Of a DNA stretch of 64,000 nucleotides, positions 1-64,000 are shown one piece after another. The stretch comes from a bacterium (lineage in GTDB: Bacteria > Auribacterota > UBA3054 > JAPLST01): contig JAOACZ010000146.1 of assembly GCA_026417575.1 (NCBI GenBank), positions 24,678 through 88,677 of the forward strand. Direction: 5' to 3'. Under the pieces are notes generated by a model that saw only the letters and a list, made by a program, of their open reading frames with translations, was not told the origin of the DNA and did no database searches. Each line of letters starts with the position of its first letter. The first letter of the stretch is position 1. A program made the translations under genes and the position numbers.

Positions 1-2341
1 GCCCGTGGAGCGTCGCTCTGTGTAACGGTTGTTCCTTCGTCGCTCCCTCCACTGCTAACTCCGGCCGTGCCGGCACAGTCACAAGAAACGTCATCCCCTC
101 GTCTTCATTGCGCAGCACATCAATGCGCCCACCATGCCGTTGCACGATCGACAGCGCCGTGGTCAACCCCAAACCACTGCCACCTTTCTTTGTCGTAAAA
201 TACGGATCAAAAATCCGCATCAAATGTTCCGGGGAAATGCCCACCCCTCTATCTATCACCGCCACCTCGACGTAATTTCCGCGCGGTACCCGCTCGTCAT
301 TTTCCACAAACACGTTCCGCGCACGAATTCGCACCTCGCCCCCGTGCGGCATCGCTTGCACCGCGTTCAACACCAAATTCTGAAATACTTGACTCATCTG
401 CGTCGTATCAATCTCCACCGGCCATAAGTCTTCGGGAATCTCAAACTGGCAGCTACAGGCCGAACCTCCCGAGGCAAACAACGCAGACTCAATAATCACC
501 TCACGCAACGACGCCAGCTGCCTTACCGGTGCGCCACCCTTCGCAAACGTCAAGAGCTGTTGCGTCAGACCCCGCGCGCGTGTGGCCGCTCGTTCAATTT
601 CCTCAAGTAATCGCGCCGCCGCTGCCTCTTGCATTGACGGCAATTGCCGCGCTAACGACGCATTCCCGAGAATTACCGTGAGAATGTTGTTAAAATCATG
701 TGCAATCCCCCCCGCGAGCAATCCCAACGATTCCAAATTACGTGCCCGCAACAACTCTTGCTCTTGTGCCAGCCGTGTCGTGATGTCTTCGACAATCCCA
801 AGTCCGTACATCGGCTGCCCGTGCGCGTCCCGCACGAGCGAAGCAGTTAACTGCCCCCAAAAAATGCTTCCATCCCGCCGCACGTACCGCTTGCGCAAGG
901 TAAAATACGGCGCCTTCCCTTCACGCACCGGCCGGGCTGCCGCCATTTCTTGCTCCCAATCTTCCGCTGGTGTTATGTCCCGTAGCGTCAGCTTGCATAA
1001 GTCTTTTGCGCTGTAGCCGAGCATCCGACATAACGCTGGATTCACTTGCACAAGTCGCTGCGTGGCTAAATCCATCGTGGCTATGCCCAGCGTGCACGAC
1101 TCGAAAATCAAACGGAAGCGCTCCTCGCTTTCACACAAAGCTTTCAGCATGCGCACCCGTTCGGTGACATCGTCAACGAGTACGACAATCATCCGCGTGC
1201 CATCTGGCAAGCGCACGCACGCCTCGCGCAACTCCACCTCAATTTTGTGCCCGTTTTTGCGGATATTCGTCACCACATGCTGTAGTCGTTCTCCCTCCCT
1301 CAACCGCGCTAAATTCTTCTCCACTTCGCTCTGGGATTCCACGGGAAGCAACATCCGCACGTGGCGCCCTAGTATCTCATGCCGTTCATACCCAAAAATG
1401 CGACAAAAGGCTGCATTCGCATCAATGATAGTCCCATCTACGTCCTCCAAAACAACACCGCTCGGCGAAAGATCAAACAGCGTGCGGTAGCGCAGTTCCC
1501 GATCTGCAAGGCATTGTGCGTCGCTCGCATGCGCCAGCGCACTGCCTAACACTGCCGCCGCCGCTCGTAGTGTTTCGCGCTCCGCCACCGACCACTGGCG
1601 CTCATGGCGGCACTCGGCAACCCCTAGGAAACCCCACCACTCCCTCTTTGTAAACACGGGTACAAGTAGCAATGACGTGATTGCACGCGTGTCAAAAAAA
1701 GCCTTCGACGGTTCAGGCAAACACTTCACGCTCACCTCCACCACTTCCCCGCGCCGCATCTTCTCTTTCCACTCGGGCAGCGATACCTCATCCCAGCACG
1801 CGTCGCGCGATGCCTCCCCACCCACGCCTGCGTCTATGCCCGGCGCACACCATTGCGCCAACTGGCTTAGGCGCGTCTCCCCTCCTGGCCCTCCTTTGAT
1901 CTGAACAACATACGCACGACTCACGTCCATCGCTGTCCCAAGTTCTGCGATGATCTTTCCAAGCACGTACTCCCAGCGCCCATTCTCCAGAAATTGGTGC
2001 GCCACGTTGACCACTGCACTCATCATCGCATCTCGCCGCGCTAATTCGCGTCGCTGGCGCTCTTCTTCCTCCGCCAAGCGCGTAAAAACACGATGCGCTA
2101 ACACCATTGCTCCCAACAGGAACAACGCGCCCGTAAGCGCAACCATATCTGCGACCGTTACTACTTTTTGCCCCCCTGCTGTAAACGAAAGCACCCGCAG
2201 GACCGCCAGTAACAGCAACCCTGATGACGCGAGTAACCATGCCACGCGATGACGCGTCAACGCAATTAAGCGTAATGAGAATACCGCCGCGCCGCACAGT
2301 GCCGCGAGAGTCAAACCCGCTACCATCGCCGCCGTGCTCAT
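1..2341 (-). CDS. PAS-domain sensor histidine kinase, C-terminus truncated by the window edge
   Basis: Minus frame from ATG at 2341 runs to the window edge (not in the ORF track because no stop is inside). By-eye translation shows GGIAHDFNNILTVILGNASLA (H box), QVFQNLVLNAVQAMPHGG (N box) and DPYFTTKKGGSGLGLTTALSIVQRHGG (G box), with PAS/PAC-like GIVEDITTR upstream. Confidence 0.9.
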   Translation of the reverse strand, partial: MSTAAMVAGLTLAALCGAAVFSLRLIALTRHRVAWLLASSGLLLLAVLRVLSFTAGGQKVVTVADMVALTGALFLLGAMVLAHRVFTRLAEEEERQRRELARRDAMMSAVVNVAHQFLENGRWEYVLGKIIAELGTAMDVSRAYVVQIKGGPGGETRLSQLAQWCAPGIDAGVGGEASRDACWDEVSLPEWKEKMRRGEVVEVSVKCLPEPSKAFFDTRAITSLLLVPVFTKREWWGFLGVAECRHERQWSVAERETLRAAAAVLGSALAHASDAQCLADRELRYRTLFDLSPSGVVLEDVDGTIIDANAAFCRIFGYERHEILGRHVRMLLPVESQSEVEKNLARLREGERLQHVVTNIRKNGHKIEVELREACVRLPDGTRMIVVLVDDVTERVRMLKALCESEERFRLIFESCTLGIATMDLATQRLVQVNPALCRMLGYSAKDLCKLTLRDITPAEDWEQEMAAARPVREGKAPYFTLRKRYVRRDGSIFWGQLTASLVRDAHGQPMYGLGIVEDITTRLAQEQELLRARNLESLGLLAGGIAHDFNNILTVILGNASLARQLPSMQEAAAARLLEEIERAATRARGLTQQLLTFAKGGAPVRQLASLREVIIESALFASGGSACSCQFEIPEDLWPVEIDTTQMSQVFQNLVLNAVQAMPHGGEVRIRARNVFVENDERVPRGNYVEVAVIDRGVGISPEHLMRIFDPYFTTKKGGSGLGLTTALSIVQRHGGRIDVLRNEDEGMTFLVTVPARPELAVEGATKEQPLHRATLHG

Positions 2342-2827
2342 TTATTCCTTCACAGCTGGTGTTTGCTGAAGCATAGACCTGAGCCCGCTCGCTTACTGCT
2401 AGTGTACCAATTCGCACACGCCCACGCAATTCCGCGTGCGCGAGCGCGAAAAAGCACGCCGTTCGCGCCACAAGCAGTCCTCGTCGATCAGCCGTAACAA
2501 CAGTGGGAGCTGAGTCGAAAAAATTGTCAGTAGTCCGCCCTTGCGCCTGAATTATTTGTGGCCGCCGCCTTTGCAAACACTCTCCCTGGCTATGCAAAAG
2601 GGTACGACAAGGGCTCATGTCACCATGAGAGCACCGGTGATCTCAATTCGGCCCTCCTGGCCGGCGCGCGGTCTATCACCGCATCTTGTCGGATGCACAC
2701 GACGGTTTTCGTCATTTGCACCATGAACCGATAGTAACGCGTCATTGGTATGCCGCGGGATGGTGGTTGAAGCGGGTCTGCCAGGAATACAAGGAGAACG
2801 CCGATAAGCAAAACCGTACGCGGCACT

Positions 2828-2856
2828 TTGACTTGCTTGGGATAAAGCGTTACAAT
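2828..2856 (+). promoter_or_regulatory. sigma70-like promoter TTGACT-N17-TACAAT, -10 box ends 7 nt before ATG 2864
   Basis: Direct sequence match. Confidence 0.7.
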
Positions 2857-2863
2857 ACCTAGC

Positions 2864-3319
2864 ATGAAAAGAAGATACGCGCGGAGATGGTGGCTGTTCC
2901 TTATTGGCGCTGGAAGCGCGTGCGTCGGAGGATGCGGACGGCCCTCACCTGATGCCGTCGTGCGTGCCTGCCTGGAGGCCGCTGCGGCGCAGCGATACGA
3001 GCGTGCCTTGAGCTACTGTGGGCCAACGCTTCACACCCAGTACTCCAATCACCTATGGCTGACACAGCTCCGGCGCCAGCTGGGAGCAGAGCTAGCATTC
3101 ACCGTTGAGCCGCCTGAGAACATGACGTGCAGCACGGCCCATGTGCGCGTACAACTCGAAATCACCATGCGGAACGAGCCGCGCAACCTCAACGTACCCG
3201 TCCGCGCAGATTTAGCATGGCGCGACAAGTGGTATATCGAAACAGTCTGGCTGCTCGGGCCCGACGGCCACCCGCGTGGCCAGGTATTTGATCATGTCCA
3301 CGACCCGATCTGGTGGTAA
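2864..3319 (+). CDS. small lipoprotein-like exported protein
   Basis: N-terminal MKRRYARRWWLFLIGAGSACVGGCG signal/lipobox-like; consensus-like promoter immediately upstream. Confidence 0.7.
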   Translation: MKRRYARRWWLFLIGAGSACVGGCGRPSPDAVVRACLEAAAAQRYERALSYCGPTLHTQYSNHLWLTQLRRQLGAELAFTVEPPENMTCSTAHVRVQLEITMRNEPRNLNVPVRADLAWRDKWYIETVWLLGPDGHPRGQVFDHVHDPIWW

Positions 3320-3340
3320 CGCGCAATTGAAGGTGCGAAA

Positions 3341-4360
3341 ATGATTATTGTAATGCAACGTGGCGCGTCGGAGCGCCAGATTCATGCGGTAGAGGAGGAA
3401 ATCAAACGCTTAGGCTTCATCGCTCATCCCATTCACGGGGTCGAACGCACGGTGATCGGAGCAATCGGAGATGAGCGCGGGAATGCGGGGTTACTCGCAC
3501 TCGAGACCTGGGAGGGAGTGGAGCGCGTGATTCCCATCTTGAAGCCGTACAAGCTTGCCGGGCGCGAGCTCCACACAGAAAAATCAAAGATAAAAGTGCG
3601 CGGCCGCGTGGTGTTTGGAGGGAAAAAAGTCCCGGTCATCGCCGGGCCATGCTCGGTGGAAAGCCTTGAACAGATCTGTACCACGGCGGAGGCGGTAAAA
3701 GCCGCAGGAGCTACCCTCCTTCGAGGTGGAGCCTTCAAGCCCCGCACCTCACCTTACTCCTTCCAAGGGCTCGAGGTGGAAGGGCTAAAAATGCTCGCAG
3801 AAGCACGCAAGCGCACAGGCCTGCCTGTCGTCACTGAAGTAATGAAAGAGAGTGCTGTCGAAGTCGTGGCACAATACGCCGACGTGTTGCAGATCGGCAC
3901 GCGCAATATGCAGAACTTTGACTTGCTCAAGGCCGTCGGGCAAGCGCGTAAACCGGTGCTGTTGAAGCGCGGCCTGGCCAGCACCGTCTATGAATGGTTA
4001 ATGTCTGCCGAATACATCATGTCGCAGGGCAATATGGAGGTGTTACTGTGCGAGCGCGGCATTCGCACGTTTGAGACGGCGACGCGGAACACCTTGGATT
4101 TGAGCGCCGTGGCTGTCCTTCAGCACGAAACACACCTCCCCGTGATCGTCGATCCGAGCCACGGCACTGGTCACTACGAGTATGTGGAAAGCATGGCCTT
4201 GGCAGCCATCGCAGCGGGCGCAGATGGTTTGATGATTGAAGTTCATCCTAATCCTCATGAAGCGTGGTCCGATGGCGCACAGTCGCTTACCCCGGACCGC
4301 TTTACACGTTTAATGACACGTGCGCGTGCGGTGGCCCACGCCGTGGGCAGGGAAGTGTAA
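3341..4360 (+). CDS. aroF: 3-deoxy-7-phosphoheptulonate synthase (DAHP synthase, N-terminal ferredoxin-like domain type)
   Basis: [48 protein letters not shown] motifs. Confidence 0.96.
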
Positions 4361-4606
4361 CCCAGACTTACGGACCTCGCGCACAGTCCGCCGTATGTTG
4401 CTCGCACCGTCACTGAGGCGCTGCCCCAGGCGACTGGTATGAAAAATCCTGATGCGATGCTGCGTCGCGCGGCGCGATATATAGAGGTGCTGCACCATTG
4501 TCCCTGCGAGGAGAAAAAGATGAGAGCCGCCTCCGCCTCGGGAGCAGTGTCGTTTCCTACAAACAGGAAGCACACGGATTGATCGTGCGTGGCGTGCTCG
4601 CCGTAG

Positions 4607-5695
4607 ATGAGTATGCTTGCCTTGTCAACAATTGTTGATCCCGCCGAAACCTGCACACGCTGGCAGCACTTCTGGCACGGTGAACTGTACGGTCGCCCCC
4701 CAGTAGTGGCTAGTATAACCAAGCCTAATTACGCGCAAGTGTGGCCAGGGGAGCGTCGTTACGAGCGAGCTCTGCACGGCCAGTACGAACTCATTCTGGA
4801 TGCGATCGATCGCTGGCTGGATGCCACGCTCTTCCTAGCCGATACAGTCCCGTTTTTCGAGCCTGGTCTTGGTCCGGATCAGTTTGCCGCGTTCTTCGGA
4901 GGCACGCTCCACATTTCGGAAGACTCACCGGAAACAAGTTGGATGGAGCCGTTCGTCCGCAACACATGGAAGGACGTCCTGCCCTTGCGCGTGCGCGAAG
5001 ACAATCCCGTATGGCGCGGTTTACTCAACTTTTATCAGCGCGTCGCGGCCCATGCGCGTAATCGCTACGTAGTCGGGATGGCCGATCTCCATTCCAACCT
5101 CGATGCGCTTGCCGCCATGCGCGGGCCAGAACGCTTGTGCATTGATTTGTATGACTGCCCCGACCTTGTTGCCGCCGCCTTGGCCGACATGCGTGCAGCC
5201 TACCCTTTTGTCTACGAGACACTGTCTGCTGCAGGCGGCATGAATAGCGCTGGAGGCACCATTGGGTGGCTGCCCTTATGGTGTCCGGGCCGCTGTGCCA
5301 CAATTCAATGTGACACGCTCTGTCTCATCAGCCCTGAGTTCAGCCGGCGATTTGTCCTTCCCGCACTCGAGGAAGAAGCCGCCTTCCTCGACCACAGTAT
5401 CTTGCACCTCGATGGCCCAGGAGCGCTCGTCCATCTCGATGATCTCTTGGCGATCTCGCGCATTGATGTGGTACAATGGGTGCCCGGGGCTGGGCAACCA
5501 CCAATGCACACGTGGATCGAACTCCTACGCCACATCCAGCGCAGTGGTAAAGCCGTGTATGTCTACGGCGTGCGCGTCGACGACGTTAAGCAAATTCACC
5601 CCATGCTGCGACCCGAAAAAACCGTCTACAGCGTCGAGCTGGATAGTTGCGAGGAAGGCGAGGCCCTATTAGCGTGGCTCACGCGTCACTGCTAA
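4607..5695 (+). CDS. uroporphyrinogen decarboxylase (URO-D)-like family protein
   Basis: Overall URO-D/MtaA-like pattern, e.g. HLDGPGALVHLDDLLAI and VQWVPGAG; likely a methyltransferase-type paralog rather than HemE. Confidence 0.7.
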   Translation: MSMLALSTIVDPAETCTRWQHFWHGELYGRPPVVASITKPNYAQVWPGERRYERALHGQYELILDAIDRWLDATLFLADTVPFFEPGLGPDQFAAFFGGTLHISEDSPETSWMEPFVRNTWKDVLPLRVREDNPVWRGLLNFYQRVAAHARNRYVVGMADLHSNLDALAAMRGPERLCIDLYDCPDLVAAALADMRAAYPFVYETLSAAGGMNSAGGTIGWLPLWCPGRCATIQCDTLCLISPEFSRRFVLPALEEEAAFLDHSILHLDGPGALVHLDDLLAISRIDVVQWVPGAGQPPMHTWIELLRHIQRSGKAVYVYGVRVDDVKQIHPMLRPEKTVYSVELDSCEEGEALLAWLTRHC

Positions 5696-5745
5696 GCAAA
5701 AAGGTGCAGCGACGCGGCACCACCACAGATCACCACGAATGCAGA

Positions 5746-6768
5746 CTACTGAGGAACAAGACGCTGGCGCCACAAACAGCGCCGACACTCTGTCGGCGTA
5801 ATCTGATGTACACGCCGAAACGCGCGGGAAAAACTATAGGCCGTCTCGTAACCCAGCTCGCTGGCTATTTCGTGTACTTTCATCCGTGTGCTTGCTAAAA
5901 GGCTTGCCGCTGTGGCCATGCGCAGATCCAAAAGCCACTGATGGGTGCGACGCCCGACGTGCTGGCAGAACAAACGATTGAGATGCTCGACTGAGATCCC
6001 GGCAGCACGCGCCATGTCGGCCACACGCACGTGCAAACCTTCCTCATGCACGAACTGTAACGCCTTCACCAAGGGAGAAGGATAGGGCAGTGGAGCCTCC
6101 GTCTGCTTTACCAACTTTCCCAGACGCACGAGTAACTCATACGCACACACACACATGCTAAGGTGACTTTCTGCGCCCTGCGTTCGCGCCGCCTCCAACA
6201 TCCGTGTGAATAAGGCTTCGATCGCTCCACGTTCCCACGAGGGTACGGGCACGTGGGTCGCACCCAACAGACCTAACGACTCGAGCACGTGTCGCTTCAG
6301 CGGTGTATTTACATGCAAACCACAAAAATATTTTATCAGCGGCTGCCTGCCTACCGCACAATAGGTGCATGAGATGCCAGGACGTAAAATAAATACATTC
6401 CCAGGCCCATAAACATGTTCACCTCGTCCCGTGCGCACTTGAAAGAAACCGCTGACAATGTATTCAATCGCGTAAATAGAACTATGGCGCATCACCGTGC
6501 GATCGCCAGAGAGCCAATACGACCTGCCCACAAAACGCACATCTACCGGATACGCAGGCGACGGCGGCACCTCACTGAGCGGAATCCAATCGGGTGGTGG
6601 TGTGCCAGCCGGACGGGGTTTTCGGCGTGGAACAAACATCACCGTACCCATCTGCCGATACCAATGCGGGTTGGGGTGGAGAAACCCATCCGACATTAGG
6701 TCATGCACGGGCTTCATACGGCCGATTTCCCCAGCATCAGCAAGACCATACCTGTTCCCGTACGTCAC
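5746..6768 (-). CDS. AraC family transcriptional regulator (GTG start)
   Basis: C-terminal double HTH: VADMARAAGISVEHLNRLFCQHVGRRTHQWLLDLRMATAASLLASTRMKVHEIASELGYETAYSFSRAFRRVHQITPTECRR; N-terminal cupin-like domain. Confidence 0.92.
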   Translation of the reverse strand: MTYGNRYGLADAGEIGRMKPVHDLMSDGFLHPNPHWYRQMGTVMFVPRRKPRPAGTPPPDWIPLSEVPPSPAYPVDVRFVGRSYWLSGDRTVMRHSSIYAIEYIVSGFFQVRTGRGEHVYGPGNVFILRPGISCTYCAVGRQPLIKYFCGLHVNTPLKRHVLESLGLLGATHVPVPSWERGAIEALFTRMLEAARTQGAESHLSMCVCAYELLVRLGKLVKQTEAPLPYPSPLVKALQFVHEEGLHVRVADMARAAGISVEHLNRLFCQHVGRRTHQWLLDLRMATAASLLASTRMKVHEIASELGYETAYSFSRAFRRVHQITPTECRRCLWRQRLVPQ

Positions 6769-6947
6769 GTGCTATATTTGACCAACGGTCCACAGTAGGA
6801 TTGCTGTCCTATCACCAGCCAGTATACAAGATCCTTGCCGGCCATGTCAAAAAATGAGTAGAAATGACACCCGCGCAGCTGCGACAGCGAAAACAAATAT
6901 CAATTCCAAGCATTGAAGAACTCATCAGAGTGTGATAAGCTGAAACC

Positions 6948-9443
6948 GTGAAACTGCTGCTCCGAACTTTTTGCGTTCCTGTGGCGCTTTTTCGCGCGGA
7001 AGCAGTCGTGCTTCTTTTCGGGCTTCTGGCGTGGTCCCTCGCAGCGGCGCCAGCGATTGAACACGCCGGCCTCGTCTGGACAAACATTCTCGCACTCGAA
7101 ATTCGCGATGGCGACGTGATCCGCGGACGCCAAATTGTCTATACAAACCAACCTGGCGACACCTTCATATACCACGACAGCGGTGACTCCAATCACCCCC
7201 AAGTGTGGGTCCGGCGCGGTGGCGCAACAATAGGAGCACTGAGTGGGGATGGCAGGATGATCTGGCTCTGCGATCAGGTGTTGAATAAGATGAGCAGTGC
7301 AGCTGTGCGCAGCCTAACCAATGCCTTGCTCTTCCGCCTCTGGTCACCCGATGACCCTCGCTACGCGACCAATAGCATGCCGCTCCGCGTGTGGCGCAAG
7401 ACGCGCTGTGGCTACCTGGCCACGACAAGCGACACCACGCGCGACATGCCGTTGCGGCATTTCTTGTATGTACTTTTACCCCACGCGTTTGTGACCGGCT
7501 GTACTTATACGCTCAGTTGCCCGCCAGGCACGGTGCCATCTTACACATTTTACTTCGACCCGAGGCAGATGCGGAGCGAGGCTGTCCATGTCAGCCAAGC
7601 CGGCTTCCACCTGCATTCACCCGTTAAACGCGCTTTTCACTCGTGCTGGATGGGCGATGGTGGTGGCATCCCATACCCTACCGGCCTGGTTTTTCACATT
7701 CTGGATCATACCACCGCGGCGAGCGTATACCGCGGCACCTTGCACCTTGTTCGCCGTGCCTCTGAACCAGAAGATCCGGGTGCACGTAACCGGAACTACA
7801 CGGGTGCCGATGTTTTCGCAGCCGAATTTCCCGAACTCACAGAACCGGGTACGTACCGCGTGTATGTGGAGGGCATCGGTTGCTCGTTCCCGTTTCTGAT
7901 CAGCGACACCTCCTGGATCACAACCTTTCAACTGATGATGAAAGGTTTCTATCACCAGCGCAGTGGGGTTGCGCTTGGCCCGCCCTATACCGATTACGTC
8001 CGCCCGCGCTGCTTTCATCCCGAGGATGGCATCAAGATCTACCATTCCACCTGCACACTGATGGACAGTGGCAATGGGCTCAATGCCCGGGGCACAGATA
8101 CAGACAACTTTGGCAACCTTAACGCAGGGCGCACAACCCAGCTCGTAGCGAATGCCTGGGGTGGTTATTTCGACGCGGGTGATTGGGACCGCCGCATTCA
8201 GCATTTGCGTATTTCGCGCCTTCTCTTCGAGCTGGTTGATTTGTTCTCCAATGCCGTCACAGAGATCAACCTGAACATTCCTGAGTCCACCAATCACCTG
8301 CCTGATATCATTGATGAAGCTTTGTGGAATCTCGACTGCTACCGGCGCATGCAAACGCCCGAGGGAGGTATCCGCGGCGGGATCGAGTCCTCCGCTCATC
8401 CGCGCTTTGGTGATGGGAGTTGGCAGGAGTCCCTCCCAGTCATGGCATACGCTCCAGACATGTGGTGCAGTCACATGTATGCCGGCGATGCCGCCCGTGC
8501 CGCGTTCATCCTGCGGCGTTATGACCCCTCGTTAGCCGAGATCTACAGTAATTCAGCCCTGCGCGCGATGGCGTACGCCGAAGCGCAGTGGGCAACGAAT
8601 TTCTATGCGATGACACCAAGTGCGAGCAACGCAGTACGCGACGCACGCAATCTTGCTGCTATCGAAATGTTTCGCCTCACCAAGGACCCTGCCTGGCACG
8701 CTGTTTTTACCGCCACCACGATGATCAACAACGACACAGCCGAACCCGAAGGCCCCACGTACGACCAAGCAGATGCCATCTTTACCTACCTCCGCACCCC
8801 GAGCGGTACCAGTACCACGTTGCGCCGACGCTATATTCACAGCTTAACTAATTTTGCCCGTACTATGGCCCAAGGCTCCTTCCACAGCGCGTTCGGCTGG
8901 ACCCGCCACAATCAGTGGCTTCCCATCGGGTGGGGATTCATCACCGGCGCCGACTTCGATTACTTGCTCCGCGCCTACCTGCTCAGCCACGATCCTTACT
9001 TCCTCACGGCCACCCTCCGCGCCTTGCAGTTTACCAGCGGAGCCAACCCACTCAACATGGCCTTCACTGCTGGTCTCGGTACAAACGCGATTCGCGTTCC
9101 CTTGTTCGTCGACAGCATCATGCTTGGCGTGGAAGGGCCCGCGGGTATCACTACATACGGCCCGCTCGACATCGTCGAGTACCCGAACAATTGGTTCTAT
9201 GTCTACTTCATGGCCCAACACGGATATCCATATTACACCAACTGGCCGGTTATGGAAGCCTATCAAGACTCCTACATGCCGCCTGATACACAGGAATACA
9301 CGGTCGACCGACCGATGGCTGTTCAAGCATATGCGTGGGGTTTCCTCGCGGCGCTCTTTCCGCCAATTCCAGAACCGTCGCTTTCGACGGGCTTGGTCAT
9401 CACTGCCAGCGTGGTACGCTGTTGTGGGCGTGGTATACGATAA
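6948..9443 (+). CDS. glycoside hydrolase family 9-like secreted protein with PEP-CTERM-like tail (GTG start)
   Basis: Cellulase N-terminal Ig-like segment (VHVSQAGFHLHSPVKRAF...), AWGGYFDAGDWDRRIQHLRIS (GH9 catalytic DAGDW/D), FTSGANPLNMAFTAGLGTN; C-terminus IPEPSLSTGLVITASVVRCCGRGIR. Confidence 0.82.
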   Translation: MKLLLRTFCVPVALFRAEAVVLLFGLLAWSLAAAPAIEHAGLVWTNILALEIRDGDVIRGRQIVYTNQPGDTFIYHDSGDSNHPQVWVRRGGATIGALSGDGRMIWLCDQVLNKMSSAAVRSLTNALLFRLWSPDDPRYATNSMPLRVWRKTRCGYLATTSDTTRDMPLRHFLYVLLPHAFVTGCTYTLSCPPGTVPSYTFYFDPRQMRSEAVHVSQAGFHLHSPVKRAFHSCWMGDGGGIPYPTGLVFHILDHTTAASVYRGTLHLVRRASEPEDPGARNRNYTGADVFAAEFPELTEPGTYRVYVEGIGCSFPFLISDTSWITTFQLMMKGFYHQRSGVALGPPYTDYVRPRCFHPEDGIKIYHSTCTLMDSGNGLNARGTDTDNFGNLNAGRTTQLVANAWGGYFDAGDWDRRIQHLRISRLLFELVDLFSNAVTEINLNIPESTNHLPDIIDEALWNLDCYRRMQTPEGGIRGGIESSAHPRFGDGSWQESLPVMAYAPDMWCSHMYAGDAARAAFILRRYDPSLAEIYSNSALRAMAYAEAQWATNFYAMTPSASNAVRDARNLAAIEMFRLTKDPAWHAVFTATTMINNDTAEPEGPTYDQADAIFTYLRTPSGTSTTLRRRYIHSLTNFARTMAQGSFHSAFGWTRHNQWLPIGWGFITGADFDYLLRAYLLSHDPYFLTATLRALQFTSGANPLNMAFTAGLGTNAIRVPLFVDSIMLGVEGPAGITTYGPLDIVEYPNNWFYVYFMAQHGYPYYTNWPVMEAYQDSYMPPDTQEYTVDRPMAVQAYAWGFLAALFPPIPEPSLSTGLVITASVVRCCGRGIR

Positions 9444-9468
9444 CAATGACTCTCCTCCGCGAGACACT

Positions 9469-11979
9469 ATGAAAAGTTTTCCCCGATGTGCGTTGGCGTG
9501 TATACTCCTCGTGGCGTTTCCTCTCGCTGCAGTCGAAGTGCAAATTAGTGAGAGCGGTAGCGCACTGATCTGCCCGCGCTCGTTCGCTGCGTGGCTTGCC
9601 TATGGCGATAACGACACGAACTTTACCACGTGGGTTGGTGAAAACCGCAACGGAGGTCGGGCAAGTGACAACCGCTTCTACCCGCGCACGCGTGGCGCTT
9701 CTACCGTAGCAGGCATTATCTTGTGGTACTTCGATCTTACCGCTCACAGCGGCAAGCTTGCTACCGCCAATGCTGAGGTCTCTTGCAACGTCATGTGGGG
9801 CTGGACGCAAAGCGAAACCTATCGCCTCTACCCAATTCTGAGCAACTGGCACGAAAGTTCGGTCACATGGTCAAATTGGATCGGCGTCGGCTTCACCGCA
9901 AGCGGCGATAAGACCTATACCAATTGGTTTGGACCCGAGCTCGACGCAGACACAGTCATCGGCACGATGAAATCCACGTGGACAATCTCACAAAGCGTCG
10001 TACAAGCGTGGCTCAACAACCCTAGCGCATTTAAAGGCCTGGCGGTCATACCTGACGGAGACAGCATTCGCTACTTTTGGACACGTCAAGCTACGTGGAT
10101 TCCTGTGGCAGACCGCCCGCTCATGGTCTTGCACATGCAATCGCTGAACAACCCACCCGCAACACCCACCAACATCAGCCCAGCTAACACGGCCATCGCG
10201 CAACCCCTTACCCCAACCCTCACGGCATCGCCCTTCTCCGACCCCAACGGCCACGGCCATGCCGAAAGTCAGTGGCAGATAGCTTTGGATCCCTCGTTCC
10301 TCACACCCGTTGTCAACATTCACACGGCCACTGAGCTCACCAGTTACACTGTCGGCACTGGGCTCCTCAAGCCTCACACTCGCTACTACTGGCGTGTCCG
10401 CTACAAAGACAATGCAGCCGAACCTGAATGGAGCGCCTGGTCGGCGCCTACATGGTTTGATACCGTCCTGGACCTCAGCCAACCGGTGATTATTCCCGCC
10501 GTGCGCAGCGCGTGGATTCGGGCTGTTCAACCGACCAGTAACTTTAATCCTTCCACCACTGCGTCGTTTGAACTCAATGCGGCCGATAGTTCAGGCCCAA
10601 CCAGCATGATTCTACACTTCTTTGACCTCAGTGTCTTCAGCAGATACCCTGAGTTGATCATCAACGGACCAGGGCAGTTTTCCTACACTGTCCACTACGT
10701 CTGGCCTAATAATCCACCGACTGTACGCCTCTACGAACTCACCGCACCGTGGGACGAGCCAACCGTTACCTGGAGCAACTACCTGGGTGAAGCGGCTTGG
10801 ACGAGCCGCGTGAATCGCGTGATGGACGAGAAGATCCTCGAACACTTTTCCTGGGGGCAAACAGAGACCTGGGGTAACGTTCATCAACAAGTTCTCCAAG
10901 ACTGGCTACACTCCCCGACGAACAACTGCGGCCTTGCTCTGCTCACGGAAGACACAGCCGGCGTGAGTGCCATGTTTCGCTCCATGCCTCTTCCGTGGTT
11001 GCGGATGGAGATTATCAACACCAATGTTCCGCGGCCAGATCGGCCAATCAATATCAGCCCTCTGAACGGTGCTGCTGGCGTGTCGCTTACACCCCAGCTG
11101 CAGGCATCAGCCTATAGCGGTACGGGCACCCACACGGCCAGCCGTTGGCAGATTGCTGAAGATGCCCAAATGTTGGCGCTCATTTGGGATAGCGGTGCGA
11201 CGAACGCCCTGACGACCATCACCGTGCCCGCTGGCCGGCTCCAGTACACCGGACGCTACTATTGGCGCGTCGCCTACATCAACCATCTCGGAGGTCAGAG
11301 TGCCTGGTCCATGCCAACCTTCTTTGATACTGTAGTCCAAGCCGGCTTAGTCTCGCGCAAGGCGGGCCGCACGGCACTCATCAGTTTCGCTGAGCCAGAG
11401 CGAAACTACAACGGCATAAATGACAATCTCCTCAAATTCGTCGGTCGCTCAAATAACGTTGCCGCCACCATGCTGTGCTGGTTCGATCTTGCTGTCCTCG
11501 AAGGCCAGTCCCTCAATGGCCCAGCACAGTTACAACTTCACTGGGATTATGTGAGTACCGAGTTTGGTGCACAAACATTTGCATGTTATCCACTGCTACG
11601 CGCATGGGACGAGACAAACGTCACGTGGAACAGCTTTAATGGGCCTGGTAACGAAAACTATGCTCAACACTTTGGTGCGCAGCTCGACGTGCAAGAAGCC
11701 GTCGGATACGAGTCAAACTTCTTCACCATTCCCCAGGCCGTGGTCGAACAATGGCTCTCTACCAGCACGTCGAACTGCGGACTGGCAATTTATCCCGACG
11801 TGTCCATCCCCAACGCGTTTGTTTATTCGCGAAAATCGCCGCTCAAAGCGCCCACATTGATTATCGACGTCATCCCAGAACCAGCCGAGTTGGCGCTCGC
11901 GTTGGCATCACTTGCACTATGGCGCAGGCAAGCGCGCTTGAGCGGTGGCAAGGCACTTCTCCAGCCAGGCACGGGCTAG
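9469..11979 (+). CDS. secreted DNRLRE-like triple-repeat protein with FN3-like linkers and PEP-CTERM tail
   Basis: Track ORF begins at 8854 but overlaps the GH9 gene; ATG 9469 begins MKSFPRCALACILLVAFPLAAVE (signal peptide). Three repeats of ...W(D/H)E(S/P/T)(S/T/N)VTW(S/N)(N/S)...; C-terminus VIPEPAELALALASLALWRRQARL. Confidence 0.82.
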   Translation: MKSFPRCALACILLVAFPLAAVEVQISESGSALICPRSFAAWLAYGDNDTNFTTWVGENRNGGRASDNRFYPRTRGASTVAGIILWYFDLTAHSGKLATANAEVSCNVMWGWTQSETYRLYPILSNWHESSVTWSNWIGVGFTASGDKTYTNWFGPELDADTVIGTMKSTWTISQSVVQAWLNNPSAFKGLAVIPDGDSIRYFWTRQATWIPVADRPLMVLHMQSLNNPPATPTNISPANTAIAQPLTPTLTASPFSDPNGHGHAESQWQIALDPSFLTPVVNIHTATELTSYTVGTGLLKPHTRYYWRVRYKDNAAEPEWSAWSAPTWFDTVLDLSQPVIIPAVRSAWIRAVQPTSNFNPSTTASFELNAADSSGPTSMILHFFDLSVFSRYPELIINGPGQFSYTVHYVWPNNPPTVRLYELTAPWDEPTVTWSNYLGEAAWTSRVNRVMDEKILEHFSWGQTETWGNVHQQVLQDWLHSPTNNCGLALLTEDTAGVSAMFRSMPLPWLRMEIINTNVPRPDRPINISPLNGAAGVSLTPQLQASAYSGTGTHTASRWQIAEDAQMLALIWDSGATNALTTITVPAGRLQYTGRYYWRVAYINHLGGQSAWSMPTFFDTVVQAGLVSRKAGRTALISFAEPERNYNGINDNLLKFVGRSNNVAATMLCWFDLAVLEGQSLNGPAQLQLHWDYVSTEFGAQTFACYPLLRAWDETNVTWNSFNGPGNENYAQHFGAQLDVQEAVGYESNFFTIPQAVVEQWLSTSTSNCGLAIYPDVSIPNAFVYSRKSPLKAPTLIIDVIPEPAELALALASLALWRRQARLSGGKALLQPGTG

Positions 11980-12209
11980 GCTACGCTGCGCGCCACAGAC
12001 CACCGCAGCCACGACCGAACGCCCTGACGGCTAGGCTCGTCAATCGCCCAGTGGCAGATGTGCGCAGGCACGCGCTTTTGCAGACGTTCGTACCGCGCAG
12101 AGTTTCGCGCCAGTCATGGTCGCAGCGGCGACGAGCAACAGTTTCGTCGCGAATCTAATAAACACTTCCCACCCCACTTGCCCTGACTGGCAGCAGGGCA
12201 CGTGCCTCC

Positions 12210-13181
12210 TTACCACGCGTAGGCTTCGGGCGCCTCACCCCCTGGCCCTGGAAAAAGCTGATCCAACTCCTTCATCACCTCGTCGTTCAGATCAAGATCG
12301 AGAGCACGCAAGCTCCCTTCCAACTGCTCAAGCGTGCGCGGCCCAATGATTGGGGCAGTCACAGCCGGGTTCTTCAGGAGCCAGGCTAGCGCGACATCAG
12401 CCGGCTTCTCGCCCATACGCGCGCACAGGGCCTCGTAGCGCTCCAATCGCGCGCGCTCCTGAGCAAGATTGTCTTGCACATGCTTGCTCGCTCGCCGCCC
12501 CTCGCGTGCTTCGCTCACTCCCCCTGCTAACAAGCCCCCCGCGAGCGGGCTCCACGGAATAATGCCAATCCCGTACGCACGACAGGCCGGGATCACTTCA
12601 AGTTCAATTGTCCGCGCCAGTAAGCTGTATTTGCTCTGTTCCGACACCAAACCCATAAAATGCCGCTCGCGTGCTGCATGCTGCGCTTGAACAATGTGCC
12701 AGGCAGCGAAATTGCTGCTCCCCGCATAAATCACCTTGCCTTGCTGGACCAGTGTTTCGTACGCCTGCCAAATTTCCTCCCACGGCGTCTCGCGATCGAC
12801 GTGATGCATCTGGTACAGATCAATCCGGTCAGTCTGCAAACGACGCAAACTGTCGTCGCAGGCTTTCCGGATGTGCACAGCCGACAGGCGTGCATCATTT
12901 GGCCCGTCGCCCATCACCCCATACACTTTCGTCGCCAGGACAATTTTGTCGCGCCTACCGCCTCCCTGTGCCAGCCAGCGGCCAATAATTTGCTCCGTAA
13001 CACCCTCGCCCTTTTTCCACCCGTACACGTTGGCTGTGTCAAAGAAGTTAATCCCAAGCTCCAACGCACGATCCATGATGGCAAAACTGCTGGGCTCATC
13101 GGTGTGCGGCCCAAAGTTCATCGTGCCTAAGCACAAGCGACTCACACGCACACCACTGCGACCTAGATGAACATACTTCAT
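12210..13181 (-). CDS. aldo/keto reductase
   Basis: MKYVHLGRSGVRVSRLCLGTMNFG, GINFFDTANVYG, RIDLYQMHHVD, PAVTAPIIGPRTLEQLE. Confidence 0.95.
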   Translation of the reverse strand: MKYVHLGRSGVRVSRLCLGTMNFGPHTDEPSSFAIMDRALELGINFFDTANVYGWKKGEGVTEQIIGRWLAQGGGRRDKIVLATKVYGVMGDGPNDARLSAVHIRKACDDSLRRLQTDRIDLYQMHHVDRETPWEEIWQAYETLVQQGKVIYAGSSNFAAWHIVQAQHAARERHFMGLVSEQSKYSLLARTIELEVIPACRAYGIGIIPWSPLAGGLLAGGVSEAREGRRASKHVQDNLAQERARLERYEALCARMGEKPADVALAWLLKNPAVTAPIIGPRTLEQLEGSLRALDLDLNDEVMKELDQLFPGPGGEAPEAYAW

Positions 13182-13636
13182 CCAATCCTCCGCACATGCA
13201 ATACAAGGTTATCTTGACGTACCACCTCCACCATCGTACCTGCGGGTATCGACTCGTCCGCGCTGGCACGCCACAACGTCCCGCGCCAGCGCACGCGCCC
13301 CTCGCGTTCCTTGCCGCCAATCTCCTCCACCACTTCAACGTGTGCACCAACGGCCTCATGCGGGATCGTGTCCAGATCGCCCTTCTGCAGGGTAAACCCC
13401 GTCAGCTGTCCGGAGAGCCAGCGCCGCAGGGAGAACAATAAGACCACGCCGAGCACAATCCATATGAGAATCTGCACGGCAAGTGACATCCGTACGCCCA
13501 ACGCGAGGAGAGCCGCCACCGCCCACGCACTCACCGCAAAAAAGATCAGCACAATCCCCGGGACGCAGAATTCCAATACTGCCAACAGTGCGCCAAGCAG
13601 AAACCAGACCAACACAGGATTCACAAGAGAACTCAT
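13178..13636 (-). CDS. NfeD-like membrane protein
   Basis: N-terminal TM helices, then OB-fold-like GKEREGRVRWRGTLWRASADESIPAGTMVEVV; ATGA overlap with the aldo/keto reductase start. Confidence 0.85.
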   Translation of the reverse strand: MSSLVNPVLVWFLLGALLAVLEFCVPGIVLIFFAVSAWAVAALLALGVRMSLAVQILIWIVLGVVLLFSLRRWLSGQLTGFTLQKGDLDTIPHEAVGAHVEVVEEIGGKEREGRVRWRGTLWRASADESIPAGTMVEVVRQDNLVLHVRRIG

Positions 13637-13679
13637 CGTTTGCTCCGTAGCCTGGAATTATCAACCGCCGTCCGCGGGC

Positions 13680-15248
13680 CTACGTACTGCCAAACAACTC
13701 ACCCCACCCCGCGGGCGCGTCAACTGCAGCTGGCTCCCGGGACCCGTGTTGCGCGGCGCGCCGCCTGCTTTTGGCGCGCTCCGCCGCCTGTACTCCCGCT
13801 GGGATCTCCTTCTCGCGGGTACGATACGCGCGCTCCATCATCATCTTATCTACCCGCTCCTCCAAGGGGACCGGGTACTCTCCCGTATAACAAGCGCAGC
13901 AAAACGGCGGACCTCCGCACACCTGTACCAGTCCTTCCAAACTCAAATACCCGAGCGAATCAACATTCAAAAATTGCGCGATTTCATCAATCGTATGCCG
14001 TGCGGCAATCAGCTGCTCATGTGCATGAAAATCAACCCCGTAGAAGCACGGAAAGCGTATCGGCGGACAACTGATGCGCACGTGGACTTCTTTGGCCCCC
14101 GCGCGTTTGAGCTCGGCCACACGCGCAAACGTGGTCGTGCCGCGAACAATCGAATCGTCTACAATCACCACACGCTTTCCCGCCACCACTTCTGGCATGA
14201 TGTTCAACTTCACCCGCACCTTGATATCCCGCTCGCTCTGCAACGGAGCGATGAACGTCCGCCCCACGTAGTGATTGCGGATATAGCCCATTTCCAGCGG
14301 GATGCCACTCTCTTCCGAAAACCCCAAGGCGGCAGACGTGCCTGAATCCGGTACCCCAATGACAATGTCAGCATCCACAGGATATTCGCGCGCCAGCTGA
14401 CGCCCTAACTCCTTGCGCACCACATGACAAGTCCGCCCCCACAACCGACTGTCCGGTCGCGCGAAATACACATACTCAAAAATGCACGGCGCCGCTGTCA
14501 CGGGTGCGCCAAAGCGCAGCGAACGTACCCCCTGCGCGTCAATCAGCACAATTTCACCTGGCTCCACATCGCGCACAAATTCCGCACCCGTTAAATCAAA
14601 CGCGCTTGTCTCCGAAGCAAGCACATACGCTTCCCCTAACCGTCCAAGTGATAACGGCCGAAAGCCATGCGGATCACGTATCCCAATCAGCATCTCCGGC
14701 GTGAGCATTACTAACGTGTACGCCCCTTGCAAGCGGCGTAGCACCGCGATAAGCAACTCTTCAAACGTCCCGTGAAACGGGCGCGCCATCAGGTGCACTA
14801 TAATCTCACTGTCAGTGGTCGTTTGGAAGATCGAGCCGGCTGCTTCCAGTTCTTTGCGCAGAGAGCCGGCGTTGACCAAGTTCCCATTGTGGCCAACGGC
14901 AAGCTGCCCGCGCGCGTAATCGACAAGGAGCGGTTGGGCATTCTTGAGCGAGCTCGAGCCGGTGGTGGAGTAGCGCACGTGCCCGATCGCTGCGTCGCCC
15001 TGCATCCGCGCTAACACCTCGGGTGTCAACACATCGCTTGCCAAACCCATGCCCGTATGCCCCACAAGCCCATCGGCTGTCCGCACCACAATCCCCGCGC
15101 TCTCCTGCCCACGATGCTGCAGGGCGAATAAGCCGTAATAGGTCACCTCACCCGCCTGCGGATGCCCAAACACTCCGAACACCCCACATGCCTCGCGTAC
15201 AGCTTCCTCCTTCATCCCTACTTCTCTCTTCACTGCCGTTCTAGCCAC
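13680..15248 (-). CDS. purF: amidophosphoribosyltransferase
   Basis: CGVFGVFGHPQAGEVTYYGLFALQHRGQESAG; VGHNGNLVN; GVPDSGTSAALGFSEESGIP; VVIVDDSIVRGTT. Start could be M at 15215 (MKEEAVREACGVFG). Confidence 0.97.
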   Translation of the reverse strand: MARTAVKREVGMKEEAVREACGVFGVFGHPQAGEVTYYGLFALQHRGQESAGIVVRTADGLVGHTGMGLASDVLTPEVLARMQGDAAIGHVRYSTTGSSSLKNAQPLLVDYARGQLAVGHNGNLVNAGSLRKELEAAGSIFQTTTDSEIIVHLMARPFHGTFEELLIAVLRRLQGAYTLVMLTPEMLIGIRDPHGFRPLSLGRLGEAYVLASETSAFDLTGAEFVRDVEPGEIVLIDAQGVRSLRFGAPVTAAPCIFEYVYFARPDSRLWGRTCHVVRKELGRQLAREYPVDADIVIGVPDSGTSAALGFSEESGIPLEMGYIRNHYVGRTFIAPLQSERDIKVRVKLNIMPEVVAGKRVVIVDDSIVRGTTTFARVAELKRAGAKEVHVRISCPPIRFPCFYGVDFHAHEQLIAARHTIDEIAQFLNVDSLGYLSLEGLVQVCGGPPFCCACYTGEYPVPLEERVDKMMMERAYRTREKEIPAGVQAAERAKSRRRAAQHGSREPAAVDAPAGWGELFGST

Positions 15249-15706
15249 GTGCCACGTACTTCGCCATCAACAGTTCCTTGAATATTCACAGCCTGGCAAT
15301 ACACATCCACGTCTCCATGAACATGTCCCTTCGGACTGATCGTCAGCACTTGCCCGCGAAAATATACATCACCTGCAATCGTCCCGTGAATCTCGGCCAC
15401 TTGCGCAAGAATAGCCACGTTCGTATGGCAGTCACCATACACACGCACGAATTGCCCCACTAACAACACCGGCCGCGTAATCTCGTCGCGTACCTCCAAC
15501 AGTTGTTGGGCCGGTTGCTCCTCAAATCCGCGTGCCACCAACTCGCGCTTGAAGCCGTCTATCTTGGCAATGACATAGCGCACCCCCAGATAGCCCACCA
15601 CGCCAGTGATCACGAGCAGGGTAAGACACCCGATGCCACAGCCAAGTCCCAGCTTTGCCCCAACCCCCATTCCACGTCGCGGCGCTCCTGCAGTACTATC
15701 AGACAT
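15230..15706 (-). CDS. membrane-anchored polymer-forming (bactofilin-like) protein
   Basis: MSDSTAG... start chosen at 15706 (track ORF begins 15841); TM helix then VYGDCHTNVAILAQVAEIHGTIAGDVYFRGQVLTISPKGHVHGDVDVYCQAVNIQGTVDGEV. Confidence 0.65.
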   Translation of the reverse strand: MSDSTAGAPRRGMGVGAKLGLGCGIGCLTLLVITGVVGYLGVRYVIAKIDGFKRELVARGFEEQPAQQLLEVRDEITRPVLLVGQFVRVYGDCHTNVAILAQVAEIHGTIAGDVYFRGQVLTISPKGHVHGDVDVYCQAVNIQGTVDGEVRGTWLERQ

Positions 15707-16067
15707 GTTCTCATCCATAAGTGGAATTGCGTTCTCCGCGCCTAGTATAGCAAAAACCTCGCACCTGTTCCATTCGCATGCCGACACGATTGCTGGTACG
15801 CAGAGCACAATCCCAGTGCGACTAACGCCCGGCTGCCACAACTCTGCCAGGCCTCGTTACCGCCAATCGAGATTGTCATGTTGCACGAACGCACCTTCCT
15901 CGCCCGCGCACGATGCCACATCGGCAGCGTCGCGTGATTTGACAAGGCTGAGCTATTTTGTTACCCTAAATGCCACAGGAGGCGGCGAGGCCGTGCGCTG
16001 GTTGCCTGAAAGGCTTTAGCGCACATAACGAGAAAACACGGTCCTAATCAAAACAGGGGGACGCAAA

Positions 16068-19000
16068 ATGCGCACACCATCTGGAGCAGCCGTTGTCGCT
16101 CTGAGTATTGTTGCGGTTCAAGCCATAGCAGGAACATTGCTGTTCGAGGGCTTCAACCAGGATAGCCTGCCAGCTGGATGGACAGTATCGAATCAGGAAC
16201 CGCTGACCTTCGTCACCTCAAGTGGCAACCCGACGGCCGCACCCTACGAAGGCACGCATTTCGTCAAATTTGCGTCATACACTTATAGCAGCGGCACACG
16301 CTCCTTACTTACCTCACCAGCCATTTCCACCCTGGGAAAATACAACATTACTGTGACCTTCGCTTGGCATCGCGACAGCGGCTGGGCTAGCTCTCAAGAC
16401 CGCGTCATTGTGCGTTGGTCAACGAACGGCACCACCTGGAGCGGCACGAACACGTATCTGCGCTACAGTACCACCACAGGATGGACCATGCAGACGTGTC
16501 CGCTTCCGGCCGCCGCGGCTAACCAACCCACTCTCTACGTGCGATTTGAATTTGTCTCCGCCTACGGTAACAACTGCTACTTGGACGCTGTGCGCATCAC
16601 AGGCACCTATCCTGGAGAACCGAGTCCCCCCGCCCAGCTCGTCGCTACCGCCACCAGTAGCTCTGACATCACACTTACCTGGCAGAGAAATGCCACGGGG
16701 GACGTGGTCATGATTGCAACTAATACCCTAGCTCTCTTCGGCATACCCTCCAACGGTGTCGCGTACGCCGAGGGTGATACCCTCGCAGGTGGCGGTGGTG
16801 TCCTCTACCTGGGGACTGGTACCGTGCTACACCTCTCCGGCTTGCAAAGCGGTACCCGCTACTACTTTCGCGCATGGTCAGTCAGCACGCTGACCAACTA
16901 TTCTGACTCTCTTGACGCGGAAGCGACAACGGATTTTATCCTCCCCATCAACGAAGGATTCAACAGCCCACTACTCCCCGCAGGATGGAGCATCTCCAAT
17001 AGCACGTACTTGACCATTGTGTCCTCAAGCACTTCCCCCTCAGCCACCCCTTATGAGGGGACACACTTTGTGCGCTTCAACTCTTTTAATGCGAGCTCTG
17101 GCACCTACGCCTCGTTGATCTCGCCACGCTTTTCAAGCCTTGGTAGTTTCGCTGCCATTGTCGTTGACTTCGCGTGGCATCAAGATCCGGGCTGGCCATC
17201 GGACAACGATAGTGTCACTCTGCAATGGTCTACTAATGGTACGCACTGGGCAAGTGTGCAAACCTTTTATCGTCTAGCGCCACAAACAGGCTGGACACTG
17301 CAGCGCGCCTTCTTGCCTCTTGCGGCGTTGGGCCACCCGCGCATGCAGGTGCGGTTTCACTTCCTCTCTCAGTACGGTAACAATTGCTACCTGGACGACG
17401 TACACATCTTTGCTGTTGAGCACAACCTTTACCTCAAGCCTGCGCAACAGGCAGGCGACGGCACGCCTGGAGCCACGGTTCCCTACACTCTCGAACTGCG
17501 CAACTTGACCGGGGCGGACCGTGGTGTGCTGTTGACGTATCACAGTCCCTGGCCCAGCAGCGGGCCCGCGATGACGGGAATCATTCCCCACGGCGGTACC
17601 ACAAACATTTCGCTAAGCGTGCAGGTCCCAACCTCAGCTATTGACAGTCAAACATCTACCACCCTGGTACAGGCCGTCACGGCGGATTACCTCTACACCA
17701 ACACCGCCATCGTCATTACCCGGTGTATCTGGACCTATCGCCCCATCTGTGAGTGGTTCCAGACAAGTCTGGGCGCATGGACAAACTACTTCACTGGGCC
17801 TACCAATAGCGGGTGGTACTGGGATTGGTGGTGGCAAGCAGCCGCCCATGAACAAGAAACAGGCGGAACGAACTGGTTAGTCTCCCCTGCTATTGATCTC
17901 AACCACGGCTGGGCCGACTCGCTGCGCTTGTCATTCTGGTTTGGCGTTGAGGATGATCTCCTCTACCCCGAAGGCGTCTACCTCGTTACTGGCAATCGCA
18001 ACCCGAACTTCGGCAAACTCACACGTCTCGCAGACATTCAATACGTGGCCGGAAACTGGCTCCTGAATGAGCTTGACATTACGACGTACCGCACCAACGT
18101 GCCTGTGTATCTGGCATTCGACTACATCAGCACAAATCCGTATCAGCTGATCACAGGCGTATGTATTGAAGCACTTAAAACGGGAATAGATAATGCGGTT
18201 CTGCGCGGGCCAGCCACCTTCGCAATGACGAGTTACGCGACTACACCCATCATCACCGGCGCCGTGGCGATTGCCGCAGAAACGGGTACAGGTGGCCCCG
18301 CCACCCTCGTCGAGGCGCAACTTGGCTTCGGCCCGCATGCCTTGCTCCCCAACGACACAGATTGGACCTGGTTCCCTGCAACGTACGCCGGCGCCGATGG
18401 CGCCTACGACGTATTCACCGCTGCACCGCAGCTGACGCTGGCTGGCACGCTGCGGTACTGCTATCGCTTCCGTCGCGGCAATGCCACCTGGGTCTACGCA
18501 GACCTTAATGGCAGTCACGACGGCTTTCACACAAATTTGACAGGTGTCGCTCACGTGGCCATGCTGCCTCCGCAAGGCGCGTTGTTGCGCCATCAGACCA
18601 TCAGCCTCGACTGGCAGTTCGGGCCCTCCTCGTACGTAAATCCCAGCAACACACCGCCCCTCTACCGTGAGTCCGCGGACGATCTCTCTCTGCCCTACGA
18701 CGCGATTCTCAACTCCATTCGCGTGGGCGGGCTCTATTGGGGCGTGGGGCGGCAGAATCTGGAACAAGGCTTCTGGGTGCGCGTGTATGCCCATGGCGTG
18801 ACCAACCCTGCCGCGTTGCTGCACGAACAGCATGTCCCCGGGTACGCCTGTGAAGAATGGCTGGGCATGGATTCGTATGGGTATCATGACTACAAGTACC
18901 ACGTCGCTCTCTCGCCTCCTCTGTACGTGCCGGCTGGAACAACCGTGTGGATATCTGTACAGCATGAAGTGCGCGCAGGCACGTTCTGGTCACTTTTGGA

Positions 19001-20930
19001 TACGCCCGATCCGGTCCGCGGCTACGACGCGTGCCAACGCAGTTCCGCTACCGGAACATGGTGGTTGATCGGCGACGGAGGTTACGACCTCGGCATGGAA
19101 GTGTATGGCGACGTTACTAACGCGGGATTCATTAATGGCCATGTTTTCGATGCTGAGTCCATGGCACCGATCCAGGGTGCCCTGGTGCTGATTACCAACA
19201 ACGTCTACGTTAACTCGGTGCTCAGTGATTCAAATGGGTTCTACAGTGCACCCGCGCCTGCAGGAACTTATGAGATCGTCGTCAGCAAAGCCAATTATCT
19301 CCCCGCGACCGCCCACGGGGTAGTTGTCACCGTCGGCAGCACAAACACGGTGGATTTCTATTTGGAAGGCTCGTACCTGCACGTCAGCCCCACGAATATC
19401 TCGCGTGTGATGACCCTCAACTCGCAAACGCTCAATCCGCTCGTGCTCAGCAATACCGGGCCGCTGCCGGTGCAATTTACCCTTACTATTCGGAACCTTG
19501 GCGCGTCTACCACACTCGCCGCGCGTATCACCCACGTCAGCATACCGCCGTGTAACGGCTCCTTCCCGCGCAGCTCCACTCGGCCCTCTCTGGCGCGGGC
19601 GCCACGCCGCTCCACGTCACTCGCTCCCACGCCCACAGCGCCCCGTGCGCTCTCTCTCCCACCTGTTACTGCGTACGGATTCAATATTTATCCTGCCTCG
19701 CCTAACGCGCTCATTCGCCTGACGACTGATAATCCCGGCGCGCTCACCACGGTGGGAACGGCCAACACCGGCCCGAATGGCTTCGTGTGTGGCGCGACGT
19801 TCCTCCATGGCGACTTCAGTAAGCTCTACTGCCTGGTGTATGAGGATAACAAGCTGGTCACAGTCAACACCCTCGACGCGAGCGTGACCGTGATTGCCAA
19901 CTGTGCGCCGCCAGCCGGTGAAGATTGGACCGGGCTGGCGGCGGCACCCGATGGGACGATCTATGCCGTCTCGTACACCGGGGCAGCCAGTAAGCTATAT
20001 GCCATCAATCCCACCAACGGCGCCTACTCGCTTGTAGGCTTCATTTCAAATGCCGACCTCATCGTGGGCATTGCGATTAATGCCGCGGGCGAAATGTACG
20101 GGCTCGATATCGGCAACGATATTTTGGTGCGCATCAATCGGACAACAGGTGCCGGTACCCAAATCGGTTCAATCGGGTTTAATGCCAACTATGCGCAAGA
20201 CCTCGCATTTGATCTACAACATAACGTCCTCTACCTCGCGGCATACAATGCATCTACCGATCGTGGTGAGCTCCGCGTGGCTGATACCACGACCGGAAAT
20301 TCGGTGCTGATCGGCCAGTTCGGCTCCAGCCAAACGGAAGTAGATGGCTTTGCCACTATGACACTGCCCCCAGCCCCGTGGGCGCGTGCAGAAACAAATG
20401 CCGGTGCCTTAGCCGCAGGCGAGGCGCGGACAGTGCAAATCACCTTTGACGCCTCCGTGGTCTCGAATGCTGGTGAGTACCTTGCGGAACTGCTGCTCCG
20501 CGGGACGTTTGTCAATGCCGTACCGCCGGTACCCTTGAAAATGACCATCTTGGCAGAGCCGGTGATTAGTGCGCCCAGCCTGCTTAACTTCGGTGACGTG
20601 CTGATCGGCGAGAGTACAAACCTGCTCCTGACCATCAGCAATGTTGGTTTCGGCATGCTGACAGGCCAAATCTCCGCTGTCAACGCACCATTTGGTATTA
20701 GTGGCAGCGCGGCCTACGCCATTCCAGCTGGGCACACGTCCTCTCACACGCTCACCTTCACGCCGCCGGCGGAAAGCTCCTACACGAACGTGGCTGTTCT
20801 CACCGGCGGCGGGGGGGCCACGGTGACCCTGATTGGCACGGGCATTCCCGAGCCAGCGGTCCCAGTGGCAGCGTGCATGCTCGCCTCCGCTCTGCTTCGC
20901 CGCGCGTGGCGCGTCGTCCGCCGAGGCTAA
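16068..20930 (+). CDS. very large secreted adhesin-like protein: tandem MAM/choice-of-anchor-like domains, carboxypeptidase-regulatory-like domain, propeller-like region, ASH-like domain, PEP-CTERM tail
   Basis: Two tandem EGFN...LPAGW...YEGTHFV+F...YGNNCYLD+V+I blocks; GHVFDAESMAPIQGALVLITNN...DSNGFYSAPAPAGTYEIVVSKANY; C-terminus IPEPAVPVAACMLASALLRRAWRVVRR. Confidence 0.85.
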   Translation: MRTPSGAAVVALSIVAVQAIAGTLLFEGFNQDSLPAGWTVSNQEPLTFVTSSGNPTAAPYEGTHFVKFASYTYSSGTRSLLTSPAISTLGKYNITVTFAWHRDSGWASSQDRVIVRWSTNGTTWSGTNTYLRYSTTTGWTMQTCPLPAAAANQPTLYVRFEFVSAYGNNCYLDAVRITGTYPGEPSPPAQLVATATSSSDITLTWQRNATGDVVMIATNTLALFGIPSNGVAYAEGDTLAGGGGVLYLGTGTVLHLSGLQSGTRYYFRAWSVSTLTNYSDSLDAEATTDFILPINEGFNSPLLPAGWSISNSTYLTIVSSSTSPSATPYEGTHFVRFNSFNASSGTYASLISPRFSSLGSFAAIVVDFAWHQDPGWPSDNDSVTLQWSTNGTHWASVQTFYRLAPQTGWTLQRAFLPLAALGHPRMQVRFHFLSQYGNNCYLDDVHIFAVEHNLYLKPAQQAGDGTPGATVPYTLELRNLTGADRGVLLTYHSPWPSSGPAMTGIIPHGGTTNISLSVQVPTSAIDSQTSTTLVQAVTADYLYTNTAIVITRCIWTYRPICEWFQTSLGAWTNYFTGPTNSGWYWDWWWQAAAHEQETGGTNWLVSPAIDLNHGWADSLRLSFWFGVEDDLLYPEGVYLVTGNRNPNFGKLTRLADIQYVAGNWLLNELDITTYRTNVPVYLAFDYISTNPYQLITGVCIEALKTGIDNAVLRGPATFAMTSYATTPIITGAVAIAAETGTGGPATLVEAQLGFGPHALLPNDTDWTWFPATYAGADGAYDVFTAAPQLTLAGTLRYCYRFRRGNATWVYADLNGSHDGFHTNLTGVAHVAMLPPQGALLRHQTISLDWQFGPSSYVNPSNTPPLYRESADDLSLPYDAILNSIRVGGLYWGVGRQNLEQGFWVRVYAHGVTNPAALLHEQHVPGYACEEWLGMDSYGYHDYKYHVALSPPLYVPAGTTVWISVQHEVRAGTFWSLLDTPDPVRGYDACQRSSATGTWWLIGDGGYDLGMEVYGDVTNAGFINGHVFDAESMAPIQGALVLITNNVYVNSVLSDSNGFYSAPAPAGTYEIVVSKANYLPATAHGVVVTVGSTNTVDFYLEGSYLHVSPTNISRVMTLNSQTLNPLVLSNTGPLPVQFTLTIRNLGASTTLAARITHVSIPPCNGSFPRSSTRPSLARAPRRSTSLAPTPTAPRALSLPPVTAYGFNIYPASPNALIRLTTDNPGALTTVGTANTGPNGFVCGATFLHGDFSKLYCLVYEDNKLVTVNTLDASVTVIANCAPPAGEDWTGLAAAPDGTIYAVSYTGAASKLYAINPTNGAYSLVGFISNADLIVGIAINAAGEMYGLDIGNDILVRINRTTGAGTQIGSIGFNANYAQDLAFDLQHNVLYLAAYNASTDRGELRVADTTTGNSVLIGQFGSSQTEVDGFATMTLPPAPWARAETNAGALAAGEARTVQITFDASVVSNAGEYLAELLLRGTFVNAVPPVPLKMTILAEPVISAPSLLNFGDVLIGESTNLLLTISNVGFGMLTGQISAVNAPFGISGSAAYAIPAGHTSSHTLTFTPPAESSYTNVAVLTGGGGATVTLIGTGIPEPAVPVAACMLASALLRRAWRVVRRG

Positions 20931-21207
20931 TTCATAGGCGCATGGCGAGTGCACGCCGCACAAACAGCTGCGCAGCGAAAGCAGGTGGTCGCGAGACTAC
21001 ACACCGGGTCGTCTGCGCCTCCGCGTGGTAGCTGCGCCGTTTAACCCTCACCTCAGCCAGCCACGCAACGAGGGCATGCCCTGCATGCCAAGCAGCAATC
21101 GACCAAAAAGGCAGGTTGAAAAGCCCCGCCCGTGGCGGTCATCCAGCACCTAATGCAGCAAACCGCCGGCCGCAATGTGCCCGTACACCCGGCCTCTGCC
21201 ACCGATG

Positions 21208-21480
21208 TCACTCCGCGCACTGAGACTCCAAGAGGCTCGTCACCGCACGCAACTCCCACGTCATCGCGTGGGTGTTAAATACCAGCTCGAATAGATCAGC
21301 ACCTGCGCGAACCGCGAAGTGAAGAAACGTCGTGGCGCCGTGGCGTGACTCCCACGTGTAGGTGACTTCTTCCACGCGATACGTGCGGCCACTCCACACA
21401 AACGTGACTGGCACCAATTTGCGCCCAGCCGTGTTAAACACGGTGTACACCTTGATGCGCTCATTGACAAACGTACTCAT
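21208..21480 (-). CDS. small conserved hypothetical protein (DUF6504-like, tentative)
   Basis: MSTFVNERIKVYTVFNTAGRKLVPVTFVWSGRTYRVEEVTYTWESRHGATTFLHFAVRAGADLFELVFNTHAMTWEL; family name from memory. Confidence 0.6.
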   Translation of the reverse strand: MSTFVNERIKVYTVFNTAGRKLVPVTFVWSGRTYRVEEVTYTWESRHGATTFLHFAVRAGADLFELVFNTHAMTWELRAVTSLLESQCAE

Positions 21481-21565
21481 CGCCACAGCCTACTGCCTGC
21501 GCGCAGCCAATCTCGTGCCGCTCGTGTGCCCGTAGCGGCCTTGAATCCGCAGCCATCCCCTGTGG

Positions 21566-22171
21566 TTATTTCACACGCCGGTACAAGCCCACCACGACGC
21601 CGATAATCTCCACCCGCGAGGTGTCCGTGAAAACCAACGGCGCCATGGTAGGGTTCTCTGCCACAAGCCGAATGCGCTGCGCGCCGTCGCGAAAAAAACG
21701 TTTTACCGTGACTTCGTCATCCACGCGCACAACCACAATGTCACCGTTCCGCGCGGTGGGTTGGTGGTGCACAAGGACAAAGTCGCCATCCCGAATACCT
21801 GCGTTGATCATACTATCCCCGCGCACTTGCAGGGCAAACGTGTGCTGAGGATCCGCGACAAGTCCGCCGCAGGGGAGGGTCCCGCTAATATGCTCCGGCG
21901 CCAGTACGGGCTGGCCCGCGGCCACGTGCCCCACAATCGGTATCTCCCACGCCGGCCGTTCGCTGTGAAGAAGTCGCAGCGCCCGCGCATGATCCTTGCG
22001 CTGCACCAGCACGCCTTTCTTGCACAAGGCGCGAATGTAGCCTTGCACAGTACCAATGGCTTTCACGTGCAGCGCTGCGGCTAATTCACGCAACGTCGGT
22101 GGGTACCCGTGCGCACGCTGAAACGCTTGAATGCACTCCACTACGCGCTGTTGTTTCTTTGTCAGGTTCAT
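21566..22171 (-). CDS. lexA: LexA repressor
   Basis: MNLTKKQQRVVECIQAFQRAHGYPPTLRELAAALHV HTH; cleavage-site-like VGHVAAGQP; GDSMINAGIRDGD Ser and VTVKRF Lys. ATG 22171 chosen over the track start 22276. Confidence 0.96.
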   Translation of the reverse strand: MNLTKKQQRVVECIQAFQRAHGYPPTLRELAAALHVKAIGTVQGYIRALCKKGVLVQRKDHARALRLLHSERPAWEIPIVGHVAAGQPVLAPEHISGTLPCGGLVADPQHTFALQVRGDSMINAGIRDGDFVLVHHQPTARNGDIVVVRVDDEVTVKRFFRDGAQRIRLVAENPTMAPLVFTDTSRVEIIGVVVGLYRRVK

Positions 22172-22178
22172 CACCCAT

Positions 22179-22207
22179 AGTATAGCATACATTTGTATGT
22201 ATGTCAA
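22179..22207 (-). promoter_or_regulatory. lexA promoter TTGACA-N17-TATACT with embedded palindrome CATAC-AAAT-GTATG (22186-22199)
   Basis: Direct sequence reading; -10 ends 7 nt before the lexA ATG. Confidence 0.75.
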
Positions 22208-22449
22208 GAGGGAACAACTCGCCTTGACCCGGCGACCGGCTTTGGCCGACGCGGAGCGTAACTGCCGCCTTTTCACGCCTCACCGCAAGTTCTGCGACGC
22301 TCATCCACCATAAATAACGCATGTTGCCAGCATGAGTTGGCTGTACCGGCCTGTCAGGCGTGCCAGGCCACTACCTGGAAAGCCATGACGGCGCACAAGG
22401 ACACAGCCGCACCACACGGGCACCGTCGCCAAACTTGAGCCGGGGTGGT

Positions 22450-22478
22450 TGCTGATTTCCGCGCTTCTTGCTACAATG
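22450..22478 (+). promoter_or_regulatory. sigma70-like promoter TTGCTG-N17-TACAAT upstream of the cobalamin adenosyltransferase gene
   Basis: Direct sequence match, 22 nt before ATG 22501. Confidence 0.6.
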
Positions 22479-22500
22479 GCGGGGCACGTAGGAATCCAGC

Positions 22501-23076
22501 ATGAAGCATCGCTCCGCGCGTCATACAGCAGGCTCGGCCCGACACATTCCCGGTGCGGGGGACGACGGCTTCACAAGCCTCCTCCATGGGAAAGTAGCGA
22601 AGACGCATCCGTTGATCGCCGCGCTCGGAGCATTGGATGAAGTCAACGCCATGTTGGGCTTAGCGCTCGCCCATGAGTTGGATCAGGCCACGCGGCATGA
22701 AGTAACCCTGATGCAACAGTACATCTATCAAGTCTCCGCTGCGGTAGCGGCGCGAGGAACGTGGGTCACGGAACCGCCAGCGGGAGAGCTTGTGCAGCAC
22801 ATGGACCGCGTGATCGCCGAGTTACAGGACGAACTGCCGCACGAACGCGGGTTTATTCAGTATGCGGGATGCCCAGGGCCGGCGGCCTTACAAGTGGCAC
22901 GCGCAATTTGCCGGCGCGCGGAACTGGCTCTCTGGCATGCGGCAGCAACCGCATCACTTCCGCACGAGCTGGTGCAGGTGGTCAACCGTATGTCCTTGTG
23001 GATGTACCACGTTGCCCGCCGCGCGAATCTGAATCTCGGCCAGCACGAACAGAAAATCAAAGGCCCTGCTAAATAA
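22501..23076 (+). CDS. cob(I)yrinic acid a,c-diamide / cob(I)alamin adenosyltransferase, PduO type
   Basis: GDDGFTSLLHGKVAKTHPLIAALGALDEVNAMLGLA; AICRRAELAL; VVNRMSLWMYHVARRAN. Confidence 0.88.
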   Translation: MKHRSARHTAGSARHIPGAGDDGFTSLLHGKVAKTHPLIAALGALDEVNAMLGLALAHELDQATRHEVTLMQQYIYQVSAAVAARGTWVTEPPAGELVQHMDRVIAELQDELPHERGFIQYAGCPGPAALQVARAICRRAELALWHAAATASLPHELVQVVNRMSLWMYHVARRANLNLGQHEQKIKGPAK

Positions 23077-23203
23077 CCTCCAGCGCCTCGCAACGCCGCA
23101 GTGCTGCCTGATGCAGAGAATACGGGATCGCGCTAGCCCGCTACGGGCACCGACCGCTTATGCGCCGTCAGGGCGCCCCAGCCGCATCGCCGCGGCACTG
23201 CCA

Positions 23204-23836
23204 CTACAGTAGCCCGTCCAACAGCGGCACACGCGTGGACCGCTCCAGCGCCTCTCGATATTTCGGGCGATAGGTATAGAAATTCCGCACAGTGAACTCC
23301 ACCGGCGTATCACCAGCAAAAATGCTACTTTGAAATGCCGTCGGTTTCACCGTAGTCTCGAGCTGAATGTTGTCCGACACCGTGTAGCGGTAAAAATTCT
23401 TTCGTGTCACTGGTTGCGCCGTGTAGCGGCGCTCGAGCTGGTCCAGCAAGTGAACACGCTTGTCATTGTCAAGCGGCGCAAACACCATCTCAATCGCGAC
23501 CACGCGTCCCTCCTGGTTAAAGTAGATGGTTTTGACACATGTGACGATGACGTTGGGGCGTGCCTGGCCAATACCTAGGCGATCCTCCGGGACTGCAAGC
23601 ACGACGTACGACTGCGCATCAAGCTCTGACGTCGGTTTCGGCGCCGGTTTGTAGCGTGCATGCTGATTGCTGACTGCCTCGCGCGTCATGCCAAAGTAGG
23701 TCCCGTGAATGGCAACCCGCGCCACATCCGGCCCCCAGTCCGATGGCAAATCCAAGGTCGTACTGTCTGCACTTACAGCGCCACGGCAGAAGCTCCATAC
23801 AGCGAGCAATCCCAGATAGACACATGCGCGTTGCAT
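23204..23836 (-). CDS. hypothetical exported protein
   Basis: Start MQRACVYLGLLAVWSFCRGAVSADS (signal peptide) preceded by AAGGGAG; the track start at 23929 lies upstream of a TATAAT box. Confidence 0.7.
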   Translation of the reverse strand: MQRACVYLGLLAVWSFCRGAVSADSTTLDLPSDWGPDVARVAIHGTYFGMTREAVSNQHARYKPAPKPTSELDAQSYVVLAVPEDRLGIGQARPNVIVTCVKTIYFNQEGRVVAIEMVFAPLDNDKRVHLLDQLERRYTAQPVTRKNFYRYTVSDNIQLETTVKPTAFQSSIFAGDTPVEFTVRNFYTYRPKYREALERSTRVPLLDGLL

Positions 23837-24186
23837 ACCAGCTCCCTTGATGAGGGTTACCTCGCTCATTCGATTATACCAAAGATCGCCCTTTGCTACC
23901 AGCCACGGGGCGTGTCCACCATCTAGCAACTACTTGCACGGACCTGAAAGGTTGCCAGCACGCCAGCGACGCCATGAGTAGGCGCACGGTGCGATGACTG
24001 GGGGCCGCGTACGCTGCGCGCGCTTCGTGCATAAAAGTGCTCGCTGCGCCGTCATAAGTGCCGAGTGAGTGTGAGACTGCCCCCGGGCCGGCCATGGCTG
24101 CTTCTGATCTTGAAAACCCCCTCCATGTGCCCGTGCGTATCTGTCTGTTGCAGCAGGAACACAGAACCGGCCTTTCTTTTGCCGTA

Positions 24187-26526
24187 TCACGTTTGTGTGA
24201 CAGGCTTTTGCCGCCGCGTGGTGCGGATGAGTGGCACGCGGGTGGTTACTCCTCGCGGGCACCGCCGCGGCGTGCCGTTAATCTCTACGCTGAGAGGAGC
24301 TTCAGGTGTAAGCTCAACATGTTTTTGCGTTACGCGCAGCTGCACTCTCACTCCCTGCCAACTCAGCTCCAACGCACACGCCTTCCATCCACGTGGCAAG
24401 CGCGGGCGGAGGCTGAGCACATCACTTTGATACGCGGGCAGCATACCCAAAAACCCGAACACAACGCACTGCCACAAGGCACCGGCATTGGCCGCGTGAA
24501 TACCCTCTGCCGCGTCGCGCCCTGCCCCAACATCCATATCTCGCGCGGTGACAAAATACTGCCAGGCCTTTCGCGCCAGCCCCAGCCGCGTCGCAATAAT
24601 GGCATGCGTGGAGACAGACAAGGATGAGTCATGAGTCGTGTACGGCTCGTAAAACGCGAGCGCGCGCGCCACCATCTCATCGCTGAAATCTTTAGGAAAT
24701 AACTGCATCATCAGGAGCACATCCGCTTGCTTCAAAGCCCGCGAGCGATACAACCGCTCCTGCGCGACGAAGCAGCCAAACGGCTTGCGCCGGTCTTTCC
24801 AGTACACTTTGAAATCTATGGGTGCTTTGGAAAGGAAATCCGCTGATTGCAAAATCACCTTGTGTTCAGGACTGTACGGAATGAGCAACGTATTGGCAAG
24901 CCGCCGCCACTCGCGTGCTTCCCGCGCAGTGAGGCGCAAGCGCTGGGCCAGCCGTGCCAATGCCGGCTCATTCTGGCGCGTCGCGTAAAGATGGGCAGCA
25001 ATGGTCAGGGCGTAGGCGGCCGTAAAGTTGGTGTAGGCGTTGTCGTCGGCGGCGTGTGCATACTCATCCGGACCCATCACGCACAACAGGTGCGCATGTG
25101 GCGAGCCGGGGAGATGATCAATCCGCGCGCGCCAGTACCGTGCTACCTCAAAAATAATCTCAGCCGCCACGCTGCGGAGAAACTCTTGATCGCGCGTTGC
25201 GCAGAGATAGTGCCACAGCGCCAGCACCACATCCGACGAAATGTGAATTTCATGATCAGCATACTGAAACGACGGGCACTCCTCCGCGCCAGAAGAACCG
25301 GACTCCCAGGCGAAACGGGCGCCAGGATAGCCCAGTCGAGCAGCATTACGCCGCGCGCCGGGGAGAGTCGTGGCGCGATACGTGAGCAGGAGCCGCGCCC
25401 ACTCCGGCACACAATAAATAAAAAACGGTGCAATAAAGAGCTCGCTGTCCCAATGAATGCGGCCCCAGTATGCATCGCCGCCATTGGCTTTGGCGTCAAT
25501 CGCGGCGCGCGGATGACGTGGATGGGCACGCAGGAGGTGGTACAGGGACGCACGCAGTGCCCGTTGAGAAGCTTCGTCACCCTCAATGCGCACGTCAGCA
25601 CGCGCCCACAACGCGTCCCACAGAGCGCGATGTTCGGCGTAGCACGCCTCGTCACCCGCCGCACACGCGCGCGTCACGGCCGCAAGAGCGGCACGACGCG
25701 GTTGCCGCGCATCTAGGCACGTAACCACCGCTGTCACTTTCGTCACCCGCCATGTCGCGCCCTGGCTCAGTTGGCGCGTGCAGCGCAGTGCGACGCGCCG
25801 CCCCCTTTGCATCACCTGCCAGCGCGTGGCGCCAGCCACCCGCGCACACACCGCCGCCGCGCGCCCGTCGGCCAGCTCCACACTGATCCCTAGCACACCC
25901 TCGTTCCGCCCCCACGTCGCACACCGCGCAAAATGATCATACCCGTTCGTGCGCACATTCCCATCCAAAAACGGCTCAACCCGCACCTCCGCTCGCCCAC
26001 GCTCTATCGCCACGTCTACACACTGCCACAGAACCAACTGCGCGGGTAAATGCACATACTGATGAAACGCGACCTCAAGCTCCGCACCCGTCTGCGTCAG
26101 CCACCGCACCCGTCGGTGGACGCACCCATCCCGTAAGTCCAGCCAGTAGGCAAATGCGCTCAGGCGACTGTGCTCCATGTCCAGTTTCTCCCCGTCAGCC
26201 CACACCGCCAGGCCTAAGGGAAACGGCAAGTTTACCATCTGCTCGTTCAGAAGTGGGTGCCGGTCCATGAATCCCGGCACGTACGTCCCCCACTTGCTCT
26301 TCGCGGTGCGAAAGGTCTCGATTGTCACATTCCCTGGGGTGCGTAGAAACGTCACGTCTTGCGGATCGTCTGTCAGCCCTTCAGGCAGGCTCGCTCGCAC
26401 GTTGAGCAGACCACCCCCCATCGTGAACAACGCTTCGTAATGACGATTCTGCGCGACGTCGAATGCCGGCCACTCCAACGCCCAGCCTGGGACCGGTTCC
26501 GCATCAGCAAAGAGAGGAGCACTCAT
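24187..26526 (-). CDS. glycoside hydrolase family 65 (maltose/kojibiose phosphorylase-like)
   Basis: WGRIHWDSELFIAPFFIY; GARFAWESGSSGAEECP; VMGPDEYAHAADDNAYTNFTAAYAL; KQADVLLMMQLFP. Confidence 0.92.
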   Translation of the reverse strand: MSAPLFADAEPVPGWALEWPAFDVAQNRHYEALFTMGGGLLNVRASLPEGLTDDPQDVTFLRTPGNVTIETFRTAKSKWGTYVPGFMDRHPLLNEQMVNLPFPLGLAVWADGEKLDMEHSRLSAFAYWLDLRDGCVHRRVRWLTQTGAELEVAFHQYVHLPAQLVLWQCVDVAIERGRAEVRVEPFLDGNVRTNGYDHFARCATWGRNEGVLGISVELADGRAAAVCARVAGATRWQVMQRGRRVALRCTRQLSQGATWRVTKVTAVVTCLDARQPRRAALAAVTRACAAGDEACYAEHRALWDALWARADVRIEGDEASQRALRASLYHLLRAHPRHPRAAIDAKANGGDAYWGRIHWDSELFIAPFFIYCVPEWARLLLTYRATTLPGARRNAARLGYPGARFAWESGSSGAEECPSFQYADHEIHISSDVVLALWHYLCATRDQEFLRSVAAEIIFEVARYWRARIDHLPGSPHAHLLCVMGPDEYAHAADDNAYTNFTAAYALTIAAHLYATRQNEPALARLAQRLRLTAREAREWRRLANTLLIPYSPEHKVILQSADFLSKAPIDFKVYWKDRRKPFGCFVAQERLYRSRALKQADVLLMMQLFPKDFSDEMVARALAFYEPYTTHDSSLSVSTHAIIATRLGLARKAWQYFVTARDMDVGAGRDAAEGIHAANAGALWQCVVFGFLGMLPAYQSDVLSLRPRLPRGWKACALELSWQGVRVQLRVTQKHVELTPEAPLSVEINGTPRRCPRGVTTRVPLIRTTRRQKPVTQT

Positions 26527-26623
26527 ACGATGCCACACTGCCGTGATACACGCACAAGACACACGGTGCGAAGACGAGTACCTGTACGCCCCGAGCGACT
26601 AAGGCAGACACGAGCGGAAAGCC

Positions 26624-27382
26624 TTACGGTGTGGAAGCTGTTGCTTGGACCGGTTGCCCCGCACGCAAGCGCGCCCAATCTGCTGCAGCCTTGTTCAGCG
26701 CATCTTTGTAGGCGTATTCCAGCGTGGTTTGCACGAGTCGTTCACCAGGCACCACATAACATTTCTGGCTCACACGTGCGTAGCCTTTGTAATGCCCAAG
26801 CCGCTCGTAATTGCGATTGTACACACCCAGCGACACCGTGGCTTCCTTCTCGTAATGCACCGGCACGCCCACAAAGGCCAGCAAGCTTACGTAGTCCACC
26901 ACATTCCACGCCCACCAATACCAGGGTGTCGCGCCTTGCACCGCCTCATTGCCGCTTTTGCCATCGAGAATCAACGCGGTGGCCAGCGGCGCGAGGGCGA
27001 TTTCCTGCTTGTCTTCTTTCGTCACCACCGCGCGAGCGAAGTTACGCTCCTCGAGCTCGTTTTTAACCAATGTACGCAACGTACCGATGTCGCCGTACTG
27101 CTCGCGATCCGTTATTTCGTAGCGGAAACCCAGCGCCACAGAAATTGCGTGAGCGATTGTTTTGCCAATCTTGGTGATGGTATAGCCCACGCCGCCTGAC
27201 GGGCCGTAGGTTCGATCCTTACCCACCAGGTAGGTTTGCTTGTACACGAAACCTTTCAGTTCAATGCGGTCCGCAGGCACAGTCACGTCAGGCGCTTCCG
27301 TCAGAGTGCTTTTCAAAACCGGGGCACACGCAGTGCAGAATAACGCAGCGATAGAAGGTAACATGTAACACAACGAGTTCAT
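26624..27382 (-). CDS. hypothetical lipoprotein
   Basis: MNSLCYMLPSIAALFCTACAPV lipobox; GGGAGG upstream; start 27382 chosen over the track start 27625. Confidence 0.75.
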   Translation of the reverse strand: MNSLCYMLPSIAALFCTACAPVLKSTLTEAPDVTVPADRIELKGFVYKQTYLVGKDRTYGPSGGVGYTITKIGKTIAHAISVALGFRYEITDREQYGDIGTLRTLVKNELEERNFARAVVTKEDKQEIALAPLATALILDGKSGNEAVQGATPWYWWAWNVVDYVSLLAFVGVPVHYEKEATVSLGVYNRNYERLGHYKGYARVSQKCYVVPGERLVQTTLEYAYKDALNKAAADWARLRAGQPVQATASTP

Positions 27383-27412
27383 GACAGGCCTCCCGAGGTT
27401 TATGGATGGCTC

Positions 27413-27441
27413 ATTATACTTTATTTTCCAGCGCCCCGCAA
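27413..27441 (-). promoter_or_regulatory. sigma70-like promoter TTGCGG-N17-TATAAT for the 27382 lipoprotein gene
   Basis: Direct sequence match on the minus strand. Confidence 0.6.
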
Positions 27442-27561
27442 CGGCTATAAAGATGCCGTTCTGCCAAGCAGCAACGTGTGACGTGCGCTGCGCAGTGGCC
27501 GGGGCCCTCCGGAAAAAAAGGATGAACGTCTCCCATTCACGCGCAAGTCGTGTGAATCCCG

Positions 27562-27725
27562 TTCGACGGAGGGGCACCAGCCATGGTGCCCGCAAGGTGC
27601 GCGAGAAAATTCGTGACCGAAACAAGGCGCGGGTTCAATCAACATTTTTTGTCAATTGCAAACAGCGGTTTGCGTCGGTTGAATTCGTGCGGAAGGGGTT
27701 CACGTGAACACGCAGTCGCCGAGGC
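27562..27725. repeat. 164-bp direct repeat, copy A (interspersed palindromic mosaic family)
   Basis: Matches 27863-28026 with two mismatches by eye. Confidence 0.9.
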
Positions 27726-27862
27726 CGGCGACCCTCCCAATCAACATTTTTTGTCGGGTCCGGACACCATTTCACGTCGTGTGAATTTGTCGGGGGCGGC
27801 ACCGGCCACGGTGGTCGCATGATGCGCATGAAATGAGCCCCGCGCAGGTCGCGTCAATCACA

Positions 27863-28026
27863 TTCGACGGAGGGGCACCAGCCATGGTACCCGCAAGGTG
27901 CGCGAGAAAATTCGTGACCGAAACAAGGCGCGGGTTCAATCAACATTTTTTGTCAATTGCAAACGGCGGTTTGCGTCGGTTGAATTCGTGCGGAAGGGGT
28001 TCACGTGAACACGCAGTCGCCGAGGC
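27863..28026. repeat. 164-bp direct repeat, copy B
   Basis: Offset +301 from copy A. Confidence 0.9.
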
Positions 28027-28134
28027 TAGCGGTCCTACGAAAGAAAATGAGAATGGTGGCCTGTGGCGGTTGGGTTCGTGCGGGGTGGTTCGTGTGAAGA
28101 AGCGGGCAGCGGGGCCGGTGCCCCTCCCGCAAAT

Positions 28135-30930
28135 TTACTTTGCGCGGGCGCGGCGCTTCGTGCGCAACAACAACGCCGTGGCGACGAGCGTTAGCCCACC
28201 CGCAGGTTCAGGCACAAAGCCACCGGAATAGGCCACACCCCAGGGAACCGGTGTGTACGGTACGTTGACCGCGGAGACGCGGATTTGATACGTCCCTACA
28301 GGGGGGTTCTCAATCAGCACGGCTTCAACAGTGTTCATGTGATCGCCGGTGGAGACAGTGCCAAGAGCGTGAATCCACATGTCACCCGCAGTCTGGTAGT
28401 ACCAAACATTGTTCGTCCCGAAACATGTCCGGGGAGAAATGGCGCCAACATCACGGCAGGCCCGCAGTGTTGGCGTAATCAGGCGAGAGCCGATGAAAAA
28501 CGTGGACGAAGTGATGACAATAGGGCTATAGAGAACCTGCACGTACCTAAAGCCAACGCCTGCACCTGAGAGACTCAACGGGCCGCCAGCAAGAACTTGG
28601 GCGGGGAAGCCGTTTGTTTCGGCCCAGATGTAGGAACCGAAAACGCCCCCAGTCCCGTTGGCGTCGTACAGGATATGGAACAGCCGAGTGATGGTGAGGG
28701 GCGTGGTGGGTGCGGTGCAGCGTTGAGCCTCAAACAAGTTTGTTGGCGAAGAGAAAGTGACGGCAGTCGTGTTAGTGTAATAGAACAGGTCAAGACGGGA
28801 ATTTTGGAGGACGGGGAAGTTCGTGTTGCCGTTAGGGTCAACGACACGGAGGTCAAGGTTATTGAGTAAGCCGCCGCCACGGCGCGCGGAATAAGTGACA
28901 TTCTGAGCGTTGAGCGAACCGGCCACGTCGTACCAGGCGAGGGTGGCCTTGAAGGGGATGGAACTATCGTAGACGATGACGTTTGTGACGAAGGTGGTGG
29001 GGGTGGTGAAGGCATTAGTCCAGACGTGCATGCGGTAGGTGGGGGGGCCGTAGAAGGCGTTTTCGAGGTTGAGGCGGCCCCAGCCCTGGACGTTGTTGGG
29101 GGCAGGGCCGGTTTCCTGGGTAGCGCCGGTACCATATTGGCCGGGGGCGATATCGGTGGCGCTATTGAGGAGGATGGCTTTGATGAGGGGTCCCGGGGGG
29201 TTGAGGAAGTTATGAACGACGCGCAGGTATTCGCGGACGACAGCAGCAGCCCCGGCGACGAGCGGAGTGGCCGAGCTGCTGCCGCCGGCAAAGACGTAAT
29301 TGGTTTGGCCGGCGAGGAGGTTACCGCGGCCCCAGAGCACATTGTCGATGCTGCCGGGTGCAATTGCGTGACTGAGCGGGGCGGCGATATAGGTGCCTGG
29401 GGCGACGATGTCAGGTTTGAGACGGCCGTCCTGGCACGGGCCACGGCTGGAGATAGCAGCTAGGCCAGCAGCGGCGTTGGCGACGTGATCGGTGCTGATG
29501 GGTGTGGCAGGGAAGCGAGTGGAGAAGAAGCCACCCCACGTACCAGATTCCGTGGCGGAGCGAAGGTTTTCCGTGGCACCGACAGCGATGCAGTTTTTCG
29601 CAGCAGCGGGGCTGGCAATGGAGCCGAGATCAACGACGCCGTTGGGAGGGTTCGTATCCGCGCCTGCGTTGCCAGCGGAGAAGCAGACTACGAGCTCGGG
29701 ATTTCGGAGCGTAAAGAAATCGACGTGACGGCAGAGGGTATCGTACTGACCGTAGACGTCAGCTCCCCAGCTATTGTTCTGGATGCGGGCGCCGGCAGCA
29801 TAGGCTTGGGCGAGGAGGCCGGTGATTCCGTGGGGGAGGTAGATAACCCCGGCCAGAGCGGGATCATTACTGCCTTGGGCTTGGAAGACGAGGCGGGCCT
29901 TGGGGGCGATACCAACGTAGGCGTTGGTGGGGAAGCCGTTAGTCTGTGGCCACGCGCCAGAAAGGACGCCATTGCCAAGCGCGGAACCGGCGACATGCGT
30001 GCCGTGGCCGTCGAAGGGATCGCTGGCACCGTCGCCCAAATTATCGAAGATTTGCACGATCCGGGTTCCGCCAAGGGTATCTTCAAAATCGTCGTGGATG
30101 TCGGTCGTGTTGACACCGATGTCCAGCCCGGAATCAGCCACGGCAATGATTTCGTTGCTGCCGGTGAAGTTGCGGATCGTCCACATATCGCGGGCATCCA
30201 CGATGTCAGGAGCTACACTCATGTGTAGTGCGAGCAGCGGTGCGTAATCCACGAGAAGCACGCCGGGCAGGGCGGCGACGGTGTCAATGAGTTTGGTGGG
30301 GACGGTAACAATCATGGCGCCGTCGTCGTCGGGCTCGCGAGTGCCAAGGTGTTCAAGCTGGCTGGCGAGGAGTTTGATGTCAGCGTCGGGGGCGGGGAGG
30401 ACAGCCAGACGGATGGTGGGGCGGGTACCGGCGCGGCCGCAGCGTGCGGTCTCAAGCAGCTCAGAAATGCGGAACTGAGGCGCATATGCGCCGAGCCAGC
30501 GGACGCCGGGGAGGGCGCGCAAAGCGGCGGCATCGGTGCTGCTGAGGCGTAGGACGTAGCCGTTTTCAGGCAGCGTGCGCAGAGCAGGGAGATTCCGTTG
30601 GCTTAACCAACGAATGTGCGCAGGCGTGGGTGGAGTGCTAAACTGGACGAGGTAAAGGTTATCAGCGGGTGTTTTTTGCGCGGCGCTCAAATCGACAGAC
30701 ATGCCACGGTTGTCTTTCCTGGCGACGGGGTCAATCAGACGGCCACCGAGATGGAGATACTGCGCAGGCCGTGTGGTATCAATTACGACCGAGTCAAGCG
30801 CGGCGCGACGCAGAGATGGTGTGAGAGGCCCACTGGCTGAAGAGGGTGGCACCGCGAGGAGAGGATGAAGAGACGCTGTGATGAAGAGAAGGGAAAGGGA
30901 AAAGGTGGCTGCTTTGATTGGGTGTTTCAT
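28135..30930 (-). CDS. S8 family subtilisin-like serine peptidase with PEP-CTERM tail (paralog 1)
   Basis: IIAVADSGLDIG (Asp), GHGTHVAGSALGNG (His), GGSSSATPLVAGAAAVV (Ser); C-terminus FVPEPAGGLTLVATALLLRTKRRARAK; start MKHPIKAATFSLSLLF at 30930. Confidence 0.95.
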   Translation of the reverse strand: MKHPIKAATFSLSLLFITASLHPLLAVPPSSASGPLTPSLRRAALDSVVIDTTRPAQYLHLGGRLIDPVARKDNRGMSVDLSAAQKTPADNLYLVQFSTPPTPAHIRWLSQRNLPALRTLPENGYVLRLSSTDAAALRALPGVRWLGAYAPQFRISELLETARCGRAGTRPTIRLAVLPAPDADIKLLASQLEHLGTREPDDDGAMIVTVPTKLIDTVAALPGVLLVDYAPLLALHMSVAPDIVDARDMWTIRNFTGSNEIIAVADSGLDIGVNTTDIHDDFEDTLGGTRIVQIFDNLGDGASDPFDGHGTHVAGSALGNGVLSGAWPQTNGFPTNAYVGIAPKARLVFQAQGSNDPALAGVIYLPHGITGLLAQAYAAGARIQNNSWGADVYGQYDTLCRHVDFFTLRNPELVVCFSAGNAGADTNPPNGVVDLGSIASPAAAKNCIAVGATENLRSATESGTWGGFFSTRFPATPISTDHVANAAAGLAAISSRGPCQDGRLKPDIVAPGTYIAAPLSHAIAPGSIDNVLWGRGNLLAGQTNYVFAGGSSSATPLVAGAAAVVREYLRVVHNFLNPPGPLIKAILLNSATDIAPGQYGTGATQETGPAPNNVQGWGRLNLENAFYGPPTYRMHVWTNAFTTPTTFVTNVIVYDSSIPFKATLAWYDVAGSLNAQNVTYSARRGGGLLNNLDLRVVDPNGNTNFPVLQNSRLDLFYYTNTTAVTFSSPTNLFEAQRCTAPTTPLTITRLFHILYDANGTGGVFGSYIWAETNGFPAQVLAGGPLSLSGAGVGFRYVQVLYSPIVITSSTFFIGSRLITPTLRACRDVGAISPRTCFGTNNVWYYQTAGDMWIHALGTVSTGDHMNTVEAVLIENPPVGTYQIRVSAVNVPYTPVPWGVAYSGGFVPEPAGGLTLVATALLLRTKRRARAK

Positions 30931-30968
30931 TGTGTCGCTCCCTGACGATTTAAACAATGGAACGCTGT

Positions 30969-30997
30969 ATTATATCACGTGCCCGCTGGTATGTCAA
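30969..30997 (-). promoter_or_regulatory. consensus promoter TTGACA-N17-TATAAT for subtilase paralog 1
   Basis: Perfect -35 and -10 hexamers on the minus strand. Confidence 0.8.
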
Positions 30998-31312
30998 GTC
31001 GCGACAAGGGGCGGGGCTTGTGACTGGCGGCATCTGGCAAAGCCAGAGCAGTTGGGTGGACCGGAGGGGCCTGCTGAGATGGCAACAGTGCTCCGGTACG
31101 GACAGGAAAGGCAGCCGGCGCCCTTTCTGTTGCACCGCGTCGGCCTCAATGGCATACCGCGCTTAGCGTGCTGTGTCGGAGGCAGGTGCTAGAGGGATGC
31201 GGGTGTGGCTGGGTGGATGAAGGTGCAGAGCTGGCAGTCCGAGCGGGTAAATAGGGAGCGAGTAACAGGGCAATTTGACCAGGTGTGAGCAGAAGATGCA
31301 CAGTGGAAATGA

Positions 31313-31344
31313 GGGGGGAGGGGTGGGTGGGGTGGTGGGTAGGG
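31313..31344 (+). other. G-quadruplex-forming tract
   Basis: GGGGGGAGGGGTGGGTGGGGTGGTGGGTAGGG. Confidence 0.7.
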
Positions 31345-31491
31345 AAGCTGCCAGACATAAGCGGTTGCAAGGGAGCTAGTTAGTAGGGCGGGGAGGGAGA
31401 ACAGACAAAAGGGTACGCTAATACCACAATATGGCACACACGTTGCTCTCACCAACTCGACAGTCAGTAACCCCTAACCACGAGGAAGCAA

Positions 31492-32061
31492 ATGAAACCT
31501 TCACTCACATACGGTCTCGCCACTGCGGCAGTGGTGCTGGCCACGACAGCGTTTGTCTACGCAGGTGGTGCCTGCGGTTGGAAAGCAGCCTCACGTGATG
31601 AGGCAGCTGTGTACGGTAAAGGTGGTACGTGTGGCAGCGCGACCGCGGCGGAATGTGCCACCAAGTGTACAAAAGGCTGTTACTGTGACACGAGTTGCCC
31701 AGGCAAGGAGACGGCTGAGCATGGGTACCGTGTGATTGACACAGCCAGCCTCAAGGCATTGCTCGCGTCTGGTGAGCCAGTGACGGTAGTGGACGCGCGG
31801 AGTGGCAAGTACGATGACGGGCGGCGCATTGCGGGCGCAATCAGCCTGCCAGCCAACGCGAGTGACGAGGCGATCGCGCGGGCCTTGCCAGACAAGCAGG
31901 CGAAAATTGTCACCTACTGCAGCAATACCAAGTGCCCCGCGAGTGCTAAACTAGCGAAACGGTTGGTAGCTCTTGGGTACACGAATGTGCACAAGTATCC
32001 TGACGGGATCGCGGGCTGGACAGCGGCTGGCAACCCGGTGAGCACCGTGGCTGCGAAGTAG
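31492..32061 (+). CDS. exported rhodanese-domain protein with Cys-rich N-terminal segment
   Basis: Signal peptide, then ACGWK...TCGS...ECATKCTKGCYCDTSCPG, then rhodanese VTVVDARSGKYDDGRRIAGAISLP...VTYCSNTKCPAS...YPDGIAGWTAAGNPV. Confidence 0.88.
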   Translation: MKPSLTYGLATAAVVLATTAFVYAGGACGWKAASRDEAAVYGKGGTCGSATAAECATKCTKGCYCDTSCPGKETAEHGYRVIDTASLKALLASGEPVTVVDARSGKYDDGRRIAGAISLPANASDEAIARALPDKQAKIVTYCSNTKCPASAKLAKRLVALGYTNVHKYPDGIAGWTAAGNPVSTVAAK

Positions 32062-32095
32062 CCGCTGGCTGTACGTACGGTTGGTAACCCCAAAG

Positions 32096-32128
32096 AGGAT
32101 GTGGCCTAACAAGCCACATCCTTTTTTT
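32096..32128 (+). terminator. rho-independent terminator downstream of the rhodanese gene
   Basis: AGGATGTGGC-ctaacaa-GCCACATCCT followed by a T run: perfect 10-bp stem. Confidence 0.93.
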
Positions 32129-32169
32129 GCCGTATGGGCATGCATGTCGTGATCTGCGCACGTCTGGCC

Positions 32170-32392
32170 GACCGCGTGTTCACGCGAATCCGTTTCGCAC
32201 GAACACAAGGGACGCACAGCGCCGTTCGCAATTGACAAAAATTGTCAATGGAATGCGCGCCTGGTGCGGCGGGCGAACGCGGGTTAGATTTGCGAGCAGC
32301 GGGGGCGGTGACCCTCCTTTTTATGGGCGTTGGTTGAGTGCGGGGAGCAGCAACGCGCAGAAGACGCGGGCAGCAAAGGCCGGCGCCCCTCC
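32170..32392. repeat. interspersed repeat copy C (opposite orientation to A/B)
   Basis: gaccgcgtgttcacgcgaatccgtttcgcacgaac... matches 32468 onward (offset +298) and the reverse complement of A/B modules. Confidence 0.85.
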
Positions 32393-32467
32393 CGACGACG
32401 TCATACGGCGTGAAATGTTGTCTGCATTCGACAAAAAATGTTGATTGAGAGGATCGCCGGCCCCGGC

Positions 32468-32690
32468 GACCGCGTGTTCACGCGAATCCGTTTCGCACGA
32501 ACACAAGGGACGCACAGCGCCGTTAGCAATTGACAAAAACTGTCAATGGAATTTGCGCCTGGTGCGGCGGGCGAACGCGGGTTAGATTTGCGAGCAGCGG
32601 GGGCGGTGACCCTCCTTTTTATGGGCGTTGGTTGAGTGCGGAGAGCAGAAACGCGCAGAAGAGGCGGGCAGCGAGGCCGGTACCCCTCCG
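32468..32690. repeat. interspersed repeat copy D
   Basis: Near-identical to copy C, offset +298. Confidence 0.85.
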
Positions 32691-32849
32691 AAGAAAAAGC
32701 CATTAGTGGTTCGTGTGGGTGGAATGCGTGCGGGGTGGGTTCGTGTGAAGAATCGGCCAGCGGGGCCGGCAAGCCTCCAAAAATGGAATTTTGGGACCCG
32801 AATCGGATGCTGCGCGAGAAATTTGATCGCGCGGGTCGGTGTTCTGCCA

Positions 32850-35651
32850 TCAAATGCGATTTACGTGGGTGCGGCGCTTCTTGAGTAACAACAACGCCGT
32901 GGCTACGAGCGTTAGCCCGCCCGCAGGTTCAGGCACAAAGCCACCGGAATAGGCCATGCCCCATCGAACTGGCGTATACGGCACGTTGGCGCCAGAGACG
33001 AGGATCTGGTAAGTACCCAGGGGCGGGTTGCGGATCACCACGCTTTCGACGGTGTTGATGTGATCGCCAGTGGAGACGGTGCCGTAGGCGTGAATCCACA
33101 TGTCGCCCGCGTTCTGATAAGACCAACCGCTACCGCTGTTGACATATGTGCGCGGCGAGCCACTGTTCGCGTCACGTGCCTGACGCACATTCGTTGCGAT
33201 GAGTTGGGTACCGATGAAAAAGTTCGAGGAGGTGATCGTCAGCGGAGAGGGAAGAGTAATGATAAGGAAGTTAAAGCCGGCAGAGCCACTGGGGAGGGTG
33301 TTGGTGACGGCAAAGAGAGCAGTTCCAGGAAGACCGCCAGCGCCTTCAGCCCAAATGAATGTGCCATGATTTCCCCCTGCTCCACTTGAATCATAGATGA
33401 CTTTGAAAATGTGTGTGATGGTGAGGGGGCGCTGAGGCGCGGTGCACTTTTCGGCCTCCAAGAGACCAGCTGGGCTGCTGGACATGGCGGCGAAAGTGTT
33501 GTTAGTGTAGTAGAACAGATCGAGGCGCGTGTTCTGAGCGAGGGGGAAGTTGGTTTTGCCGGTGGGATCCACGACGCGGAGGTCGAGATCATTCATCAGG
33601 CCGCCGCCACGGATCGCTGTCAAGGAGGCGTTCAACGCGAAGAGAGAGCCGGCCATATCGGTCCAGGCCAGGGTAGCCTTGAAGGGGATGTTGGTATCGT
33701 AGATGACGACGTTGGTCAGGAAGGTGTTCGGGGCGGTGAAGGTATTGGTCCAGAAGTACATGCGGTAGGTAGGAGGGCCATAGAAAGCGTTTTCGAGGGT
33801 GAGGCGGCCCCAGCCTTGAATGCTGTTAGGGGCAGGGCCGGTTTCTTGGGTGGCGCCGGTGCCGTATTGGCCGGGAGCGATATCGGTAGCGCCATTAAGG
33901 AGGATGGCTTTGATGAGAGCAGCAGGGGGGTTGGTGAAGTTATGGGCGCCGTGGAGATACTCGCGGATGACGGCAGCGGCGCCGGCGACGAGCGGGGCGG
34001 CCATGCTTGTGCCGCCACTAAAGACGTAATTAGTCTGGCCAGCGAGAAGCGAGCCGCGCCCCCAGAGGGTGGAGTCAATACTTCCTGGAGGGATGGCGTG
34101 ACTGAGCGTGGAGGCAATGAAGGTACCGGGGGCGACGATGTCTGGCTTGATGCGGCCGTCCTGGCAAGGGCCGCGGCTGGAGAAGGCGGCCATGCCGGTT
34201 GGTGCGTTAGCAACGTGATCATTGTTAATCGGGGCATTCGGGAACCTGCCGGGGAACATGGCGCCCCACGTGCCCGATTCGGTACTGTTGCGGACGTTTT
34301 CGGTGGCGCCGACGGCGGTGCAATTTTTGGCGGCAGCGGGGCTTCCAATGGAGCCGAGATCGACAACGCCGTTGGCGGGGTTGGTGTCCACGCCGGCATT
34401 GCCGGCGGAGAAGCAGACGAAGAAGTCGGGATTTTTGAAGGTAAAGAGATCAAGATCACGGCACGCGTTGTCGTATTCACCATAGAGGTCGGAGCCCCAA
34501 CTATTGTTATGGATACGAGCTCCGGCAGCATAGGCTTGATTGAACAAGCCAAGGATGCCGGTGGGCAAGAAGATGGTGCCTGCCACGCTGGGATTGTTGC
34601 TACCTTGGGCTTGAAAGACGAGGCGGGCCTTGGGGGCGATGCCGGCATGGCTGGTGGAAGGGAAGCCGTTGGTCTGGGGCCATGCGCCGGAAAGGACGCC
34701 ATTGCCAAGGGCGGAGCCGGCGACATGGGTGCCGTGGCCGGAATAGGGGTCGCTGGCACCGTCGCCTAAATTATCGTAAATCTGCGCGATGCGGGTGGCG
34801 CCGAGATTATTCTCGAAGTCATCGTGGATAGCGGTGGAGTTGGTCCCGATGTCCAGGCCGGAATCAGCCACGGCAATGATTTCGTTGCTGCCGGTGAAGT
34901 TGCGGATCGTCCACATATCGCGGGCATCTACAATGCCGGCGGCGACGCTGTTATGCAATTCGTGCAATGGTGCGTAATCTACGAGGAGGACGCCGGGGAG
35001 AGAGGCGACGGTGTCAATGAGTTTGGTGGGGACGGTAACAATCATGGCGCCGTCGTCGTCGGGCTCGCGAGAGCCGAGGTGTTCGAGCTGGCTGGCGAGG
35101 AGCTTGGTATCGGCGCCGGGCGCGGGGAGAACAGCCAAACGGATCGTGGGAAGGGTACCGGCGCGGCCGCAGCGTGCGGTCTCAAGCAGCTCAGAAATGC
35201 GGAACTGAGGCGCATATGCGCCGAGCCAGCGGACGCCGGGGAGGGCGCGCAAAGCGGCGGCATCGCTGGAATGTAAGCGCACAACAAACGCATTCTGTGG
35301 GATTGAACGCAGGAGGGTGAGATTGCGTTGGCCCAGCCAGGTGACCTGCACGGGCGTGAGTGGCATTGTGAATTGCACGATATAGAGATCATCGGTGGGT
35401 GATTTTTGCGCAGCACTGAGATCAACGGCGAGACCGCGATGATCTCTCTTGGCGACAGGGTCAACTATACGGCCAGCGAGGTGAAGGTAACGCGCCGGCT
35501 GCGTCTCATCAATGATCACGGTCCGCAAAGCGGCCTGGCGCAGTGAGGGAATGAAAGGAGCGTCAATGGGGCGCGGGAGTACTTCCGCGTGGAGATAATG
35601 GGACAGAGCGAATAAGAGAAGAAGCGTGATTGCAGCGGGCATATTTTTCAT
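32850..35651 (-). CDS. S8 family subtilisin-like serine peptidase with PEP-CTERM tail (paralog 2)
   Basis: IIAVADSGLDIG, GHGTHVAGSALGNG, GGTSMAAPLVAGAAAVI; C-terminus FVPEPAGGLTLVATALLLLKKRRTHVNRI. Confidence 0.95.
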   Translation of the reverse strand: MKNMPAAITLLLLFALSHYLHAEVLPRPIDAPFIPSLRQAALRTVIIDETQPARYLHLAGRIVDPVAKRDHRGLAVDLSAAQKSPTDDLYIVQFTMPLTPVQVTWLGQRNLTLLRSIPQNAFVVRLHSSDAAALRALPGVRWLGAYAPQFRISELLETARCGRAGTLPTIRLAVLPAPGADTKLLASQLEHLGSREPDDDGAMIVTVPTKLIDTVASLPGVLLVDYAPLHELHNSVAAGIVDARDMWTIRNFTGSNEIIAVADSGLDIGTNSTAIHDDFENNLGATRIAQIYDNLGDGASDPYSGHGTHVAGSALGNGVLSGAWPQTNGFPSTSHAGIAPKARLVFQAQGSNNPSVAGTIFLPTGILGLFNQAYAAGARIHNNSWGSDLYGEYDNACRDLDLFTFKNPDFFVCFSAGNAGVDTNPANGVVDLGSIGSPAAAKNCTAVGATENVRNSTESGTWGAMFPGRFPNAPINNDHVANAPTGMAAFSSRGPCQDGRIKPDIVAPGTFIASTLSHAIPPGSIDSTLWGRGSLLAGQTNYVFSGGTSMAAPLVAGAAAVIREYLHGAHNFTNPPAALIKAILLNGATDIAPGQYGTGATQETGPAPNSIQGWGRLTLENAFYGPPTYRMYFWTNTFTAPNTFLTNVVIYDTNIPFKATLAWTDMAGSLFALNASLTAIRGGGLMNDLDLRVVDPTGKTNFPLAQNTRLDLFYYTNNTFAAMSSSPAGLLEAEKCTAPQRPLTITHIFKVIYDSSGAGGNHGTFIWAEGAGGLPGTALFAVTNTLPSGSAGFNFLIITLPSPLTITSSNFFIGTQLIATNVRQARDANSGSPRTYVNSGSGWSYQNAGDMWIHAYGTVSTGDHINTVESVVIRNPPLGTYQILVSGANVPYTPVRWGMAYSGGFVPEPAGGLTLVATALLLLKKRRTHVNRI

Positions 35652-35685
35652 AGCGACACATGGTCAAGGCTTAAACATTTGATTC

Positions 35686-35714
35686 ATTGTATCACCGTTC
35701 CGAGGTCATGTCAA
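35686..35714 (-). promoter_or_regulatory. promoter TTGACA-N17-TACAAT for subtilase paralog 2
   Basis: Direct sequence match on the minus strand. Confidence 0.75.
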
Positions 35715-35839
35715 ATTCAGGGCAAATTGAAGATGAGCAGGGCCACAGTTGAAGGTGGAGTGGGTGCTGATGTGGCGGGTGTTTTTGAGCAAGTGTTTTT
35801 CGGTAAAGGGTGCGGGCAGGAGGCCGGTTCGCCGTGCCG

Positions 35840-36060
35840 ACAAATTTATATGGCATGAAATGTTGTCTGTAATCGACAAAAAATGTTGATTGGGAGGGTC
35901 GCCGGCCTCGGCGACCGGCTGTTCACGCGAATCTGTTTCGCACGAACACAAGCGAGACAAACCGCCGTTCGCAATTGAGAAAAATTGTTGATTGAATTTG
36001 CGCCTGGTTCGGCGGGCGAACAGAGGTTAGATTTGCGGGCAGGGGGGCGGGTGAGCCTCC
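35840..36060. repeat. interspersed repeat copy E
   Basis: aaatgttgtct..atcgacaaaaaatgttgattggGAGGGTCGCCGGcctCGGCGACC...gttcacgcgaatctgtttcgcacgaacacaag...; homologous to 32398-32600. Confidence 0.8.
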
Positions 36061-36099
36061 ACCGGGAAGGTGCGAGCTAATCGCGTGGCAGCGGGGTGT

Positions 36100-36440
36100 G
36101 TGCGGAGGTTGCGGGCAGCGGGGGCGGTGCCCCTCCATAAATGGAGGTTGCGTGAAGCGTGTGCGCGTTGGTTTCAAGTGCGGTTGCGGTCGCCGGGGCC
36201 GGCGACCCCCAGAAGAAAATGAAAATGGCGGTTGGCGTGGGTTGAATTCGTGCGTAATGTGTTCGTGTGAAGAATCGGGCACCGGGGCCGGTGCTCCTAC
36301 ATAAGCGGGGTTCGCGTGGATTGTGTACGGGTTGGCGTCACGTGGGTTGCGGGCACGGGGTGCCCGTGCCCGTCCGAAACGTGAAGCATGCGTAAAAACC
36401 GTTCGCCGGGGCGGCCCAGCTTCCAAAAAAGCGAACCAGG
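36100..36440. repeat. array of short GC-rich palindromic units (GCACCGGGGCCGGTGC type)
   Basis: Repeated gggCAsCGGGGCCGGTGc-type hairpins ending in ctcc/ctac/cttcc followed by ataaatgg/agaaaatg/aaaaaagc. Confidence 0.7.
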
Positions 36441-36491
36441 AGGACTGTGATCAGCACTGGGCCGGCCCGGACGCAACCTCAACGCGGTGGC

Positions 36492-38132
36492 CTAGCGCGA
36501 GGAGGAAGCAGGCTCGGACTCAATAGCGACGGGGCGAGCTGAGGTCTGAGGTGTGGCGCTGGGTGATTGCGTGCTGGCGGCGAGATGGCGCAGCAGCGCG
36601 GGTGGTCGGCGGCCATGCATGCCGCGCCGGTCGAGTTCATCAAAGATGCGTTGAAGCAAGGTCAGGCCTTCGCGTCGTTTGTCTTCGTTGTTGCTGTCGA
36701 CCATTTTGTGGGCGTAGTAGATGGCGTGTTGCAACTCGTAGGTATTGAGATGGCGCAGGTCGTCAATGTTTTTATCGGTGAAGTGATAACCATAGCGCCA
36801 GTCGGTAGGAGGAGGTATATCAGGTTCGGGCGGGGTGGGAAGTGGGATGTCCTTGGTAGCTTCGGCGAGCTTATCGAGGACGCGGCGCGTTGCTGCGATT
36901 TCGTTGAGGACCCACTGGCGATTGAACTCGCAGGTGACACTGGGGGGAGGGGGCCAGCGACCATCGGAGTTGGCCGAGTTGGTGAGATGGAACCAGAACT
37001 CCTCGACGAGGGGGCGGAACCGTTCGGCGTGGGGGCCATGTTCAACGATGGGTTGATATTTTTCTTTATAGGTGCGGCGCAATTCAGCCACGATGGGATC
37101 CCACGCACGTGCCTCTGGGGTGCCGGCCCAGGCGCTGGCATAGGTGCGGTGCCAAGCGAAATCATCTTCGACGAAGTAGGGTTCGTCCACAGGTGGGATT
37201 GTTTCACAGGCTTCTTGGAAGGTAATCATGTCGCCCAGGCGGAGAATGCCTTCGAGCATTGCTTCAAGTTTTTCGCGGGCGTCGGGCTCGATGTCAAAGG
37301 AGCGAGAGTAGTCGCGGTAGTATTTCACGTAGTAGTAGCCGGTGGTGCCGATGTACTCAGCATCGTCGGCAAAGACGATGGTGGCACCGGGCTTGAACGA
37401 GCCACTCCAATAGCGGACGTTGTCGAGACACTCCTGGAGGGGGGTATTGCCGCGGAAGTAGGAGAGGAATTTACCTACCAAGCGGTCGCTGCGGCAGAAG
37501 CCGTGCAAACCGGGGACGATGTTGCGGAAGGGGCGATGCAAGAAGGGGCAGTCGGGATCGAGCTCATACCAGGGGAGGTGCCCGCCCCAGCCGATGTCGC
37601 GCGTGCGGTTGCGTTCCACCCAGCCATAGTCTCTGTCGTTGCAGATCATGTAGGACTCGAAGTCGAGGGTCAAGTATTCCACGCCGGCACGGCGGAAGGC
37701 GCGGGGCACGTATTGACGCCACGTACATTCGGGATTCCAAAAGGATTTTGGTCGGAAGCCCAAATGGCGTTCGAACACGCGCATGGCAAATTCACATGAC
37801 CAATAGCCGTCTTCTTCAGGGATGTTGGCCATGATGGGATGAGCATACGGCGCGCCCATGAACTCGCATTGCCCGCGTTTGATCAACGTGCGAAGTTTTT
37901 CGAGGACGTCGGGTGCCAGACGGGCGATGTGCTCAATCGTGTAACCAGAGGCTTCAAAGACAAACTTGGCGTGGGGGAATTTTTGTAAGAAGGTATCAAG
38001 GATGACGTCGTAGGAGGCGCGAATGACGCGCTCGTAATTTTCTGGAATCAGAAAAGCGTAGTTTAGGTTGGCGTGGAAAATTGCCACATACTTCATTGGG
38101 TTGGTTGATGGCGTTGCTAGCTTCGTATTCAT
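36492..38132 (-). CDS. glycoside hydrolase family 57-like protein
   Basis: YVAIFHANLNYAFLIPENYERVIRASYD; GQCEFMGAPYAHPIM; SFWNPECTWRQYVPRAFRRAGVEYLTLDFESY. Start MNTKLATPS at 38132. Confidence 0.82.
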   Translation of the reverse strand: MNTKLATPSTNPMKYVAIFHANLNYAFLIPENYERVIRASYDVILDTFLQKFPHAKFVFEASGYTIEHIARLAPDVLEKLRTLIKRGQCEFMGAPYAHPIMANIPEEDGYWSCEFAMRVFERHLGFRPKSFWNPECTWRQYVPRAFRRAGVEYLTLDFESYMICNDRDYGWVERNRTRDIGWGGHLPWYELDPDCPFLHRPFRNIVPGLHGFCRSDRLVGKFLSYFRGNTPLQECLDNVRYWSGSFKPGATIVFADDAEYIGTTGYYYVKYYRDYSRSFDIEPDAREKLEAMLEGILRLGDMITFQEACETIPPVDEPYFVEDDFAWHRTYASAWAGTPEARAWDPIVAELRRTYKEKYQPIVEHGPHAERFRPLVEEFWFHLTNSANSDGRWPPPPSVTCEFNRQWVLNEIAATRRVLDKLAEATKDIPLPTPPEPDIPPPTDWRYGYHFTDKNIDDLRHLNTYELQHAIYYAHKMVDSNNEDKRREGLTLLQRIFDELDRRGMHGRRPPALLRHLAASTQSPSATPQTSARPVAIESEPASSSR

Positions 38133-38495
38133 TATCGAGATCCTTAGAGCTTTATCATGCGGCGGTGCGACAGCTCGCACTGGCGCATAATCTGTCTTAC
38201 CGAGCGGCATAGTATAGCATTTCAGGGCAGTAGGTCCTATGGAGAGAAAGGACAGAAACATGGATAAAAGGGACAGATTCCGGCTGTGAAGAAAGGAGAC
38301 ACTCTGCCGGGCAGTGGGCTGGGTGAACAGGCGCGGGGATACGCCTGCGGGGGGGAGCGACGAGTGAGGTTAGGCACGGGAGGAGGTGTACGAGCAGGCG
38401 CTGGTGGAGAGCCAGGGAAAGGTCAGCGCGTGTGGGGGCGGGTCATTTGGTGGTGTGCTGGTTCGTTTGCTTCGTGGGGTATGGTGGGCTATTGA

Positions 38496-39488
38496 TCAGG
38501 GAGAGGTGATGGGCACGCGTGCGAGGACGGCATCAGCGAGGGCAGCGGTGGTTGCATACTGCTCGACGTCGAACCAAATGATGCGGTGGTCTTTGCGGAA
38601 CCAGGTGAGCTGGTGTTTGGCGAAGCGACGGGTGTTGCGTTTAATCAAGGTGATGGCGAGGTCGAGGGAGTATTCCCCGCGGAGGTGAGCGAGAAGCTCT
38701 TTGTAGCCGATGGCGTGGGAGGCGCTGGGATTGCGTTCGATACCTGCGGAGCGGAGGCGGCGGACCTCGTCGAGGAGGCCGGCGGCGATCATCTCATCGA
38801 CACGAGCGTTAATGCGCTGGTAGAGGTGGGAACGGTCCATGGTGAGGCCAATCATGGGGGGAGCGGGGTGCTGAGGTGGGGTGGACCATTGGGTTTGGAG
38901 GGAGGAGAAGGGTTGGCCGCAGAGGCGAAATACTTCGATAGCGCGGACGATGCGGCGGAGGTCGCTGGGATGGATGCGGGCGGCGCTGAGAGGGTCGCAG
39001 GGTTTGAGGAGATGTTCGTGCAGCCAGGCGCTGCCGTGCTGGGCGGCGAGGGCATAGAGTTCGCGGCGCAGTTCGGGGGCGGCGGGGGGGGCGTCACACA
39101 AGCCATCTACAAGGAGCTTAATGTACATGGCCGTTCCGCCGACGCATAGGCAGAGGCGACGGCGCATAGCGATGTCGTGCTGAGCAGCTGCGACGCGGGC
39201 GAGGAACTGGGCGGCGTTGGAGCAGAGATCTACCGGTTGGCAGTCGATGAGATGATGTGGAACGCGTTGGCGCTCGGCGGGAGAAGGTTTGGCCGTGCCG
39301 ATGTCCATACCGCGGTAAATCTGCATGGCATCAAGGGAGATAATTTCGGCGGGGAAGCGCTTGGCGATCTCAAGAGCGAGGGCGGACTTACCGACGGCGG
39401 TGGGGCCGAGGATGATAAGGGTGGTAGGAAGGGTGAGGGGTTGGGTGGGAGGCGAAGGCTGGATTGACTGGGGGGTGGGGTTAGGCAT
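38496..39488 (-). CDS. miaA: tRNA dimethylallyltransferase
   Basis: LIILGPTAVGKSALALEIAKRF, SLDAMQIYRGMDIGTAKPS, VGGTAMYIKLLVDGL. Confidence 0.97.
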   Translation of the reverse strand: MPNPTPQSIQPSPPTQPLTLPTTLIILGPTAVGKSALALEIAKRFPAEIISLDAMQIYRGMDIGTAKPSPAERQRVPHHLIDCQPVDLCSNAAQFLARVAAAQHDIAMRRRLCLCVGGTAMYIKLLVDGLCDAPPAAPELRRELYALAAQHGSAWLHEHLLKPCDPLSAARIHPSDLRRIVRAIEVFRLCGQPFSSLQTQWSTPPQHPAPPMIGLTMDRSHLYQRINARVDEMIAAGLLDEVRRLRSAGIERNPSASHAIGYKELLAHLRGEYSLDLAITLIKRNTRRFAKHQLTWFRKDHRIIWFDVEQYATTAALADAVLARVPITSP

Positions 39489-39581
39489 GATGGTTTTGGC
39501 GCGAAGCGAGGTGAGAGAACATTGGCAAAGAGATAGGGGCGGTTGAATGGGAGCGTGAACTGGGCGGGCACAGGTGCGGGG

Positions 39582-41918
39582 TCAGGCGCACTTGCTGTAG
39601 TTGCACGAAAAGCATTTCGTGCAATTTTCTTGGAAGTAGAGGCTGCGCTCGCCGCAGTTTGGGCAGACCATGAATGGGGAGGTGGCGGCGTGATCAGCGC
39701 TTGTGGTGCCCATGGGTTCGGTGCTGCCGCGTGGGTGGGAGCCGTCGGCGTGCAAGGGGACGGTGACTGGTTCCGGCTCTTTCGCAGTGGGCTGCTTTAG
39801 GAAGCCAATATTGATCAAGTGTTGTTCAATGACTTCACCGATTTCGGCGACGAGTGAGGGGATGTAGCGGCCGTTGCGGAAGTAACCGCCATTGGGGTCG
39901 AAGATGGACTTGAGCTCTTCGATGAGGAAGGAGGGATCGCTGCTGCGGCGGAAAACGGCGGAGATGAGGCGCGTCATGGCTACGATCCAAGCGAAGTGCT
40001 GCAAGTTTTTGCTGTTGATGAAGATTTCGAAGGGACGGCGACGATCACCGTCACAAATATCATTGATGGTGATGTAGAGGGCCTGTTTACTGAGAGGGGT
40101 TTTGATTTTGTAGGTGGTGCCCTGGAGGTAGGTGGGTCGGCGCGGGACGGTATCTAGTTCGTTACGGGTGCTGAGTTTTTCTTCTTCGGTGCGAGGTGGG
40201 GGTGTAGTTTCAGTGCGTTCGTCCGGGCGCTGGAGGACACCGGTAATGTGATCACTTGGGCGGAAGGTGGTGCAACCTTTGCAGCCTTGTTCGTAGGCAT
40301 AGAAGTAGATGTCCTTGAATTGATCGAAGGGGAAATCGCGCGGGATGTTGATGGTTTTGGAGATAGAGCTGTCGACGTAGCGCTGCAAGCGTGCTTGGAT
40401 ATCGACGTGCTGGCGCGGGTGGATCTGGTCGGTGGTGACGAAATAAGGGGGAACGGAAGACACGTCCGGGAAGAGTTTGCGGAATAAGCGGTAGGCGTAA
40501 TCTTCGACGGTATAGGTTTCGTATTCTTCACCGAGGCCGGAGCGGACGCGGCGGGTGTAGGTGAGGGCGAAGACGGGTTCGAGACCGCTGGACACATTGC
40601 CGGCGAAGAGTGAGATGGTACCGGTGGGGGCGATGGAGATGAGGTGGGAATTGCGGATACCGTGCTCGTGGATGCGTGCGCGGAGCTCAGCGGGAAGTTG
40701 CTTGATGAACTCGCCTTGGAGGTAGCGCTCTTTATCGAAGAGGGGGAAGGGTCCCTTTTCGATGGCGAGGTCAACGGAGGCGTCATAGGCGGTGTCGCGG
40801 ATGCAGCGCATGATACGCTCGGCCAGGTCAAGGGACTCGGGCGAGCCGTAGGTGACGCGCATCATGGCGAAGAGGTTAGCGAGGCCGGTGATGCCCAAAC
40901 CCATGCGGCGTTTATTGATGGCTTCCTCGAGCTGTTTTTCGAGGGGGAAGTTGGAGATATCGATGACGTTATCGAGGAGGCGGACGGCGACGCGGACGGT
41001 TTCAGCGATGGCGTTGAAGTCGACGGAGGCGTGTTCAGTGAAGGGGTGGGAGACGAAGCGAGTGAGGTTAATTGAGCCGAGAAGGCAGGCGCCGTAGGGG
41101 GGGAGGGGTTGTTCGCCGCAGGGGTTCGTGGCGCGGATCGTTTCGCAGTACCAGAGGTTATTGAGGCGATTAATGCGATCGATCAGGATGAAGCCGGGCT
41201 CGGCGAAGTCGTACGTGGAGCGCATGATGAGGTCGAACAGGTCGCGAGCGCGGACAGTTTTGTAGACTTTGCCGTTGAAGGTGAGGTCCCACGGGCGGTC
41301 GTCGCGGACTGCGTCCATAAAGGCGTCGGTGACGGCGACGGAAAGGTTAAACATTTGAAGGGCAGCGTTGTTGCGCTTGGCGGTAATGAATTTTTCGATG
41401 TCGGGGTGGCTGATGCTGAGGACAGCCATTTGAGCGCCGCGACGTTGCCCGGCGCTCATCACGGTGCGGCAGGTGGCATCGAACACTTGCATGAAGCTGA
41501 TGGGGCCCGAAGCACGTGACTCGACACCGCGGATGTAATCACCTTCTGGGCGGATGGTGGAGAAATCGAAGCCGACGCCGCCGCCTTGTTTCTGGGTCAG
41601 AGCGGCTTGCATTACGGCGTCGAAGATGCCCTCCATAGAGTCTTCGATGGTGCCCATGACGTAGCAATTGAACATGGTCACTTTTTTGCGCGTAGTGCCG
41701 GCGTTGGAAAGAATGCGGCCAGCGGGGAGAAATTTGTAGCCCTCGAGGATGCTGTAGAATTTTTCTTCCCAGTAGCGGTGATCGCGCTCGGGCATAGCGA
41801 CAGCATAGGCTACGCGCCGCCAAGTATCCTCGATGGTGTGGTCGAGAGGCGTGCCATCCTCGAGTTTGTAGCGATACTTTTTATCCCATATCTCGTGGCT
41901 AATCGTGTCCATATTCAT
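39582..41918 (-). CDS. nrdJ: adenosylcobalamin-dependent (class II) ribonucleoside-diphosphate reductase
   Basis: GGGVGFDFSTIRPEGDYIRGV, SGPISFMQVFDATCRTVMSAGQRRGAQMAVL, NPCGEQPLPPYGACLLGSINLTRFV, C-terminal CPNCGERSLYFQENCTKCFSCNYSKC. Confidence 0.96.
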   Translation of the reverse strand: MNMDTISHEIWDKKYRYKLEDGTPLDHTIEDTWRRVAYAVAMPERDHRYWEEKFYSILEGYKFLPAGRILSNAGTTRKKVTMFNCYVMGTIEDSMEGIFDAVMQAALTQKQGGGVGFDFSTIRPEGDYIRGVESRASGPISFMQVFDATCRTVMSAGQRRGAQMAVLSISHPDIEKFITAKRNNAALQMFNLSVAVTDAFMDAVRDDRPWDLTFNGKVYKTVRARDLFDLIMRSTYDFAEPGFILIDRINRLNNLWYCETIRATNPCGEQPLPPYGACLLGSINLTRFVSHPFTEHASVDFNAIAETVRVAVRLLDNVIDISNFPLEKQLEEAINKRRMGLGITGLANLFAMMRVTYGSPESLDLAERIMRCIRDTAYDASVDLAIEKGPFPLFDKERYLQGEFIKQLPAELRARIHEHGIRNSHLISIAPTGTISLFAGNVSSGLEPVFALTYTRRVRSGLGEEYETYTVEDYAYRLFRKLFPDVSSVPPYFVTTDQIHPRQHVDIQARLQRYVDSSISKTINIPRDFPFDQFKDIYFYAYEQGCKGCTTFRPSDHITGVLQRPDERTETTPPPRTEEEKLSTRNELDTVPRRPTYLQGTTYKIKTPLSKQALYITINDICDGDRRRPFEIFINSKNLQHFAWIVAMTRLISAVFRRSSDPSFLIEELKSIFDPNGGYFRNGRYIPSLVAEIGEVIEQHLINIGFLKQPTAKEPEPVTVPLHADGSHPRGSTEPMGTTSADHAATSPFMVCPNCGERSLYFQENCTKCFSCNYSKCA

Positions 41919-42081
41919 CCTATGCGTCGCGGCAACACGTTAGGGCCGAGATGAACGGCCACGTGGCTTTGTGGAATCACAAGTGCTGAGATGAACACAC
42001 ATCATAGTTGTGATCACGTGTAGCCCCGCAAGCCGCCTCCGCATGGAGGAGCAGCACAGGCCGTTAACATGCACGAGGGCG

Positions 42082-42110
42082 AGTGTAGCAAAAGGGGTAG
42101 GGAATGTCAA
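42082..42110 (-). promoter_or_regulatory. promoter TTGACA-N17-TACACT upstream of the class II RNR gene
   Basis: Direct sequence match on the minus strand; leaves a ~155-nt leader. Confidence 0.7.
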
Positions 42111-42275
42111 GATGCAGTGGGGGAGTTAAGGCATAGCCACTACATTGTGTATTTTCGTGCCAAACGTAGCTAAGCGATTTAGCATCAGGACGATAGGACC
42201 TGGCGTGGTGTCCAGCTGCGGTGAAAGAGGCACACAAAGGTTCGCGTGAGGATATGGAAGGCTGGGGAGGTGCAG

Positions 42276-43175
42276 CTAGGGTGGTGAGGGCTCAACGAGG
42301 AATTTGCGGAAATCGCGAGGCGAGCGGCCGGTGATGCGCTTGAAGACTTTAGAGAAGTAGAGGGGGTCGTGGTAGCCAAGTTGGCGCGAGATGACGGAAA
42401 TAGGATCGGCGCGATGAGTGAGGAGGAGACAGGCGCGTTGCATCTTTGCGTGTTCGATCCATGTGTGGCTGCTCATTCCGGTGATGCGATGGAAGAAACG
42501 ATTGAGCTGACGGACGCTGCAGCCGGCGATGCTGCTGAGTTGGGGAGCAGAAAGATCGCGTTCGGGGTGTTGCTCGATGTAGGAGATGACGCGCGCGACG
42601 GGATCTGGGATAGGTTCGCGGTGGGTGGGTGCCAAGACTTCGTGGGAGAGAAGAAGGAGGAGCTGATAGGCGGTGAGGGAGAGAGCGGAGCGGCACCCTG
42701 GGCGGCGGGCACGGGCAAGAGTGAGGCAGCGGTGAAAGAGAGAGCGCGCGCGGGGGAGCCGCGCGGTGGAGAGGCGGAGGAATGTGGTTTCTGCGAGGCC
42801 GAGTTGGTGCATGAGGAGGGAGACACCGCCAGGGAAGAAGTCAATAAAGATTTTTTCCCACCTGTGCGCATGAGGGGCTGTAGCATAGCTGACATGTTCA
42901 TAGGGGCGGAAGAAGAAGACATCGCCGGGGCACAGCTCGTACGTGCGCCCACGCGCGGTGAGGACACCGCAGCCGCTCGTGACCAGCTCCACTCCCCATT
43001 CAAACATGCCGGCGCGTTCGAAGTGCTCGCCAGGCGACCAGACAGAGCGGCCGACGAGACAGACGTCCAGGGGCAGGAGCGTATCCATCAAGCGGCCGAA
43101 TGAATACAATTCGACATCGCCCTTGACGTAACTGAGGACGCGGCGAGGCTGTTGGGGAAGACGCGAAGGTGTCAT
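42276..43175 (-). CDS. AraC family transcriptional regulator
   Basis: LSSIAGCSVRQLNRFFHRITGMSSHTWIEHAKMQRACLLLTHRADPISVISRQLGYHDPLYFSKVFKRITGRSPRDFRK. Confidence 0.95.
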   Translation of the reverse strand: MTPSRLPQQPRRVLSYVKGDVELYSFGRLMDTLLPLDVCLVGRSVWSPGEHFERAGMFEWGVELVTSGCGVLTARGRTYELCPGDVFFFRPYEHVSYATAPHAHRWEKIFIDFFPGGVSLLMHQLGLAETTFLRLSTARLPRARSLFHRCLTLARARRPGCRSALSLTAYQLLLLLSHEVLAPTHREPIPDPVARVISYIEQHPERDLSAPQLSSIAGCSVRQLNRFFHRITGMSSHTWIEHAKMQRACLLLTHRADPISVISRQLGYHDPLYFSKVFKRITGRSPRDFRKFLVEPSPP

Positions 43176-43181
43176 GGTATG

Positions 43182-44123
43182 TTAACTGTGCGTGCCGGGA
43201 CAGAGACGTGGACAAGGACGCGGACGAGCGCGATAGGCGCGTGGGGAGCAGCCGATTACCTGCTTGAATACTCTGGTGAAGTGGAGAGGATCGAGATAGC
43301 CTACTGCTTCAGCGATATCACCGATATGGTTGTTGGTATGACGCAACAGCGCGCACGCATGCTGGAGTTTAAATTGGATTAACCACTCACGGACGGTGAG
43401 ATTGTAACAGGCTAAGAAGAGGCGGGAGAGATGGCGCAAGCTGCAACCGGCGGCGAGAGCCATCGCCTGCGGGGTGATTTCGCGGCAGCCGCGCTGCTCG
43501 GCGTATTGGACGGCAAGCTGCACAGGTATCGGAAGCACGGGATGTGAGCTAATCGACTGCTTAATGCGGGCGAGTTCGAGGAGCAACTCATAGGCGCGTT
43601 CTGAGAGATGATCGCGAAAGAAAGGTGGCTTTGTATGCGCGAGTTGTAGGATGGCATGAAAAAGTGTACGGATGCGCGCAAACTTGGCGGGTGGGACATG
43701 AAGACGGACGACCTCGTGTAAGTGCAGAAAACGAAGGAGTGGCGTAGCGTTCTCCGGCCAGAAGATGACAAACAGTTTGCGCCAGACTGAACCTGGCACC
43801 GCGTAGTACGTGTGACGTGAGCCGCGATGAAGAAAAAAAACGTCACCGTGGGCTAACTCGTAGCGCTGATCATTGCACAGCAACACCCCCTTTCCGCCGA
43901 GCACGAGCTCGACTGACTCATCTGTACTGACATTGTTGCGGACAGCATCACTTGGCCCCCACACGGAGCGACCAGCCATGCGGATGTCGAAGGGGAGGTG
44001 TGGATCGGGCGTGAGCGCGACGGTGTACAGCTCCACATCGCCTGCGACGGCGGAAGTGGAATACGGTTGCCGTCGCGAGTGACGCACAACGCCCATTTGG
44101 CTTGTCTTTGCACCCGCCTTCAT
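43182..44123 (-). CDS. AraC family transcriptional regulator (tandem paralog)
   Basis: MALAAGCSLRHLSRLFLACYNLTVREWLIQFKLQHACALLRHTNNHIGDIAEAVGYLDPLHFTRVFKQVIGCSPRAYR. Confidence 0.95.
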   Translation of the reverse strand: MKAGAKTSQMGVVRHSRRQPYSTSAVAGDVELYTVALTPDPHLPFDIRMAGRSVWGPSDAVRNNVSTDESVELVLGGKGVLLCNDQRYELAHGDVFFLHRGSRHTYYAVPGSVWRKLFVIFWPENATPLLRFLHLHEVVRLHVPPAKFARIRTLFHAILQLAHTKPPFFRDHLSERAYELLLELARIKQSISSHPVLPIPVQLAVQYAEQRGCREITPQAMALAAGCSLRHLSRLFLACYNLTVREWLIQFKLQHACALLRHTNNHIGDIAEAVGYLDPLHFTRVFKQVIGCSPRAYRARPRPCPRLCPGTHS

Positions 44124-44320
44124 GAGCAGATGACTCAGTATAGCAAGTTAACTTCGTCAACGCAACGAAGCTGTGCCTCGCCAGTTGGTTGCGTAGTTAT
44201 AGGGAAGGAACTACAGGATTTGTTCGGCAGCGCAGTGCGGGAGCGTGCTGAGAAGCAAATCGCACCGGGGTGCAGCTGGGTTTCACAACAAACGTGTCGA
44301 GTGACGCGGAGGCACGTTGC

Positions 44321-46789
44321 TCAGTACAGCGCAGGCGTTATGTGGATGGGCGCGCAGGGGAGTGAAGGATTACCGAGAGGATCAACCTGGCGAGCACGAA
44401 GGCGGAGGGACTGGGGGGGCCCAGGGAAGGCGCGTACAGGGATAGCATTGGTGCGCAGACCGCCCTGCGGTTGCCATTCAAGCCACGCGGCCGCCCAGCC
44501 GCAGTGCTCGTAGTAGTCCACCCGCACGGCGTGCTCGCCAGCGGCCAAGGGAATGATTGTGCTCTTTTCCTCTTTGCTGTGGGTACCCCAATGGTCCAAA
44601 ATGAGTTGGTCGTCGAGGTACAAACGTGCCCCGTCGTCGGTGGCCAGGAACCAGGTGACGGTCGTGGCCTGGGGGAGCGATAGCCATCCGGTCCAGCGAA
44701 TGCTGAAATGGTCGGGCTTGCAGAGACCAGGCAACGGAGAGTGATCGGCATAATCAAAGGCGATCACAGGATCTACGCGCCACAGGACGGGGTTCGTGAA
44801 GAAAAGAGAGGCATAGTATTCGGCACGGAACCCTTGCAATGTGGTATCGCACACCACCGTGGTACGGCCTGTGGGATCGAGCTTTGTCGCTAGCAAGGGC
44901 TGCCACTGATCGTTGCGAGCACATTCCACGATGGCGAGTGCCTCCGGTTCACCGTGCAGGGAGAGCACTTGAGCGGTGCCTTGGCGCGGCACGATTGTAA
45001 GGGAGGGAGGAAGAGCGGCGGTGTCGACAATCAAGTGATACGGAGGTGACGTGGCCCCGGAGCTGCTGAGAGCGTAGATGACATTCAGGCCAGAAGAGCG
45101 GTCATGGCCCGTTGTGACGCGATCGAGGATGAGCCATCCTGAACCGCAGCGGGTGCCTATCACAGTGCCATGGGTGTTGACGACAGTCACGGTATGGGTA
45201 GACGCGACGCCATCGATGCGCACGCGGGGAGTGCAGGTTGCTTGGTGACGCGGGGTGAAGCGCAAGAGGGGCCAGTCCGGATCCGCCGGGGTTTTCAGCA
45301 GGCGGGTGGAGACCATGGTCCAAGGTGGCGTTAGTAGCACCCGCGCGCCGCTCGCAGAAAAGTCGAAAGCAACGTTGACTGCGATATCATGGCCAGCCAG
45401 GAGACGCAGGCCGTCGGCGGTGTCGTCCGGGAACTCCATGCCGCTGGTGACGCCTCGGATGCCAATTTGCGCAGGTAAGCACAGCTCGCATGTCATGCTC
45501 CCATCAGATGCACGCGCCCAGATGGCTGTGGCAGCCGGCCAGTGGAGCACGCGCGGGGCATCCAAGAGCGGCTGCGCATCTGCACACACATGCCACGTGT
45601 ACGTATCGCCGCCAATCCAGAAACCATTCTCGGGGGATGTGTCGATTTGCATTTCGAGCGTGAACGATTGAGGAGCACGAGCATACAGGTACAAAGCATC
45701 TTCGTGCCAAGCGCCGTAGAGGTTGACCGAGTCACGTGGTGTGTTCGTGCTGCTGGCCGCATACCACTGGAGAATAAGCGGGCGATAGGTAACATCTTGC
45801 GTTCCATCGAGAATGGGGCGCGGATGGGCGTACGGGAGGTAGGGCATGATGGCCACAGTGGGCCAAGGGTCGGTCCCATCGGGGAGGCCATCATCATCCG
45901 TGTCGCGGCAGCGCGGATCGCTGCCACGGTAGATATCAGCTGTGAATTCTTCGAGATCAGAAAGGCCGTCACCATCTGTGTCAGGTAGTTGTGGGTCGCT
46001 GCCGAACCGCGCTTCATCCATTGGCAAGGCGGGATGGTAATCCGCCAGGCCATCACCGTCCGCGTCGCGGGCAAAGATCATACTGCGGGTGGCGCCTGGG
46101 AGCTCTTGATAGCAGGGGAAGTTACGCAGAGTGCAGGCAATCCAATCCCAGTGCTGAGCGCCAGGGTTGGTGATCAGACGGCCGGGATGTTCGTAAGCAT
46201 CGGTATACGGGTGGCCATGGAGCATCTCGTGAAAACCAGCAGCGCTGGCGAGGGCAAGGTCAAGTGCATGCTGAAATTCGTGTACGAACACCCACGCTGT
46301 GTCAAACCCGGTACTGGTGTCGGCGGAGGGGAACTGATGCAGTTGTCCGCCTTTACCGGGAAGAGCAAATGCAGCGCCCGTACGGTCGAAGATCCGAAAT
46401 CCACCCCAATTGCCAGAGAGACCACGCCCTGTGGCAAAAACGCCGTCAAATTGATTATCCACGTAGCCACGCTGCCGGAGATCGGCTTCGATGTGTGCGA
46501 AGGTGGGCCCGCGCGTATCGGGCGCGATCGCGTTGATGGCAAGGAAGGTGGGCGATAATGCAAGGGTGGCGCGTGTGTTGCGAAAATAGAACAGTCGCCC
46601 ACATTCGACTGCGTTAACGATACTTTGATACTCCTGATCATCGAGGAAAGAGGAGTTGTTGGTTTCACCACGATAGACGACGACTAACACACGAAGCTCT
46701 TTCACAGGGAGGAGAGATGGCATGGCAACGGCGGCGAGAGTCATCAGTGTCGCACTCAGACTGGTGGCGAGGGGAACCGAGAAGTTCAT
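44321..46789 (-). CDS. secreted multidomain protein: HExxH zincin-like domain, TSP3-like Ca-binding repeats, DOMON/CBM9-like domain, PA14-like domain
   Basis: FVHEFQHALDLAL; DADGDGLADYHP..DTDGDGLSDLEEF..DTDDDGLPDGTDPWP; QIDTSPENGFWIGGDTYTWHV; WFLATDDGARLYLDDQLILDHWG...GEHAVRVDYYEHCGWAAAWLEWQ. Confidence 0.75.
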   Translation of the reverse strand: MNFSVPLATSLSATLMTLAAVAMPSLLPVKELRVLVVVYRGETNNSSFLDDQEYQSIVNAVECGRLFYFRNTRATLALSPTFLAINAIAPDTRGPTFAHIEADLRQRGYVDNQFDGVFATGRGLSGNWGGFRIFDRTGAAFALPGKGGQLHQFPSADTSTGFDTAWVFVHEFQHALDLALASAAGFHEMLHGHPYTDAYEHPGRLITNPGAQHWDWIACTLRNFPCYQELPGATRSMIFARDADGDGLADYHPALPMDEARFGSDPQLPDTDGDGLSDLEEFTADIYRGSDPRCRDTDDDGLPDGTDPWPTVAIMPYLPYAHPRPILDGTQDVTYRPLILQWYAASSTNTPRDSVNLYGAWHEDALYLYARAPQSFTLEMQIDTSPENGFWIGGDTYTWHVCADAQPLLDAPRVLHWPAATAIWARASDGSMTCELCLPAQIGIRGVTSGMEFPDDTADGLRLLAGHDIAVNVAFDFSASGARVLLTPPWTMVSTRLLKTPADPDWPLLRFTPRHQATCTPRVRIDGVASTHTVTVVNTHGTVIGTRCGSGWLILDRVTTGHDRSSGLNVIYALSSSGATSPPYHLIVDTAALPPSLTIVPRQGTAQVLSLHGEPEALAIVECARNDQWQPLLATKLDPTGRTTVVCDTTLQGFRAEYYASLFFTNPVLWRVDPVIAFDYADHSPLPGLCKPDHFSIRWTGWLSLPQATTVTWFLATDDGARLYLDDQLILDHWGTHSKEEKSTIIPLAAGEHAVRVDYYEHCGWAAAWLEWQPQGGLRTNAIPVRAFPGPPQSLRLRARQVDPLGNPSLPCAPIHITPALY

Positions 46790-47375
46790 GGTAATTCCTG
46801 TAACGTTCGGAGGTGAGGCAGGACGGTGCCGGGCGTATAGTTACACTATGTGCGTATTATACTAAAACTGTATCAGCGGCGCAACTTCGGGGTAGGTAGC
46901 ATGGAGCTTCGAGTATGCCACCGCCACCCGAGCGCAGAGCATGAGACACTGAGACCGCTTGACTACGTGCTCAACATGGCTGCATGACAATTAGCAGGCA
47001 TTGAAAGGCTAATGAGGGAGAAGTAGATGTTCAGCGTGTCGCAGGTGTCGCTGCGCGAGAGAGGAGTGCGAGCCACGCGCCTGCCTGCACGCGGGAAAAG
47101 GATTGCGGGAGAGAGTCATCCCGTATGCGATGTAAACTGGTCGTTTGCCAGCAACTGTGTTTGTCGTGTCCAGGAAGATTCGCAGACCCGGGAGCGCAAG
47201 GACAAGCAAGCGCCATTGCTCCGGCAACGACTCGCCACGTATTGTGGTGCCTGAAAGTAACTGGATACATGCAGTTTCGTGTGATGCGACGGGGTCGTTA
47301 ATTTTGTCCAATTTATCCATCTATGTGTCTTTTTTGACCATGGTGAGGCTCCGGAAAATATGCTACACTGGACTT

Positions 47376-50300
47376 ATGAAGACAGCTCTTTCTGTGTGCG
47401 GGCGTAGGGCACGTCACTTGACCTTCGTACGTGTAGTGGGACGTGCCTGGGTGTTGCTCTTCTTGAGAACCTTTTCTTCTGGAGCGGCGACGTATTCGTG
47501 GCAGGAGGCACACGCCGGCTACACTGCCAGTGGCGATCTGGTGTGGCAGCCGCAACCCTTTACATATCAAGCAGGCGTCTACGTACGCTACATCGACTAC
47601 GAGAATGGTAGTGACGCCAACAACGGGTACACAACGAACACACCGTGGAAGCATCATCCGTGGGATCCGGAGGCGACGCTGAACGCGGCCGCTGGCAACG
47701 GGCGCTACACCTATGTGTTCAAGCGGGGTGTTGTTTATCGCGGGCGGCTTGTTGCCAATCCTCCGGCAGGCAGTGTGGCGCAACCGATCCGTTTGACCAG
47801 TTCGCCGACGTGGGGGAGTGGCGAGGCAGCGTTGCATGCTTCTGTGCTACTCACCAACTGGCAACGAGGAGGGCACCCGCTTATGCCTCATACGGGCAAT
47901 GTCTGGTACGTTGACCTTCCCTTTGCCCCGCGCCGGCTGTGGCTAGTCGAAAGCAACGTAATCACACGGATTCCGCTGGCGCGCACGCCGAACTGGGTGG
48001 TGTCGAATCCGCATGACGTGAAAAGCGAGTGGTGGACGTGGACGAGTCCGACGATGGGCCGGACGAACATTGACGGGGTGACGTGTTTTGTGTGTGCCGA
48101 TCCTGTTCATCTGACGCAGCCGGCCTCGTACTATCAGAATGCGATTGTGTGGACGGAGTATAAGGTCGTCATGGCGACGCCGTACGCGGCGCGCGTGCGC
48201 GGATTTGACGTTGGGCAGAAAGCGCTTTGCTTTGCGGGGCTGTGGGGGGATACACACGAGCCGTGGCAACATAATCGCTATTTTCTTGAGGACAAACCAG
48301 AGTATCTCGACGCACCGGGTGAATTTTGGTTTGACAAGCAAGGCGAGGGAGGGCGGCTCTATCTGCGGCTACCAGGCGATCGTAACCCGAATGGTTTACA
48401 GATCGAAGCCGCGCGGTATTTTTGTCACATTGATGGCGGAAGCATTTCCAACCTGCACATTAGTGGGCTCACGTTTCGCTTCAACAATGCGTATTGGGAC
48501 CTTACGCAGCGTTACACCGCTGATCCGAACATCCTCAATGCCGCCATCCGTTTTCAAGGGGCGATTGATAACCTTTCGGTGCGCAATTGTCGCTTTGAGC
48601 AAGTCTCGAAAGCGGTGCGCATCAAGTCGCCAGACTATCGGCGTATCATTGACAGAATTGCCATTACGGACAATGAGATTGTGTGGACCGACCATGGCGC
48701 AATTGACGTGCAGGGGGCCAGTGCTGACACGCCGCCGTACGGAGAATTGGGGCATGTGGAGATCTTGCGCAACCGTTTGTATCAGATCGGTCTGCGCCCG
48801 TATCCCGCCGACGGTCATGGTCATGCAATTGATGTGCAGTTTCCGTTGTCGGCAGAGATCGCTGGCAACGTGCTTGACCGGATTTATGGGGCAGGTCTAT
48901 TTATTTTCGGTGGCAAGGCATCTGGTCGTTCCCGCAACCGTCCTTTCACGCGGATTCTCATCCATCACAATCGGGTGACCGATCCACTGTTGAACAACAA
49001 TGATTGGGGCGGCATTGAGACGTGGCAAGGTGGGCCGTTCTACATTTACAGCAACATCTCCGGCAATCCTGGCGGCTACTGGCACAGCTCGCACATCTGG
49101 AACATCAACAAGCCGGCCGCGGAGCGCACGTATAGCACGGCTCGGTTCGGTTTCGCCTACTATCTCGACGGGGCATTTAAAAATTACGTCTTCAACAACG
49201 TTGCATGGGGGCTGAACAACAACCTTACGAGTGCACTTTGCAATGCGGCAGCGTTTCAATCAGTGCTTAGCTTTGAGAACATTTACTTCAACAACACGAT
49301 TTACAAGTTTGGAGCGGGGTCGACGCGGCATGCGGTGCAAACCGGGCGGAATATGTATCTGGGCAATTTATGGCTGGATTTAAGCGATTGGACCTTTTAC
49401 GTGTACGATTTTCAGGACACGACAGATGCGAGCTACGATTACGATCGCTTGGCGTATGGGAACAACATTTTTTATGTACCTGCGCGGAATTTTGGCATGT
49501 TTGAGGTAGCTCGGACAACGCGTAGCACGTTTGATGCGTTTCGATCAGCCCTTGGGGCACGCCAAACGCTTGTGAGCTCGCTGGGAAAGGTGGTCACGAG
49601 TAGCCCTGTGCGCGATGCGAGCGCACATGATTTTCAGCTTGAGGCTACCTCCGCGGCGGTGGATTACGGCGTGCGTGTATTCGTACCATGGAGTCTTTCG
49701 GCCACCGTGGCTGAATGGCATTTCTGGCGCCATGCGAAGGACGCGCGGGTGATCCACGATGCGCATTGGTACATGCGTCCGTATTATGGAGAACGTGACA
49801 TGTACTATACGACGCGGCGCTGGCATTTACTAGCCCAGCACGTTAGCTCAAATGATTTTATTGAGGGGCGGCTGGAGAACTGGTGTGCTGGCGCGTTACG
49901 CTTTAATGGCGTGAATCAGTACGCCATACCGAATCCGAGTGGGACGGGTGATGAGACTTTGGTGATGAGCACGAACAACTTTATAATTGAGGCGTACTTC
50001 CGCACGGTGACGGGTCACGTAGGTGGTGTGATTCTGCAGATGCATGGCCCCGATGGGTATGCGCTGCGCTTGGATGAGCAAGGGCACATTGAGCTCGTGC
50101 TGCGGCCTGGTCAGACGAACGCATGTAGTGCGCGAAGCGCGGTGTATGTGAACGATGGGCAGTGGCATCACGTTTTGGCTGAAGTGAATCGTACCAGTTT
50201 GCAAGGGATTTCGTTGTACGTAGACGGGATGCGCGCGTCGGCGGTTTTCTCCGGGACATGGCCGGAAAGTAATGACGCTTTGACCAATGTGACGACATTC

Positions 50301-50822
50301 ACGGTGGCCGGCGGGCCTGGTACGGTTTACTTTGCTGGTGATCTGGACTTCCTGCGCGTCGCGCAGGATACCCTCGCGCAGTCACGCACGACAATCGAGG
50401 AGTTGTATGAGTGGCAGTTTAACGGGCCATTTCTGCGTGACTTCCGCGGCCGCCCGGCGCACGGTCGTCGTGATGCCGGTGCATTTGAGTATGTACCTGC
50501 GGGGCAAGAAGAGCTTCCGCAGATTTTGTTGCAGCCATGCGACGTGACCGTGGATGAAGGTTTTCGTGCGAGTTTCTCAGTACTTGCAGACCGCGCAACA
50601 CAGTATCAGTGGCGCAAGGATGGCACGGTACTCGCTGGGGCGACGAACAGCCGGTATGTGATCGAGAGTGTGAACGCGGCTCACGTTGGCAGCTATGACG
50701 TCATCGTGAGTAATAGCGTCGGCGGCAGTGTTAGCCGCACCGCGCGCCTGATGACGATTCCCGAACCTGCCGGGGTGCTGATCGTCGCTGTGGTTTGGCT
50801 GCTGGCTCGCCGTCGACGCTGA
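47376..50822 (+). CDS. secreted right-handed beta-helix (polysaccharide lyase-like) protein with LamG-like and Ig-like domains and PEP-CTERM tail
   Basis: VRYIDYENGSDANNGYTTNTPWKHHPW; SISNLHISGLTFRFNN...LSVRNCRFEQVSKAVRI...ITDNEIVW; LamG-like NNFIIEAYFRTVTGHVGGVILQM..; Ig-like QYQWRKDGTVLAGATNSRYVIESVNAAHVGSYDVIVSN; IPEPAGVLIVAVVWLLARRRR. Start 47376 chosen over track 47145. Confidence 0.85.
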   Translation: MKTALSVCGRRARHLTFVRVVGRAWVLLFLRTFSSGAATYSWQEAHAGYTASGDLVWQPQPFTYQAGVYVRYIDYENGSDANNGYTTNTPWKHHPWDPEATLNAAAGNGRYTYVFKRGVVYRGRLVANPPAGSVAQPIRLTSSPTWGSGEAALHASVLLTNWQRGGHPLMPHTGNVWYVDLPFAPRRLWLVESNVITRIPLARTPNWVVSNPHDVKSEWWTWTSPTMGRTNIDGVTCFVCADPVHLTQPASYYQNAIVWTEYKVVMATPYAARVRGFDVGQKALCFAGLWGDTHEPWQHNRYFLEDKPEYLDAPGEFWFDKQGEGGRLYLRLPGDRNPNGLQIEAARYFCHIDGGSISNLHISGLTFRFNNAYWDLTQRYTADPNILNAAIRFQGAIDNLSVRNCRFEQVSKAVRIKSPDYRRIIDRIAITDNEIVWTDHGAIDVQGASADTPPYGELGHVEILRNRLYQIGLRPYPADGHGHAIDVQFPLSAEIAGNVLDRIYGAGLFIFGGKASGRSRNRPFTRILIHHNRVTDPLLNNNDWGGIETWQGGPFYIYSNISGNPGGYWHSSHIWNINKPAAERTYSTARFGFAYYLDGAFKNYVFNNVAWGLNNNLTSALCNAAAFQSVLSFENIYFNNTIYKFGAGSTRHAVQTGRNMYLGNLWLDLSDWTFYVYDFQDTTDASYDYDRLAYGNNIFYVPARNFGMFEVARTTRSTFDAFRSALGARQTLVSSLGKVVTSSPVRDASAHDFQLEATSAAVDYGVRVFVPWSLSATVAEWHFWRHAKDARVIHDAHWYMRPYYGERDMYYTTRRWHLLAQHVSSNDFIEGRLENWCAGALRFNGVNQYAIPNPSGTGDETLVMSTNNFIIEAYFRTVTGHVGGVILQMHGPDGYALRLDEQGHIELVLRPGQTNACSARSAVYVNDGQWHHVLAEVNRTSLQGISLYVDGMRASAVFSGTWPESNDALTNVTTFTVAGGPGTVYFAGDLDFLRVAQDTLAQSRTTIEELYEWQFNGPFLRDFRGRPAHGRRDAGAFEYVPAGQEELPQILLQPCDVTVDEGFRASFSVLADRATQYQWRKDGTVLAGATNSRYVIESVNAAHVGSYDVIVSNSVGGSVSRTARLMTIPEPAGVLIVAVVWLLARRRR

Positions 50823-51525
50823 TGAAGATGCGGTCGGGCAGGATCACGGCCGTCAGACGTCCGCCGTAGACGGCGCCGGTATCGATGCCCAAGCGACGCG
50901 CCTCTGGTTCATCGCGCGGAGCAAATGGGGGCGTTAAGACGGGAGAGTGGCCGTAGACGATAAGGCGCGGATCGTCGTGAGGATTGGTTAAAAACTCCTC
51001 ACGAATCCACAGCAGGTCGAGCACATTCTGCTCGGTAGATTGTCCCGGCCGTATGCCGGCGTGGACGAACAAATAGTCAGGGGTTGCGAAGTAGAATTGC
51101 GTGCGTTCCAAGAATTGCAGGTGAGCAGGGGGAATGTATGCGACGGCTTTTTTCCGTGCGGCGGGGTCGTAGGTGTAGGCACACTCGCAGATCAGTTCTT
51201 TCGGGCAACCGTACTGTGCCAGGGTTAAGGCACCGCCGTTACGTGGGTCAAGATAACTGATACCGGTACCATCGTTAGTGATCCCAGCGAAGTCGAGCAA
51301 CATTGCGTCGTGATTGCCACGTAAGAAGACGCACCGGGGATGGCTGGTGGCGAATGCCTGCAGAGTGGCGAGTGTACCGGGAGTGTCCGGGCCACGATCG
51401 ATGTAATCACCGAGGAAGATAACGAGATCATCTGGTTGAGGCGAGAGACGGTCGAGGAGCGCGCGAAGTTGCCGCGTACAACCGTGAATGTCGCCAATGG
51501 CAATATACCGCTTGGGTGGAGCCAT
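50731..51525 (-). CDS. metallophosphoesterase (Ser/Thr phosphatase / ApaH-like)
   Basis: YIAIGDIHGCTRQLRALLDRL, FLGDYIDRGPDT, FLRGNHDAML, VYGHSPV. Confidence 0.95.
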   Translation of the reverse strand: MAPPKRYIAIGDIHGCTRQLRALLDRLSPQPDDLVIFLGDYIDRGPDTPGTLATLQAFATSHPRCVFLRGNHDAMLLDFAGITNDGTGISYLDPRNGGALTLAQYGCPKELICECAYTYDPAARKKAVAYIPPAHLQFLERTQFYFATPDYLFVHAGIRPGQSTEQNVLDLLWIREEFLTNPHDDPRLIVYGHSPVLTPPFAPRDEPEARRLGIDTGAVYGGRLTAVILPDRIFISVDGEPAAKPQRRSAPRQVRESSSGARCG

Positions 51526-51615
51526 CAGCCTGTTCCCTCAGGTAAAACACTGTGCGTGCCCAGTGAGGGCTGCGCACGCACGGTGAGATTCCCTTGTATC
51601 GCTGTGTGGCGGCGC

Positions 51616-52638
51616 TTATTTCGCGTAGCGCCTGGCCATTTCTTCACAAGTGATGCACTTAATTTTCGGGGCATTCCCTGCTTGCCCAAAGGCGATCATG
51701 CGTTCCTTGCAGACTTGTTTCATCATTTCGCGTGCGGGCTTCAAGTAATCGCGCGGATCAAACTTATCCGGCTGTTCGGCGAAAACTTTACGAATTGCGG
51801 CGGTGATGGCCATGCGGTTGTCCGTGTCCACATTGATTTTGCGGACGCCGTGCTTGATGCCACGCTGGATTTCCTCGATCGGTACGCCGAAAGTCTGCTT
51901 CATCTTGCCGCCATACTTGTTGATCAAATCCTGGAGCTCCTGCGGGACACTTGAGGAGCCGTGCATGACCAGGTGGGTGTTGGGCAATTTCTTGTGAATC
52001 TTCTCGATTGTCTCCATGGAGAGCACATCGCCGGTCGGCCTGCGGGTAAACTTGTACGCGCCGTGGCTGGTGCCAATGGCGACAGCAAGGGCATCGACGC
52101 CGGTGGCGGCGACAAATTCTACGGCCTGGTCCGGGTCGGTGAGATGTTTTTTTGCTTCTTCGCCGGTCAGCCCGGCGCCATGGCCGTCTTCGATGCCTCC
52201 GAGGCAGCCCAGTTCGCCTTCGACACTGACGCCTACCATATGGGCCACATCCACCACCATCTTCGTCACGCGCACGTTGTAGTCAAAGGGGGCAGGGGTT
52301 TTTGCATCTTCGAGGAGCGAACCATCCATCATCACGCTGGTAAAGCCTTGACGGATAGCACTGAAACAGGTTGCCGGGCTATTACCGTGATCTTGATGCA
52401 TTGCAACAGGGATTTCGGGATAGAGCTCCACAGCGGCCAGCATAAGATGGCGGAGGAACGCATCGTTGGTGTATTGCCGCGCGCCCCGTGAGGCTTGAAT
52501 AATGACGGGGCTTTCCGTCTCGCGTGCGGCTTCCATAATTGCTTGGATCTGTTCCATGTTGTTGACGTTCAACGCGGCGATGCCGTAATTGTTTTCCGCT
52601 GCGTGGTCAAGCAAAATGCGCATCGGCACAAGTGGCAT
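51616..52638 (-). CDS. fba: class II fructose-bisphosphate aldolase
   Basis: [86 protein letters not shown] ribosome-binding site. Confidence 0.96.
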
Positions 52639-52997
52639 GGGGTACTCCTTGGGTAGCGTGTTACAGTGTTGCTCTACGATCGTAGGTAGTATAGCAAAAG
52701 AGAGACAAAAACGCTACCACAAGGCAAAGATGGGGCAGTGAGGGTGGGACAAGGCTGCTGCGAGTTCCTTCGTTTTCCACGCCGGTTGCTTGCGGCGGAC
52801 GGTGCTGAACTTGTCGCATGAGCATACCGACAGCAGAGATTAGGTTGCGCATGCGGGGTCGACGGCAGTGTGTGCGGGAACCTAGAGAGGAGTTGTATCC
52901 CGTGAGGGGTGGCTGGTGGAGATGAAATAAGAAGCGACAGGCGTGTGATTGGTTTGAGAGAGGGCGCTCGATGCTTGAATTCGCGGTGAAAATAACC

Positions 52998-53003
52998 TAT
53001 AAT
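52998..53003 (+). promoter_or_regulatory. -10 box of promoter TTGAAT(52975)-N17-TATAAT upstream of the CarB-like gene
   Basis: Direct sequence match; argues the true start is ATG 53046 (MAGQRILVLGSG), not the track start 52971. Confidence 0.75.
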
Positions 53004-53045
53004 CGCGTAGCGGTTGTTATTTTGCGGTTTACACACACCCAGACA

Positions 53046-56000
53046 ATGGCGGGGCAGCGCATTTTGGTGTTGGGATCAGGCCCGACGGGCGTAGGTCAAG
53101 GAGCAGAGTACATGGGCGCCGTGGCCGCGGCATGTCGTACGCTACGTTTCCTCGGCCATCATGTGATTTTGTTGGAAAGTCAGACGTGCGCGCTGGCGAG
53201 CGCGCCGGAGGGGGCACACACCGTGTACTTTGAACCGCTTAATCGTGAAAGCATTGAGAAAGTGCTCAGAGCGGAGCGTCCGCATAGTTTGCTGGCCACA
53301 GTGGGCGGGCGAGCAGGGCTGCATACTATGTTGCTGTTACAGCGTTTATACAGCAACAGTCCGCGTTGTGCGGCGCTGGGGACGTCGTTCGAAGTACTGG
53401 AGACGGCGTTACATCCAGAACATGTGGTGCGGGCGGGGATGGCGCTGGGCATTCGCGTACCACAAGTGTTCATTGTGAACAAGAAGAAGCAGGCGGAAGA
53501 GCTGGGGCGCCAGCTGGGGTTTCCAGTCGTGGTTCGGCCGATGTGGGCGGCGGGGAGCTTAGGGACAGCGATTACGTATAACACGCAGGAGTTAGACCGA
53601 GCCATTGATGTAGCTCTTGCAGTGAGCCCAGCCGGGCAGGCGGTGATCGAGAAATCGCTGGCGGGGCAGCAGCGGACGGCGTGGGTTGTGGCGCGCGACA
53701 TGCGCGGTGCTACGCGTGTGATCGGCGGAGTGGAGTATCTCGAGCCGCTGGGCATTTATTCGGGAGATAGTCCCGCGGTGACGCCTGTACAAAGTTTTTC
53801 TGTGGCCGACAGTGTTGCGGTGCAAGAAGTGGTTCAACACGTCGTGGAACGCCTGCGGTTAACAGGTGTGAGTACAGTGCATCTCGCGCATGGGGTGACG
53901 CCGCGGGAGGTTGTGTTGCTATCTGTGAGTCCGTATATGACTTCGGTGGCGTTATGGTGTGGGCGGGCACAGGCCGTGCCGGTCGTGGAGTGGCACGTGA
54001 GTCTGAACGCAGGGGTACCGTTGGGGGAGTTGGAACGCGCGGCACCATGCGACGATTTGTTTGGTGAGGAGAGCCGGGCGAAGCGGGTATGGTGTCGCTG
54101 GCCAGTGTTCCCGGGGAGGCGTTTAATGGGTGTGCGTGAGCAGCTGACGACGTATGCAAAGTCGGTAGGAAGTGTGACGGGTGTGGGTGAGAATTTTCTC
54201 AGCGCGCTGCAACGAGCGCTTCGCGCGGCCGCGCTACCGGTGCTTGGTCCGGGATTTGTAGTGCCGAAATGGGCTGTGGGATGGACGGAAGAGGACGTGC
54301 GGGCAGAGGTGAGCGTGGCTACGCCACTCCGCCTGTGGCATATCTACCACGCGCTGCACCTAGGTTTTAGTATTGAGGAACTTGCGCAACTGACACGCTG
54401 GGCACCGTGGGTGCTTGAACAGGTGACACGCTTACATGATTTGGAGCGGCGCTGGAGCGAGGTACAGCCACGCGCATTCGTCACAACGCAGGGAGAGAGT
54501 AACGAGCTGCTGCGAGAGGCGCTGGCAATGGGATGCAGCGAGAGCCAGTTAGCGGACGCTCTTGGGATGGACACGGAACGTTTTCGCGAACGCTGCGCAC
54601 GGCGCGGGTTTCACAGAGTACCCGTGGTTGTTACTGATGACGGGCAGGGTGGAACCCAGCACCTCATTTTGGAGAGCTACGGCGGGGCACGGCCGCGGCC
54701 AGCAGAGGGTGAGGGCAATGTAATCGTACTCGGGGCGAATGCCTCGCTTCTGCAAGGCTCGCTCGAATACGAGTATTTGGCGGCGCGGGTTATCGCCGCG
54801 GTGAATGCGGCGGGTCATAAGTGCATCCTGATCTCGCCGACGCCGTTACACGCCGCTGCCGCGTTGGGTCTGCCCGTCCGCCACTATCTTGAACCGGCAC
54901 ACGCTGCGCTCACAGAGATTGTTGCAGCGGAACAGCCCGCTGGTGTTATTCTACAGTGTAGTGAACGAGTTCCAACCGAAGTACTCCAGCAGGTACGGGC
55001 GTTGGAGCTGCCCGTGTGGGGAACAAGTGCGCACAGTTTGGAACGCTTGGCGACGCGTGACCGCTTCCATATGCTTTTGCAGAAACTGGACATTCGGCAA
55101 CCGTCGCACTCGCTGGCACATAGTGCGCAGCAGGCATATACGTTGGCTGAGGATGTGGGGTACCCGGTGATTGTGCATCCGGCACATCCCCACGATCTTC
55201 CTCGGGTGACGATTTGGTACGATCGGCAGGACGCACGGCACTTTTTTGAGCAGGCCACGCATTTGGGTGAAGTGTACCCACTTTCGATTGAGAAGTTCTT
55301 GGAAGAGGCACGCGAGTTTCACGTGGATGCCTTGGCAGATGGCGAGGAAGGTGTGGTAGTAGGAATCCATGAGCATGTCGAAGAGGCAGGGATTCATTCA
55401 GCGGATAGTGCGGCGGTGTGGCCGGCGCACAGCTTAGCAGACGAGCTAGTGCGCGAACTACGCCTGGTGGTACAGAAATTAGTGCAGGAGTTACGTCTGT
55501 GTGGTTTTTTTGGCGTCAAATGTGCGTTGGCGCAAGACAAGCTGTATGTGTTGGATGTACTTCCTCACGCGGCGCGAAGTGTGGCCCTGCTCGATTTAGT
55601 GTATGGCGGGCGCTTGGTGCCGGCAGGGGTGCACGCGTTGTTAGGCGGGCAGCTACGCGAGAAAGGTGTGCATGAGCTTGTGGGCGATTTTCTCGCCGTG
55701 CGAGCCCCTGTTTTTCCGTTTCGGCATTTCCCGGCGAGTGACACTGCACTCGGGCCGGAACATTGTGCTGTGGGCCAGGCACTTGGGATTGATCGGTCTT
55801 TCGGCATTGCATACGCCAAGGCACTCACTGCAGCAGGGAATCGGCTGCCGAGTAAAGGGAAAGCGTTGCTCAGCGTGGCCGACCGAGACAAGCCTGAGAT
55901 TATTGCCGTGGCAAAAAAATTACGCGCGTTGGGCTTCAACTTGTTGGCTACAGCAGGGACGGCCGCGCTCCTCCGCGCTAACGGCATTCCTGCTGAGCAT

Positions 56001-56303
56001 GTGTTAAAGGTGCACGAAGGGCGCCCCAACGTCATTGACCATATCATTGATGGTGAAGTCCAGCTAATTATCAACACGCCGGGCGGAAAAGCGAACCGCA
56101 TTGCAGAAGCGCATTTGCGCCACGAGGCGGTGGATCGAGGCATCCTCGTCCTCACAACACTTGCCGGAGCCCGCGCCGCCGTGACCGGTATCGAAGCATT
56201 TATGCGGCATGGTTTCGATGTCACCCCGCATGCCTGCTACCTGCAGACCCTGCGTCAGCAGCCTGAATTAACATTAGACACCCAGCCGACCATGGAGCTA
56301 TAA
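53046..56303 (+). CDS. divergent carbamoyl-phosphate synthase large subunit-like protein (CarB architecture, degenerate ATP-grasp motifs, intact-looking MGS domain)
   Basis: RILVLGSGPTGVGQGAEY (CarB N-terminus-like), VVVRPMWAAGSLGTAITYN, GIYSGDSPAVTPVQS, GFSIEELAQLTRWAPWVLEQVTRL, EEAGIHSADSAAVWPAHSL, C-terminal LGFNLLATAGTAALLRANGIPAEHVLKVHEGRPNVIDHIIDGEVQLIINTPGGKANRIAEAHLRHEAVDRGILVLTTLAGARAAVTGIEAF. Confidence 0.88.
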   Translation: MAGQRILVLGSGPTGVGQGAEYMGAVAAACRTLRFLGHHVILLESQTCALASAPEGAHTVYFEPLNRESIEKVLRAERPHSLLATVGGRAGLHTMLLLQRLYSNSPRCAALGTSFEVLETALHPEHVVRAGMALGIRVPQVFIVNKKKQAEELGRQLGFPVVVRPMWAAGSLGTAITYNTQELDRAIDVALAVSPAGQAVIEKSLAGQQRTAWVVARDMRGATRVIGGVEYLEPLGIYSGDSPAVTPVQSFSVADSVAVQEVVQHVVERLRLTGVSTVHLAHGVTPREVVLLSVSPYMTSVALWCGRAQAVPVVEWHVSLNAGVPLGELERAAPCDDLFGEESRAKRVWCRWPVFPGRRLMGVREQLTTYAKSVGSVTGVGENFLSALQRALRAAALPVLGPGFVVPKWAVGWTEEDVRAEVSVATPLRLWHIYHALHLGFSIEELAQLTRWAPWVLEQVTRLHDLERRWSEVQPRAFVTTQGESNELLREALAMGCSESQLADALGMDTERFRERCARRGFHRVPVVVTDDGQGGTQHLILESYGGARPRPAEGEGNVIVLGANASLLQGSLEYEYLAARVIAAVNAAGHKCILISPTPLHAAAALGLPVRHYLEPAHAALTEIVAAEQPAGVILQCSERVPTEVLQQVRALELPVWGTSAHSLERLATRDRFHMLLQKLDIRQPSHSLAHSAQQAYTLAEDVGYPVIVHPAHPHDLPRVTIWYDRQDARHFFEQATHLGEVYPLSIEKFLEEAREFHVDALADGEEGVVVGIHEHVEEAGIHSADSAAVWPAHSLADELVRELRLVVQKLVQELRLCGFFGVKCALAQDKLYVLDVLPHAARSVALLDLVYGGRLVPAGVHALLGGQLREKGVHELVGDFLAVRAPVFPFRHFPASDTALGPEHCAVGQALGIDRSFGIAYAKALTAAGNRLPSKGKALLSVADRDKPEIIAVAKKLRALGFNLLATAGTAALLRANGIPAEHVLKVHEGRPNVIDHIIDGEVQLIINTPGGKANRIAEAHLRHEAVDRGILVLTTLAGARAAVTGIEAFMRHGFDVTPHACYLQTLRQQPELTLDTQPTMEL

Positions 56304-56315
56304 TTACGCGTTGCC

Positions 56316-56978
56316 ATGGACCACATCCAACTGCTCCAGACCGATCCAGCATACCCCGCTCGACTTCACGCGCTCCTTGGGCCTGACGCGCCACCTCAAC
56401 TGGGACTTGCAGGGAATCGCGCGTTACTGCAAGAGCGCACGCTGTCGCTATTTTGTTCCATCCGCTGTCCAGGGGCAATGATTTTGCAAACCTATCAGCT
56501 TATGCGCACGTTACGCCGGTGCCGCCTCGCGGTCATCAGTGGATTTCACTCGCCAATGGAGCGCGAGTGTTTACGCACTCTGGCAAATGGCACGGCAGGT
56601 ATTGTGTGGTGCCTGGCAAAGTCCCTTGCGGCGTTTCGATTGTCAGGGGAATGGCAGCCATTATTTGAGAGTGGGCGATTGCTCCTTGTGGCACCCTTCC
56701 CGCCGCACGTCACGCGCATCACAAAGGCAACGGCGCTGTTCCGTAATCGTGTAGCGGCTGCCCTCGCAGATGATGCTTTCTTGCCCTACGCTGCGGCCGG
56801 CGGCCGCACGGAAAAGTTCTGTCAGGAGTTGCTGGCGTGGGACAAAACGGTCTTCACGCTCGCTGCACCAGAGAACGCAGGGATTGTTGAACGTGGTGCC
56901 CACGCACTTAGCTTAAGTGATGTGACATCATTTTGGCCGACCCACGAGGTGCCGGTGACGGGGGATACGTTGCTATGA
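56316..56978 (+). CDS. DprA/SLOG-like DNA-processing family protein (short form)
   Basis: LSLFCSIRCPGAMILQTYQLMRTL, VISGFHSPMERECLRTL, SGRLLLVAPFPP...TKATALFRNRVAAALADDAFLPYAAAGGRTEKFCQELL. Confidence 0.68.
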   Translation: MDHIQLLQTDPAYPARLHALLGPDAPPQLGLAGNRALLQERTLSLFCSIRCPGAMILQTYQLMRTLRRCRLAVISGFHSPMERECLRTLANGTAGIVWCLAKSLAAFRLSGEWQPLFESGRLLLVAPFPPHVTRITKATALFRNRVAAALADDAFLPYAAAGGRTEKFCQELLAWDKTVFTLAAPENAGIVERGAHALSLSDVTSFWPTHEVPVTGDTLL

Positions 56979-57172
56979 AAAGATGCGTAAGTCGCATGGC
57001 GATGAACGCCATTTTGCTTGGGCTGGTAATGGGTGGGATTGTCGGAGTGGCGTTTTGGCTGCTGACTGACCGACCGGTAGCGTCGATGCTGTTTGGGCTG
57101 GTGCCGCTGTGTCTATCACTGATTCTCGTGAGAAATCACTTTTGGGAACCGTACCCACCGGAAGATGAGTAG
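56975..57172 (+). CDS. small two-TM hypothetical protein
   Basis: MKRCVSRMAMNAILLGLVMGGIVGVAFWLLTDRPVASMLFGLVPLCLSLILVRNHFWEPYPPEDE; ATGA overlap with the upstream gene. Confidence 0.7.
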   Translation: MKRCVSRMAMNAILLGLVMGGIVGVAFWLLTDRPVASMLFGLVPLCLSLILVRNHFWEPYPPEDE

Positions 57173-57231
57173 TGCGTGTGGCGGCTTTGCGAGCTGCATG
57201 GTGCGTGAGCACGCGCGGAACTAAGGCAACC

Positions 57232-58800
57232 TTAGGGCCCGCTGCCGCGATGCAAATCATGGTTCTTGCACCAGGCGCACAAGTCGCGCCATACGTGGCC
57301 ACGGGCGGCGGGCAGTTGGTCGGCGGCAGCCGGGCCCCACGTGCCCGCCGGATAGGTGCTTAATGGCACGCCATCACCCCGCGCCCACGCCTCTACCACT
57401 GGGGCAAGGAGCGCCCAACTTTTTTCAATGATGTCGTCGCGCAAAAACAGCGTGCGGTCCCCACACATACAGTCGAGCAGCAACCGTTCATACGCCTCGG
57501 GTGGGTCGGTGTGAAAAGCCTCGCGGTAGGAGACATCCAAATTCAAATCGCACATGCAGAGTTTTGGGCCGGGCTTTTTGGCTTGGATCATCAAGGCCAG
57601 ACCTTCATCAGGTTGAATATTAAAGACAAGCAGATTAGGCGTGAGGTCGCGCGGGGTGAGGGGATGAAAGATACTGCGCGGGACGGGCTTAAAGAAAACA
57701 GCAATTTCGGACTTACGGCAGCGCAAGCGTTTGCCACTGCGCAGATAGAACGGCACGCCATGCCAGCGCGGTGTGTTAATCTCGCAACAGGCGGCCACGT
57801 AGGTTTCGGTGCTCGAGTCGGGCACAACGCCAGGTTCTTCCCGGTAACCAGGCACCATGGTGCCGCCGAGTTCACCGCGCACATACTGTGCCCGCACAAC
57901 CTGCTCAGGCAGCAGCTGCACGGCGTCCAAGACGCGTGCCTTCTCATTGTGCACAGCGTGAGCGTCGAAGGTAGCGGGCATCTCCATCGCAACCAGGGTC
58001 AACAACTGGAGCACATGATTTTGGATCATATCGCGCAGGAGGCCAGTCTGATCAAAATACCCAGCACGCTCGCCCACACCTAGCTGTTCCGCCACCGTAA
58101 TTTGGACTTGCTCAATGTACTGCCCGTTCCAGATCGGTTCGAATACGAGATTGGCGAAGCGGAAGATGAGGATGTTTTGAACCGTCTCCTTGCCGAGATA
58201 ATGGTCTACGCGGTAAATTTGATCTTCGCGGACCACGCCGCGTAACGTGCGTGTCAATGCCTTGGCGCTAGCGAGATCGTGTCCGTGCGGTTTTTCTACC
58301 GCGAGACGGACCCACCCGGAACTATGTGTCAGGCCTGCAGCGCCCAGTCTACGCACGATAGTGCCATAGAGGGACGGAGGAACAGAAAGGTAGAACAAGC
58401 GATTCCCTGCTGTGTCATGAGCCACGTCCAGTTCTGCTAGGCGGCGGGCCAGGACCTCGTAGGTGGAGGGATCATCATAGGTGCCATTCACGTAGGCGCA
58501 CCGGTGAAGAAAGGCCGAAAGAACGTCGCGCGGGAGATTGGGATGCGCCGCAGTGACCGCGGTTTGAACCAGGGAACGAAAGGCGTCACCCGTGAACGCG
58601 GTCCGCCCGCATCCGACGAGGTACCAGCGCTGCGGGAGCAGATTGCGGGCGGCAAGGGAGGCAAGGGCGGGAAATAATTTTCGCCGCGCGAGATCGCCGG
58701 AGGCGCCGAAGATGATCACCCCGCAGGCACCTGGTCGCGTCTCGAGACACAGCCGCTCACGTACCGTAATCGTTGCCTGCGAGGGGATCATGGCAGGCAT
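57232..58800 (-). CDS. zwf: glucose-6-phosphate 1-dehydrogenase
   Basis: [62 protein letters not shown]. Confidence 0.97.
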
Positions 58801-58832
58801 GGCGCACTGGGCGCCTTCACGCGCACCTTTGT

Positions 58833-59333
58833 CTATTCTGCTGCTGCTTCGCGCTTGCCGAGATGGTGATCCAGGACTAACAGTGCCCCGACCGACGAGC
58901 CGATCATTTTCAGTTGTTGAACGATACTGTCAGCATTCTTCTCTTCCTCCACCTGCTCGTTGACAAACCAGTGGAGAAACACCTGACTTGCAGTGTCCTT
59001 TTCCAGCGTCGCCATCTCGACAAGCTTGTTGATTGACGCGGTCACGTACTGTTCGTGCTTGAGGGCGTGCTCAAAGACTTCGAGCGGACTGTTCCACGTC
59101 CCCTGCGGCGATTCGACACCACGAACCCACGCGCGGCCGCGGCGTTCATTGATGTACTTGTAAATTTTCAGCGCGTGACCAAGCTCCTCCTGCGCCTGGA
59201 TTTCCATCCAGTGCGCAAAACCGGGGAGGTTAATGCTCTCCAAGTATGCCGCCATCGAGAGATACAGGTTCGAGGAAAACATCTCGGCGTTGAGCTGGTT
59301 GTTGAACGCGTTCTGCATTGTTTCGCTCAGCAT
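58833..59333 (-). CDS. ferritin (non-heme)
   Basis: [72 protein letters not shown]. Confidence 0.96.
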
Positions 59334-59381
59334 AGCAAGCTCCTTAAGTGCGGGTGAATGACGTGAACGCTGGGCACCAAT

Positions 59382-59891
59382 TCATGCAAGTTGTTTAACT
59401 GCCGCCAACGCTGCTGCGTAGTCGGGCTCTTGTACAATTTCGGGAACGAGCTGGGCATAACGCAGCACCCCTGCAGTATCAGTCACAAACAGTGCCCGCG
59501 CGAGCAAGCGCCAATCGGGAATCAGGACGCCATAAGCTCGCCCGAAAGAGACCTCGCGATGATCAGACAACGTGCGCACCGCCTTGATGCCGGCCGCACC
59601 GCACCAGCGCGCCTGGGCAAAAGGCAAGTCCGCGCTAATGCAAAGAATCTGCACGTGGGGGCCCAGCGCTGCTGCTTCTTGATTAAAGCGCCGCACCTCC
59701 GTGTCGCACACCGGCGTGTCCAACGACGGGACGGAAAGCATGACCGTAACTTTACCAGGAAGAACGGTTTGGGTGACTGGCGACAAGTCGTTGGCAAGGA
59801 CGGTAAACGCGGGCGCCGCTACCCCAATCACTGGCCATTCTCCCGCGAGAGCGAGCGGCGTGCCTTTAAATGTAACATGGCGTGAGCTCAT
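59382..59891 (-). CDS. tpx: thiol peroxidase
   Basis: VTFKGTPLAL; MLSVPSLDTPVCDTEVRRFN; CISADLPFAQARWCGAAGI. Confidence 0.96.
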   Translation of the reverse strand: MSSRHVTFKGTPLALAGEWPVIGVAAPAFTVLANDLSPVTQTVLPGKVTVMLSVPSLDTPVCDTEVRRFNQEAAALGPHVQILCISADLPFAQARWCGAAGIKAVRTLSDHREVSFGRAYGVLIPDWRLLARALFVTDTAGVLRYAQLVPEIVQEPDYAAALAAVKQLA

Positions 59892-59922
59892 GAGCGTGCC
59901 TCAATGGGTTAATTGTGGTAAC

Positions 59923-59951
59923 AGTATACCAAAATGCAACTCTTCTGTCAA
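59923..59951 (-). promoter_or_regulatory. promoter TTGACA-N17-TATACT for tpx
   Basis: Direct sequence match on the minus strand. Confidence 0.75.
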
Positions 59952-60262
59952 GACCAGCTTGTTCTAATGCGCCGCCGGCCTGCAAGAAAGGAGAGTGAAC
60001 GGCACACAAACAGGACAGTTTGGCAAGCCCGCGAACACATCCACTCGGCGCTCACTGGGCCACGAAAGCGTGTCCGAAAAATCGACAGGCCGAACATTCC
60101 ATGTGCGTACGCCTTGTCGGCGAGGGTGCCGAGGGGCATTTCGTCAGGTATATGCCGAATGCGATTCTGTGCCCGACCCGCAAGTTGCTCAGCACATCCA
60201 GTTGTCATGCGAGCAGCGGGCAAACACGTCTTCGTGAGAGACCATCTACGAGCGTATTGCGC

Positions 60263-60291
60263 TTGAGTTATCGTAGACCTTTTGCTACAAT
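60263..60291 (+). promoter_or_regulatory. promoter TTGAGT-N17-TACAAT upstream of the OmcB-like gene
   Basis: Direct sequence match; ~75-nt leader with GGAGGC ribosome-binding site before ATG 60372. Confidence 0.7.
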
Positions 60292-60371
60292 GAGGACCGT
60301 TTGAACGGCGAGAGGACTAGGCACTGTGAGTACGCGCGAAGATACCTGAAGCATCACCACGGAGGCAGGCC

Positions 60372-61907
60372 ATGAACCGTCGTACGTGTTCGTTCTTCCT
60401 TATCGGTGTGGCTGTTGCGTTGGTGACTGCGTGTGCAACGCGACGTGCGCCCTCCTCCCGAGAAGATTATTCTGGGCCGGGGGAGTCAGTGACAAGCCCG
60501 GCACTGACCCAGAAGCGAGAGCCAGTCCCCAGCGCGGCTGCGCCTTCGCCAATGAACTACGTGGGCACCGGAGCAAGCTCGCTCGACGTGCGTAAAGTCG
60601 CACCTGATGCCGTCGGGCTTGGCGAGCAAATGTTCGTCGAACTGCTTTTGACGGCGAACGAGGATCTGCGCAATGTCATCGTTGCAGACGAAATTCCGGA
60701 CGGTGTTACCCTGCTGGGGACAAACCCGCAGGCGGTCATGCGGGGACGTGAACTCGTGTGGAATATCGGTGCGATGAGCCGTGGCGAGCAGCGGAAGATT
60801 ATCATCAGCTATCGCGCGGAACGTGAAGGCGTTATCAAGGCGTGTGCGAGTGTACGAGTGGAGTACGTCACGTGCTGCCAAACGCGGGTCGGGCGGCCGG
60901 TGCTCGCGATAGTCAAAGATGGTCCTGCGCAGGCGTTGTTACATGAGCGGTGCACCTACACCGTGGTGGTAAGCAACGTGGGTAGCGCGGTGGCGCGCGA
61001 CGTAGTCCTCACTGACACATTGCCGCCCGGGATGGCTCATGACAGCGGCAGTAAGGCGCTGACACAACGGCTGGGTGATTTGGCGCCGGGCCAGGCAGCG
61101 CGCGTGGAAATGCCGGTGCGTGCCGTGCAGCGTGGGCGCTGGCAGAACTGGGCGGTCGCCTCCGCTGCGAATGCAGCGGAAGTGCGCGATGATGCGATCA
61201 CAGTGGTGGCCACGCGCGATCTGGCCATCCGTAAGACCGGCACGCGCGAGACATTCGTGGGTAAGCGTGCGACATACGAAATTGTTGTGGTAAACCGCGG
61301 CGATACGCGCTTGACTGACGTCGTAGTAATGGACACTGTTCCGCCAGAGATGCGGGTGGTATCAGCGCCCGGTGGCATCATCAACGGGAATCAAGTAACC
61401 TGGCGCATTGCTACACTAGCGCCTGGAGCAGAGGAACGACTGCAGTTGACCGTCCTCGCGAACGCGATGGGTCGCTTCTGCAACCAGGCGAGCGTGACAA
61501 CCGATGAGGGCCTGCGTGGCGCGAGCCAGGCCTGCACGGTGGTGCGTGGACTTGCGGCGCTCCTAATCGAAATGGTTGATGTGCGCGACCCATTGATGGT
61601 GGGTGAGAGCACAGCCATGCGAATCCGCATTACCAACCAGGGCTCCGCGGAAGATCGTAACGTCCGGCTTGTGCTGGTCTTCCCGCCTGAGTTGACCCCG
61701 AGCACACCAGCTGGCGCGACCACAGGGCGGGTTGAGGGGAATACGGTCGTCTTTAGTCCGTATCCCGTGCTGGCACCACAGCAGCGCATCGAGTATAGCG
61801 TGCGAATCACCGGCCGCCAGGCAGGCGATGCGCGCACACGTGCCCAAATGACTTCCGAGCTCATCCGCTCGCCCGTCACCGAAGAAGAAAGCACGCACGT
61901 CTACTGA
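60372..61907 (+). CDS. OmcB-like DUF11-repeat outer-membrane lipoprotein
   Basis: Lipobox VALVTACATRR; DUF11-type repeats (NEDLRNVIVADEIPDGVTLLGTNPQAVMRGRELVWNIGAMSRGEQRKI...); C-terminal NQGSAEDRNVRLVLVFPPEL...GRVEGNTVVFSPYPVL...GDARTRAQMTSELIRSPVTEEESTHVY resembles the chlamydial OmcB C-terminus (from memory). Confidence 0.85.
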   Translation: MNRRTCSFFLIGVAVALVTACATRRAPSSREDYSGPGESVTSPALTQKREPVPSAAAPSPMNYVGTGASSLDVRKVAPDAVGLGEQMFVELLLTANEDLRNVIVADEIPDGVTLLGTNPQAVMRGRELVWNIGAMSRGEQRKIIISYRAEREGVIKACASVRVEYVTCCQTRVGRPVLAIVKDGPAQALLHERCTYTVVVSNVGSAVARDVVLTDTLPPGMAHDSGSKALTQRLGDLAPGQAARVEMPVRAVQRGRWQNWAVASAANAAEVRDDAITVVATRDLAIRKTGTRETFVGKRATYEIVVVNRGDTRLTDVVVMDTVPPEMRVVSAPGGIINGNQVTWRIATLAPGAEERLQLTVLANAMGRFCNQASVTTDEGLRGASQACTVVRGLAALLIEMVDVRDPLMVGESTAMRIRITNQGSAEDRNVRLVLVFPPELTPSTPAGATTGRVEGNTVVFSPYPVLAPQQRIEYSVRITGRQAGDARTRAQMTSELIRSPVTEEESTHVY

Positions 61908-61909
61908 CC

Positions 61910-62254
61910 ATGTGGTTTGGCCTCGATCGCAGCGCATTCGCCGCACCGACGTCGGAACGCAACTACTCGGCACTCATCGAGCGCCTGGCCGAGCGGATTG
62001 TGACGCATCGCATGACGGTGCCAGCGATCGTCTTTTTTGAATCATTGCGTCCGGTTAGCCGGCTCGCCGGCCAGTCTGTCTTATTGGCGGCGCCACTCCT
62101 GGGCTTCCTGCTCTCCTTTGACACGCTCTACCAAGTCGCCGACATGTTGCAAGATGCGCGCAACGTCGAAGCGCTCATTGAAGCAATTGAACGACGTGAA
62201 GCAGCATATCACACTTCGCGCTCCAGCCCCTCCACCCCGCCGGCCGTGACATGA
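61910..62254 (+). CDS. hypothetical protein between OmcB-like and GlmL-like genes
   Basis: Starts 2 nt after the OmcB-like stop, ends in an ATGA overlap with the next gene. Confidence 0.7.
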   Translation: MWFGLDRSAFAAPTSERNYSALIERLAERIVTHRMTVPAIVFFESLRPVSRLAGQSVLLAAPLLGFLLSFDTLYQVADMLQDARNVEALIEAIERREAAYHTSRSSPSTPPAVT

Positions 62255-64000
62255 GTGAGCTTGAAGTAATTCTTGCAACTGACTGCGGCTCCACCACGAC
62301 CAAGGCGATTCTCATTGAGCGGCGTGATGGCCATTACCGATTGATCGCGCGCGGCGAGGCCCCGACCACGGTGGAAGCCCCGGCCGAGGATGTCACCCGT
62401 GGCGTGCTCAACGCAATTAACGAAATTGAAGACCTTACCGGGCGACAGTTTATTGCGCATGATCGCTTAATCGTACCGCGTCAGGGCACGCGCGGCGCTG
62501 ACGCTTACATTTCAACGTCGAGCGCCGGCGGCGGGTTGCAAATGATGGTCGCCGGGGTGGTGCAATCCATGACCACAGAGAGTGCCGCCCGCGCGGCCCT
62601 GGGCGCTGGGGCAATCGTCATGGACGCACTGGCCACCAACGACAAACGCCGTCCCCACGAGCGAATCGAGCGCATCCGCCAACTCCGTCCCGACATGATC
62701 CTGCTCTCCGGCGGAACGGACGGTGGAACTATCCGCCACGTCGTAGCCATGGCAGAGATGATTGCTGCCGCAGACCCCAAGCCGCGCTTCGGCAGTGGCT
62801 ATCGCCTCCCAGTAATTTTCGCGGGAAATCGCGATGCCCGCGACGCCGTCTCCGCCGTTCTGCGCGAGAAAACCGCTCTGCAAATTGTTGATAACATTCG
62901 CCCCACACTCGAAACAGAACATCTGCAACCCGCGCGTCACGCCATCCACGATCTATTTCTCGAACACGTCATGGCCCACGCGCCGGGCTATCACAAGCTC
63001 ATGACCTGGACAGCGGTCCCCATCATGCCCACGCCCGGAGCTGTTGGCGACATCATGCAAGTGATCGCCCGCCGCGAACGCATTCAAGTGGTCGGCGTCG
63101 ACATTGGGGGCGCCACCACCGATGTGTTCAGCGTCTTCCGCGCGCCCACGGACACAGACCCCGAGGCGACTGTCTTCAACCGCACCGTCAGCGCGAACTT
63201 GGGCATGAGCTATAGTATTTCTAACGTCGTGGCAGAGGCGGGAATCGATCGGATTATGCAGTGGGTGCCGTTCGCTCTCCCACTCCGTGAACTGCGCAAT
63301 AGTATCCGCAACAAGATGATTCGCCCGACCACGATCCCGCACGAGCTCCACGAACTGATTATTGAACAGGCCATCTGCCGGGAAGCACTGCGCTTGGCCT
63401 TTGCGCAGCATAAAGCCATGGCGGTGGGCTTAAAGGGCGTGCAACAGCAGCGCACGATTGGTGACGCATTCGCCCAGACACAAACAGGCGCGTCATTAGT
63501 TGACATGCTCGGCCTAGAACTGCTTGTCGGCAGCGGAGGCGTCTTGTCTCACGCACCGCGGCGCGTGCAGAGTGCTGTGATGCTGATCGATGGATTTGAG
63601 CCGGAAGGTTTTACCCAACTCGCTGTTGATTCCATCTTTATGATGCCGCAGTTGGGCGTGCTGGCGAAACTTAACGAAGACGCGGCACTGGAGGTGTTCG
63701 ACAAAGATTGCCTCATTCGACTTGGAACGGTGCTCGCGCCCGTGGGCATGGATGCGTGGGGCAAGCCGTGCGTCACGGTTGAAATCGAGCGTGAATACGG
63801 CGGGCATGAAACACATTTGGGAGCCGCACCTTTATTACCAACCGCACTTCAAACAGGGCGTCGTCCGCGCGCGCTTCAAGCTCTGGCTCGGCGCGGGCGC
63901 CATCGTCGGCCACGAATGGCGCGACGCCGCGTTACCCTACGTTGTCGGCCCGTCGTTGCAGGTGGACAAGAGCAGCCGTCTCATTACGCCAAACCAGGTG
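62251..64000 (+). CDS. GlmL/MutL-family (glutamate mutase accessory ATPase-like) protein, truncated by the window edge
   Basis: ILATDCGSTTTKAILIE (ASKHA phosphate 1), ADAYISTSSAGGGLQMMVAGVV, MILLSGGTDGGT, VVGVDIGGATTDVFSV, LLVGSGGVLSHAP, PEGFTQLAVDSIFMMPQLGVLA. Frame becomes unconvincing after ~63800 (see findings). Confidence 0.85.
   Translation, partial: MSELEVILATDCGSTTTKAILIERRDGHYRLIARGEAPTTVEAPAEDVTRGVLNAINEIEDLTGRQFIAHDRLIVPRQGTRGADAYISTSSAGGGLQMMVAGVVQSMTTESAARAALGAGAIVMDALATNDKRRPHERIERIRQLRPDMILLSGGTDGGTIRHVVAMAEMIAAADPKPRFGSGYRLPVIFAGNRDARDAVSAVLREKTALQIVDNIRPTLETEHLQPARHAIHDLFLEHVMAHAPGYHKLMTWTAVPIMPTPGAVGDIMQVIARRERIQVVGVDIGGATTDVFSVFRAPTDTDPEATVFNRTVSANLGMSYSISNVVAEAGIDRIMQWVPFALPLRELRNSIRNKMIRPTTIPHELHELIIEQAICREALRLAFAQHKAMAVGLKGVQQQRTIGDAFAQTQTGASLVDMLGLELLVGSGGVLSHAPRRVQSAVMLIDGFEPEGFTQLAVDSIFMMPQLGVLAKLNEDAALEVFDKDCLIRLGTVLAPVGMDAWGKPCVTVEIEREYGGHETHLGAAPLLPTALQTGRRPRALQALARRGRHRRPRMARRRVTLRCRPVVAGGQEQPSHYAKPG

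Follow-up and report, generated by a model that had tools for sequence, protein, structure and literature searches.

A CarB paralogue with degenerate ATP-grasp centres and a retained MGS domain is a candidate pseudoenzyme in one order of uncultured bacteria

In CPSase, a textbook example of allostery, an effector domain regulates two ATP sites far away from it. Paralogues that have become pseudoenzymes generally keep the fold and the ligand domain, have lost catalysis and exist alongside the active enzyme. In E. coli, CPSase dimers form through a surface of the allosteric domain, T977 and K993 are crucial for UMP, and the oligomerisation domain is one of the two regions that contact CarA (PMC6245113). 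Human CPS1 is regulated via its C-terminal domain (PMC4655335). Here we describe, in a window of 64,000 nucleotides (the whole stretch of bacterial DNA analysed), the gene for a protein that resembles CarB (PRK05294, TIGR01369; E. coli, PDB 1bxr/1a9x) in domain order, predicted fold, MGS pocket residues and length, but that differs from it in the loss of the ATP-grasp metal and phosphate ligands in all orthologs, in an added C-terminal tail and in an identity of about 29%. With human CPS1 (PDB 5dou, 6w2j) it shares the predicted fold, whereas CPS1 has both active phosphorylation sites and a fused glutaminase-like half. Its likeness to pseudoenzyme paralogues lies in the loss of catalytic residues under purifying selection and in the presence of a canonical CarB, or a fragment of one, in six of the seven genomes that carry it. 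A search of the open-access full-text literature found no CarB-derived pseudoenzyme. The protein would extend the known pseudoenzymes by a large ATP-grasp protein with two centres. A conserved protein with effector domain and scaffold but neither ATP site would also amount to a natural experiment on the capabilities of these parts alone.

The features of the locus are given in Table 1. A Pfam search found CPSase_L_D1, CPSase_L_D2 and ATP-grasp in each half, the oligomerisation domain and MGS, and E. coli CarB was the top PDB sequence match, covering residues 5-1049. The complete CarB domain order is present, as the initial annotation had proposed, and the motifs that it quoted lie where it placed them in a frame open for 1,085 codons. 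An in-frame ATG at 52971 lies 25 codons upstream of 53046, but the alignment of the orthologs favours 53046 (MxxQRI.V.G, n=6). The NCBIfam score is above the cut-off for PRK05294 (633.2 versus 599), which means that automatic annotation would name the gene carB, and below that for TIGR01369 (570.6 versus 1027). An Rfam search of 52600-57300 gave no match.

Table 1. Positions in the window of the CarB paralogue, its domains and altered residues, and the neighbouring gene
Feature	Position	Strand	Details
Degenerate CarB paralogue gene	53046..56303	+	1,085 aa plus stop; six full-length orthologs align from this start
N-half pre-ATP-grasp domain	53046..53399	+	aa 1-118, boundary approximate; Pfam CPSase_L_D1 4-118
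N-half (carboxyphosphate-type) ATP-grasp domain, metal and phosphate ligands gone	53400..54245	+	aa 119-400
P124 replacing E. coli R129	53415..53417	+	Pro in 7/7 orthologs
S293 and S295 replacing metal ligands E299 and N301	53922..53930	+	Ser; Ser/Ala/Thr in orthologs
Oligomerisation-type domain, fast diverging	54246..54665	+	aa 401-540; Pfam CPSase_L_D3 421-504; 26% identity between ortholog groups
C-half pre-ATP-grasp domain, fast diverging	54666..55025	+	aa 541-660; 29% identity between ortholog groups
C-half (carbamate-type) ATP-grasp domain, altered centre	55026..55835	+	aa 661-930
H711 replacing R715	55176..55178	+	His in 7/7
K825 replacing metal ligand Q829	55518..55520	+	Lys in 7/7
D837 and L839 replacing metal ligands E841 and N843	55554..55562	+	Asp in 7/7; Leu/Val/Phe
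MGS (allosteric) domain	55836..56243	+	aa 931-1066; Pfam MGS 951-1037; pocket residues K949, T969, T972, K988, N1010 kept
C-terminal tail, absent from canonical CarB	56244..56300	+	tandem QxxLxL-like: QPELTL 56259-56276, QPTMEL 56283-56300
Downstream gene, DprA-like Rossmann domain	56316..56978	+	220 aa; PF02481 31 bits; no second Pfam domain

Residues were mapped in an alignment of the seven paralogues to canonical CarBs, namely that of E. coli and 14 others (13 full-length, 1 fragment); ligands are numbered as in the E. coli CPS structures. All seven paralogues have replaced, in the N-half, R129 by Pro, E215 by Arg or Ser, E299 by Ser and N301 by Ser, Ala or Thr, and in the C-half, R715 by His, Q829 by Lys, E841 by Asp and N843 by Leu, Val or Phe; they have also lost R845. 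The canonical CarBs in the alignment retain these residues. Both centres are therefore degenerate by alignment, in agreement with the initial annotation, and the aligned columns of the window protein (compared with the E. coli protein and 13 other full-length CarBs) hold no Glu or Asn that could compensate. The window protein has also lost Q285 and R303 of the N-half, yet Q285 is kept in six and R303 in three of the seven orthologs, and because these two positions vary, the invariant losses are the better evidence. Since seven genomes show the same losses, neither chance nor sequencing error can explain them. Each half also has an altered glycine-rich loop, the carbamate-tunnel residue G575 has become Ser, Leu, Arg or Lys, the tunnel positions A309, C232 and A251 are altered too, and E604 to Leu and T605 to His, in the C-half pre-ATP-grasp domain, are invariant among the orthologs. 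Columns invariant in canonical CarBs survive in all seven at 18 of 87 positions of the N-half ATP-grasp domain and 25 of 77 of the C-half one. CPSase catalysis has very probably been lost while the gene is kept under selection. R169, R675, E761, E783 and D791 are retained in all seven paralogues, so that binding of a nucleotide or metabolite in either half, or some other chemistry, is possible.

The six full-length orthologs are 53% (G001), 50% (G004) and 43% (G002, G005, G007 and G009) identical to the window protein. In a profile search the orthologs scored 1824-2067 bits and any other match at most 899. The paralogue is present in 7 of the 384 genomes searched, all of them in a single order of uncultured bacteria and spread over its families f1, f2 and f4; family f3 is without it (0/8 genomes). 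In a pattern scan across 85,462 species genomes, run with an alignment lacking the MGS motif, 12 loci were found, 6 of which carry the paralogue. Of the six other loci, five have canonical residues and one (L085) gave no long CarB match. A scan of genome contigs with a single protein as the query gave no match. The matching records in the named collection are MAGs; their names suggest an origin in Lake Pavin, Guaymas and elsewhere, and two are labelled Chlamydiota. The seven paralogues form one clade (SH-aLRT 100), and because the branching within it matches the canonical CarB tree, vertical inheritance is likely. The clade falls outside all sampled canonical CarBs; a tree grouping it with canonical CarBs of the same order could not be rejected (p-AU 0.32), and the tree cannot date the duplication, which may be ancient or may have arisen within the order. 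The stem branch was rapid, with 1.65 + 1.61 changes per column.

The four f2 genomes belong to one genus, and among them the dN/dS of the paralogue is 0.08-0.11, a rough estimate with dS >1 in five of six pairs. Such values indicate purifying selection and not decay. They are 0.04-0.07 for the MGS domain, apart from 0.13 in the closest of the six pairs, 0.02-0.09 for the C-half ATP-grasp domain and 0.06-0.30 for the oligomerisation domain; canonical CarB, compared between two of the four genomes, gave 0.025. None of the seven full-length orthologs has an internal stop. Selection had originally been deduced from the open frame, which by itself is no proof, and it is the orthologs that support it.

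AlphaFold2 predicted a confident CPS-like fold (mean pLDDT 84.6, pTM 0.88) from a 35-row alignment that included canonical CarBs, but not from the seven orthologs alone (pLDDT 58.9, pTM 0.45), so the confident fold rests mainly on homology to the canonical CarBs in the alignment. In a Foldseek comparison, the model matched E. coli CPS with a TM-score of 0.90 and human CPS1 with 0.86.

The MGS domain is the best-kept part of the protein. Between the two ortholog groups, identity is 58% for MGS, 50% and 43% for the ATP-grasp domains of the C-half and the N-half, respectively, and 26-29% for the oligomerisation domain and the pre-ATP-grasp domain of the C-half. The poor conservation of the oligomerisation domain argues against a CarA-bound complex. 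K954, T974, T977, K993 and N1015, which form the UMP/IMP pocket in E. coli, are kept in all seven paralogues, as is T1042, and 11 of the 13 canonical-invariant MGS columns survive in all of them. The retention of MGS noted at the outset is thus a property of the whole family.

Taken with the residue losses, the dN/dS values, the separate canonical CarB in six of the seven genomes and CarA in four, this retention fits the early suggestion of a pseudoenzyme or neofunctionalised CPSase under selection. Our tentative reading is that the protein is a CarB-derived pseudoenzyme working as a ligand-responsive regulator or scaffold, with partner, ligand and output all deduced. The protein would make no carbamoyl phosphate. 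Its candidate role, which we put forward with similar caution, is that of a regulator responding to a ligand via MGS, whose ligand may be a UMP/IMP-like nucleotide or a phosphorylated effector related to it, while the rest of the chain would be a scaffold that reports the bound ligand to a partner. The simplest candidate partner would be canonical CarB, through pairing of the allosteric domains. Possibly, the C-half pocket with the invariant His711, Lys825 and Asp837 holds a nucleotide without Mg2+, or another ligand.

This same pocket is the basis of a different explanation, in which the protein is a new enzyme whose C-half has a substrate or ligand unrelated to carbamoyl phosphate, with MGS as the regulator. 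We consider this somewhat unlikely. It would account for the three invariant replacements, for the retention of R675, E761, E783 and D791, and for the good conservation of the C-half ATP-grasp domain, both between ortholog groups and in dN/dS. However, the glycine loop of that half is not conserved among the orthologs and is modelled with low confidence (715-718), and the Pfam and NCBIfam searches gave no new motif matching a known enzyme.

The tail suggests another possibility. It comprises the last 19 or so residues, beyond the end of canonical CarB, and is predicted to be disordered (pLDDT <50 at 1074-1085). At least one Q-x-x-[LMF]-x-[LF] motif occurs within the last 30 residues of all seven paralogues and of none of the 35 canonical CarB rows. 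Five of the seven orthologs have two copies, for which the chance is about 1-3 in 10,000 per 30 residues, for a pattern picked after viewing the sequences; G004 and G007 have one, and the G007 sequence ends at a contig edge. Clamp-binding peptides are of the QL(S/D)LF or QLxLPL type. The motif resembles the hexapeptides that bind the beta clamp, such as QLSLPL (PMC3836487), and the DinB of this lineage has QLPLF (G000 and G001) and a C-terminal QLKFPF (G005). It is conceivable that MGS senses a nucleotide and that the tail binds the beta sliding clamp, or a pocket of some other protein, which would make the protein a sensor for DNA metabolism. Such a role is improbable, as position 2 of the motif is His, Pro, Arg or Ala and not the Leu or Phe of the described motifs, the pattern was chosen post hoc, and two orthologs have the single copy. 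In a broader version, this lineage-specific family of dead CarBs would be a regulator that responds to nucleotides, has gained a tail for docking and links nucleotide pools either to the synthesis of carbamoyl phosphate or to DNA metabolism; this also seems unlikely to us, if less so.

Could the protein still be a CPSase-like enzyme, or one that performs a partial reaction with non-canonical metal ligands? The full series of domains, the PRK05294 score, the conservative change of E841 to Asp and the retention of R169 would agree with this. We regard it as very improbable, because R129, E215, E299, N301, R715, Q829 and N843 are replaced in all seven paralogues, the tunnel residue G575 is changed, the TIGR01369 score falls far short of its cut-off and a canonical CarB is kept alongside. 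A decaying pseudogene that is open by chance, for which one could cite the fast divergence on the stem branch, is hardly credible and is refuted for the family by seven full-length orthologs without internal stops and by their low dN/dS.

The initial annotation had proposed a check for a canonical carB and carA. A separate canonical CarB is full-length in G001, G002, G004 and G005 and fragmentary in G009 and, at a contig edge, in G000; G007, which is 74% complete, showed none. CarA is present as a single copy in four of the seven genomes (G000, G001, G004 and G005); the other three (G002, G007 and G009; completeness 64-81%) yielded none. The neighbourhoods that we read have no pyrimidine or arginine gene next to the paralogue. 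The DprA-like gene lies on the same strand immediately 3' of the paralogue, with a 12-base gap in the window and of a few bases in G001. Homologs occur elsewhere in the genomes of G004 and G009 and in none of the eight f3 genomes, so that within the order the gene is confined to families with the paralogue. A link between the two genes is a lead rather than proof.

Some other observations concern CarB in the phylum and the rest of the window. G004 has a second canonical-type CarB (L039, contig C250, 2954-6292, minus strand) with one in-frame TAG between the halves. The TIGR01369 search over the 384 genomes listed high-scoring matches and does not trace further degenerate CarBs. Twelve genomes of the phylum (G020, G021, G028, G029, G035, G036 and G038-G043), several of which are >90% complete, have no CarB among the matches listed at E <= 1e-100. 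Near position 28000 of the window the GC skew flips from about -0.07 to +0.21, possibly close to a replication origin or terminus. A long open reading frame at 47145-50822 (+) ends in a C-terminus, PEPAGVLIVAVVWLLARRRR, that resembles a PEP-CTERM sorting signal.
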